Source of the DNA: Deltaproteobacteria bacterium | GTDB taxonomy: Bacteria; Desulfobacterota; Desulfobulbia; Desulfobulbales; Desulfurivibrionaceae | Reading direction: 5' to 3' | DNA length: 40,340 nt | NCBI GenBank assembly: GCA_026388735.1 | Contig: JAPLJG010000011.1 | Coordinates: 1 to 40,340 of the forward strand | In this document: one piece after another, positions 1 to 40,340 of the stretch | Numbering within the stretch: position 1 is the first letter of the stretch | How the letters are laid out: each line of letters begins with the position of its first letter | Notes under the pieces: model-generated | What the model saw: the letters and a program-made list of their open reading frames with translations, nothing else | What the model was told of the DNA's origin: nothing | Database searches by the model: none | Made by a program: the position numbers and the translations under genes

Positions 1-272
1 CCAGTCCGCACGGCAAAGACCACGTCGGAAAAAGGCTCGATAATCCCTTGGTTGTGGCGGAAAAATTCCCGAATGATCCTTTTGATCCTGTTCCGCTGAA
101 CCGCCTGTTTTACTCCGTGGATACTTATTCCCAGCCGGTTGCCTGCGGTGCTGTTTGGTAAATAAATCAGACTGAAGTTCTGACCACGCACCCTCTTCCC
201 CTGCTCATAAACCAACCTGTACTGCCAGGGCTTGACCAGCAACCTGGCCTTGGGAAGGGATTGGGCTTTCAT
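1..272 (-). CDS. rnpA: Ribonuclease P protein component, 3' end cut by window edge
   Basis: Protein subunit of RNase P, which binds the catalytic RNA and helps trim 5' leaders from pre-tRNAs. The 90 visible residues show the family hallmarks: a basic N-terminal stretch with LPKARLL, the RLGIS strand, and the signature RNRIKRIIREFF helix that contacts RNA. The start is the ATG at 272. The only in-frame sequence upstream runs back to the rpmH stop codon and holds no other start codon. It lies 33 bases after rpmH in the usual rpmH-rnpA order. The C-terminal part lies outside the window. In most bacteria yidD and yidC would follow; that part is not visible. Confidence 0.95.
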   Translation of the reverse strand, partial: MKAQSLPKARLLVKPWQYRLVYEQGKRVRGQNFSLIYLPNSTAGNRLGISIHGVKQAVQRNRIKRIIREFFRHNQGIIEPFSDVVFAVRT

Positions 273-305
273 GCAGTGCGCGCGGAAACTCTCGTCCGAG
301 CCAGA

Positions 306-443
306 CTAGACAGTCAACCGCTTCCGGCCCTTGGCCCGACGACGATTGATGACGGCCCGCCCGTTTTTTGTCTGCATTCTGGCTCTGAAGCCATGGGTGC
401 GGTGCCTTTTGAGATTGCTGGGCTGAAAAGTTCTCTTGCTCAT
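306..443 (-). CDS. rpmH: 50S ribosomal protein L34
   Basis: A 45-residue, very basic protein beginning [19 protein letters not shown] and ending GRKRLTV. This is the full-length, nearly invariant L34 of the large ribosomal subunit. The ATG at 443 follows a good ribosome binding site (AAGGAAG) about seven bases upstream. It is the first gene of a short operon with rnpA. Its promoter overlaps the 3' end of hemA, and the leader is about 140 bases. Confidence 0.97.
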
Positions 444-590
444 GATCGTCTTCCTTTTTCTCTGCTGTTACGGCCACTCGTTGGCCTTCCTTCAAATTTT
501 GCTGTCTGGCAGCAGCTGGAGCCTTGCGTCACGCGCCCTTGCGGAAACAACCCCGAAAGCGCAAAAATTAGCCCAGCAATAAAGCTCGCT

Positions 591-619
591 ATATTACCCA
601 GAGCCATGCAACATGTCAA
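591..619 (-). promoter_or_regulatory. Sigma-70 promoter of rpmH-rnpA
   Basis: Reading leftward there is a perfect -35 TTGACA (614-619), a 17-base spacer and a -10 TAATAT (591-596). The -35 overlaps the hemA stop codon. Transcription would start near 584, giving rpmH a leader of about 140 bases. A strong constitutive promoter fits a ribosomal protein gene. Confidence 0.8.
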
Positions 620-1923
620 ACGTTTTCCCGAGGCGGTTGCTGTTCCGAAGAATCCTTGTCCAGGCCGAATAGTTGCCGTACAAAGACCAGCTTGAGCTGT
701 GGATTGTCGTGGGGGTCGCTGTTTTTGAGAAATACCATGGGTTCATGCAGCAATTTGTTGACAATGGCATTGGCCAGCATCTCCACCGAACGCCGTTCAT
801 TTTCCGAAAGAGATTTCAGGGCGACCATGGTTTTCGTGACTTCGGCCTCGCGGATAGCGTTGGCCTTTTGCCGTATGGCCGTGATAGTGGGTGCCAGCTC
901 CATGCCTTCCAACCACTGCCCAAACTTGACCACCTCCTCGGCGACAATGCCTTCCGCCCGCAACGCCTCTTTTTCCCGCTCTGCCTTGTTCACATCGACC
1001 ACGTTTTTCAAGTCGTCGATATCATAGAGATACACATTGTCCAGATCGTTGAGTTCCGGGTCAAGATCGCGAGGCACTGCGATATCGATAAGAAAAAGCG
1101 GTCTGTTTTTCCGCTGCCGCATGAGCGGCTTCACCTGATCTTTGGTGAGAATCAGGTCGGTGGCCCCGGTGGAACTGACCAAAATATCAACCTCCGCCAG
1201 TTGGGTGGTCAATTCGGCTAAGCCCACGGCGGTGCCGTTAAACCGTTGGGCCAGCTTGACCGCCCGCTCCACGGTCCGGTTTGCCACGATTACCCGGCCT
1301 ATCCCCTGCCGCACCAGATGCTCGGCCGCCAACTCGGCCATCTCCCCGGCCCCGACCAAGAGAACGGACTTGTCCTGCAGGTTCCCGAGAATCTTTTTTG
1401 CCAACTGCACCGCCGCATAACTGATGGAAACCGCGCTGCCGCCAATATTTGTCTCGGTGCGCACCCTTTTTGCCACGGAAAATGATTTGTGCAGTAGACG
1501 GTTGAGGATAACGCCGGTGGTTTTCTGTTCCAGCGCTTCGCGGTAAGCCTGCTTCAATTGCCCCAGAATCTGGGGCTCCCCCACCACCATGGAATCAAGG
1601 CTGGTCGCCACATGGTACAGATGATCAACCGCATCCATCCCCTGATACAGATAGCTATACTGCTGGGCTTCGGCGTCGGCCAGACCGCTCTTTGCAAAAA
1701 GAAAGCCGCGCACGGCCACCGCTGCCGCTGCCGGGTCGCTGGCCACGAAGATGACCTCCACCCGGTTGCAGGTTGAGAGAAAACAACACTCCTGACAACC
1801 CTCGATGTTCATCAGCGTCAAAAGCGGTCCGGCGCAATCCCCGGAAAAGGCCAGCTTCTCCCGCACCGCCACCGGAGCGGTCTTGTGATTCACGCCGATG
1901 ATGACGATACTTTCAGCCAACAT
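616..1923 (-). CDS. hemA: Glutamyl-tRNA reductase
   Basis: First committed enzyme of C5-pathway tetrapyrrole synthesis: it reduces glutamyl-tRNA to glutamate-1-semialdehyde with NADPH. The protein has 435 residues, usual for the family. The N-terminal catalytic domain has GVNHKTAPVAVREKLAF and the active-site cysteine C52 in STCNRVEV. GEPQILGQLKQAY follows, then a Rossmann NADPH domain (VLLVGAGEMAELAAEHL) and a helical dimerization domain. The ATG at 1923 lies inside the end of the upstream ccsA-like gene (11-base overlap), indicating translational coupling. The product supplies hemL, which lies elsewhere in the window (13303-14595). Confidence 0.97.
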   Translation of the reverse strand: MLAESIVIIGVNHKTAPVAVREKLAFSGDCAGPLLTLMNIEGCQECCFLSTCNRVEVIFVASDPAAAAVAVRGFLFAKSGLADAEAQQYSYLYQGMDAVDHLYHVATSLDSMVVGEPQILGQLKQAYREALEQKTTGVILNRLLHKSFSVAKRVRTETNIGGSAVSISYAAVQLAKKILGNLQDKSVLLVGAGEMAELAAEHLVRQGIGRVIVANRTVERAVKLAQRFNGTAVGLAELTTQLAEVDILVSSTGATDLILTKDQVKPLMRQRKNRPLFLIDIAVPRDLDPELNDLDNVYLYDIDDLKNVVDVNKAEREKEALRAEGIVAEEVVKFGQWLEGMELAPTITAIRQKANAIREAEVTKTMVALKSLSENERRSVEMLANAIVNKLLHEPMVFLKNSDPHDNPQLKLVFVRQLFGLDKDSSEQQPPRENV

Positions 1924-2728
1924 AGGAATGCACTCCCCCCAAAAGATAGGTCACACCCCAGAGGGTGAAAAGAACCGCAGCAAACCCGGCAATGGCCATG
2001 ATCGCCGCCCGCCTGCGCCGCCAACCCATGGTAAGCCGCTGGTGCAGAATGGCCGCGTAAATGAGCCAGGTGATCAGCGACCAGGTTTCCTTGGGGTCCC
2101 ACTGCCAGTATGCCCCCCAGGCCTGCTTAGCCCAGACGGAACCGGTGATGATCCCTAGGGTAAGCAACAAAAAACCCAGAGCCAGACAATGCTGATTCAG
2201 GTCGTCAAGCGCTTCCAGGGAGGGCAGCCGGCTGTAAAATATCCCGAATTTCTTTTTCTTGATCTCCCGCTCCTGGAGAAGGTACATGACCCCGCCACAA
2301 AAAGCCAAGGCCATGAAACCGTTGGCCATGATGGCGATGCTGGCATGCACCGGAAGCCAGTTGCTTTTAAGGGCCGGAGGCAACGGCGCCATCTCCTGGG
2401 AGGAAAAGGCGGCGATCAGCATCAAAAGAGAAATGAGCGGCGAAACAAACACGCCAAAGTTTTTCACCCGATACCGCCACCAGAAAGACAAAAAGGCCCA
2501 GGTCATGGACCAGGCAAAAAAGGAAACCGCTTCATGGCTGCTGGTCAGGGGGGTATGCCCGGCAGCGACGTACCGGACAACGAAATACACGGTATGCAGG
2601 ACGCCGCCGGCAAGAAGAATCGCCCGGGCAACGGCCCGTACCTGTTTGTGCTGGGAGAGGAAATGGGCCACATACACTGCGGTGGCCAAGAGGTACAGAT
2701 ACAGTGTGAGTTGAAAAAACAGGGTCAT
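1913..2728 (-). CDS. ccsA: CcsA/HemX-type cytochrome c assembly membrane protein
   Basis: A 271-residue integral membrane protein with about eight hydrophobic segments. Near the C-terminus is the tryptophan-rich haem-handling motif WGAYWQWDPKETWSLITW (WWD domain), followed by two more helices and GGVHSYVG. Such proteins present haem for cytochrome c assembly (CcsA/ResC) or occur beside hemA under the name HemX, where they may tune glutamyl-tRNA reductase levels. The sequence alone does not separate the two. The ATG at 2728 overlaps the TGA of the precorrin-2 dehydrogenase gene as ATGA. The 3' end overlaps hemA by 11 bases, so all three are probably translated in a coupled way. Confidence 0.88.
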   Translation of the reverse strand: MTLFFQLTLYLYLLATAVYVAHFLSQHKQVRAVARAILLAGGVLHTVYFVVRYVAAGHTPLTSSHEAVSFFAWSMTWAFLSFWWRYRVKNFGVFVSPLISLLMLIAAFSSQEMAPLPPALKSNWLPVHASIAIMANGFMALAFCGGVMYLLQEREIKKKKFGIFYSRLPSLEALDDLNQHCLALGFLLLTLGIITGSVWAKQAWGAYWQWDPKETWSLITWLIYAAILHQRLTMGWRRRRAAIMAIAGFAAVLFTLWGVTYLLGGVHSYVG

Positions 2729-3426
2729 CGCGTCGCTCCTGAAGATCGTTGGTATTCCTTCCGAGCCGCCTCCAGGCAATCAAGGGGGATATCAGAGCCC
2801 AAGACTTCCTGAATATGCTCGGCAAGTCTTTGCCAAAGGCCGTCTTTAATCCAGACGGCCATTTCGGGATCGGCCAGTCGGGCAAAAATCAGCTTGTTTT
2901 CCGCATGCGGCCTGCCGTTGGTCAGCACGATGTCCCGCAACGCCCCGAGGATATCCACCAACGCCCCATATTCCGGGCCAAACTGGACCTCCAATGCCTG
3001 GCGCAGCGTGCTGGCCAAAGCCGGGCTTTTCCCTGCTGTGGAAACGGAAATGGCCAGGTCTCCCCGCCGTGCCGTGGCCGGGAGAATGAAGTTACACCAT
3101 TTCGGCACATCCGCCACATTGAGCAGGATATTGCGCTCTTCGGCCTCGGTATGAATCCGCTCCTGCACCGCAGGGTCATCGGTGCAGGCAATGACCAGAA
3201 AAAAACCGGCCAGATCCCCTTCCTGATACAGGCGGGGCAACCAGGCAATCGTCCCAGCCCGTTGCAGAATAGAAAGCACCTCATTCAACTCGGGGCTGAT
3301 CACCGTGACCAACGCGCCATGGGACAGCAGCCCTTGCACCTTGCGGGCACCAACCCGTCCGCCGCCGATGACCAGGCATTGCCGACCGGCGATCTTGAGG
3401 CAGACCGGGAAATATTGTTTATCCAC
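2725..3426 (-). CDS. sirC: Precorrin-2 dehydrogenase / sirohydrochlorin ferrochelatase (Met8p/SirC-like)
   Basis: Converts precorrin-2 to sirohydrochlorin with NAD+, toward sirohaem or haem d1/alternative haem. The protein is about 233 residues and corresponds to the N-terminal module of CysG without the methyltransferase half. Near the N-terminus it reads YFPVCLKIAGRQCLVIGGGRVGARK, the typical opening with the NAD-binding glycine motif GGGRVGARK. STAGKSPALASTLRQ follows later, matching the family motif. The chosen start is the GTG at 3426, because homology begins right there and it overlaps the end of the upstream hydrolase gene by eight bases. A longer frame upstream reads through unrelated sequence. 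The ferrochelatase activity is not certain. Confidence 0.88.
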   Translation of the reverse strand: MDKQYFPVCLKIAGRQCLVIGGGRVGARKVQGLLSHGALVTVISPELNEVLSILQRAGTIAWLPRLYQEGDLAGFFLVIACTDDPAVQERIHTEAEERNILLNVADVPKWCNFILPATARRGDLAISVSTAGKSPALASTLRQALEVQFGPEYGALVDILGALRDIVLTNGRPHAENKLIFARLADPEMAVWIKDGLWQRLAEHIQEVLGSDIPLDCLEAARKEYQRSSGATR

Positions 3427-4051
3427 GGCCAAGAATCTCCACCCGCACCTTGCCGACAAGCGCTGCGGCAAATCGCTCCGCATCATCGCTTGTTCCGACA
3501 ACGGCGGCATAATGCATGGGCACCGCGATCTTGGGCCCAATAGTAATGGCCGCCTGCGCCGCTTCCTCGGCGGTCATCACATAGGTGCCGGAAACAGGCA
3601 GCAGGGCAATATCCGCCCGGATATTCTTCATCGCCGGAATAGAATCGGTGTCACCGGCATGGTACAGCCGCACCCCGTCAACCGTAAGGATAAACCCCAG
3701 CCAGCCGTTGGATTGGGGATGAAACTGCTTGTTGGTGTTGTAGGCAGGAACCGTCTCGATGGCAATGCCCTCCACCTCGTGGCGCTCGCCCGGGGCAAGG
3801 ATCATGATTTTTCCCGTTAGTTTTGCCGCAGCCTGTGTTTCGGTAACAATGAGGGTGGAGGGTTGCTGGATCATGAGCACGTCCGCAGGAGAGCAATGGT
3901 CGCGATGCGCATGGGAAATACAGATGATATCGGCGGGCGGCAGCCCCGGACCAAGCTGAAAGGGATCGAAATAGATAATCTTGCCCCCGGCCCGCAGCAA
4001 AAAAGCATCATGGCCGAGCCAGCGAAGATTTTCGAAAACTTTTTCTAGCAT
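3419..4051 (-). CDS. UlaG-like metallo-beta-lactamase-fold hydrolase (UPF0173 type)
   Basis: A 210-residue soluble metal-dependent hydrolase. It has the signature SHAHRDHCS (HxHxDH), an upstream WLGHDAFLL typical of UlaG/UPF0173 members, and later metal ligands in YHAGDTDSIP and the C-terminal PMHYAAVVG. The substrate cannot be read from the sequence; relatives include L-ascorbate-6-phosphate lactonase and many uncharacterised proteins. It is the first gene of the operon hydrolase-sirC-ccsA-hemA, with overlapping ends throughout. Its role in that tetrapyrrole operon is unknown. A strong purine-rich binding site (GGAAGGGGGG) lies just before the ATG at 4051. Confidence 0.85.
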   Translation of the reverse strand: MLEKVFENLRWLGHDAFLLRAGGKIIYFDPFQLGPGLPPADIICISHAHRDHCSPADVLMIQQPSTLIVTETQAAAKLTGKIMILAPGERHEVEGIAIETVPAYNTNKQFHPQSNGWLGFILTVDGVRLYHAGDTDSIPAMKNIRADIALLPVSGTYVMTAEEAAQAAITIGPKIAVPMHYAAVVGTSDDAERFAAALVGKVRVEILGRG

Positions 4052-4082
4052 AGCCCCCCTTCCATATTTCTACCCAATCCGC

Positions 4083-4110
4083 TCTATAATCAATTTGACA
4101 CGTTCCGCAA
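4083..4110 (-). promoter_or_regulatory. Likely promoter of the hydrolase-sirC-ccsA-hemA operon
   Basis: Leftward -35 TTGCGG (4105-4110), 16-base spacer, -10 TATAGA (4083-4088). It lies about 30 bases upstream of the ATG at 4051. It shares the 138-base divergent spacer with the yjbQ promoter candidate, so the two may interfere. Confidence 0.5.
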
Positions 4111-4121
4111 TCTATTATAGG
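4095..4121 (+). promoter_or_regulatory. Possible promoter of yjbQ
   Basis: Rightward perfect -35 TTGACA (4095-4100) and -10 TATAGG (4116-4121). The 15-base spacer is shorter than ideal, so this is tentative. Confidence 0.35.
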
Positions 4122-4189
4122 CATAACCGTACAGTTTTCTTGCAGAACTTAACCCGTTGCCCCCATCTTTCGGCCCAGGAGATCCGTCC

Positions 4190-4585
4190 ATGCCAGCAGG
4201 AACCTTTGCCGTTTCCACCTCTCAGACCATGCAGTTTGTCGACATCACCGCCCAGGTGCAGAAGGCCGTGGATGCAAGCGGCATTGTGGATGGCATCTGC
4301 CATGTGTACAACCCGCACACCACCGCCGGGCTGACCATCAATGAAGGGGCAGACCCCGCTGTACAAACCGATATCCTTACCGCTCTACAAAAAATCGTGC
4401 CGATGAATCATCCTTACCAGCATCTGGAGGGCAATTCTCCAGCCCATATCATGGCCTCGCTTGTCGGCAGCTCGGTAACGGTCTTTATTGAAAATGGCCG
4501 CCTACAACTTGGCACCTGGCAGAAAATCTTTTTCTGCGAGTTTGACGGCCCCCGCTCCCGCAAGGTCTTCTGGCGCATATCCTAA
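4190..4585 (+). CDS. yjbQ: YjbQ family protein (UPF0047, secondary thiamine-phosphate synthase type)
   Basis: A 131-residue protein of the YjbQ/UPF0047 family. Visible family blocks are ITAQVQKAVDASGI, the conserved HTTAGLTINEGADP, the LEGNSPAHIMASLVGSS block containing a conserved histidine, and the closing GRLQLGTWQKIFFCEFDGP strand. E. coli YjbQ has weak thiamine-phosphate synthase activity; the true cellular role of the family is unsettled. The start at 4190 was chosen because AGGAG precedes it by eight bases; an earlier ATG at 4157 lacks such a site. The length matches the family. Confidence 0.9.
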   Translation: MPAGTFAVSTSQTMQFVDITAQVQKAVDASGIVDGICHVYNPHTTAGLTINEGADPAVQTDILTALQKIVPMNHPYQHLEGNSPAHIMASLVGSSVTVFIENGRLQLGTWQKIFFCEFDGPRSRKVFWRIS

Positions 4586-4615
4586 CCGTTCTTACCAAGG
4601 CGCATGGGAAAAAGA

Positions 4616-5350
4616 TCAAAACATCCCTTTGCGCAACAGATCCCGCTCCCGCAGCCGCACATACTGGAGAAGCGTTTCCTCTTCTCCCTTGGTAAGGTCA
4701 AAAAGGATGCCGTAACAATATTTTTTATTGTCTCCCCGGGTTGCCCGCATTACCTTTGCCTTGCTGATGTTCATGTAGGTGCCTGCGCTCAGCCCGGTTC
4801 CGGCGCCGGGGAAAAACACGGACAGATCAAGGAGGATATCCCCTGGTTCAAGGGGAGCAAACCTGTCCGTGCACACGAAAATACCGTTGGCGCTGACATC
4901 AATGACCTGAAACCCTTGGCGCATTTCATTTTTATGCATGAACATCACCGTGCTGCCGTTGGGCACGCCAACCCGATAGTTGGTCCGGCGCTGCAGACGG
5001 AACAAGGTTGAGGGGAACTCGGTGAAGATGCTGCTCTCGGTGGTGCGCGTCACCTGGACCCGCACCTTGTTCCAGACCATGGTTTCGTCCTTGAACAGGA
5101 CATGGATAATCTCCTGGGTTCCGGGCCAGTCAATGGGCTTGTCAATCTCAAGCATCCGGTTATCGTAGTTGACGATGACCGTCTTGGGAGACTGATAGCC
5201 TTTGTGCACCAGGGAAACGAGCTCCCTTTTTTCCCGCAGCCGGTCAAGGGCCATCCGGATCAGCTCCGGTGACTCGGTGGATTGCGTCCCGTTTTCCAGG
5301 GTTATCCATTGCCTTGCCTTTTTCCCATCACTGCTTTTAAAAGCGATCAT
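4616..5350 (-). CDS. PilZ-domain protein, YcgR-like (c-di-GMP effector)
   Basis: A 244-residue soluble protein. The N-terminal half (about residues 25-115) resembles the YcgR N-terminal beta-barrel domain. The second half is a PilZ domain, with the c-di-GMP-binding arginines in LQRRTNYRV (RxxxR type) and the DVSANGIFV motif (D/NxSxxG). The C-terminus is charged and helical. YcgR-like proteins slow flagellar motors or act on other surface machinery when c-di-GMP is high; the target here is unknown. It is transcribed divergently from the small gene at 5381 with only 30 bases between them. No strong ribosome binding site is seen before the ATG at 5350. Confidence 0.85.
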   Translation of the reverse strand: MIAFKSSDGKKARQWITLENGTQSTESPELIRMALDRLREKRELVSLVHKGYQSPKTVIVNYDNRMLEIDKPIDWPGTQEIIHVLFKDETMVWNKVRVQVTRTTESSIFTEFPSTLFRLQRRTNYRVGVPNGSTVMFMHKNEMRQGFQVIDVSANGIFVCTDRFAPLEPGDILLDLSVFFPGAGTGLSAGTYMNISKAKVMRATRGDNKKYCYGILFDLTKGEEETLLQYVRLRERDLLRKGMF

Positions 5351-5380
5351 TTTTTTAACCCAAGATTACCGGAAGCTGCT

Positions 5381-5626
5381 ATGAACACCAAAAAGACACC
5401 CCCCACTCCCCTGAAAGCGGCAAACATCTGCTTTGGCCTGAGCCGGGAAACCGATGAGCGTTCCCTGGAAGCATTCCTGCAACGATTCGCCGAACCAGCC
5501 TTCCTACAGACCCTCATCCCTCGGCTGGAAGAAAGCGAAATCACCTCGCTCCTTGATTTTCTCTCCCGCCTGATGCATAAGCATTGTAGCGAAAAGGAGT
5601 ACCACCGTCTGTTTCTCAAGGATTGA
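5381..5626 (+). CDS. Small conserved-looking protein of unknown function
   Basis: An 81-residue acidic-basic helical protein, MNTKKTPPTPLKAAN followed by amphipathic helices and ending EKEYHRLFLKD. No signal peptide, membrane segment or metal-binding cysteine motif is visible. The start at 5381 was chosen because GGAAG sits six bases upstream; longer frames would overlap the divergent PilZ gene. Function is not recognised. Clean helical periodicity and a good binding site support it as a real gene. Confidence 0.65.
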   Translation: MNTKKTPPTPLKAANICFGLSRETDERSLEAFLQRFAEPAFLQTLIPRLEESEITSLLDFLSRLMHKHCSEKEYHRLFLKD

Positions 5627-5743
5627 TGGCGTCATAAAAATCCCGCGCTCCTGTTTCGTGACCATGAACCGGAGACGAGCCCACCAAGAATTAACCCATC
5701 ATTTATACTCACAAAATAGCATATCATCAAGGAGAGCGCAAAG

Positions 5744-7528
5744 GTGAGCCAGAATATTATCAGAGATCTCCGGGCCTTTCTCGAAATACTGCGCCGGGAA
5801 GATTCCCTGCTCGAGGTTTCCGCCCCGGTTGACCCGCACCTGGAGATTGCCGAGATCCATCGCCGGGTGATCGCCCAAGGCGGCCCGGCCCTGCTGTTCA
5901 CCAATGTCAAGGGCAGCAGCTTTCCGGTGGTCACCAACCTCTTCGGCACTGCCCGCCGACTTGAACTGGCCTTTGGCAAAAGACCCCAACAATTCGTGGC
6001 CGATCTGGTCCGGGCGGCTGAGACCCTTATGCCGCCAAACTTAAGCAAGATCTGGGAGATGCGCTCCCTGCTGGGCCAGGCCACCAAGGTGGGCTTAAAA
6101 AAGGTCCCGGCGGACAGGGCCCCTATTTTGGAGGTCTGCCAGACCCCACCCCGGCTGGGCGAGCTGCCCCTGCTCACCTCCTGGGCCACGGACGGAGGCG
6201 CCTTTGTCACCCTGCCCCTGGTCTACACCGAACACCCGGACGGCCGGGGCCACAACCTGGGCATGTACCGCATCCAGCGCTTTGATGACCGCACCACCGG
6301 CATCCACTGGCAGATCCACAAAGGCGGCGGTTACCATTACCATGCTGCGGAGAGCCGCAACGAGGCCCTGCCCATGACCCTGTTCATCGGGGGGCCGCCG
6401 GCCCTGATGCTGGCCGCCATTGCCCCCCTGCCGGAAAACATCCCGGAGCTGATGCTGGCCTCCCTGCTGCTTGGCGAAAAGCTGCCCATGACCCGCGATC
6501 CGGCCGGAGGCCACCCTCTGGTTGCCCACGCCGAATTCGCGGCCAAGGGCTTTGTCCCGCCCCACATGCGGCGGCCCGAAGGCCCCTTTGGCGACCATTA
6601 CGGCTACAACTCGCTCACCCACGACTACCCGGTCTTCCATATCGAGCGGCTATACCATCGCCGCGACGCCATCTATCCAGCCACGGTGGTGGGCCGCCCC
6701 CGGCAGGAGGATTTTTACATCGGCGACTATCTCCAGGATCTCTTGTCCCCGCTCTTCCCCCTGGTGATGAACGGGGTCCGCCAGCTCAAGACCTTTGGCG
6801 AGACCGGCTTCCACTGCCTGGCCGCGGCCAAAGTCACCAACCGCTATCCCCGCGAGGCCTTTGCCTCGGGCCTGCGTATTCTGGGCGAAGGCCAGCTCTC
6901 GCTCACCAAGTTCCTGATCCTCACCGACGGCGAGATCGAGGTGACGGACTTCAAACGGCTGTGGGTCCATGTGTTGGAGCGGATCAACTGGCAGACCGAC
7001 CTCTTCGTCTTTGCCAATGTCTCCCAGGACACCCTGGATTACACCGGCCCCTCGGTAAACAACGGCTCCAAAGCCATGATGATGGGGCTTGGCAAGGATC
7101 CCCGCCGCATCCTACCGGAGTCTTTTTATGGCGAACTGCCCCAGGGCTGCGCCAAAGCAGAGGTCTTTCTCCCCGGCACCCTGGTGGTGCAGGGAGAACG
7201 TTTTGCCGCACAGCAGGATCTCCCTGCCCGCCTGGCCCACTGCCCAGCGCTGGCCGACTGGCAGGTGGTGGTGCTGGTTGACGACGCCAAGGCTGCCACG
7301 GAAAATCTCCAGGAATTTCTCTGGACCGTTTTCACCCGATTCGAACCGGCGGCGGATATCCATGCGGCCGCAACCGAGCTCCGCCGTTTCCACCCCGGTC
7401 TGACCCCGCCCATCATCTTTGACTGCCGACTGAAGCCCTGGTACCCGGAGGTTCTTGCGGTGGACGAAAAAACCAAACGGTTGGTGGACGGAAAAATCAG
7501 CGACATCCTGCCGCCCCGCTACCGCTGA
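5744..7528 (+). CDS. ubiD: UbiD-family prenylated-FMN decarboxylase
   Basis: A 594-residue member of the large UbiD class. These enzymes use prenylated FMN for reversible decarboxylation of aromatic or alpha,beta-unsaturated acids, for example 4-hydroxy-3-polyprenylbenzoate in quinone synthesis. Visible family blocks are NLGMYRIQRFDDRTTGIHWQ (Mn/prFMN-binding region), HYHAAE, GGPPALMLAAIAPLPENIPE, RPEGPFGDHYGYNS with the catalytic acid region, and NNGSKAMMMGLGKDPRR. The start is the GTG at 5744 with AAGGAGAG ten bases upstream. The prFMN synthase UbiX is not next to it. The substrate cannot be assigned; a quinone-pathway role is a guess. Confidence 0.9.
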   Translation: MSQNIIRDLRAFLEILRREDSLLEVSAPVDPHLEIAEIHRRVIAQGGPALLFTNVKGSSFPVVTNLFGTARRLELAFGKRPQQFVADLVRAAETLMPPNLSKIWEMRSLLGQATKVGLKKVPADRAPILEVCQTPPRLGELPLLTSWATDGGAFVTLPLVYTEHPDGRGHNLGMYRIQRFDDRTTGIHWQIHKGGGYHYHAAESRNEALPMTLFIGGPPALMLAAIAPLPENIPELMLASLLLGEKLPMTRDPAGGHPLVAHAEFAAKGFVPPHMRRPEGPFGDHYGYNSLTHDYPVFHIERLYHRRDAIYPATVVGRPRQEDFYIGDYLQDLLSPLFPLVMNGVRQLKTFGETGFHCLAAAKVTNRYPREAFASGLRILGEGQLSLTKFLILTDGEIEVTDFKRLWVHVLERINWQTDLFVFANVSQDTLDYTGPSVNNGSKAMMMGLGKDPRRILPESFYGELPQGCAKAEVFLPGTLVVQGERFAAQQDLPARLAHCPALADWQVVVLVDDAKAATENLQEFLWTVFTRFEPAADIHAAATELRRFHPGLTPPIIFDCRLKPWYPEVLAVDEKTKRLVDGKISDILPPRYR

Positions 7529-7556
7529 GCAGAAAAATTTTAAGCCTTCTTTCTCT

Positions 7557-7584
7557 TAAAGATTGACGACCCTTCTGCCGAATA
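7557..7584 (+). promoter_or_regulatory. FliA (sigma-28)-like promoter
   Basis: TAAA (7557-7560), a 16-base spacer, then GCCGAATA (7577-7584). The flagellar sigma-28 consensus is TAAA-N15-GCCGATAA, so this differs by one extra spacer base and a transposition in the -10. It lies about 45 bases before the ATG at 7629. Confidence 0.45.
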
Positions 7585-7628
7585 GCTATGGTATAGGTAG
7601 GGCAATCAATACGTATGGGGAGTTCACC

Positions 7629-8063
7629 ATGAAGATCACCGCGATTACTCCTGGCCAGCAGGATGTTTCAACCATCGGCAAGGGTTCCACCTCGGCCACG
7701 GGGGCCTCTTTTCAGGAGATTCTTGCTCAGGAACTGGCCGCAGCCAAAAGCACAGCCACCACAGGCATCGCGCCAGTTTCCACCGTCGCGCCAATCCCAG
7801 CCCCCCTCAAGCTGGATGGCCTTACCCTGACGGAAGACACCATCAATACCCTGGAAAAATTCGGCGCCGCCTTGGCCAATCCTGCTTTTTCCGCCCAGGA
7901 TCTTGAGCCTTTTGCCGCAGCCCTTGAAAATGATACCGCAGCCCTGGTCAGCCTGAAAAATCAGCTCCCAACAAACAACCCCCTCTCCTCCCTGCTTGAG
8001 CGGGTGGCCACCGCCTCGTATGTCGAGGCCACCAAACTAAGACGCGGCGACTACCATGCCTGA
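7629..8063 (+). CDS. Unknown protein, possibly flagellum-associated
   Basis: A 144-residue protein, MKITAITPGQQDVSTIGKG, with a low-complexity Ser/Thr/Ala N-terminal third and a block FQEILAQELAAAKS. The helical C-terminal part ends SYVEATKLRRGDYHA. There is no signal peptide and there are no cysteines. The Ser/Thr/Ala-rich start and the C-terminal RGDY-type ending recall small flagellar rod/hook-length accessory proteins. That is only a resemblance; a FliA-like promoter upstream points the same way. The start at 7629 has GGGGAG nine bases before it. An earlier in-frame codon at 7563 lies inside the promoter. Confidence 0.6.
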   Translation: MKITAITPGQQDVSTIGKGSTSATGASFQEILAQELAAAKSTATTGIAPVSTVAPIPAPLKLDGLTLTEDTINTLEKFGAALANPAFSAQDLEPFAAALENDTAALVSLKNQLPTNNPLSSLLERVATASYVEATKLRRGDYHA

Positions 8064-8162
8064 ACCGCTGTTGCCCCACCCAGAACACCCCTTCCTTAAG
8101 CGCCTGTTTTCTTGCCGCCCTGCTAGTGCGTCCTTCTGCGCCTGAGCCAAAAGCACATTTTT

Positions 8163-8876
8163 ATGCCCGAAGAACGGCTACAAAAAATCCTGGCCAAAGC
8201 CGGTCTCGCCTCCAGACGCAATGCCGAAGAGCTGATCCGCCAAGGAAAAGTGACGGTGGACGGCAAGGTCGTCACTGAAATGGGCGTCCGGGTTGACCCG
8301 GACAAGCAGGTTATCGCCTTTGAAGGCCGCCCCCTGCGCCTTGAGGAAGAAAAGATATATCTCCTGCTCAACAAACCACGGGGCTATGTCACCACCCTCA
8401 ACGACCCGCAGGGCAGGCCCATTGTCTCCTCCCTGCTCACCGGCATCACCAGCCGGGTCTTTCCCGTGGGCCGCCTTGATTTTGATACGGAAGGCGCGCT
8501 CATCCTGACCAATGACGGCGATTTTGCCGAAAGCATTCTCCATCCTCGTTTTGAAATAGAGCGCACCTACCAGGCCACGGTGCCCGGACGGCCAACACCT
8601 GAAAAAATCCGTGCGCTTGAGGAGGGGATCGAGCTTGAGGGGAAAAAAACCTGGCCGGCCAGGATCGCTATCATTGCCCAGGAACCCGCAACCACCACCC
8701 TGGAAATCACCATCCACGAAGGCCGCAAACGGCAGGTTCGCATGATGTTTGCGGCCATCGGCCATCGGGTTCTTGCCCTCAAGCGCATCGCCTACGGAGG
8801 CCTGCGGCTTGGCGCCTTGCCCACCGGCAAATACCGACGACTTACCCCTGCGGATCTCGCCCTTATTTCCTCTTAA
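8163..8876 (+). CDS. rluB: 23S rRNA pseudouridine synthase, RluB/RsuA family
   Basis: Isomerises uridine to pseudouridine in rRNA (position 2605 of 23S RNA for RluB). The protein has 237 residues. An S4 RNA-binding domain comes first (RLQKILAKAGLASRRNAEEL). The catalytic domain then carries the RsuA-family motif GRLDFDTEGALILTNDG, whose D106 is the nucleophile, and HEGRKRQVRMMFAAIGH near the end. RluB, RluE and RsuA are hard to separate by eye; the opening and length favour RluB. No clear ribosome binding site precedes the ATG at 8163. Confidence 0.9.
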   Translation: MPEERLQKILAKAGLASRRNAEELIRQGKVTVDGKVVTEMGVRVDPDKQVIAFEGRPLRLEEEKIYLLLNKPRGYVTTLNDPQGRPIVSSLLTGITSRVFPVGRLDFDTEGALILTNDGDFAESILHPRFEIERTYQATVPGRPTPEKIRALEEGIELEGKKTWPARIAIIAQEPATTTLEITIHEGRKRQVRMMFAAIGHRVLALKRIAYGGLRLGALPTGKYRRLTPADLALISS

Positions 8877-8887
8877 AAAAAATCCTC

Positions 8888-8917
8888 TTTACAATTGAAT
8901 ACTTAGCTGTTTAAGAT
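8888..8917 (+). promoter_or_regulatory. Possible promoter of the IHF-like gene
   Basis: TTTACA (8888-8893), 18-base spacer, TAAGAT (8912-8917), in an AT-rich 99-base gap. A small inverted repeat AAGAT/ATCTT follows directly. Confidence 0.4.
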
Positions 8918-8975
8918 GTTTTATCTTGCTGTATTTAATCTTGTTTTTTTAACGGCAATACATCGGAGAAGGGCG

Positions 8976-9260
8976 ATGAACAAATCGGAGTTGATCGAAG
9001 CACTTGCGGAAGAGATGCATGTTCCCTTGCGGGACGCGAGTTCAGCCGTGACCACCATCCTTGACGCCATGGGCGATGCCCTGGTAAAGGGCGAGAGCAT
9101 AGAAATCCGGGGTTTTGGCAGTTTTGTGGTCAAGGAATACGACTCGTATTTCGGTCGCAACCCAAAAACCGGAGAGAAAATCAAGGTCAAGCCGAAAAAA
9201 CTTCCCTTCTTCAAGGTCGGCAAGGAACTGAAGGAACGGGTCAACGAATCGACTGATTAA
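8976..9260 (+). CDS. ihfB: Integration host factor beta-type / HU-family DNA-bending protein
   Basis: A 94-residue nucleoid protein of the HU/IHF family. The helical N-terminus MNKSELIEALAEEM is followed by the family signature IEIRGFGSF, then the DNA-gripping arm GRNPKTGEKIKV and KKLPFFKVGKELKERV. The arm sequence and the KKLPFFK ending resemble the IHF beta subunit more than HU. It would bend DNA as a dimer, which matters at sigma-54 promoters such as the one at 21730. The start has GGAGAAGG seven bases upstream. Its TAA overlaps the TAA of rimO on the other strand (9257-9260). Confidence 0.9.
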   Translation: MNKSELIEALAEEMHVPLRDASSAVTTILDAMGDALVKGESIEIRGFGSFVVKEYDSYFGRNPKTGEKIKVKPKKLPFFKVGKELKERVNESTD

Positions 9261-10603
9261 TTGTCGCTCGCAGACACAATCTCGCCAACGAGATCATAGG
9301 GGTGAGCCTCGGTGATCCGAACATCCACAATATCTCCGGGGTTGCCTACACCAGCATTGATATAGACACAGCCATCTATCTCCGGGGCCTGAAAACGGGT
9401 CCTCCCTTCCAGCAAAAGATCTGTTTCCCTGCTCCAGCCTTCAACCAGCACCTTTTCCACCCTGCCGACCATTGCCTGATTTTTGGCAAGAGAGATTCCG
9501 CTCTGTAGCTCCATGAGCCGCTGACGGCGCTCACTCTTTTCCTCTTCGTCGCATTGTCCGGGCAGAGTGTAGGCAGCGCAGCCCTCTTCGTTCGAGTAGC
9601 CAAAAATCCCCACATGCGCCAACTGCTGCTCCTGCATAAACTCGGCAAGCTGCCGCACATCCTCCTCGGTCTCACCAGGGAACCCAACCATGAAGGTGGT
9701 GCGGATGGCGGCCTGGGGCAGGATCGAACGGATCTTCCCCAAGAGCGCCTCGATCTGCTTGCGCCCATAGGGCCGATTCATCCCCTTCAGCACCGAATCC
9801 GACACATGCTGGAGCGGTATATCCAGATAGGGAACAATCCGGGGATTGGCGGCCATGAACTCAAGAAGTTCGGCGTTGACCCGGGTGGGATAGAGATAGA
9901 GCAGGCGGAACCATGGGATATCGCAAGCCGCAAGCATTTCGCGGAGCATATCCACTAGGCGGGGAGCGCCCGGACCGAGATCAAGGCCGTAAGCGGTGAG
10001 ATCCTGAGCCACAAAGGTAAGCTCCCGAACCCCGTTTTCCGCAAGCATCCCGGCCTCGTTCACCAAATCGGCAAGGCCTCGGCTGCGCAGATCGCCGCGC
10101 AGGGAGGGAATCAGGCAATAGGTGCACCGGTTGGAGCAACCCTCGGTCACTTTCATATAGGCCCGATGCGCGGGGGAAGAAAGCTTTCGCGGCCAGGTGG
10201 AGTTCAGCAAAAAGGTGGGCGGGGCAAGATGCACCAGCGGTTCACCCGCATGGCTAAGCTCCTGCAATCGACTGACGATCTCCTGGGTTCCCTCGGTGCC
10301 GATGAAGAGATCGACCTCGGGGAGTTCCTTGGCAAGGTCGGCACCGTACCGTTGCACCATACAGCCAACCACCACCAGTTTTTTTTCGGGATAGCGCTCC
10401 TTAACCTCAGCCAGAGTCAGGATCTCCTCAATCCCCTCTTCCACCGCAGACTGGATAAAGCCACAGGTGTTGACCAGCAGCAGGTCAGCCTCCTCTACCT
10501 CATCGCAAGGCGCGTATCCGGCCTCGACCAGCAGGCCCAGCATAAGCTCCGTATCCACCAGATTTTTGGGACAGCCCAGACTGACAGTAAAAACAGTACG
10601 CAT
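9257..10603 (-). CDS. rimO: Ribosomal protein S12 methylthiotransferase RimO
   Basis: Radical SAM enzyme that methylthiolates an aspartate of ribosomal protein S12. The protein is 448 residues. The N-terminal MTTase domain holds three cysteines for one Fe-S cluster (SLGCPKNLVD, LLVNTCGF, VVGCMVQRYG). The radical SAM core has EGCSNRCTYCLIPSLRG (CX3CX2C), and a C-terminal TRAM domain follows. SLGCPKNLVD separates RimO from the tRNA enzyme MiaB. Two adjacent ATGs exist (10606, 10603); the second has better spacing from GAGAGG. It follows the phosphorylase gene after 15 bases. Confidence 0.95.
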   Translation of the reverse strand: MRTVFTVSLGCPKNLVDTELMLGLLVEAGYAPCDEVEEADLLLVNTCGFIQSAVEEGIEEILTLAEVKERYPEKKLVVVGCMVQRYGADLAKELPEVDLFIGTEGTQEIVSRLQELSHAGEPLVHLAPPTFLLNSTWPRKLSSPAHRAYMKVTEGCSNRCTYCLIPSLRGDLRSRGLADLVNEAGMLAENGVRELTFVAQDLTAYGLDLGPGAPRLVDMLREMLAACDIPWFRLLYLYPTRVNAELLEFMAANPRIVPYLDIPLQHVSDSVLKGMNRPYGRKQIEALLGKIRSILPQAAIRTTFMVGFPGETEEDVRQLAEFMQEQQLAHVGIFGYSNEEGCAAYTLPGQCDEEEKSERRQRLMELQSGISLAKNQAMVGRVEKVLVEGWSRETDLLLEGRTRFQAPEIDGCVYINAGVGNPGDIVDVRITEAHPYDLVGEIVSASDN

Positions 10604-10618
10604 CATCGCCTCTCTTTT

Positions 10619-11344
10619 TTATACGGCGGCCAGGTCGCCGACACAGCGCAAAAGGTCAGTCACCAATCCCTGGGAGCGGCGGCGGAATTCCTTGCCCTGA
10701 AACCCAGGCTGCCAGGGATTCCGCCACAACAGGTCCGAAACCATCAGAACCGCAGCCAGCTCAATCTTACGAAACGCCGCAACCTGCATCAGCGCGGAAC
10801 ACTCCATGTCCACACCAAGAATTCCCTCGGAACCATAACGGACAACCTTCTCCCTGGTTTCACGGTACAGGGCGTCGGTAGTCCAGATCTGCCCCTCCTT
10901 GAGTTCTGTGCCGGTGGCGGCAAAAAAATCCTTCATGGTCTCGCGCAACCGGGGAGAGGATTGGACCTTACCCGCCACGGGGTAATGGGCGGAGGTTCCT
11001 TCCTCGCTCATGGCCCAAGTCGGCAACACCAGTTCGCCCACGCCCAGGTTCGGCTGCAGCGAGCCGCACCAGCCGCAAACAATGATCCTTTTGGCCCCTA
11101 AAGCGATGAGCTTTTCCAGACAGATCACGGCCATGGGCGCGCCAACCGCAGGGCCTGCCCAAAACATGGGGGGAGATTCGGCACGATGCAGGTTGCTGTG
11201 AAAAAGAAAATGCCGGGTCCAGCCTTCCTGGCCAGAGAGCTGCGCCGCCTGCCGGGCCTCGGAGGGATTCACCAGCAGCAACCCGCAGGCCGGGAGTTGC
11301 GGCTCGTTTTTGCCGCGTGAGGGCTGGACAACGACTTCGCTCAT
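10619..11344 (-). CDS. Nucleoside phosphorylase (PNP/UDP superfamily)
   Basis: A 241-residue phosphorylase-superfamily protein that would split a nucleoside with phosphate to free base and ribose-1-phosphate. Family blocks are the phosphate-binding region GAPMAVICLEKLIALGAKR, GWCGSLQPNLGVGELVLP, and GVDMECSALMQVA, where the glutamate normally binds ribose. Purine versus uridine or MTA-type substrate cannot be told from the sequence. The ATG at 11344 has AGGGG ten bases upstream; a GTG six bases earlier is in frame. It sits immediately after the atp terminator and is likely co-transcribed with rimO. Confidence 0.82.
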   Translation of the reverse strand: MSEVVVQPSRGKNEPQLPACGLLLVNPSEARQAAQLSGQEGWTRHFLFHSNLHRAESPPMFWAGPAVGAPMAVICLEKLIALGAKRIIVCGWCGSLQPNLGVGELVLPTWAMSEEGTSAHYPVAGKVQSSPRLRETMKDFFAATGTELKEGQIWTTDALYRETREKVVRYGSEGILGVDMECSALMQVAAFRKIELAAVLMVSDLLWRNPWQPGFQGKEFRRRSQGLVTDLLRCVGDLAAV

Positions 11345-11358
11345 AACCACAGAACCCC

Positions 11359-11397
11359 TGAAAACGGAAAAGGCCGCAGGGTTTCCCCTGCGGCCTT
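11359..11397 (-). terminator. Intrinsic terminator after atpE
   Basis: An 11-bp perfect stem (11370-11380 with 11387-11397, arms AAGGCCGCAGG/CCTGCGGCCTT) and a six-base loop. On the leftward transcript it is followed by T-rich sequence (TTTTCCGTTTT). It closes the atpZ-atpI-atpB-atpE operon. Confidence 0.85.
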
Positions 11398-11422
11398 ACA
11401 CATCTAAAATATCGCGAAAAAA

Positions 11423-11818
<396 letters not shown>

Positions 11819-11828
11819 TTACACGTAA

Positions 11829-12551
11829 TTAGTGGGCATGCTCCATGGCGGCGGAAAAATAGAGGATCGACAGCAGCAGAAAAACCAGCGCCTGCACGAT
11901 GGAAACAAACACGCCGAGACACAGAATCGGCAGCGGGGCAAAGTAAGCGCCCGCCAGCATGAACAGGATGCCCAGCAGGGTCTCCTTGGCCATGATATTA
12001 CCGAAAAGACGGATGGAGAGAGACAAAATACGGGCAAAATGGCTGATCAGCTCGATGGGAAGCATGAGGGGAATCAACCAGGGAATGGGTCCAAGGAAAT
12101 GCTTGATATAGCCGATGCCATGAAACTTGATACCCAGAATGTGGGTGGTGAAGAAGACAATCAGGGTGCAGGCCAGGGTGATGTTGAGGTTGGAGGTCGG
12201 AGACATGAAACCAGGCATCAGGCCGATCATGTTCGCCACCAGGATGTAGAGGGCAAAGGTGGCCAGCATGGGGAACATCATCCGCGCCCCTTCCTTGCCC
12301 ATGTTGTCCGCCATGAAGCCCTCAAGGCCGCCGATGACGACTTCCCAGAAATTTTGGCCCTTGCCCGGCACCAGGGACATCTTGCCCAGGGTCAGTTTCG
12401 GCACGATGATCAGAAAGAGCATAACCAGCCAGGTGTAGGTCATGTGCGGAGAAACCAGCTTGGCCAGCAGGGTGTCCCCAACCGGACCGTGGGGAACGGG
12501 CATCCCCAGACTTTGCAGAATCAACGAGATAAACAGTATTGGATGTTCCAT
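11829..12551 (-). CDS. atpB: ATP synthase F0 subunit a
   Basis: Stator channel subunit that passes ions to the c ring. It is a 240-residue membrane protein. The essential arginine is in the helix ILSLSIRLFGNIMAKE, and family blocks GLMPGFMSPTSNLNIT and SIVQALVFLLLSILYFSAA follow the usual order. The ATG at 12551 was chosen because AAGGAGG lies upstream and the protein begins MEHPILF at the family start. A longer in-frame extension reads into the intergenic region. It lies 70 bases before atpE and 28 after the atpI-like gene. Confidence 0.96.
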   Translation of the reverse strand: MEHPILFISLILQSLGMPVPHGPVGDTLLAKLVSPHMTYTWLVMLFLIIVPKLTLGKMSLVPGKGQNFWEVVIGGLEGFMADNMGKEGARMMFPMLATFALYILVANMIGLMPGFMSPTSNLNITLACTLIVFFTTHILGIKFHGIGYIKHFLGPIPWLIPLMLPIELISHFARILSLSIRLFGNIMAKETLLGILFMLAGAYFAPLPILCLGVFVSIVQALVFLLLSILYFSAAMEHAH

Positions 12552-12579
12552 GGACCGTACGAGCCTCCTTAACCTTGTA

Positions 12580-12981
12580 CTACTTTGTCGAATAAATACT
12601 TCTTGCTGCGACCATGACGGCAAGCCCGATGCCCAAGAGGACGGTGGACAGGCCAACCAGCAGAGCGGGGATGTGAACCTTTTGGAATCTCACCAAGAGG
12701 AAGAGAACCCCCACGACCACGGACAGACGCAGATAATATCGCATGAAAAACAACGGCTTGACCGCCTCAAGCGGACCAGCCAGCAATCTGAGCAGATCCC
12801 TTTTTAAAAACAGAAAGCTCACATTTGCTATCGCGCCGCCGATAAAAACCGAGCGGGCATGAAAGCCCGAATACCCAAACCAACCCAAGCCGGTGAGCAC
12901 CCCCAGCAACAGCCAGCTCCAGACCATGACCTTACCGAGCGACATCTCGCCCGATGATGCAGGAGAATCACTGGCCGCCAT
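12580..12981 (-). CDS. atpI: ATP synthase I-type membrane protein
   Basis: A 133-residue protein with four predicted membrane helices (about residues 18-36, 44-60, 78-98 and 104-128) and a basic loop KRDLLRLLAGPLEAVKP. Position between atpZ and atpB matches AtpI (ATP synthase I), an assembly helper of the c ring in other bacteria. The family is weakly conserved, so the name rests mainly on context and topology. The ATG at 12981 overlaps the TGA of atpZ by one base (TGATG). Confidence 0.75.
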   Translation of the reverse strand: MAASDSPASSGEMSLGKVMVWSWLLLGVLTGLGWFGYSGFHARSVFIGGAIANVSFLFLKRDLLRLLAGPLEAVKPLFFMRYYLRLSVVVGVLFLLVRFQKVHIPALLVGLSTVLLGIGLAVMVAARSIYSTK

Positions 12982-13205
12982 CAGAGATCCTTGCGGCTGG
13001 CCATGTCATAGAGGTTTTTGAAGGCCGCCGCCACTCCAAACCCGAGAAAAATCAGGGTCAGCCAGGGCGAGGTCCTGCCGTCAAACACCTTATGATCGAG
13101 GTAATAACCGATACCGACTCCGATAAAGATGGAGAAGGCCACGGACATGCCAACGGTGCTGAACTGAGCCAGCAACCGCAGTGTATCCTTCCGGTTATCG
13201 GCCAT
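12981..13205 (-). CDS. atpZ: AtpZ/AtpI-like small membrane protein
   Basis: A 74-residue protein with two membrane helices. The block FSIFIGVGIGYYLDHKVF, then SPWLTLIFLGFGVAAAFKNLY, is the AtpZ (putative F0F1-ATPase subunit, Mg/Ca transport related) signature. It is the first gene of the F0 operon and probably assists ATP synthase assembly or Mg2+ supply. The stop overlaps the next start. GGGG precedes the ATG. Confidence 0.85.
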   Translation of the reverse strand: MADNRKDTLRLLAQFSTVGMSVAFSIFIGVGIGYYLDHKVFDGRTSPWLTLIFLGFGVAAAFKNLYDMASRKDL

Positions 13206-13262
13206 CTTCAGCCCCTGTGCCGCTGCTCGGACAAAGGATCCATCGATTTACGACCGATAGGA

Positions 13263-13291
13263 TTACTATCATTGCCTCCCCCCAAAGTCAA
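13263..13291 (-). promoter_or_regulatory. Possible promoter of the atp F0 operon
   Basis: Leftward TTGACT (13286-13291) with TAGTAA (13263-13268) after 17 bases. GATAGT two bases earlier is an alternative -10. It lies in the 97-base gap between hemL and atpZ. Confidence 0.35.
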
Positions 13292-13302
13292 CGGCTTTTT
13301 TC

Positions 13303-14595
13303 TCATTTGGCCAACTTTTTGAATGAGCATTCAGTTTTCTCCAGCGCCATGGCCAGCTCGGCTTCGCTCTGGGCGGCGGAGATAAAAAGGGCCTCGAACT
13401 GGGAGGGCGCCAGCCAGATTCCCTGTCCCTGCATCTGCCGAAAATGCTGGCCATATTTGGCTGTATCCGCCTGCATGGCAGAGTCGAAATCAACCACCGG
13501 CCCAGGTGTGAAGAAAGCGGTCATCATGGAGCCCACCCGATTCAGGGTGGTCTGGCCGGGCAGGTATTTTTCGGCCAACATAGTCAGGCTCTGGGCAAAG
13601 CGGGCCGACTTCTCCTCCAGCGCGGCATAAAAGCCGGGCTGGGCCAACTGCCGCATGGTGGCAGCGCCCGCCGCCATCGCCAGAGGGTTGCCGGACAGAG
13701 TGCCAGCCTGATACACCGGACCCACCGGCGAGATGGTATCCATCAATTCCTTTTTGCCGCCATAGGCCCCGACCGGCAAGCCGCCGCCGATGATCTTGCC
13801 CAGACAGGTGAGATCCGGCATGACGCCAAAATACTCCTGCGCTCCGCCCAAGGCCAGGCGCAGGCCGGTGATGACCTCGTCGAAGATCAGGATGATGCCC
13901 AGTTCGGTGGTCAGGGCGCGCAGCTTTTGCAAAAATCCGGGCTGCGGGGCGACAACCCCCATGTTCCCGGCCACCGCCTCGATGATCACGCAAGCAATAT
14001 CCAGTTTTTCATCGCGCAGGGTCTGTTCCAGTATCTCCAGGTTATTATAAGGAATGGACACCGTGTTCTTAACAATATCCTCAGGCACCCCAGGGCTGCC
14101 GGGGATGCCAAGGGTGATTACCCCGGAGCCCGCCTTGACCAGAAAACTGTCGGCATGACCATGGTAGCAGCCGTCAAACTTCACCACCACATTGCGACCG
14201 GTGTAGCCCCTGGCCAAACGGATGGCGCTCATGGTCGCTTCGGTTCCCGAACTGACAAAACGCACCTTTTCCACCGAGGGCAGGGCATTGATCACCAGCT
14301 CGGCCAAATCAATCTCCAGGGGGCAGGGAGCACCAAAGCTGGTGCCGTCTTGCAGGGTTTTCTCAATGGCCTCGACCACGGCCGGATGATTATGCCCAAG
14401 GATCATCGGCCCCCAGGAACAAACAAAATCGAGAAATTCATTGCCATCCACATCATAAATCTTGGAACCAGCGGCTCTTTTGACAAAGAGAGGCTCACAG
14501 CCCACGGATTTACAAGCCCGCACCGGGCTGTTTACTCCCCCGGGGATAAGCTGCTGTGCCTTGACAAACAGGGTATGCGATAGGTCGGTCTTCAT
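13303..14595 (-). CDS. hemL: Glutamate-1-semialdehyde 2,1-aminomutase
   Basis: PLP enzyme that turns glutamate-1-semialdehyde, the HemA product, into 5-aminolevulinate. The 430 residues match the family. Blocks include LIPGGVNSPVRA at the N-terminus, FVSSGTEATMSAIRLARGYT, DGCYHGHADSFLVKAGSG, the PLP-aspartate region IFDEVITGLR, and the Schiff-base lysine K267 in LGKIIGGGLPVGAYGG. The start at 14595 has AAGGAGG upstream. It lies before the atp operon on the same strand, separated by 97 bases that seem to hold a separate promoter. Confidence 0.97.
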   Translation of the reverse strand: MKTDLSHTLFVKAQQLIPGGVNSPVRACKSVGCEPLFVKRAAGSKIYDVDGNEFLDFVCSWGPMILGHNHPAVVEAIEKTLQDGTSFGAPCPLEIDLAELVINALPSVEKVRFVSSGTEATMSAIRLARGYTGRNVVVKFDGCYHGHADSFLVKAGSGVITLGIPGSPGVPEDIVKNTVSIPYNNLEILEQTLRDEKLDIACVIIEAVAGNMGVVAPQPGFLQKLRALTTELGIILIFDEVITGLRLALGGAQEYFGVMPDLTCLGKIIGGGLPVGAYGGKKELMDTISPVGPVYQAGTLSGNPLAMAAGAATMRQLAQPGFYAALEEKSARFAQSLTMLAEKYLPGQTTLNRVGSMMTAFFTPGPVVDFDSAMQADTAKYGQHFRQMQGQGIWLAPSQFEALFISAAQSEAELAMALEKTECSFKKLAK

Positions 14596-14803
14596 GCTCC
14601 TGGCCTCCTTGACTTCTCAATGGTTGGATGGTTCCGCAAAAAAAGCGGACACATGTCAATGACAATGATGCAACGCTTGCGACAGGCACTACCAGTCTCC
14701 GGCGAGCGGAAAATATAGCAGGCTGCCGCCACGCTGTCAAAATTCTTTCAAGGACAAAAAACCACCTCGCCCAAAAACCCTTTGCGTTTCAGCATCCTTT
14801 CCC

Positions 14804-14833
14804 TTGACACGACAAAGCGGTTCATAGCAATAT
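14804..14833 (+). promoter_or_regulatory. Promoter of the gene at 14896
   Basis: Perfect -35 TTGACA (14804-14809) with CAATAT (14828-14833) after 18 bases. The 300-base gap between hemL and 14896 otherwise shows only a short CCGC-A7-GCGG hairpin near 14634-14648. Confidence 0.5.
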
Positions 14834-14895
14834 GAGGGGCAGGAGCAAGTAATCGTACGGATTATTCCACCACCAGAACCATGACAGGAGACGCC

Positions 14896-15336
14896 ATGGA
14901 AATACATGACCCGAATCTTCATCTGAAACTTATGGAAATGTGCGACTGTTATCTTGGCACAGACTATGCCGCCACCGTTCAGAAGGTGGCGGATGCCCCT
15001 TCCGCCGACACCCAGGAGGACGCCCTCCGCTATCTGGCCCTTGCCCTGCTCTACACGCTGACCGAAGAGGCTCACCAGCTTTCCCTCAAACAAAAAAAAG
15101 GCAAGATTACCGTCACCATCAAGCACGATGATGAAAAAATTGCCCTGCGCCCGCCAACCCGGCCGGTCTTTGAAAAAATCATCGCCATTATGCGCGGCAT
15201 TCTCCATCTGGATGAAGACAAGGGAGGCATGCCCCTGACCCTTGGCCTTAAAAATGACCAGATCGAGGTCCAGGTGAAGGTCGAACGTACTGCGGACAAA
15301 GAAACCCTCAAGGTGAAATTTCCCGAGTTGGGCTGA
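14896..15336 (+). CDS. Conserved-looking cytoplasmic protein of unknown function
   Basis: A 146-residue protein, MEIHDPNLHLKLMEMCDCY, with an N-terminal helical half (about 1-70) and a strand-rich second half containing KKGKITVTIKHDDEKIALRPP and QIEVQVKVERTADKETLKVKF. No signal peptide, membrane helix or catalytic motif is recognised. The start at 14896 has AGGAG about six bases upstream; an in-frame ATG at 14881 is less well placed. It may be the first gene of the rightward cluster with the PilZ and ParA genes, though a separate promoter follows at 15463. Confidence 0.7.
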   Translation: MEIHDPNLHLKLMEMCDCYLGTDYAATVQKVADAPSADTQEDALRYLALALLYTLTEEAHQLSLKQKKGKITVTIKHDDEKIALRPPTRPVFEKIIAIMRGILHLDEDKGGMPLTLGLKNDQIEVQVKVERTADKETLKVKFPELG

Positions 15337-15462
15337 GCGCTTCGGCCGCCCGCCCGACAAGAAGCTGCAAGCGGAAGACCTTCGGCGCAATTGCCCCCGG
15401 ATTTTTTCCGCTGCCGCAACCCCGTCCTGCCCTGCCAATGCGCAGCAACTGACTGTTTTACC

Positions 15463-15490
15463 TTGACAATATTGGCAATGACAATAAATA
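15463..15490 (+). promoter_or_regulatory. Promoter of the PilZ-RHH-ParA cluster
   Basis: Perfect -35 TTGACA (15463-15468), 16-base spacer, -10 TAAATA (15485-15490), about 95 bases before the PilZ gene start. Confidence 0.5.
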
Positions 15491-15586
15491 ATCAAACATC
15501 TCCTGCATATTCGCACGTCTTTGGGAGCAGGCTCTTCTGCAAGTTTTTTTGCCTCCCATCAGCACATGACCATTAAGGAGCCGTTG

Positions 15587-16057
15587 ATGACCAAGAAAAA
15601 AAGCGAGCCCGAAGAAACAACGCCCTGGGAGCTTACGGACCTACCCGTCGCTCCGGTCGGTGCCAAACCGGCGGACGCCGATCTTAAAAAAATCATCCGC
15701 AAAAATTATCGCGAGCCCATTCTCGACGATGATACGGTTTGCGCCGAAATCGATGGCCACATCCACCGGGTCTGCGATGTCGGCAGTCGCGGCCTGGGCC
15801 TCATCGTTCCCTCCCTTGGCGGTTTTCTGACCGGTACGCCCTACAACGTCACGCTGCATGTCGGCGACAACACCATCGCCCTCCGAGGAAAAGTCACCCA
15901 TATCTCTCCCAGCGAAACCTCCGGCGAGTGCCACTGCGGCATCGAGTTCATCGACATGAACCAAAAGGACGAGCACACCCTCCAGCATTTTCTGGCCACC
16001 CACCATGCCAGACTCTTTGGCAGGACAAGCCGCCCTGCCGATCTCGGCCTGGATTGA
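15587..16057 (+). CDS. PilZ-domain protein
   Basis: A 156-residue single-domain PilZ protein. A charged N-terminal tail of about 40 residues (MTKKKSEPEETTPWELTD) precedes the domain. c-di-GMP contact residues are visible as RKNYR (RxxxR) and, after strand one, DVGSRGLGL (DxGxxG, a variant of D/NxSxxG). The barrel then continues through GECHCGIEFIDM, and a C-terminal helix follows. The start at 15587 has AAGGAG eight bases upstream. It lies 30 bases before the ribbon-helix-helix gene and leads a cluster with a ParA ATPase, suggesting c-di-GMP input into a positioning system; that link is inference. Confidence 0.8.
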   Translation: MTKKKSEPEETTPWELTDLPVAPVGAKPADADLKKIIRKNYREPILDDDTVCAEIDGHIHRVCDVGSRGLGLIVPSLGGFLTGTPYNVTLHVGDNTIALRGKVTHISPSETSGECHCGIEFIDMNQKDEHTLQHFLATHHARLFGRTSRPADLGLD

Positions 16058-16087
16058 ACCGCAACCTCATCATGGACCAAGGGAAGA

Positions 16088-16489
16088 ATGGCGGCAAAAG
16101 ATAAACACGACATCATGGATGCCCTCCTGAAAGGCTCAGCGGAGGACACGGCGCATGCGACTTCCTCTCTTGCCAAGCTGATTCATCGCTCCGGAGAAAA
16201 GGCACGCCCAAAACATCCTAGCGAAAACGCATCCGGCACAGATCAGAAAAAAAACCCTGGGGGCGACAGCAAGAAAAAATCCACCCACTATCTTTCCGGA
16301 GAGATTTTCGCTGATCTGGATGAGGCGCGGAATAAAATAAACGAACTTGTGCACCAGCGCTTGAAATCCCATATTTCAAAGTCCCGGATTGTCGATCAGG
16401 CGCTCAGGATGATTCTCAAGGAATTTGAGGAAAAAGGCGAGAAAAGCCCCCTGATCAAAGAGATTCTAAAGGATATTCGCCAGAAATAA
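16088..16489 (+). CDS. Ribbon-helix-helix-like protein, probable partner of the downstream ParA
   Basis: A 133-residue protein. Residues 1-65 are charged, Lys/Ser-rich and probably disordered. From about 67 on comes a compact domain: a short strand HYLSGEIF, a long helix DLDEARNKINELVHQRL, then ISKSRIVDQALRMILKEFEE. The strand followed by ISKSxIVxxAL is typical of ribbon-helix-helix DNA-binding proteins (CopG/ParG type). A basic disordered N-terminus with an RHH domain directly before a ParA gene is the layout of ParG-like partners that stimulate ParA ATPases. AAGGGA lies just before the ATG. The DNA site is unknown. Confidence 0.65.
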   Translation: MAAKDKHDIMDALLKGSAEDTAHATSSLAKLIHRSGEKARPKHPSENASGTDQKKNPGGDSKKKSTHYLSGEIFADLDEARNKINELVHQRLKSHISKSRIVDQALRMILKEFEEKGEKSPLIKEILKDIRQK

Positions 16490-16525
16490 CAAGAAGTTGG
16501 CCGCAGCAGGCCCGGAGACTTCACA

Positions 16526-17500
16526 ATGATAATCACTTGCCCTCATTGCAAAAAACAGCACAATATCGATGAAAAAAGAATCCCGCCCAATGTCAAAATG
16601 GCTCGCTGCCAGGGCTGCGGCCAGCAGTTTCCTCTTGATATTCCCCGCGAAGAAGCGCCTCCCGCTCCGCCTCAGCCCGCGATAATCGAGGCCGCACCTG
16701 CTCCTCCTGCTCCCGGCCCTGCTGCGGCTCCGTCCAGCCAGGAAACCAGAAGGATCGGCGTCTCCCTGAGCAAGGGTGGGGTCGGCAAGACCACCACCTC
16801 GGTGAATCTCGCGGCCGGGCTTGCCCTGGCGGGCAAAAGGGTTCTCCTGGTTGATACCGACACCCAAGGCCAGTCGAGCTTCATGCTGGGCGTGAAACCC
16901 AAGGGCGGCCTTACCGAACTGGTGACCGGCGAGCTGCCCCCGGAGGAGGCAATCATTCAGGCCCGCAAAAATCTCTGGATTCTGGCCGGCGGCAAATCCC
17001 TGGCAGGCCTCAAGCGCCTCATCGATCGCAAGGACTACGGCGGCGAGCTGACCATTGCCGAGGCCCTGACCCCGCTGGAAAAAGACTACGATTACGTGGT
17101 GGTGGACACCTCGCCGGGCTGGGACCCGCTCACCGTCAATGTGCTCTTTTATGTCAACGAGCTGATGACCCCTGTTTCGCTTGAGGTCATGTCCATCCAG
17201 GGGTTTGGCGAGTTCCTGAAAAGCATCGCCTCCATCCAAAAATTCCGCAAGGAGGTTCAGCTCCAATACATCCTGCCCACCTTCCGCGACATGCGGATAA
17301 AAAGGGGAACCGAATTTCTGGAAGAGATCGAAAAGATTTACGGGGATAAGGTTTGCGCCCCGATCCGCTACAACGTCCGCCTGTCCGAGGCTCCAGCCTA
17401 TGGCCAGACCATTTTTGAATTTGCCCCCGGCTCCAACGGCGCCCAGGACTACCGCGATCTTGTCCGCAAAGTCACTGGCGAACCGGATCTTTTCACCTGA
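16526..17500 (+). CDS. ParA/MinD-type ATPase with N-terminal zinc ribbon
   Basis: A 324-residue protein of unusual layout. Residues 1-36 form a zinc ribbon of the MJ0042 type, with C5xxC8 and C28xxC31. A Pro/Ala-rich linker runs to about 75. The rest is a ParA-family ATPase with the deviant Walker A KGGVGKTTTS at 83-92, the Walker A-prime segment LLVDTDTQGQSS, Walker B-like DYVVVDTSPGW, and RYNVRLSEAPAYGQTIFE near the end. Such ATPases position plasmids, chromosomes, chemotaxis arrays, carboxysomes or secretion machinery on the nucleoid. The zinc ribbon may bind the cargo. It follows the RHH gene by 36 bases, with GGAG before the ATG. Confidence 0.9.
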   Translation: MIITCPHCKKQHNIDEKRIPPNVKMARCQGCGQQFPLDIPREEAPPAPPQPAIIEAAPAPPAPGPAAAPSSQETRRIGVSLSKGGVGKTTTSVNLAAGLALAGKRVLLVDTDTQGQSSFMLGVKPKGGLTELVTGELPPEEAIIQARKNLWILAGGKSLAGLKRLIDRKDYGGELTIAEALTPLEKDYDYVVVDTSPGWDPLTVNVLFYVNELMTPVSLEVMSIQGFGEFLKSIASIQKFRKEVQLQYILPTFRDMRIKRGTEFLEEIEKIYGDKVCAPIRYNVRLSEAPAYGQTIFEFAPGSNGAQDYRDLVRKVTGEPDLFT

Positions 17501-17511
17501 TCCGCCCAAAA

Positions 17512-18081
17512 ATGAAACACAACCATTTCGGATTTCGGCTGGCACTCATCCTATGTATATTCGCTTCGCTGTCATGCATGCAAGTATCTGCTTTTCCAAT
17601 AAATTTTGCCGGTTTCTTTGAGAAATTGCCACATGTCACGCTTCCGTTCAGCCTTGCTGAAAAGGGGCATATTTTAACTACCGATTTTAAGGCTGGCGAA
17701 AAAACATATACCTATTCCTTTTATCTAAGTTTTAGCCTACGCAGTTGTGATCCAGAACAGTTGCATCGTGTCGCAATATTACTTGGACTAATAGACCCCA
17801 ATACTGGTCAGGTTTTTACGCAGTTTGAGGACAGAAGCATCCCCATCCCGCTTAAGCTTACAGTTATTCGTCTTGATGGCGAAAAAGAAACGGTCGTTTA
17901 CAACAAAGAAATTAGTAAAACCTCTGGCGGTGGGGGTACCAATAGCTACCTTCCTCGAGGAATTGATAGTATCAAACTTGAACCCGCCCTTTATCGAGTG
18001 CGTTTAGAAACTTTGGCAGCCGTGCCTGAATTGGCTGACATCCCGGTGAATTTTGAAATTGGTCTTCCAGGAAAACATTAG
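17512..18081 (+). CDS. Secreted AT-rich protein, possibly DUF5625-like
   Basis: A 189-residue protein with a signal peptide (hydrophobic stretch LALILCIFASLSCMQVSA, likely cleavage before FPINF). A cysteine within the signal (C22) leaves a lipoprotein possible but not convincing. The mature part is strand-rich: TFxSLxEKGH-like opening, YTYSFYLSFSLRSC, IPIPLKLTVIRLDGEKE, and a closing LYRVRLETLAAV. The pattern recalls DUF5625 proteins, an assignment made by eye and uncertain. Codons are clearly richer in A/T than in its neighbours, and no ribosome binding site is seen despite only 11 bases after parA. Recent transfer is plausible. Confidence 0.65.
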   Translation: MKHNHFGFRLALILCIFASLSCMQVSAFPINFAGFFEKLPHVTLPFSLAEKGHILTTDFKAGEKTYTYSFYLSFSLRSCDPEQLHRVAILLGLIDPNTGQVFTQFEDRSIPIPLKLTVIRLDGEKETVVYNKEISKTSGGGGTNSYLPRGIDSIKLEPALYRVRLETLAAVPELADIPVNFEIGLPGKH

Positions 18082-18144
18082 GCCGCGTTCATTTCCAAAA
18101 ATACCCAGCCTGGCCTCCATGCAGGGCCGGGGAGGATTCTACCC

Positions 18145-18633
18145 ATGGACTTTGAGAGCAAGTTGATTCCCATTTTGCGCGAGGGGGTCGAGATCGTGAA
18201 GATGATCTCTTTTAAAAAATTGAAAGAGGCCCTGGCCAAGAACCATCCCGACCAAGAGGCCGCCTTCCTCGCCAAGGTTGCCGGGGCGCTGGTCAATACG
18301 ATCTTCGGCGCTCCACCCTATGAGGAGCCCTTTGCCGTGTTCGCCCGAAACCATGCGAACCTCATTGCCCACGAACAGGCCAAGGTCGGAGCCATGCTTG
18401 AGGAACTGCGGATTCCCCTCACCGACGCCCTCCGCATCCAATCCCTGTGCGACCACCAGGAGGGCCAAGACAGCACCGCCACCCTCCAGCAGGCGCAAGC
18501 CATGGGAATCCTCCTGGTTGACCGCGACCTGCCCCTGCCCCACAGCTTCATCGAACTGGTCCGCAGGCTGGGCAGCGCCTTTGGCCTGCTGCTGCCACCC
18601 CTGCCCGACACCGAAAGCGCCGCAACGCATTAA
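18145..18633 (+). CDS. Helical protein of unknown function
   Basis: A 162-residue soluble, mostly helical protein, beginning MDFESKLIPILREGVEIVKM. A central block EEPFAVFARNHANLIAHEQAK precedes a region DALRIQSLCDHQEGQDS and a C-terminal RDLPLPHSFIELVRRLG. It contains a single cysteine. No signal or membrane segment is seen, and no family is recognised. GGGGAGGA lies eight bases before the ATG. It converges with the regulator gene ten bases further on. Codon use is GC-rich like the genome, unlike the gene before it. Confidence 0.7.
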   Translation: MDFESKLIPILREGVEIVKMISFKKLKEALAKNHPDQEAAFLAKVAGALVNTIFGAPPYEEPFAVFARNHANLIAHEQAKVGAMLEELRIPLTDALRIQSLCDHQEGQDSTATLQQAQAMGILLVDRDLPLPHSFIELVRRLGSAFGLLLPPLPDTESAATH

Positions 18634-18642
18634 CGGCTGCGA

Positions 18643-20007
18643 TCAGCCCTCAAGCTCGTACTTCTTGATCTTGCGCCACAGAGAAACCCGGTCAATGCCC
18701 AGGGATTGGGCGGCCAGGCTCTTGTTATCCCCGTGTTCCTTTAATACCCACTCGATATAGGCCCGTTCCTGATCGGCAAGGCTTGGAATCCCGCCGCTTT
18801 TTCGGCGGAAGGTCTGGAAACAGGCGCCGCGCAGGTCTTCGGGCAGATGGCTGGCCTCAATGGTGTCGCCGCTGGCCAGAGCCACCCCGCGCTCGATGAT
18901 GTTTTCCAGCTCCCTAACATTGCCCGGAAAATCGTAACGCAGCAAAATATCCACCACCTCCGGCTCGATATTGCGCACCTCTTTGTGCATCAACACCCCG
19001 TATTTTCTGATAAAATGCTGAACCAACAGGGGCAGGTCATCCTTGCGCTCGGCCAGGGGCGGAATCTGGAGCGCCACCACGTTGATGCGGAAGAACAGAT
19101 CCTGCCGGAAATGTCCGAGCTTGACCTCTTCCTGCAGGTTCCGGTTGGTAGCCGCGAGAAAACGGACATTGACCTTGATCGGCGCAACCCCGCCCAAATG
19201 CATCACCTCTTTTTCCTGAATCACCCGGAGGAGCTTCACCTGCATGGACGGTGACATCTCGGTGATCTCATCGAGAAAAAGGGTGCCGCCATCGGCCATC
19301 TCCACCAAACCCTTCTTCGTTTCCACCGCCCCGGTAAAAGCCCCCTTCTCATGGCCAAAGAGTTCATTGGCAAGCAGATCCTCCTGAAAGGCCCCGCAAT
19401 TCACGGACAACATAGGGCCGTTGCGCCGGTTGCTACAGGCATGGACAAATCGAGCCAGCAGTTCCTTGCCGGTGCCCGACTCCCCGCAGATCACGACATT
19501 GCTGTCCGAGGTGGCGACCTGTCCGGCCGTGGCCAGCAGTTTTTTCATCCCCGGATTGTCGGTGATGATCCGGGCCTCTCCCTGAAAGGCCTTGAGGTGC
19601 TCCCGCAGCCTGCTGTTTTCCCGCTTGAGCCTGGTTTTCTCCAGGGCCTCCCGCACCACCTTGCGGACCTCATCGAGCTTGTACGGCTTGGCAATATAAT
19701 GGTAGGCCCCGGCCTTCATGGCTTCGATGGCAGAGTCCACCGTGGCATAACCGGTGATCATGATCACCTCGGTGTCGGGGTACAGCTCTCTGGTACGCTT
19801 GAGTATCTGCATGCCGCCGACCTTTTCCATCTTCAGGTCGGTCAGGACAAGGTCGAATATATTCTCCTCCAGCAGATGCAGAGCCCGGGGGCCGCTCTGG
19901 GAGGCGGTGACCTCATAGCCTTCTTTTTTCAAAACATGCTTGAGGTTATTTAAGGCAATCTCTTCGTCGTCAACGACCAAGATCCTTGCGGGTTGTTCGT
20001 CATTCAT
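18643..20007 (-). CDS. NtrC-family sigma-54-dependent response regulator
   Basis: A 454-residue activator in three parts. The receiver domain (1-120) has the acidic pair D13/D14 and phospho-acceptor D57 in LVLTDLKM. The AAA+ domain (about 145-385) has Walker [14 protein letters not shown], the sigma-54 contact loop GAFTGA and Walker [11 protein letters not shown] Fis-type helix-turn-helix ends it ([20 protein letters not shown]). Phosphorylated, it would bind enhancer sites and open sigma-54 promoters. The ATG at 20007 overlaps the kinase gene end by eight bases and has AGGA eight bases upstream. The sigma-54 promoter at 21730 is the obvious nearby target. Confidence 0.95.
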
Positions 20008-21463
20008 AACCATGTTCCTGTTGCTCTCCCGGGAGCCAAATGATGAAAGTGGTACCAAGGCCGGGGCGGCTGTCCACGGTGATAGTGCCGCCATGCCACT
20101 CGATGATGTCATGCACTATAAACAGCCCGAGGCCGGAGCCCTTGCCCACGTCCTTGGTGGTGAAAAACGGATCAAAGATCCTCTTAACGTGCTCGGCATC
20201 GATCCCCGGCCCGTCATCCTCAACGAGGATCTCCACCTCGGCAAGTCCGGTGGCTAGGCCAATACCGCGAGCGGAAACCCAGATATGGCCGTCGGCCTTG
20301 ACCGCATCGATCCCGTTCTTGATCAGGTTGAGGAGAACCTGCTGCATCCGCTGCTTATCGGCAATGACAAAAAGATCCTCCGGGATATCCACGGCAATCA
20401 CCACCTCGCTGGGCGCGTGTCCACGGATAAGCAGGATGGTTTCCTCCACCAGGGTTTTCAGGGGCAGCTTTTCCTTCCTGACCTCTTTAATCCGGGAAAA
20501 CTCCAACAGGGTGCGGACAATATCGCGGGCCTTGTCCGACTGGACCTCTATCTGACCGATAAGACTCTTCTTGAACTCGATATTGTCTTCTTCGATCTCC
20601 TCGCCCAATATCTGGGCCGAGGTGGAGATATTGGACAGAGGGTTGTTCAGCTCATGGGCCACCCCGGACAACAGGGTGCCCAGCGCCGCCAGTTTTTCCG
20701 ACTGCACCAACTGGTGCTGCCGCATCTGTAGTTCCTTCGTCATCCGGTTGAAGGCGGTGAGCAGGGAGCGGATCTCCTGCTCGCCTTCTCCCACAGCGAT
20801 CTCGACAAAATCCCCGTGGGAAATCCTCTTGGTGTAGCCCTCAAGCGCCTTGAGGGACGTCACGACCTTCCGCCCCAGAAGGGCAGCAATGGTCAGAGCG
20901 GAAACAAACAGGCAAACCATGGAGGCAAGAAGGATATTCTGGGTTGTCTTCAGGAGAGCCTTAACCTTGTTTTTCACCGCTCCCCTGGTTCTTTCCCCGA
21001 ACTCAGTAAGCTCCTTGCCCGAAGAGCGGAGTTGATCCTCGAGTTTTTCCTGGTGGCGGCTCATGCCGGGAAAATCAGCACCCTTTGCAACATCCAGATA
21101 ATAGGCATGGAGCTGGCCCATATGCCCGTTATAGGCCTCGATCACCCGTCCCAACTGCTCCAACTCCAAGGCGGAAACCACCAGCCGCAGAGCCGCCGCG
21201 TTATTTCCAAAAAGATCCCTGATCTTCTCCCAGTAGAGCTGATTTTCCTGAAAATCCTTTTCCTGACGGTACAGAAAATAATTCTTCTCGAACCGCCGCA
21301 CCTCCAGGATCGTATTGAAAAAATCCTCAACAACCTCGCCGAAGGCCACTTGCTCTTCCACCCGCTTGACAATGCCATAGGTCAAAACGGCTGAACCCAC
21401 CATAAGGGTGAGCAGCAGATAGAAGCCAAAGGTGATCTTCTTGCGTATGCCAAGGTGGAACAT
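20000..21463 (-). CDS. Membrane sensor histidine kinase, NtrB/HydH-like
   Basis: A 487-residue kinase. TM1 spans about 10-32 and TM2 about 176-197. Between them lies a helical periplasmic sensor domain with LEVRRFEKNYFLYRQEKD, a pattern seen in helical-bundle sensors. A HAMP domain follows (198-250), then HisKA with H270 in LLSGVAHELNNPLSN, then HATPase_c with NLIKNGIDAV, DDGPGID and GKGSGLGLFI. It would phosphorylate the overlapping NtrC-type regulator. The ligand is unknown; the target operon suggests sulfite, sulfur stress or envelope stress. The start at 21463 has AAGGAAG upstream. Confidence 0.93.
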   Translation of the reverse strand: MFHLGIRKKITFGFYLLLTLMVGSAVLTYGIVKRVEEQVAFGEVVEDFFNTILEVRRFEKNYFLYRQEKDFQENQLYWEKIRDLFGNNAAALRLVVSALELEQLGRVIEAYNGHMGQLHAYYLDVAKGADFPGMSRHQEKLEDQLRSSGKELTEFGERTRGAVKNKVKALLKTTQNILLASMVCLFVSALTIAALLGRKVVTSLKALEGYTKRISHGDFVEIAVGEGEQEIRSLLTAFNRMTKELQMRQHQLVQSEKLAALGTLLSGVAHELNNPLSNISTSAQILGEEIEEDNIEFKKSLIGQIEVQSDKARDIVRTLLEFSRIKEVRKEKLPLKTLVEETILLIRGHAPSEVVIAVDIPEDLFVIADKQRMQQVLLNLIKNGIDAVKADGHIWVSARGIGLATGLAEVEILVEDDGPGIDAEHVKRIFDPFFTTKDVGKGSGLGLFIVHDIIEWHGGTITVDSRPGLGTTFIIWLPGEQQEHGYE

Positions 21464-21557
21464 GATCTGTCTTCCTTAATTCCGCGAGGGTGCCGATTTC
21501 CTCTGCCGCTTTTCTATTCGAACGCACCATACATCCACTGAAAAACAAAGTCCAGAG

Positions 21558-21691
21558 GTTGCATTTGGCAACACCGCATTCACCATTGCAACACAAGGCT
21601 ATCTCGTTGATACTATTAAATATTATTTTTTCACCAGAATCATTGTTGCAATACTGAAACACCACCACCAATTAGCAACAACAGCAGCAAC
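21558..21691. promoter_or_regulatory. Candidate enhancer (UAS) with repeated GTTGC/GCAAC half-sites
   Basis: Six half-sites lie at 21558 (GTTGC), 21568 (GCAAC), 21588 (GCAAC), 21645 (GTTGC), 21675 (GCAAC) and 21687 (GCAAC). The first two form a palindrome GTTGC-N5-GCAAC. Centre distances are about 10, 20, 57, 30 and 12 bases. The array ends about 40 bases before the sigma-54 promoter and lies between it and the divergent kinase gene, where NtrC-type activators usually bind. Binding is inferred. Confidence 0.5.
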
Positions 21692-21729
21692 TAACTGAAA
21701 CTACACCACAAAACAGAATTATGCGGGCA

Positions 21730-21745
21730 TGGCACGCTTGTTGCT
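21730..21745 (+). promoter_or_regulatory. Sigma-54 (-24/-12) promoter
   Basis: TGGCACG (21730-21736), four bases, TTGCT (21741-21745): an exact match to the RpoN consensus TGGCACG-N4-TTGCW. It lies 72 bases before the first ATG (21817) of the five-gene operon ending with the tandem UspA protein. Confidence 0.9.
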
Positions 21746-21816
21746 CAAAGACATAAGCAAGAGCAACACAGCATTTAACCTGTTCGAGCAACATACACAT
21801 ACAAAGGAGAAACGCC

Positions 21817-21996
21817 ATGAACACCATCCTGAACCGAATCGACCGCCTGATGATGGCCATTACCTTTGCCGAGGCCAACGAACCCGAACTGGCACAAGAA
21901 TATCTTGGCAGCAAGAAACCGGCACTGAACAAACGGGCACCGAAAACCACACCAATGACTGGTGGCCAGATCATGGCGAACCACACCGCCCATTGA
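21817..21996 (+). CDS. 59-residue protein with N-terminal FAEA motif
   Basis: A small protein starting MNTILNRIDRL, then the motif MMAITFAEANEPELAQEYL at residues 12-30, then a basic Pro/Thr-rich tail ending ANHTAH. No signal or membrane segment. AAAGGAGA precedes the ATG by about seven bases. It is the first gene after the sigma-54 promoter, 29 bases before the Usp-like gene. The same motif opens the next two proteins, so this protein may be little more than that helix plus a tail, for example an adaptor or docking subunit. No family name is known to me. Confidence 0.8.
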   Translation: MNTILNRIDRLMMAITFAEANEPELAQEYLGSKKPALNKRAPKTTPMTGGQIMANHTAH

Positions 21997-22025
21997 GCCG
22001 AACACTCTTACCCTTGGAACGACCC

Positions 22026-22553
22026 ATGCGCGCCCTAACGACGATGTTCAAAAAACTTGAAGAAGCCATGACTGCGGCGACCTTTGCCGAGGCCGGCGAG
22101 TTCGAGACGGCTCGCCAGCTCCTCAAGACCAACAAGAATGCACGCAAACGGGTGCTCCTGGGAACTGACAAACCAGAAATCGCTGCTAGAACCATCAACT
22201 ACGCCTTGCATCTCTGCCAACGCCTCGGCGGCGGCCTGGAAATTTTTCATATGCTGCACCTGCTGGAAAACGAAACAGCTTCCGGGCTGAACCAGGATGA
22301 CGAACCCCTTGCCGCCTTGAACTCCTCTCTGCAAGAAAAGGGCGTTATCTATCAACCGGTTAGTAGGCCGGGCTGCCTGGCGGACGAGATGCTCAAACAT
22401 GCCGGTGCTCGCCGGGACATCCTCTGCGTTGTCTTCGATGTGCTGGAGCCGGACGGCACCAACTGCCGCAAGGCAAAAGAAAACATGATCGCTAAATTTC
22501 AGGCCCTGCATTGCCCTGTCGTGATGTACGCAGGATCATCTGTCAGAGCCTGA
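22026..22553 (+). CDS. Degenerate universal-stress-like protein with N-terminal FAEA motif
   Basis: A 175-residue protein. Residues 15-33 carry the motif MTAATFAEAGEFETARQLL. From about 40 the sequence follows a Usp fold: KRVLLGTDKPEIAARTINYALHL, typical of the first strand and helix, and a last strand HCPVVMYAG. The Usp ATP-binding loop (GxxGx8-9GS) is missing: the matching region reads EPDGTNCRKAKENM. It should therefore not bind ATP in the usual way. Relatives with one Usp-like domain accompany transporters. The start at 22026 has only a weak binding site; M7 is an alternative. It is the second gene of the sigma-54 operon. Confidence 0.8.
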   Translation: MRALTTMFKKLEEAMTAATFAEAGEFETARQLLKTNKNARKRVLLGTDKPEIAARTINYALHLCQRLGGGLEIFHMLHLLENETASGLNQDDEPLAALNSSLQEKGVIYQPVSRPGCLADEMLKHAGARRDILCVVFDVLEPDGTNCRKAKENMIAKFQALHCPVVMYAGSSVRA

Positions 22554-22592
22554 TTTCTATAACTAAATTTATACCAAAATAAGGGAGAAAAA

Positions 22593-22940
22593 ATGACCAT
22601 CACCACCTTTGACAAAAACATGTCGGCTGTCGCCTTTGCCGAGGCCGGCGAACACGACACCGCCCGCCAGATTCTGGGCGCAAACGCCACAAAGCAGCAC
22701 AGCAAATCCCCGGCTCCGGCGGTAAAACGCAAGCCCTACCTGAAGACCATTATCTTCGGGGCGATGTCTATTTCCGCCTATGTCCTGCTCTTCACCAACG
22801 AAAAGCTGGTCACCGAGATCTTCACCATGGGCGGCTGGCGTTGGGTGTACCCGGTTGGGGCGGCCTTCTTCTTTTCCTTCATCCACGGGGCCTTTGCCAG
22901 CAACCTGCTGAGCGCCATTGGTCTTGAAGCAAAAAAATAA
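22593..22940 (+). CDS. Small membrane protein with N-terminal FAEA motif
   Basis: A 115-residue protein. The motif MSAVAFAEAGEHDTARQIL lies at residues 10-28, then a basic linker to about 48. Two membrane helices follow (about 50-68, IIFGAMSISAYVLLF, and 84-106, WVYPVGAAFFFSFIHGAF), ending LLSAIGLEAKK. GGGAG precedes the ATG. By topology the N-terminal motif faces the cytoplasm. It directly precedes the TauE/SafE transporter, so a role as an accessory subunit is likely but unproven. Family unknown to me. Confidence 0.8.
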   Translation: MTITTFDKNMSAVAFAEAGEHDTARQILGANATKQHSKSPAPAVKRKPYLKTIIFGAMSISAYVLLFTNEKLVTEIFTMGGWRWVYPVGAAFFFSFIHGAFASNLLSAIGLEAKK

Positions 22941-22979
22941 ATCTGCCGCAACGGCTTATCGAAAGGAGATACACCCACA

Positions 22980-24320
22980 ATGAAGAAGTTATTGCTCATA
23001 CTCATGTTAGCCCTTGCCCCCCTGTCCCTGCTCGCCCAGTCGGCCCTTGCCGCTGGAGACGGGCCGTCCAAGGATATGCTCAAAGGCGTTATTACCCAAG
23101 TGAATGCCGCGGAACGCACCATTGTCTTCCAGAAGGATGACACCAAGGAATTCATCACCCTTGTCATGGGCGAGAAGATGCTGCCCGAAGACATGAAAAT
23201 GAACCAGAAGGTGCTGATCAATCTGGACAAACATGCTGCCACTGCCAACACGATGAAGGATATCTCCATCATGTTTATCGATATGAGCGTCAGCAAGCTC
23301 CTTGCCCTGCTCGTTATCGGTGCGGTGGGCGGATTGCTCTCCGGCTTCATCGGCTCAGGCGGCGCCTTTGTCATGACCCCAGCCATGATGTCCCTGGGCG
23401 TCCCGGGCGCGGTGGCAGTAGCCAGTAACATGTGCCACAAGTTCCCCAAGGCCATGGTCGGCGCCTACAAGCGCTGGAAATACGGACAGGCTGATATCAA
23501 GCTTGGCCTGGTCATGGCCTCCACCGCTGTCATCGGCGTGCAGATCGGCATCAAGATCCAGAAATACATCCTGAACCAATTCGGCGGCGCAGGCTCCAAC
23601 CTTTACATCAGCGCGGTTTTCATGGTTGTCCTGGTTTTTGTCGGCGGCTATGTGTTCTATGATGCCTGGAAACTCGCCAAGGGCGGCGGCAAAGAGACCG
23701 TGAGCAAGCTGGCCATTGCCATGCAGAAGATCAATCTTCCCCCCATGATGCACTTCAAAACCGCCAAGGTGACCATCTCCGCTTGGATCACCATCCCGGT
23801 CGGCCTGCTCACCGGCATGCTCGCCGCCACCATCGCCGTGGGCGGCTTCGTCGGCGTCCCCGGCATGATCTATGTAATCGGCGCCTCCGCCATGGTGGCC
23901 AGCGCCACCGAGTTGATCATCGCCTTTGTCATGGGCGCTTGGGGTTCGGTACAGTGGGGTCTTTCCGGCCTCATCGATATCCGCTTGGCCCTGCTGCTCC
24001 TGGCCACCTCGCTGATCGGCGTGCAGCTCGGAGCCTTGGGCACCACCTATGTCAAGGATTACATCATCAAAGTGGTCATGGCCACCACCATGCTCATCGT
24101 TGCAGTCAGCCGTGGGGTCAAGATCCCCGGCTACCTCATCGATCTTGACCTGATGAGCCCCATTAGCGCCAACACTCTTGCCCTGCTCGAAGGCATCAGC
24201 TTCTGGTCCCTGGTCCTTGCCCTTGGCTCCGCCGCGCTGATCATCATCGTGGCCATGGTCAAGGGGATGACCGCCGACCGCCACAGCAAAAGAGCCCTTG
24301 CCGGAGTAAGCAATGGCTAA
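22980..24320 (+). CDS. TauE/SafE-family sulfite/organosulfur anion exporter with periplasmic N-domain
   Basis: A 446-residue membrane protein. Residues 1-24 are a signal peptide (LLLILMLALAPLSLLAQSALA). Residues 25-95 form a small strand-rich periplasmic domain (GVITQVNAAERTIVFQKDD), followed by about eight membrane helices. The TauE motifs are GGLLSGFIGSGGAFVMTP near residue 115 and its repeat GLLTGMLAATIAVGGFVGVP in the second half. MCHKFPKAMVGAYKRWKYGQ is conserved in this subgroup. Family members export sulfite, sulfoacetate or related anions; the substrate is not proven. AAAGGAGA precedes the ATG. The stop overlaps the next gene by eight bases. Confidence 0.9.
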   Translation: MKKLLLILMLALAPLSLLAQSALAAGDGPSKDMLKGVITQVNAAERTIVFQKDDTKEFITLVMGEKMLPEDMKMNQKVLINLDKHAATANTMKDISIMFIDMSVSKLLALLVIGAVGGLLSGFIGSGGAFVMTPAMMSLGVPGAVAVASNMCHKFPKAMVGAYKRWKYGQADIKLGLVMASTAVIGVQIGIKIQKYILNQFGGAGSNLYISAVFMVVLVFVGGYVFYDAWKLAKGGGKETVSKLAIAMQKINLPPMMHFKTAKVTISAWITIPVGLLTGMLAATIAVGGFVGVPGMIYVIGASAMVASATELIIAFVMGAWGSVQWGLSGLIDIRLALLLLATSLIGVQLGALGTTYVKDYIIKVVMATTMLIVAVSRGVKIPGYLIDLDLMSPISANTLALLEGISFWSLVLALGSAALIIIVAMVKGMTADRHSKRALAGVSNG

Positions 24321-25167
24321 GTATCGAAAGATCCTCGTCGCCTACGACGGTTCCCTTTCGGCCCAAAACGCTCTCTCCCTGGCAAGCCAGCTTGCCAGGG
24401 AGGACAAGAGCTGGATCAAGGTCCTGGCCGTTGTCCCGCCCTACCAAGGGGACTTGGAGCTTCTCGGGGTTTCGGATATCAAAGAAGCCATCATCGGCCC
24501 TGGTCAGCAGCTGCTGACCGAAGCTCGGCAACTGGCGGATCGCGAAGGGGTCCACATCCTGACCAACCTGGAACAGGGTGAGCCCTACGAGCAGATCGTC
24601 CATGTCGCCGAGGAGGAGAACTGCGACCTCATCGTCATGGGTCGCCGAGGCAAGGGCAAGATGGAACGGGCTCTGATCGGCAGCGTCACTGCCCGAGTCA
24701 TCGGGCATACCAACAAGGATGTCCTGGTGATTCCGGAAACCAGCAGGCTTTCCTGGGAGAATATCCTGCTGGCCACGGACGGCTCCACGTGCTGCGACAA
24801 CGCCCTGGCCCGAGCCCTGGAGATAGCCCAGGAACGGAAAGCAAAGCTCTCCGCCGTTTCCGTGGTCTATACCAACGACGAGTTTTATGCCGTTGGCCAG
24901 GACGTGATGAAGGAGCTGTACCAGGAAGCAGACAAGGTTCTGGACAAGGTCCGCAACTGGGCCGGGGATCTCGGTGTCCAGGCAGAGCTGTTCGTGCGGG
25001 ATGGTGAGCCCCATCAGGCCATCACCGCCATGGCGGCGGAAATCTCCGCCAGCCTTATAGTCATGGGTTCCCATGGCCGGAAAGGCTTGACCCGACTGCT
25101 CATGGGCAGCGTCACCGAGCGGGTTATCGGCTATGCCGACTGCCCGGTCCTGGTCTGCCACCTGTAA
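24313..25167 (+). CDS. Tandem universal stress protein (two UspA domains)
   Basis: A 284-residue protein with two UspA domains (about 1-138 and 145-284). Each has the first-strand motif (KILVAYDGS and NILLATDGS) and the ATP-binding loop (GRRGKGKMERALIGSVT and GSHGRKGLTRLLMGSVT), so both should bind nucleotide. This contrasts with the loop-less Usp-like protein at 22026. Start and stop place it in the operon: the ATG lies inside the end of the transporter gene, so translation is coupled. A strong terminator follows. It would act in the cytoplasm as a stress or transporter regulator. Confidence 0.95.
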   Translation: MAKYRKILVAYDGSLSAQNALSLASQLAREDKSWIKVLAVVPPYQGDLELLGVSDIKEAIIGPGQQLLTEARQLADREGVHILTNLEQGEPYEQIVHVAEEENCDLIVMGRRGKGKMERALIGSVTARVIGHTNKDVLVIPETSRLSWENILLATDGSTCCDNALARALEIAQERKAKLSAVSVVYTNDEFYAVGQDVMKELYQEADKVLDKVRNWAGDLGVQAELFVRDGEPHQAITAMAAEISASLIVMGSHGRKGLTRLLMGSVTERVIGYADCPVLVCHL

Positions 25168-25201
25168 TCGCAAGCCTCACTTCACAAACAAGTTGTTCCC
25201 G

Positions 25202-25232
25202 ACGGGCGCTCAGATGAGCGCCCGTTTTTTTT
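25202..25232 (+). terminator. Intrinsic terminator of the sigma-54 operon
   Basis: Perfect 11-bp stem ACGGGCGCTCA (25202-25212) with TGAGCGCCCGT (25215-25225), then eight T (25225-25232). It lies 35 bases after the UspA stop. Confidence 0.93.
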
Positions 25233-25283
25233 GGTTCATCCGAAATTCCGGGGAGGGGAGCGATGGCTTTTCTGCTGTTGCTT

Positions 25284-25660
25284 CCTTTCTTCTTTTGCGT
25301 GCCCAAAAGAAGAAACAAGAAAAAGGCACCCCAGCCAGTCCTGGCCCTGCGGGCTTCCCTTACTTCTCGACGAGGGCGGGACGCGGAAAAACTCGGGCTT
25401 CGCCCTCAAACAGTTCCCGCGTTTTTGTCCGCCCCCGTCTGCGAGGCGCGGCAGGACAAATGGGGGGGAGCAGAAAAATCCCATTGGCACGCAGCCGAGC
25501 ACCGGAGAGGCTGCCGAAAAGGGGATTTGCACTGTCTGAGCGAAGCGAGTTTGCAAAGCCCCGGCAGCATCGAGGAGCACAGGGCATCCCGCCAACGGCG
25601 GGACAAGGGACACAGGGGGCCTTTTCTTTGGTTCGTTTCTTTGGGCAAAGCAAAGAAATG
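25284..25660. repeat. Structured intergenic repeat with inverted, hairpin-forming ends (MITE-like)
   Basis: The 567 bases between the terminator and 25800 contain no convincing gene. Open frames exist in all directions but have no start signal and low-complexity products. The two ends are imperfect inverted copies (CCCAAAAGAAG...AAAAAGGC on the left, GGCCTTTTC...CTTTGGG on the right), and each folds into its own hairpin. The left one is a perfect 12-bp stem (25286-25297 with 25304-25315), the right an 8-bp stem (25636-25643 with 25651-25658). The interior has GC-rich hairpins. I have the impression that similar sequence is scattered in many proteobacterial genomes, but this was not checked. 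Confidence 0.7.
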
Positions 25661-25799
25661 AACATACTAACTTCATGCACAGCCCCCTGAATTCCCGAAT
25701 GAACTTCTTTTTTGCAGCAAAAACAAAGAGCTTCCCTCGAACTCCCACTTCCTGCATTGCCCCTGGCATTCCCACCCCCCTTCGGGTATCTTCACTCCC

Positions 25800-27314
25800 A
25801 TGCTCCTCATCCATCCCCCAGCCGCCAAAGTCTGCGAACCACCAGCCGGGATTGCCCGTCTGGCCGGAACCCTCCGTGGCCATGGCCTGCCCTGCACCCT
25901 GCTGGACGCCAATCTGGAAGGCCAGATGTTCCTGCTCGCCGCACCATCCCTTGGCACGGATACCTGGAGCCTCCGCGCAGGCCGGAATCTCTCCGATAAT
26001 CTGACGGCCCTGCGCAGCCCGAAGCTATACCAGAACCCTTCCCGCTACCGACGGGCAGTGGCCGATGTCAACCGAGTACTGGAACAGACCGGCAAGCGCC
26101 AGCACCTGGCCCTCAGCCTTGCCAACTATCAGGATCAGGGGTTCTCACCCCTAAGCAGCGCCGATCTTATCCAGGCAGCCGAGACGCCTACGGCAAACAT
26201 TTTCTTCCCCTACTTCGCGACCCGGCTCCCCGGACTCATCGAAGAGACCCGGCCCGCACTTGTCGGCATCTCCCTGAACTACCTAAGCCAGGCCAACACC
26301 ACCTTTGCCATGGTCGGCTTTCTCAAGAAGCGCTATCCGGGGCTGCCCATCGTATTGGGCGGCGGACTGGTCACCTCCTGGCTGCGCAACCCATCCTTCC
26401 GCAACCCCTTTGCCGGGTTGATCGACCATTGCCTTGCCGGGCCGGGAGAAGAAGCGCTGGTCCGCCTGCTTTCCGGCGATTTTTCCCCGCGCCACCAAAC
26501 CCCTTCCTATTCCGATCTGCCCCTGGCCGATTATCTGGCTCCAGGCCTCATTCTTCCCTACGCCGCCTCCTCGGGCTGCTACTGGAACAAATGCCTGTTC
26601 TGCCCGGAAAAGGCCGAGGGCAACCCCTACCAGCAAATCCCCCCGGCCACAGTGCTGGCGGATATCTCCAGCCTCAAGGCCGCCATCCAGCCCATGCAAC
26701 CGGCCCTGCTCCACTTCCTCGACAACGCGGTGAGCCCGGCCCTGATGCAGGCCCTGGCCACCGAACCGCCTGGCCTCGACTGGTACGGTTTTGCCAGGAT
26801 CAGCCCCCTGCTGGCCGAGGTCGATTTCTGCCGAGCCCTGCGCCAATCCGGCTGCCGGATGCTGAAGCTGGGCCTTGAATCAGGCGACCAGTCCGTGCTG
26901 GACGCCATGAACAAGGGCCAGGATTTGGCCCTGATGGAAAAGGTGCTGCACGCCTTGGCCGAGGCCGGGATCGCCACCTACATCTATCTGCTGTTCGGCA
27001 CCCCGTCGGAATCCCTGGCCGAAGCGCGGCGCACCATGGATTTCGTGGTCCGGCATCATTCTGCCATCACCTTTCTCAATCTGGCCGTGTTCAACATGCC
27101 CGTCGGCAGCCCGGAAGCGCCCATGGTGGCGCGAAGCGCGTTTTACGGGGGCGATCTCTCCCTGTACACCGATTTTGAGCATCCCAAGGGTTGGTCTCGC
27201 AAGGAAATCCGGCGGTTCCTCGACCAGGAATTCAAGCGTCACCCGGATATCGCCCGGATTCTCCACCGCGACCCACCGCTTTTCACTTCCAACCATGCCG
27301 CTTTTTTCTGCTGA
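25800..27314 (+). CDS. B12-binding-type radical SAM enzyme
   Basis: A 504-residue enzyme. The N-terminal part (about 1-225) resembles a cobalamin-binding Rossmann-like domain (MLLIHPPAAKVCEPPAGIAR, PALVGISLNYLSQANTTFA, PIVLGGGLVTSW). The radical SAM core carries the cluster cysteines C260, C265 and C268 in SSGCYWNKCLFCP, spaced CX4CX2C rather than the usual CX3CX2C. Later SAM-barrel blocks are MLKLGLESGDQSVLDAMNKG and YIYLLFGTPSESLAEARRTM. The C-terminus ends FTSNHAAFFC. Substrate and pathway are unknown. No neighbour is clearly related. The start at 25800 has only a weak binding site. Confidence 0.85.
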   Translation: MLLIHPPAAKVCEPPAGIARLAGTLRGHGLPCTLLDANLEGQMFLLAAPSLGTDTWSLRAGRNLSDNLTALRSPKLYQNPSRYRRAVADVNRVLEQTGKRQHLALSLANYQDQGFSPLSSADLIQAAETPTANIFFPYFATRLPGLIEETRPALVGISLNYLSQANTTFAMVGFLKKRYPGLPIVLGGGLVTSWLRNPSFRNPFAGLIDHCLAGPGEEALVRLLSGDFSPRHQTPSYSDLPLADYLAPGLILPYAASSGCYWNKCLFCPEKAEGNPYQQIPPATVLADISSLKAAIQPMQPALLHFLDNAVSPALMQALATEPPGLDWYGFARISPLLAEVDFCRALRQSGCRMLKLGLESGDQSVLDAMNKGQDLALMEKVLHALAEAGIATYIYLLFGTPSESLAEARRTMDFVVRHHSAITFLNLAVFNMPVGSPEAPMVARSAFYGGDLSLYTDFEHPKGWSRKEIRRFLDQEFKRHPDIARILHRDPPLFTSNHAAFFC

Positions 27315-27362
27315 TTACGGAAAACCCCGGCCACCACTCCCCTACGCCATTCTTTTTTTGTT

Positions 27363-27392
27363 TTGACAAAAGCCTCGGCGATTACAGATAAT
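27363..27392 (+). promoter_or_regulatory. Sigma-70 promoter of the single-domain UspA gene
   Basis: Perfect -35 TTGACA (27363-27368), 18-base spacer, -10 GATAAT (27387-27392). The ATG follows 81 bases later. Confidence 0.65.
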
Positions 27393-27473
27393 AATAAAAA
27401 GACATCGACCTTGCCAGCCCGGCAAAACACCAGGGCCGGTCCTGTTGGCAAACATCTGAAAGGGGAGGGTTCT

Positions 27474-27896
27474 ATGTATAAAAAAATCATGGTTGGCTAC
27501 GATGGCACAAAATTCAGTGACTGCGCGCTCAAGGAGGCGATGGCTCTGGCAAAGGAGTCGGGCGCGAAACTTTTGCTGATGAGCGCCCCGGAAATCGATA
27601 TCGAGTTTCAGGCCATGGCGCCGGAGGCAAATGCGTTGATGGAGAAAAAGGCCCGCACCGATCTGGATATGGCTGCGGCAAAGGTGAAAAAAGCCGGGCT
27701 CAGCTGTGAGACAAAGATCGTCGTCACAACCTCCACCCAGGAAGCCCTGGTGGAAACAGCAAAGAAAAACAAGGTCGACCTGATCGTGCTCGGCACCCAT
27801 GGCCGCACCGGACTTGTGCGGCTGCTCATGGGCAGCACCACGGCACGGGTGATCGGGCATGCCCACTGCAATGTCCTGGTGGTGCGCTGCCCGTAA
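27474..27896 (+). CDS. Universal stress protein, UspA family
   Basis: A 140-residue single-domain Usp. MYKKIMVGYDGTKFSDCALKEA opens the fold. The ATP-binding loop GTHGRTGLVRLLMGSTT and the last strand HCNVLVVRC are complete, so it should bind ATP as a dimer. The start at 27474 has GGGGAGGG upstream; an earlier in-frame TTG lies inside the promoter. It is transcribed alone. A 93-base inverted-repeat element follows it. Confidence 0.95.
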   Translation: MYKKIMVGYDGTKFSDCALKEAMALAKESGAKLLLMSAPEIDIEFQAMAPEANALMEKKARTDLDMAAAKVKKAGLSCETKIVVTTSTQEALVETAKKNKVDLIVLGTHGRTGLVRLLMGSTTARVIGHAHCNVLVVRCP

Positions 27897-27944
27897 GCCG
27901 CTACCCTGTCTGGCTGAAGAATAAGGAAGGGGTGACGACTGTCA

Positions 27945-28037
27945 TAACCGTTCAGCAGCACCGCACATGAGCAGGCCGATGACAGCTAAGCGAGTGTGGC
28001 GAGACTGCGAAGCAGATGCGATGCTACTGGACGGTTA
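27945..28037. repeat. 93-bp element with 16-bp terminal inverted repeats
   Basis: TAACCGTTCAGCAGCA (27945-27960) and TGCTACTGGACGGTTA (28022-28037) are inverted copies matching at 14 of 16 positions. The interior has no open frame. The right end covers the stop codon of the ATP-binding protein gene (28035-28037). It looks like a small non-autonomous mobile element or a REP unit. Confidence 0.65.
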
Positions 28038-28784
28038 CCGATTGCAAATTGGGCAGCCTTGCATAGCAAAAGGCTTTTCCAACCGACAGGCGGCAAGCAA
28101 CGCCTCGTCTTGAAAGATATCCAGGGTCGGGCCATCGGCCCTGACCTCCCCCTCGTGCAGGACGATGGTCCGCTCGCACAGCTCCAACACCATATCCAAA
28201 TCGTGGCTGGTGAAAATCCGGGTATGATGAAAGTCTTTTAACAGCGCCATAAGCTGCCGCCGGGCAAAGGGATCAAGTCCGCTGGTCGGCTCATCCATGA
28301 CCAGAATATCCGGCGACATGGCCAGCACCGTGGCGATGGCCACCCGCTTTTTTTCCCCGCCGGAAAGCCGGTAGGGCGGCTTGTCGCGCAGATGCTCCGC
28401 CCCGACCCGTGCCAAGGCCTGCCGCACCCGCTCTTCCAGCTCATCCCCCTCCAGGCCCAGGTTCTGCGGGCCAAAGGCCACATCGTCAAACACGGTGGGC
28501 ATGAACAACTGGTCGTCCGGATCCTGAAAAACCATACCCACCGTACGCCGGATCTCGGGTAGGGTGGCTTTATTCAGGGGGAAATCACCGATGCGGATAG
28601 TACCCTGACTGGTAGCCAGATACCCGTTCAGATGCAGGAGCAGGGTGGATTTGCCCGCCCCGTTGGCGCCGATGATCGCCACCGATTCGCCGTGGGTGAT
28701 CCGGAAGGAAACGGACCGCAGGGCCTCGGTGCCATCGGGATAGACATGACGCAGATCCTTGACCTCGACAATATGATGGCTCAT
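28035..28784 (-). CDS. cbiO: Nickel/cobalt ECF transporter ATP-binding protein (NikO/CbiO)
   Basis: ATPase of an energy-coupling-factor transporter, 249 residues. The Walker A motif is GANGAGKSTLLLHLNG, then the Q-loop FQDPDDQLFMPTV, signature LSGGEKKRVAIATVLAM, Walker B ILVMDEPTSGLDP and the switch histidine in FTSHDLDMV. The DDQLF after the Q-loop is typical of ECF ATPases. The ATG at 28784 overlaps the cbiQ TGA (ATGA). NikR and the NikMN gene next door favour nickel. The last residues (AMQGCPICNR) run into the inverted-repeat element, so the C-terminus may have been remodelled. Confidence 0.95.
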   Translation of the reverse strand: MSHHIVEVKDLRHVYPDGTEALRSVSFRITHGESVAIIGANGAGKSTLLLHLNGYLATSQGTIRIGDFPLNKATLPEIRRTVGMVFQDPDDQLFMPTVFDDVAFGPQNLGLEGDELEERVRQALARVGAEHLRDKPPYRLSGGEKKRVAIATVLAMSPDILVMDEPTSGLDPFARRQLMALLKDFHHTRIFTSHDLDMVLELCERTIVLHEGEVRADGPTLDIFQDEALLAACRLEKPFAMQGCPICNR

Positions 28785-29563
28785 CCCAACACCCCTGTAA
28801 CAATCGATCCCAGAAACTGGGAAACATTAACCAGACGAAAAAGAAGAAACAACCCCGACCAACCCGCAAGAAAAAGCAACTCCCTGCCCCCGAACCGGGT
28901 TGTCCGGCGCGGGTGGAATTCCCCGCTGAACCCCCTGGCCAGCATGGCAAGATGAATCCGCTCCGCCCGCAGCCAGGTGCGCAGCAGGAGATGACTGATC
29001 AACGAGCCGTAGGAGCGCCACCCCAGTCCTTTATTGCCAAACGCCCGAAGCTCGCGAGCCCGCGCCGTCCGGCCGCCTTCTTCGGTGAGGACAAACAGAT
29101 AGCGGTACAGAAAAAGAAGCTGCACGGTAAAGATTCTGGGCAGGCCCAACTGATCAAGGGCCTGGCAGATCGCGGGAAAACCGGTTGTGCCGACCAGGAT
29201 GAGGGCGGCCCCAACGGTGAGCGTTGCCCGGACCAGAATGGAGGCGCAGGAAAGCCAACCACCGCTGATGCCCAGGGGGCCGAGGCGGACCAGCACCACC
29301 ATCAGGGCAAAGGGCAGGACCACCACGACCTTTCTGGCGATATAGCGGGCCGACAGATTACCCAGCGCCATGAGCACCGCCGGGTAGAGGAAAAAAGGAA
29401 ATAGCGCAGCCAGTTCGTATTTACCCAGGGAAACCACGGTCAGGATAAAGACCAGGGTCACCAACACCTTGGCCCTGGCATCCAGCCGATGCACCCCCGT
29501 ATTCCCGGTGGCCATCAGGTCGAGCTGCCTGAAATCCTTTACCGCTCCGCCAATGGACGCCAT
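28781..29563 (-). CDS. cbiQ: ECF transporter transmembrane protein (NikQ/CbiQ)
   Basis: The 260-residue T component of the nickel/cobalt ECF transporter. N-terminal HRLDARAKVL is the family start. Several membrane helices follow, and the two coupling helices carry the Ala-Arg-Gly motifs ARARELRAFGNKG and LAMLARGFSGEF that contact the ATPase. GGAGAGGCGG precedes the ATG at 29563. A terminator-like hairpin sits just upstream. The stop overlaps cbiO. Confidence 0.93.
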   Translation of the reverse strand: MASIGGAVKDFRQLDLMATGNTGVHRLDARAKVLVTLVFILTVVSLGKYELAALFPFFLYPAVLMALGNLSARYIARKVVVVLPFALMVVLVRLGPLGISGGWLSCASILVRATLTVGAALILVGTTGFPAICQALDQLGLPRIFTVQLLFLYRYLFVLTEEGGRTARARELRAFGNKGLGWRSYGSLISHLLLRTWLRAERIHLAMLARGFSGEFHPRRTTRFGGRELLFLAGWSGLFLLFRLVNVSQFLGSIVTGVLG

Positions 29564-29574
29564 CCGCCTCTCCG

Positions 29575-29610
29575 AAAAAAAGAGGGGAAGAGGCGTTCAG
29601 CCTCCTCCCC
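29575..29610 (-). terminator. Terminator/attenuator between nikMN and nikQO
   Basis: On the leftward transcript: 11-base stem (29600-29610 with 29584-29594, one G-U pair), five-base loop, then CT and seven T (29575-29581). It lies inside the operon, with the cbiQ ribosome binding site right after the T run. It would reduce expression of cbiQO unless overcome. Confidence 0.75.
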
Positions 29611-29647
29611 GTGTTCACACGATTCCCATTACTCCCGGGCTGCTTCT

Positions 29648-30670
29648 TCAGGCCACCCTGCCCTGTTTCCTTAAGAAAATACCGCTCAGAAAAGCGATGG
29701 CCAAGGTCAGCAGGCCGCCGACAATACCGGCCACGCTGGTTCCCAAAGGCGATTCCTGCCCCGCCACGTTTTCCGGTTGTTGCTCGGATTTTTTGAACGT
29801 ATACTCCGGAAGAAAGGCAATTGATTCCTGAAGCGCGGCGAGGCGGGCATGCAGCCCCGCCTGCGGCCCGGCGGATTCTTCCCCACCGGTGACCTTGGCG
29901 ATGGCCCATTCCAGACCATCGGGATTTTCCGAGGCAAACCAGGAAACAAACCCGCCGATCAGCAGGGCTGCCGCGAGAAAGGCTGCCAGGACGTTGCGCA
30001 ACGGGGTTGCACCAAGGGGACGATTCGCTTGGACGCTCTGGATGATTTCCGGGCGGGCCTGGTAGACAAAAGAAACCACGGCACCGGTCACCAGCCCCTC
30101 CACCACCCCGATGGCCAGATGGATCGGCTGCATGAGACTGACAAAGGTGGCAAAGGGCAGGGAGGAGATGCCCGAGGCCACGGTCTCCAGCACTACGGAA
30201 AAGGCACCCAACTGGAGGCCAATAATGGCGGCAACCATTGCGGCCACGGCGATCCTGGCCTTGCTCGGCGCACTGCCGACCAAGGGCTTATAGATAAAGG
30301 GATAGGCGAGAAAGGCTGGGAAAAAACCGAGGTTGAAGATATTGCACCCTAGGGCCAACAACCCACCATCGGCAAAAAACAGCGCCTGCACCACCAGCAC
30401 CGAAGCAATGGTGATGAAGGCGGCAGCAGGCCCGAGCAAAACCGCAAGGAGAAGACCGCCGCCGAGATGCCCGCTGGAACCGGTGCCCGGAATGGTGAAG
30501 TTGATCATCTGCGCGGCAAAGAGAAAGGCACCCAGAACCCCCATGAGCGGTGCCTTACCACCGTCCATTTCTTTGCGCAACTTTCTGGAACAGTATATGA
30601 TGGTGCCTGCGGAAACGACCCACATGGTCCCACCGACCGCAGGGGATAATAACGCGTCAGCCATATGCAT
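29648..30670 (-). CDS. cbiM: Fused nickel ECF substrate-capture protein NikMN (CbiM with CbiN-like C-terminus)
   Basis: A 340-residue fusion. Residues 1-215 are the CbiM/NikM substrate-binding membrane protein, beginning MHMADALLSPAVGG. The N-terminal Met1-His2 binds the metal, and GSSGHLGGGLLLAVLLGP carries another ligand. The second part is the NikN/CbiN-like portion with the PDGLE motif (ENPDGLEWAI) and a final membrane helix. Fused NikMN proteins are typical nickel transporters. AAGGAG precedes the ATG at 30670. It follows the outer-membrane protein gene by 43 bases, in one operon. Confidence 0.93.
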   Translation of the reverse strand: MHMADALLSPAVGGTMWVVSAGTIIYCSRKLRKEMDGGKAPLMGVLGAFLFAAQMINFTIPGTGSSGHLGGGLLLAVLLGPAAAFITIASVLVVQALFFADGGLLALGCNIFNLGFFPAFLAYPFIYKPLVGSAPSKARIAVAAMVAAIIGLQLGAFSVVLETVASGISSLPFATFVSLMQPIHLAIGVVEGLVTGAVVSFVYQARPEIIQSVQANRPLGATPLRNVLAAFLAAALLIGGFVSWFASENPDGLEWAIAKVTGGEESAGPQAGLHARLAALQESIAFLPEYTFKKSEQQPENVAGQESPLGTSVAGIVGGLLTLAIAFLSGIFLRKQGRVA

Positions 30671-30713
30671 GGTGTTTTCTCCTTGTGTGTAAAAGAAGTT
30701 CTGCGATTATCCG

Positions 30714-31499
30714 CTAAAATTTCCAGGTGACGCCAGCAAGCACGGTGCGGTCAGTCTCGGAATTATTGAGCCCGTACTTGATCCCACAATCGAGAGCAAG
30801 ATCCTCAGAGAGGGTATAGATCAAGCCTGCCAGGACGAAGGCGGGATCGGTGCCGACGAGTTTGTCTGGGTTGCTTTCAACGCCGAGGTTGGCAACTGCG
30901 GTGAGATTCTCGGTTAAGGCAACCGTGGAAGCGATGGATGCATGCCAAATATTCTTTTCTTCGTCCAAGGTGTTTTCGTTTCGGATATAGCCGAGGTTGA
31001 GATGGAAGGCCCACGGGTCCATTTCCTTTGAGGTAACAAAAAAGAGGCGGTAGGTGGCCTTGCCCGCGCCCAAGCCTTCTTGGTCATCGCCGGTGGGCAG
31101 GGTGACTCCTGGTTTGATGGCAAGGCTCAAGCCGTCATGCTCATAGAACCTCCACTTCACTGCGAGGGAGGTGTCGGAGAAGCCATTTTCAATCCTGGAG
31201 GTTGTGTCGTCGCTGGTTTTGACATGCAGATAGGGGAGGTCGAGAACAAGATCCACCGCATCGCTGAGCCCATAGGTAAAGCATGCGTCTCCCTGCCTTG
31301 TTTTTGTGGTAAACCCATCTTCCTTGTCATGCCCATATTCGCCGGTCAGTTCGAGCTGGGATTTGCCGGTGCCCATGGTACCGGCATCGTCCGTGATCAG
31401 CGGGTGGGCGGCAAAAGCGGCGGTCGCGCAAGAAAGAACGCTGAAGAAGACAAGGGGGAGAGACAGGGATTGGATTCGCGATACAGGGGATAATTTCAT
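30714..31499 (-). CDS. Outer-membrane beta-barrel protein of the nickel operon
   Basis: A 261-residue exported protein. A signal peptide (SLPLVFFSVLSCATAAFAAHP) is followed by HPLITDDAGTMGTGKSQLEL, a start seen in MetA-like outer-membrane transporters. Alternating amphipathic strands then run to a C-terminal aromatic residue (VTWKF), the usual outer-membrane sorting signal. Location upstream of nikMN and next to nikR suggests nickel passage or binding at the outer membrane; that function is inferred. The ATG at 31499 is better spaced from GAAGGA than the one nine bases earlier. Confidence 0.8.
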   Translation of the reverse strand: MKLSPVSRIQSLSLPLVFFSVLSCATAAFAAHPLITDDAGTMGTGKSQLELTGEYGHDKEDGFTTKTRQGDACFTYGLSDAVDLVLDLPYLHVKTSDDTTSRIENGFSDTSLAVKWRFYEHDGLSLAIKPGVTLPTGDDQEGLGAGKATYRLFFVTSKEMDPWAFHLNLGYIRNENTLDEEKNIWHASIASTVALTENLTAVANLGVESNPDKLVGTDPAFVLAGLIYTLSEDLALDCGIKYGLNNSETDRTVLAGVTWKF

Positions 31500-31517
31500 T
31501 TCAGGCATTCCTTCGAT

Positions 31518-31542
31518 GTTATATTAGTAAGTAACGTGTTAC
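31518..31542 (-). promoter_or_regulatory. Leftward nickel-operon promoter with candidate NikR operator
   Basis: A palindrome GTAAC-GT-GTTAC (31531-31542) lies directly upstream of a -10-like TAATAT (31521-31526, or TATAAC 31518-31523) for the leftward operon. It sits where the -35/-10 spacer would be. This is a typical repressor position. The arms resemble the GTGTTAC-type half-sites proposed for NikR in related bacteria, but the full spacing is not matched. Confidence 0.4.
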
Positions 31543-31633
31543 CTGGTCCCGTGCCGGATATTTCTCTAAAAAGTAAATATTCCATCGTGGGCAGTAGCGT
31601 GCCCGACGGCAAGTAGCACGACATTTTATTTGG

Positions 31634-31671
31634 TGACACGAATTAAATATAATATTCCGGAATAGGTGTCA
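31634..31671 (+). promoter_or_regulatory. nikR promoter region with inverted repeat
   Basis: TATAAT (31648-31653) is a perfect -10 facing nikR. It is flanked by inverted TGACAC (31634-31639) and GTGTCA (31666-31671), centres 32 bases apart. Possible autoregulatory site; the -35 is weak. Confidence 0.4.
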
Positions 31672-31695
31672 ACACTTTTTGCAAGGAGAAGATAT

Positions 31696-32121
31696 ATGGG
31701 GAAAACCATCCGTTTCGGAATCTCACTGGATGAGAACCTGCTGACAAGCTATGACCAGCACATCGAAGCCAAGGGCTACATGAACCGCTCCGAGGCGATC
31801 CGCGACCTGATCCGCTCAGCCCTGGTGGAGGAGAAATGGGATACCGGTGACGCGGATGCGGAGATGGTCGGCACCGTTACCCTGGTGTACAACCACCATG
31901 TCCGCGATCTTTCCGACAAGCTGACCGAGCACCAACACGCCCACCATGACCGGGTCATCTCGGCGCTCCATGTGCATCTCGACGCGCATAACTGCTTGGA
32001 GGTTCTGGTGGTGCGGGGGCCGGTGGGGGAGGTAAAACGAATCGCCAACGAACTCATCGGGGTGAAGGGGGTCAAGCACGGCCAACTGGTCATGACCACA
32101 ACCGGTCAGGAACTCCACTAA
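31696..32121 (+). CDS. nikR: Nickel-responsive regulator NikR
   Basis: A 141-residue repressor. The ribbon-helix-helix domain (1-45, [16 protein letters not shown]...[15 protein letters not shown]) binds DNA. The ACT-like domain binds Ni2+ through H81, H92, H94 and C100, matching E. coli H76, H87, H89 and C95 in the pattern HxH-x5-C ([14 protein letters not shown]). The set is complete, so it should sense nickel. AAGGAGAAG precedes the ATG at 31696. It is divergent from the nickel operon, its likely target. The extra 30 upstream bases of a longer frame overlap its own promoter. Confidence 0.97.
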
Positions 32122-32157
32122 ACAAAGCCCGGCTAAATGGAACGGTTCGGGGCTTGC

Positions 32158-32185
32158 TTGACAGTCCTCGCCCTTTCGTTATATC
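32158..32185 (+). promoter_or_regulatory. Promoter of the receiver-kinase gene
   Basis: Perfect -35 TTGACA (32158-32163), 16-base spacer, -10 TATATC (32180-32185). The ATG is 51 bases further on. Confidence 0.55.
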
Positions 32186-32235
32186 CTGATACACAGAAGT
32201 AGCAGGCGCCACAATTCACTAGGCAGGGAGCCTTC

Positions 32236-33351
32236 ATGCACCAGACCGTACTCTTCGTTGATGACAATCCGGTGATCCTCAAAACCATCGAGATAGCATT
32301 TGCCAAGGAGGAATACACCGTACTTCTGGCCAGCAGCGGCGAAGAAGCCCTGCGCCTCATAAAAGAAGATACCCCCCAGATCATTGTCAGCGACCTGCGT
32401 ATGCCCGGCATGAACGGTCTGGAGTTTCTCCACCGGGCCCGGCAAACAAACCCGTTTTTTGTCGGCATGATCTTCACCGCGTATCTGGACATCGACAGCA
32501 TCATGCAAGCGGTGAGCGAAGAGGCGGTCTGGCGCTATATCACCAAACCCTGGCAGGACAACCGGGAACTGGTCATGGCCGTGCGCAACGCCTTCCAGTA
32601 CCATGAGGCCATAGCCTCCCGCCGCCAGGCCGAGGAACAGCTCCAGCGGGCGGACCGCCTCGCGGCCCTGGGCCATCTGGTGGCCGGAATCGCCCACCAG
32701 TTCAACAATATCGATGTGGGCATCCTGGGCTATGTGCAGATGGCCCTGCTCCACAAAGACCTGCCGGAAGAGGTCCGTGAACAGCTGGAACAGGTCCGGG
32801 TTTTCACCAGGCGCGGCACGGAAATCGTCAGGGAGCTGACCACCTTCAGCGACCAGAGCGCCCAGTGGGGTTTCACCCACGGCAGCCTGACCGATACGGT
32901 GATCGAAGCCCTTTCCTTCTGCCGCAAGGAGATGGAGGCTGCGGGAATCCAGATCGAAACCGAGTTTGTCAAGGACTTAGACGCAGTGCTCAATTTCGGC
33001 CTGGCCAAACAGCTGATCATGAACCTGATCCGCAATGCCGCCCACGCCACCCTGGAAAAAGAGCCGCGCACCGTGCGGATCGAAACCGGAAGGCAGGACG
33101 AGAATGTTTTTGTCCGGGTCACCGATAACGGCTGCGGCATTCCCAAGACATATCTGCCCAAGATCTTCGACCCGTTTTTCACCACCAAGGGGGCCCAGGC
33201 CACGCCTGGCTCCGCGCAGGCCGCTGTTTCCGGGGTGGGCTTAGGCTTGAGCCTGAGTCAGACCGTGGCCCAGGCCCATCGCGGCAAGATCACGGTGCAG
33301 TCAACCCCAAACAAAGGCTCGTGCTTCACCTTCAGCCTGCCTGGGGCTTAA
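32236..33351 (+). CDS. Soluble receiver-histidine kinase
   Basis: A 371-residue cytoplasmic protein with an N-terminal receiver domain (D10, phospho-acceptor D53 in IIVSDLRMPGMNG). It connects through a coiled segment (IASRRQAEEQLQRADRLAAL) to a kinase: HisKA with H154 in GIAHQFNNI, then HATPase_c with NLIRNAAHAT, DNGCGIP and GVGLGLSLS. No membrane or sensor domain is present, so it most likely takes phosphate or signals from another protein. The residue after the histidine is Q instead of the common E. An insertion of about 14 residues (GAQATPGSAQAAVS) sits between the F box and G2. AGGGAG precedes the ATG. Confidence 0.9.
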   Translation: MHQTVLFVDDNPVILKTIEIAFAKEEYTVLLASSGEEALRLIKEDTPQIIVSDLRMPGMNGLEFLHRARQTNPFFVGMIFTAYLDIDSIMQAVSEEAVWRYITKPWQDNRELVMAVRNAFQYHEAIASRRQAEEQLQRADRLAALGHLVAGIAHQFNNIDVGILGYVQMALLHKDLPEEVREQLEQVRVFTRRGTEIVRELTTFSDQSAQWGFTHGSLTDTVIEALSFCRKEMEAAGIQIETEFVKDLDAVLNFGLAKQLIMNLIRNAAHATLEKEPRTVRIETGRQDENVFVRVTDNGCGIPKTYLPKIFDPFFTTKGAQATPGSAQAAVSGVGLGLSLSQTVAQAHRGKITVQSTPNKGSCFTFSLPGA

Positions 33352-33369
33352 AGCTCTTGCCCCTTGTCT

Positions 33370-33489
33370 CCCCCTCCCTCGCCGTTGACACTGCTGACGG
33401 GAGGGGGCCAGGGGGTGGGTGAAATTGCGAGCTACCGATTTCATAATTATTTCCCCCTCTCCCTAACCCTCTCCCGCGAGGGGAGAGGG
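33370..33489. repeat. Two adjacent GC-rich inverted repeats
   Basis: First: CCCCCTCCC (33370-33378) with GGGAGGGGG (33399-33407). Second: CCCTCTCCC (33467-33475), loop GCGA, GGGGAGAGGG (33480-33489). The 175-base gap between the converging genes holds nothing else. The second unit recalls REP-like CCCTCTCCC intergenic repeats and could stop transcription from both sides, but lacks a T run. Confidence 0.65.
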
Positions 33490-33526
33490 AACTTCTTGGA
33501 GTTTCACACGATCCACCTGCCCCCCA

Positions 33527-34594
33527 TCAAACCGCAAGGTCAATCTCCTGCACCGTCCCCACCCCGCCCTTTTTCCCCAAAAAGATCGAGGTTTCCCGAA
33601 GCTGCCCCTGCAAGACATTCCCGCTGTCTTTCAGGGCAAAGGCTGTTTTGCCCGGATTAAGCAGTATCGCGCCGACGTTGTTCTCAGCAAGGCTGGTCAG
33701 CGAATCGTTTCCAGCCGCGTCCCGCATCCATACCCGCAGCTCGGCATAGCGCGGATCGTTTTCATCAAGCCAACCGTTGTGGTCGCTGTCCAACTGGGCC
33801 AATTCGCCAAACCCCTTGCCGCTGGCCGGACCGAAAAGCTCCAGGCCGTTGTTGATCTTCCCGTCTTGATTACGATCTAATGCGAGGAAGCCGCTGCCGG
33901 AGGCAAGCCCGGAGACCTGCTCCGCGTTGCCGTCCGCATCGAGATCAAAGGCGAAGCGCCCACCGCTCAACTCCGCAGCCTTGCCGTTAAAATTAATCAC
34001 CAGCGGATCAACCAACTTGGCGTCTCCGGCCCTGATCTGCACAGTGTTCGTGGCCGCAAATTCCCGCTGCATGGCGAGTTGGAGCTTAAAATCAATGGTC
34101 TGCCCGTCTGCGGTGACAACCTGGCCGGTGGTGGAAAAATTTAAGGATTCCTGCTCGCTCACCGTTTCAACCAGGTCGTACTCAAGGCCCCAGCCCTGTC
34201 GGGCAGGCGGTGAGTTCGCCGGGTTTGCTCCCTGAGTCGCCCCAGGATATGAGGCAGAATTTTCAGCGGCGGCTGGCTCAAAGCTGGTAATGCGGATTTT
34301 CTTGCCGGTAAGCGCCTCCAGAATGAGACGCATGGCTTTCAGCTTGGGGTCTTCGGACGGAGAGGCATCAAGCGGCGTGGCGGCGGCAGTATCGCCCACC
34401 AGAGACTGAGCCGCTGCCTGCTGAAGCTGCCTTGCCTCCGGGGAGATCTGCACCTGCGCGGCAGCCGGCCCTTTTTCCCCGGCAAAAACAGGCCGCGTAT
34501 CGCCCACCCAGAGGCGGAGGGATTCTTCCCTGGTCTGTTCTTCATGCAGTGCGTGGGTGCTGGCCAGACTGACGGCAGCAGTAGCGATTTTCAT
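33527..34594 (-). CDS. EF-hand-type calcium-binding protein of unknown role
   Basis: A 355-residue protein without a classical signal peptide. After a Ala/Gln-rich first third comes a strand-rich middle (SLNFSTTGQVVTADGQTIDF). Three EF-hand-like loops then bind Ca2+: DLDADGNAEQ, DRNQDGKINNG and DSDHNGWLDEND. The C-terminal part holds strands and FALKDSGNVLQGQL. Proteins of this layout are frequent hypothetical genes in flagellated Gram-negative bacteria. The start at 34594 follows GGGAGG at about 8 bases. Function is not known. Confidence 0.8.
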   Translation of the reverse strand: MKIATAAVSLASTHALHEEQTREESLRLWVGDTRPVFAGEKGPAAAQVQISPEARQLQQAAAQSLVGDTAAATPLDASPSEDPKLKAMRLILEALTGKKIRITSFEPAAAENSASYPGATQGANPANSPPARQGWGLEYDLVETVSEQESLNFSTTGQVVTADGQTIDFKLQLAMQREFAATNTVQIRAGDAKLVDPLVINFNGKAAELSGGRFAFDLDADGNAEQVSGLASGSGFLALDRNQDGKINNGLELFGPASGKGFGELAQLDSDHNGWLDENDPRYAELRVWMRDAAGNDSLTSLAENNVGAILLNPGKTAFALKDSGNVLQGQLRETSIFLGKKGGVGTVQEIDLAV

Positions 34595-34673
34595 GGCGAA
34601 ACCCTCCCTGAAGAAAATAATGCCTCTTCAGGTTACGTTTCGGCTTATGAAACGAAAAAGTTAAAAAGAGAAA

Positions 34674-36998
34674 TCAGGCAGAAGGAGCTTGCCCGCCGTT
34701 TCTGGCTCCCCCGCTTTTCCTGCTCTTGCTCTCGTACATCAGTCCGTCGGCCCTAATCATGAGTTGCCCCAAGGTTTCGTCCTTTTCAAGCCGAGCCACG
34801 CCAAAACTTATGGCCATGGAAAATGGCAGCTCCCCATCCCTGTTTTCTAGAAAGATATTTGCCTCCAACCTGGCAACAATGGCTTGTTCCCCGTCCGTCC
34901 CAGGCTTGCAGGAAAAGAACACGGCAAACTCATCGCCGCCCAGGCGGGCAATGACATCAGCCTGTCGGAAGGTGGTCCGCAGGAGCGAAGCTGCGGTGGC
35001 AAGGGCCAAATCCCCGGTTTCGTGCCCCAAGGTATCGTTGATTCCCTTCATGTTGTCCAAATCGGCAAAAACCAAGAATATGTCATGCTCGGCCCGCAGG
35101 GCGTTGCCCAATTGTTTTTCGGCCAGGGTCAGGAAGCCGCGGCGGTTGAAAAGCCCGGTCAGCTCATCGGTGATAGCGGTCTCCCGAAGAATTCGCTCCA
35201 ACTCCTTGTAATGGGTGACATCCTTAAAATCCTCGATAATGCCAAGAAGCTTCCCGTCCTGGTCGTAATAGGGCTTGGAGGAGACAAGGCATTCAATCTT
35301 GCGGCCCGAGGGCAAGAACTTGGTAATCTCCTCCTCTACCTGCTGCACACCCCTCGCGATGCGAAACAGTGGGCACTGCTCGGTCTTACAGGCAGAGCCG
35401 GCAAAGGTCTCGCAACATTTTTTGCCGACCACCTCCTGTTCGGTCAGTCCGGTGAACTCATAGAACGTGGTGTTGGCCCGCAAAACGGTGTAATCCGTGC
35501 CCACCACCCGCATGCCGTTGGCAGCGGTGTTGAAGATCTGCTCCAGCTCTGCGCGGGATTTTTCAACCTCTGCCGCACTCCGTTTCTGCTCGGTGATCTC
35601 AACAGCGGAACCGATGATTCCGGCAACCCTGCCCTTCTCGTCAACAAACGGCGCCTTGACCACCAACAGATCACGGCTGCTCCCATCCGGGTAGACAAGG
35701 TGCTGTTCTTCCTGGTGCTTATGGCCGCCAGTCATGACTTTGCGATCCATGGCCTGCTGCTGGGCCACGGCCTCCGGGCTGGCGAGGCCATCGGTGCGCT
35801 GGCCGATAATTTTTTCTCTGGGCAGGCGCAAAAGATCGACAAAGGCCTGATTGCAGCCGAGCAACACCCCTTCGCCGTCTTTCAGGGTAATGGGGAGGGG
35901 AATGGCCTCCATGAGCTGCCGTTGAAAACTAAGCTGGCTAGCAATCTTCCGGGTGGCGCGGAGGTGGAGGCCGAACAGCAAAACCAGCAGCACCGTGGCC
36001 AGGATAAGGGCGATGAGATAGCCATGCCGGATGTACGCCATGGCCGGCTCTGGCCCGTAGGAGACAAAAAAACCCACCGTCTGGCCGCTGACCTCGACAA
36101 CCGGCAAAAAAGTGACCAGATAATCATTGCCATCCACGATGACGGCGCGGAAAAATGGTTTTCCCGCAGCCATGCTGCCCTGAATTTTACCCCGGATCGA
36201 CTTGTTGATCCGGGCAATAAGCTCTGAATTCAGATGCCCTGCATGGGCAGGGCCGTCGGAACTCGCGGCAAGATCTGCCGTCTCCTGGAGATAGCCTTCC
36301 ACCAGGGTAGAACCCGCGTAATTTTCCAACCCTTTTTGGGTGAGTTTGTCCAGCAGGGGATCCCTTTTCAGAAGCAAAAAGTATTCTTCCTGATACACCT
36401 GCTGCAGGGCTGTACTGACTGCATAAAACGGCACGCTGATTTCCACGGTGCCCAAATGGTGCCCTTGCTGCTGCACAGGGAAAACGTGACGGAAGGCATG
36501 ATAAAATCGACCGCTTTCAAAACCTTCCACATAGCGTTTTTCGGTGTTGGCGATGCGCACGGAGGGACGGCTGGCAAAAAGCTGGTCGCCGAACACCTCC
36601 GGCTTGTCCATCCGCAAAAAGCTGGTCCCGTCGGCAAAATGGTAGAGCACCTGGCAAAAATATTCCCGCCCGAGATTGTTGTACGATGGCAGAAGACGGT
36701 TGTACAAGGCGATGCGCAGATGATCGCGTTCTTGCCCTTTGGCGTCAACAGCCTGGGAGAAAATAGCGACAACATCGGGCTGTAGGAAAATTTCCTGGGC
36801 CGTGAAGCGGGCCAGGCGACTGAAGGAAATGAGCGTAGAGACGTATTCCCCCTGATGATGGGCAAGCACGCTCTCAAGATACCGCTGTTCGGTGCGCTGT
36901 CTTCCCCAGAAGAGCAAGCCGGAAAACACGGCCTCGATACAGAGAAAAAGAACGAGATAGAGAAATATTTTTCTTCTGGCCACAAAACCCCCAGTCAT
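34674..36998 (-). CDS. Membrane-bound PAS-PAS-GGDEF diguanylate cyclase
   Basis: A 774-residue enzyme making c-di-GMP from two GTP. TM1 spans about 11-31, a large periplasmic Cache-like sensor about 50-315, and TM2 about 326-346. PAS 1 follows at about 355-470. PAS 2 at 485-598 contains the cysteine pattern CCETFAGSACKTEQCPL. The GGDEF domain covers 608-765 with intact GGDEF (687-691). RQAD at 678-681, five residues before it, is the inhibitory I-site RxxD, so product feedback is expected. There is no EAL domain. The start at 36998 was chosen because the first helix begins just after it; it has a weak binding site. Ligand unknown. Confidence 0.92.
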   Translation of the reverse strand: MTGGFVARRKIFLYLVLFLCIEAVFSGLLFWGRQRTEQRYLESVLAHHQGEYVSTLISFSRLARFTAQEIFLQPDVVAIFSQAVDAKGQERDHLRIALYNRLLPSYNNLGREYFCQVLYHFADGTSFLRMDKPEVFGDQLFASRPSVRIANTEKRYVEGFESGRFYHAFRHVFPVQQQGHHLGTVEISVPFYAVSTALQQVYQEEYFLLLKRDPLLDKLTQKGLENYAGSTLVEGYLQETADLAASSDGPAHAGHLNSELIARINKSIRGKIQGSMAAGKPFFRAVIVDGNDYLVTFLPVVEVSGQTVGFFVSYGPEPAMAYIRHGYLIALILATVLLVLLFGLHLRATRKIASQLSFQRQLMEAIPLPITLKDGEGVLLGCNQAFVDLLRLPREKIIGQRTDGLASPEAVAQQQAMDRKVMTGGHKHQEEQHLVYPDGSSRDLLVVKAPFVDEKGRVAGIIGSAVEITEQKRSAAEVEKSRAELEQIFNTAANGMRVVGTDYTVLRANTTFYEFTGLTEQEVVGKKCCETFAGSACKTEQCPLFRIARGVQQVEEEITKFLPSGRKIECLVSSKPYYDQDGKLLGIIEDFKDVTHYKELERILRETAITDELTGLFNRRGFLTLAEKQLGNALRAEHDIFLVFADLDNMKGINDTLGHETGDLALATAASLLRTTFRQADVIARLGGDEFAVFFSCKPGTDGEQAIVARLEANIFLENRDGELPFSMAISFGVARLEKDETLGQLMIRADGLMYESKSRKSGGARNGGQAPSA

Positions 36999-37197
36999 TA
37001 TTGTCGCAAGCCCACGATGCTGAATATAGTAAAAAATGCCCGCACTGGCAACACCGAAGCCCCGGTCAGTGGCCATTCAGCCCAACGACGCCGGTTGCGC
37101 CACCGACATCGCCCACCCCGCCACAGCTGAACAGACGTTTTTTTTAGTTAGAGATTTTTCTTTACCTGCTTGCAGCCTTTCCCGTATCCTATAGATT

Positions 37198-38133
37198 ATG
37201 AACCTGCGCGATTTCCTGAAAAAAGTCAAAAATCTGCCCACCATTTCCGCGGTGGCCAACGAGATCAATACCGCCGATAAGAATGACTCGCTCACCGCGC
37301 AATCGCTTGGCTTGATCATTACCCGTGATCCCGCCCTCACCGCCACAGTCCTAAAACTCGCCAACTCCGCCTATTACGGAATGGCCCGCGAGATAACCAG
37401 CCTCGACCGGGCGGTTACGATCCTGGGCTTTGACACCATCAAACATCTGGCCCTGACCATTTCCGTGTTCCACGTCTTTAAAACCCAAGAAGGGCAAATC
37501 TTTGACCTGAAAGATCTCTGGCATCATTCCCTCGGGACTGGTCTCGCGGCGAAGCATCTTGCCCTGCACAGTCCGATACTGAGCGCAGATAAATCTCTGC
37601 CGGAGCAAGCCTTTATCTGCGGCATCCTGCACGACATAGGCAAGATCGCCTTTGCCCAAAATCTACCCGGCGAAATGGCCGAGATTCTCAAGCAAACCCG
37701 AAGCGGAACTCTTGCCCAACACGAAATTGAAAAAACCATCCTCGGCTTCAACCACCAAAAGGCCGGGCAGGCCATGGCAGACGTCTGGAATTTCCCGGAA
37801 GACTACCAGACCGTCATCAGGCTGCACCACTCCCCTTCTGCCGCCGCAATAGACGGCGATAACCCAAAAGTAGCATCCTTGGTCATGGCTATTTATCTGG
37901 GCAACAAAATCGCCAAGGCTCTGCATCTGGGAGAAAGCACGGACCCGCACATGGCACAGGTGACACCGGAAGACCTGAGGAGCCTGGGAATCAGCAAACA
38001 GAGCCTTCCCCAGATTATCCACCAGATTAGAGACGAGTATGCTCAATGCCTTGAAGCTTGGTCATATGATCCTATGATGCACGGATTACAAGCAAGAGAG
38101 CCTGAAGATAATCCTTCGACAGGCTCAGGATGA
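37198..38133 (+). CDS. HDOD-domain signalling protein
   Basis: A 311-residue protein with an HDOD domain over residues 5-205: LPTISAVANEIN, the DPALTATVLKLANSAYYG block, RAVTILGFDTIKHLAL, and GILHDIGKIAFAQNLP. The HD residues of active phosphohydrolases are partly replaced, and HDOD domains are thought to be scaffolds in c-di-GMP and chemotaxis signalling. The C-terminal tail DNPSTGSG is encoded by one arm of a REP-like inverted repeat at 38113-38129. No Shine-Dalgarno is visible before the ATG at 37198, but a TATAGA stands seven bases upstream, so a leaderless mRNA is possible. Confidence 0.9.
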   Translation: MNLRDFLKKVKNLPTISAVANEINTADKNDSLTAQSLGLIITRDPALTATVLKLANSAYYGMAREITSLDRAVTILGFDTIKHLALTISVFHVFKTQEGQIFDLKDLWHHSLGTGLAAKHLALHSPILSADKSLPEQAFICGILHDIGKIAFAQNLPGEMAEILKQTRSGTLAQHEIEKTILGFNHQKAGQAMADVWNFPEDYQTVIRLHHSPSAAAIDGDNPKVASLVMAIYLGNKIAKALHLGESTDPHMAQVTPEDLRSLGISKQSLPQIIHQIRDEYAQCLEAWSYDPMMHGLQAREPEDNPSTGSG

Positions 38134-38186
38134 GCGGACTTTACTGATATGATTATTTTTTCCGTTCACCCTGAGCCTGTCGAAGG
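38113..38186. repeat. REP-like 17-bp inverted repeat between converging genes
   Basis: CCTTCGACAGGCTCAGG (38113-38129) and its exact inverse CCTGAGCCTGTCGAAGG (38170-38186) flank 40 bases. The left arm lies inside the HDOD gene; the right arm ends seven bases before the HD-GYP stop. The palindrome can fold in both transcripts. Confidence 0.85.
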
Positions 38187-38192
38187 GCAAAA

Positions 38193-39521
38193 TCACTCCT
38201 TAACGCTGACAAAAACCCCCTGGTTTGGCGGGTCCAACTCATAATAGCGTTTGAGCAAAGCAATACTGGATGCGGCAAGAACGGTTCCCTTGGTGAGCAA
38301 TAAAATTCCGGTCCCGCTGAACACATCCCGGCTCGCCTCCATCCCATCCTGTAAATCGTTGGGCAGCAATTCGATCTCGATATGGTCTGTCTTGGGCCGG
38401 ATTTTTTTGTAAAAAGCCTCGGCCTGCGCAAAAACCACGGGTATCAGCTTGGGGTCGAAGAGTGTCCCCTTCTGAAGCTCCACCTCTTTACGCAGGACCT
38501 CAAAACCTGTGGCCCCCATGGCTTTACGGATTTTCTTGTCGATATAATCGGTCAGGGTGATGATCCGGGCGCCCAGTGGGATATCCGCCTTCTTCAACCC
38601 GTCGGGAAAGCCGCTGCCGTCATAATTTTCATGATGGCTGCGGATGAGCAGACCCGCCTCCCGCAGCTCTTCAATCCTGTCAATGGCCGCCTGACCACGG
38701 ACCGGATGCTGCAAATACTCCTCCCGCTCCGTAAAATTCATCTGCTCGGTCTCCCGCGCCAGCATGAGGTCGGGGATTCCGATTTTCCCGATATCATGGA
38801 GCAGAGCAGCCACCATGACGGTTTCCCGCTCCTCATTTTCCATGCCCAGTTGCTTGGCGACATTCACCGAAACCTCGGCGACATTGCGCGAATGGGTCCG
38901 CATCCGTTTGTCGCGCAACTCAATCAGCCCGGAAAAAGCAACGATGGTGTTCTTGAAGTTGACCCGCAGCCTGCTGTTTATCGCCCGCACGCTATCGTAA
39001 CTCTTCTGGAGCTCCATGGTCTGTTCCTGAACAATGGATTCCAGCTCCGTATTCCACTTCTTCAACTCGGCGTTCTGCTGCTTGACAATGGCGGACAACC
39101 GCTTGTTTTCGCTGAGAAAATGATACATGTGCAAGGCGCTCTTGACTGTCTGGACCAGTTCGTCATCGTTCCAGGGCTTGTTCAAATAACGGAAGGTGCC
39201 GCCCCGGTTGATGGCGTCGATGGCCGCGTTGACATCAGCATAGCCGGTGAGCAGAATTCGGATGGACTGAGGGGAAATCGTCTTTGATTTTTCCAAAAAA
39301 TCAACGCCGGTCATCTCAGGCATCCTCTGGTCGGAGACAATGACGCCGACCCCAGCTTCCCTGTCAAGGATTTCCAGACCTTTGGCCCCGGAGGAGGCGG
39401 TAAAGACCTCGACCTCTTCATCCATGAAAAGCCGTTGCAGGGAACGCAGGATATTTTCCTCATCGTCCACAAAGAGGATCTTCCCCTTTTCTGGGGAGGG
39501 AGGACTTGGAGTCTCAATCAT
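38193..39521 (-). CDS. Receiver-HD-GYP c-di-GMP phosphodiesterase-type response regulator
   Basis: A 442-residue protein. The receiver domain (12-125) has D64 in VIVSDQRMPEM. A coiled region (135-180) leads to an HD-GYP domain: RMRTHSRNVAEVSV, the metal pair H242/D243 in LLHDIGKIGIP, and HHENYDGSGFPDGL at 296-309. The GYP triad reads GFP (304-306), a minor variant. It should hydrolyse c-di-GMP when phosphorylated, as RpfG does. The ATG overlaps the TGA of the receiver-PAS gene (ATGA at 39518-39521), so the two were one operon. Confidence 0.93.
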   Translation of the reverse strand: MIETPSPPSPEKGKILFVDDEENILRSLQRLFMDEEVEVFTASSGAKGLEILDREAGVGVIVSDQRMPEMTGVDFLEKSKTISPQSIRILLTGYADVNAAIDAINRGGTFRYLNKPWNDDELVQTVKSALHMYHFLSENKRLSAIVKQQNAELKKWNTELESIVQEQTMELQKSYDSVRAINSRLRVNFKNTIVAFSGLIELRDKRMRTHSRNVAEVSVNVAKQLGMENEERETVMVAALLHDIGKIGIPDLMLARETEQMNFTEREEYLQHPVRGQAAIDRIEELREAGLLIRSHHENYDGSGFPDGLKKADIPLGARIITLTDYIDKKIRKAMGATGFEVLRKEVELQKGTLFDPKLIPVVFAQAEAFYKKIRPKTDHIEIELLPNDLQDGMEASRDVFSGTGILLLTKGTVLAASSIALLKRYYELDPPNQGVFVSVKE

Positions 39522-40201
39522 TGTTTTTCCTCATTTCCCGCTACAGCGGAGGCCGGGCCAGCAACACGGCATGAATCCCCGCAATTTGCACAATCAAACA
39601 CCAGCACCGTTCCTGTCTGACCGTCCGCTTCATTCATCATGCCCCCCCGCACACAAAACTGCTGCCCACCAAGGCCAAGCACCCTGCTGACCCCTTTGCC
39701 CGGCTGCACCGCCGCCAGCAGGGCGGCCCAGTCCGGCGGCAACACCTCCGCCGCCGTTTCGCCCAGATGGGAGTGGCGGAAATCCTGCAACACCTCTTCG
39801 GCAAAGCGGTTCAGCTGCACCAGCGCCCCCTCTCGGTCAAAACCAATCACCCCCATGGGCAGGGTGTTCAGGATGACCTGACTATGCCGGAGTACCTTAT
39901 TCTGGAACAACAGCTCTTCCGTGCGTTCCGCCACCTTCTCTTCAAGCTGCACGGCAATGCGAGAAAGTTCATCATTGGCTTGCCGCAACTCTTCGTTGAG
40001 GTCGTTGTTCGCCTTGACCAGAAAATACAGCTCCACCGCCTTGGCGATGGCCACCTTGAGTTCATCGTCGTTCCAGGGCTTGGGGATGAACTTGTAGACC
40101 TGGCCCTCGTTGATCGCCGCCACCACAGCCGCGGTATCGGCATAGCCGGAGAGCACGATACGTACCGTATCCGGCCAGCGCTCATGCACCTCTTTAAAAA
40201 A
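39518..40201 (-). pseudogene. Receiver-PAS protein gene cut by an insertion element (3' part)
   Basis: The remaining frame encodes the last part of a receiver domain (FFKEVHERWPDTVRIVLSGY, with the switch lysine in FIPKPWNDDEL), a long coiled coil (LNEELRQANDELSRIAVQLE), a small PAS domain (GVIGFDREGALVQLN) and a Cys-bearing tail (VFDCANCGDSC). Coding is intact until 40201. The next bases belong to the insertion element, and a stop codon arises at 40211-40213. The first 65-70 residues, with the phospho-acceptor aspartate, must lie beyond the element. The 3' fragment overlaps the HD-GYP gene. Confidence 0.85.
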
Positions 40202-40340
40202 GGGGCTGTCCTAGATAATGAAAATTATTTAGGATGGCCGGATGAGAAAAAGTAGACTGAGTAAAACCAAACAAGACCGACTGATCGAACACTTTGTTGC
40301 TGGGACAACAGCACGCACAACTGCGGTTCTGGTCGGGGTT
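40202..40340 (+). mobile_element. IS1595-family insertion element, left end
   Basis: The element begins with GGGGCTGTCCTAGATAAT, an IS1595/IS1016-type end sequence. It sits inside the receiver-PAS gene. The eight bases before it (TTAAAAAA, 40194-40201) could be the target duplication; the other copy is outside the window. A short hairpin (CCTAGATAAT with ATTATTTAGG) precedes the transposase start. Confidence 0.8.
40242..40340 (+). CDS. IS1595-family transposase, N-terminal fragment
   Basis: The first 33 residues, MRKSRLSKTKQDRLIEHF onward, match the typical N-terminal helix-turn-helix region of IS1595-type (ISXO2-like) transposases, ending VAGTTARTTAVLVGV at the window edge. The catalytic DDE-type part is outside. 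The gene reads in the direction opposite to the interrupted one. Confidence 0.8.
   Translation, partial: MRKSRLSKTKQDRLIEHFVAGTTARTTAVLVGV

Follow-up and report, generated by a model that had tools for sequence, protein, structure and literature searches.

A conserved FAEA tag shared by otherwise different proteins of a sigma54-linked stress and transport operon in Desulfobacterota and Nitrospirota

Among the systems described to date, the closest to the locus analysed here is the 'three-component' general-stress system of Desulfovibrio vulgaris encoded by DVU3303-3305, which comprises a histidine kinase, a sigma54 response regulator and a receiver-Lon protein (PMC3333781, PMC4641369, PMC10102598). 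This system regulates DVU3298-3302 (Rajeev 2011, PMC3333781; Kazakov 2015, PMC4641369), its genes present common fitness patterns (Trotter 2023, PMC10102598), and DVU3299, a putative anion transporter among its targets, is important in chlorate (PMC10102598). In addition, nine TSUP/PSE operons with sigma54 regulation were reported in Desulfovibrio (PMC4641369). The portions consulted contained no mention of a shared tag in the DVU3303-3305 literature and no description of tag-bearing accessory proteins in Desulfovibrio TSUP operons (PMC4641369), and literature searches on the letters of the motif and on DVU0258-0261 returned no papers.

A Usp fold encoded together with a membrane transporter is also seen in TeaD of the TeaABC system and in the Usp domain of KdpD. 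To our knowledge, neither TeaD nor KdpD carries the FAEA hairpin considered below; they also differ from the present case in that here the transporter is of the TauE or CitMHS type and the Usp-like protein itself bears a tag.

The window, that is, the whole stretch of 40,340 nucleotides of DNA analysed here, resembles the D. vulgaris system in having a histidine kinase and a sigma54 NtrC-type regulator, which adjoin an operon whose products include Usp-like proteins, membrane proteins and a putative anion transporter (Table 1). The kinase and regulator genes occupy positions 18643-21463 of the minus strand, and many relatives of the operon adjoin a receiver-Lon gene; the genome from which the window derives differs in lacking it. 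From gene content and domain architecture, we infer that the kinase, regulator and receiver-Lon set of the loci described below is homologous to DVU3303-3305. The window operon also has in common with the Desulfovibrio TauE/SafE (TSUP) exporters both the transporter family and sigma54 control.

Table 1. Positions in the window of the tagged genes, their neighbours and the predicted control elements
Feature	Position	Strand	Observations
Divergent NtrC-type response regulator (REC, sigma54 activator, Fis HTH)	18643..20112	-	domain matches
Divergent histidine kinase (HAMP, HisKA, HATPase)	20000..21463	-	domain matches
Possible activator-binding repeats, 15-nt inverted repeat with TTGCAAC/GTTGCAA	21579..21658	.	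putative function
Predicted sigma54 -24/-12 promoter TGGCACGCTTGTTGCT	21730..21745	+	11/11 match
P1, 59 aa	21817..21996	+	tag at residues 12-30, then poorly conserved tail
P2, 175 aa	22026..22553	+	tag at residues 15-33 (N-terminal hairpin, predicted), then divergent Usp fold (predicted)
P3, 115 aa	22593..22940	+	tag at residues 10-28, then conserved hydrophobic domain of ~70 aa
TauE/SafE-family transporter with N-terminal extension	22980..24320	+	PF01925 E=1.7e-34, over gathering score
Tandem universal stress protein, two Usp domains, untagged	24313..25167	+	PF00582 E=6.3e-65

The predicted sigma54 promoter is placed 71 bp 5' of the P1 start codon, is the sole match in the window and is kept upstream of orthologous operons. 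Across the clusters of tagged genes, a site matching at least 10 of the 11 positions was found upstream of 65 of 154, against 0.5% in Markov-shuffled sequences and 1/154 on the opposite strand, and among the loci of at least 14 kb a sigma54 regulator and a kinase were each present in 73 of 84. The transporter reached 119.9 bits with PF01925 (gathering score 32.6), and the untagged tandem Usp gene is the conserved last gene of the operon. P2 matched PF00582 at E=5.8e-4 and 20.9 bits, under the gathering score of 24, which was surpassed by its relatives in L079 (39.3) and in the fused L203 (27.5). A Foldseek search of the PDB with the AF2 model of P2 returned universal stress proteins first, with E down to 1.1e-4 and TM of just 0.4-0.55, including TeaD, which is associated with a TRAP transporter, and the Usp domain of KdpD; P2 is predicted on these grounds to have a divergent Usp (HUP-type) fold. 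The hydrophobic domain of P3, by inspection two transmembrane helices, matched no Pfam family, and a match to P3 from contig C20 covered the membrane part only, in an unrelated frame, and was set aside as chance. Elsewhere in the window, genes resembling a cobalt/nickel ECF transporter (CbiM/CbiQ/CbiO-type) lie by a CopG/NikR-like regulator at 28035-32121, judging from a reading of the sequence.

An earlier note on this DNA had proposed that P1, P2 and P3 share a 19-residue N-terminal motif on otherwise unrelated proteins. The open reading frames and the three blocks proved exact on recheck, and the 14-nt block CCTTTGCCGAGGCC is indeed common to the three genes; since the same FAEA codons would occur in three copies from codon usage alone with p ~0.004, this DNA identity is only a weak additional argument. 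A profile HMM built with Nitrospirota copies only and run on the window ORFs recovered P1, P2 and P3 with 27.0, 48.9 and 48.0 bits (E 1.5e-7, 2e-14 and 4e-14) and picked out no other window ORF: the next one reached 5.4 bits and the best of ~14,000 shuffled ORFs 6.9 bits, so that the motif stands far above chance. P1 presented pN/pS of 0.35-0.62 against its orthologues, indicating purifying selection, and by this measure it is a real protein.

The note had itself considered that the motif might be a low-information helix found at random in unrelated genes, or that the three genes might not co-occur in other genomes. Neither turned out to be so: matches crossed phyla, the window's genome carries just seven copies, all of them in two clusters, and the same gene order was found in more than 20 other assemblies. 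Such clusters co-occurred across genomes, which supports the note's picture of one module carried by otherwise dissimilar proteins whose operon also encodes a TauE exporter. Absent from the note were the sigma54 promoter, the divergent kinase and regulator, the second cluster with its tagged receivers and the receiver-Lon protease, all of which are considered here. Likewise, its statement that no described family fits agreed with the absence of matches to the motif in Pfam, NCBIfam, the PDB and text searches. The tag is real, occurs widely and has no description in the libraries and literature searched.

Regarding its distribution, 36 of 58 relatives carried the tag (E<=0.05), as did 34 of 297 genomes drawn from across the phylum (E<=1e-4), while a scan of named genomes gave 79 tag loci in Desulfobacterota and Nitrospirota, one of them labelled Chromatiales. 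Most tag loci hold two to five tagged genes together. Loci L114-L135 keep the order (P1)-P2-P3-TauE-Usp with the divergent kinase and regulator where the contig is long enough, and in other clusters tagged Usp-like proteins are paired with CitMHS transporters.

The second cluster of the window's genome, on contig C80 (L008), contains a protein of ~99 aa in which two tag copies are spaced by exactly 34 residues. It also contains two proteins tagged at the C-terminus, one a degenerate receiver-like protein (PF00072 27.5 bits, under cutoff) and the other a receiver protein that is intact (94 bits). Genes for a Fis-type HTH protein, a kinase, a receiver and a TauE homologue come next, along with others, and a sigma54 regulator is encoded divergently. 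These C-terminal and tandem copies indicate that the tag is bound neither to the N-terminus nor to P1, P2 and P3. Moreover, it occurs inside the Usp domain, between the fold halves, in L079:7477-7983 (residues 83-105 of the open frame), L091:4914-5462 and L212:5638-6162, and near residue 200 of PEP-synthase-like proteins of ~890 aa (L175:3593-6271, L187:8624-11296, L182 and L184).

Other features were observed at these loci. The small tagged proteins of L070, L071, L079, L081 and L085 often share a C-terminal tail resembling RPELRV/RPTLRM. In L086:7067-8569, the tandem tag lies in a 501-aa frame with an N-terminal helix-turn-helix/transposase-like part, a fusion or an artefact. In one tagged-receiver cluster, the gene lying between those of the sigma54 regulator and the kinase (L090:10524-10880) codes for a dinitrogenase FeMo-cofactor (NifX-like) family protein, and L074, L076 and L099 have genes of ~110-120 aa at that place.

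The consensus derived from 138 non-redundant copies, with the F numbered 0, has a hydrophobic residue at -9, E/D at -8, M/F at -5 and A at -3 (93%); F 0 (96%), A +1 (99%), E +2 (96%), A/E +3 and G/N +4; and then E +5, H/F +6, E/D +7, T +8, A +9 (91%), R/K/L +10 and hydrophobic residues at +12/+13. The motif had been read as one amphipathic helix, and this part of the earlier description had to be revised: the AF2 model of P2, built from 39 sequences, has a helix at residues 2-20, a turn at 21-25 (EAGE) and a second helix at 26-35, followed by the Usp-type fold, with a pLDDT of 73 overall and a modest ~55-68 in the hairpin. The 19 residues are predicted to be the core of a longer portable unit, a helical hairpin that spans ~26-30 residues and is here called the 'FAEA hairpin'. 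In comparisons of P2 between Nitrospirota and Desulfobacterota, the motif core was 57% identical and the Usp part 24%, which makes the tag, by sequence identity, the most conserved part of this protein.

What the hairpin does is best explained, at about even chances in our estimation, by a docking or co-assembly module, as the note had suggested, here of a two-component, sigma54-controlled stress/transport system. The active divergent kinase and NtrC-type regulator would switch on the sigma54 promoter and drive P1-P2-P3-TauE-Usp; P1, which is little more than a tag, the Usp-like P2 and the membrane protein P3 would associate via the hairpin, whether by contacting one another or by binding the same partner, and this association would bring a Usp regulatory domain to the membrane, next to the anion exporter. 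The motif, its conservation and modularity, the operon linkage and the promoter pattern are observed; the docking function, the partner and an effect on TauE are inferred. Docking is the best-supported function because the Usp-like and two-transmembrane domains are fused in loci without the tag. In nine receiver-Lon loci without tag (L200-L207 and L214), the P3 membrane domain and a Usp-like domain form a single protein of 257-302 aa, and the kinase/regulator/TauE/Usp neighbourhood is largely kept; these loci were chosen for having receiver-Lon and no motif, and the number of origins behind them may be small. Conversely, short-P3 loci had tagged genes nearby in 46 of 46 cases, as did one long P3 (L097). 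In the TauE tree, the tag-bearing split loci L087 and L104 nest within the fused group, which forces at least two changes. A pattern of this kind would be predicted if the tag were the non-covalent counterpart of the fusion.

Docking is further favoured by the modular placement of the tag (N-terminal in P1, P2 and P3, C-terminal on receivers, tandem and internal), by its conservation within P2, by the sigma54 promoters and the D. vulgaris set, and by the precedent of a Usp regulator with a transporter that TeaD offers among the Foldseek matches. Against it count the absence of the tag from P3 in Nitrospirota and in L087, L098 and L104, where P1/P2 keep it; the loci L208-L210, whose P188-type Usp has neither a recognisable tag nor a fusion; the small number of forced tree changes and the selected sampling; and the model of the tandem-tag protein, which shows helix pairs at low confidence (pLDDT 52), too low to serve in a fold search. 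The linkage of the tag to receiver-Lon also counts against docking, as it fits proteolysis equally well.

Indeed, the presence of this protease near tag genes makes a proteolysis tag a serious rival to docking, and the main one. The FAEA hairpin would in that case act as a degron or delivery tag through which receiver-Lon, or ordinary Lon in genomes without the fusion, carries out regulated proteolysis, and receiver phosphorylation would switch the turnover of all tagged proteins; we hold this to be rather unlikely overall. The ~675-aa protein encoded divergently from many tag genes has REC, AAA and Lon_C domains, and its labelling as a sigma54-like regulator, which weak phmmer matches had suggested, was dropped. 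In L070:2498-4516, L136:6885-8882, L163:8063-10159, L171:3138-5138 and L189:7394-9418, the receiver is inserted after the helical region of the Lon-type protease and ahead of its Walker A motif. The globular N-terminal domain of Lon is responsible for substrate recognition; by inspection, receiver-Lon begins in the helical region and apparently lacks this domain. The N-terminal, C-terminal and internal placements would suit a tag. Across the 297 phylum genomes, full-length receiver-Lon and the tag occurred together in 22, the tag only in 12, receiver-Lon only in 14 and neither in 249 (odds ratio 33, p=1.1e-15), and in 17 of the 22 genomes with both the two genes were at most 3.4 kb apart.

This co-occurrence has exceptions on both sides. 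In the window's genome, a 91.6% complete assembly (G000), receiver-Lon is absent and just Lon-domain matches were found, whereas in the congener G006 it adjoins a tag gene. With 11 further tag-bearing phylum genomes in the same situation, 12 of 34 carry the tag without the protease and with motif scores about equal, and an obligatory receiver-Lon degron is disfavoured. On the other side, a broader tag profile run on the 14 receiver-Lon-only genomes gave clear copies in one and a marginal match in another; in at least 12 genomes with receiver-Lon no tag could be detected, and those inspected keep the same Usp/TauE operon. The 34-residue tandem spacing is also unexpected for a degron.

Docking and recognition by (receiver-)Lon could be combined. 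The tag may be an operon-wide address read by a phosphorylation-switched receiver-Lon or by a shared scaffold, which would recognise every member of the module: Usp adaptors, receiver domains, the membrane subunit and PEP-synthase-like enzymes. We offer this reading tentatively and would be inclined to bet against it.

A still less probable reading, which we consider quite unlikely, takes the hairpin as a single TPR-like unit serving as a structural cap or linker within each protein, with no common partner and with its spread owed to duplication within the operon family. The weak likeness to TPR would lie in the predicted helix-turn-helix and in tandem copies most often spaced by 34 residues (others 31-53), with three in a row once. 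The pattern A-x2-F-x3-G-x-[arom]-x2-A-x3-L fits TPR positions 8, 11, 15, 17, 20 and 24, TPR_4 and TPR_6 gave weak matches (E 0.04-0.75; the best, to TPR_4, at E=0.041 and 14.9 bits against a cutoff of 27), and hhalign of the tag with five TPR consensus units written from general knowledge gave a probability of 58.6%, against at most 1% in column-permuted controls. Unlike TPR proteins, tagged proteins mostly have a single unit. TPR positions 4, 7, 27 and 32 are unmatched, no Pfam TPR model reaches its cutoff on the tag and none matched P1-P3, and a PDB sequence search with the tag found nothing meaningful and no TPR chain even at E 10. Moreover, P1 is almost tag alone, which leaves nothing to cap. 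Filing the tag as a TPR was rejected on the cutoffs and the PDB search and only the resemblance was kept: at most, to judge from its sequence, the tag may work like a TPR-type hairpin. Finally, chance likeness between low-information helices, or nothing more than a recent duplication of local DNA, which the identical 14-nt block in three adjoining genes might suggest, deserves practically no credence and is already refuted at the sequence level by the cross-phylum profile matches, the standing of the motif as the best conserved part of P2 and the confinement of the copies to two clusters.

The finding gives a name to a short, strongly conserved module of Desulfobacterota and Nitrospirota that is in no family library searched. 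Through the tag, a group of 'hypothetical' proteins is linked to a stress system that is known but lacks an explanation, composed of a kinase, a sigma54 regulator, a receiver-Lon protease and an anion transporter, whose mutants in D. vulgaris have phenotypes in chlorate (PMC10102598). If the tag were an operon-wide address, the kinase input would be coupled both to transcription and to the post-translational control of the same tagged proteins. In any case, the tag offers this stress system a testable substrate or partner code.
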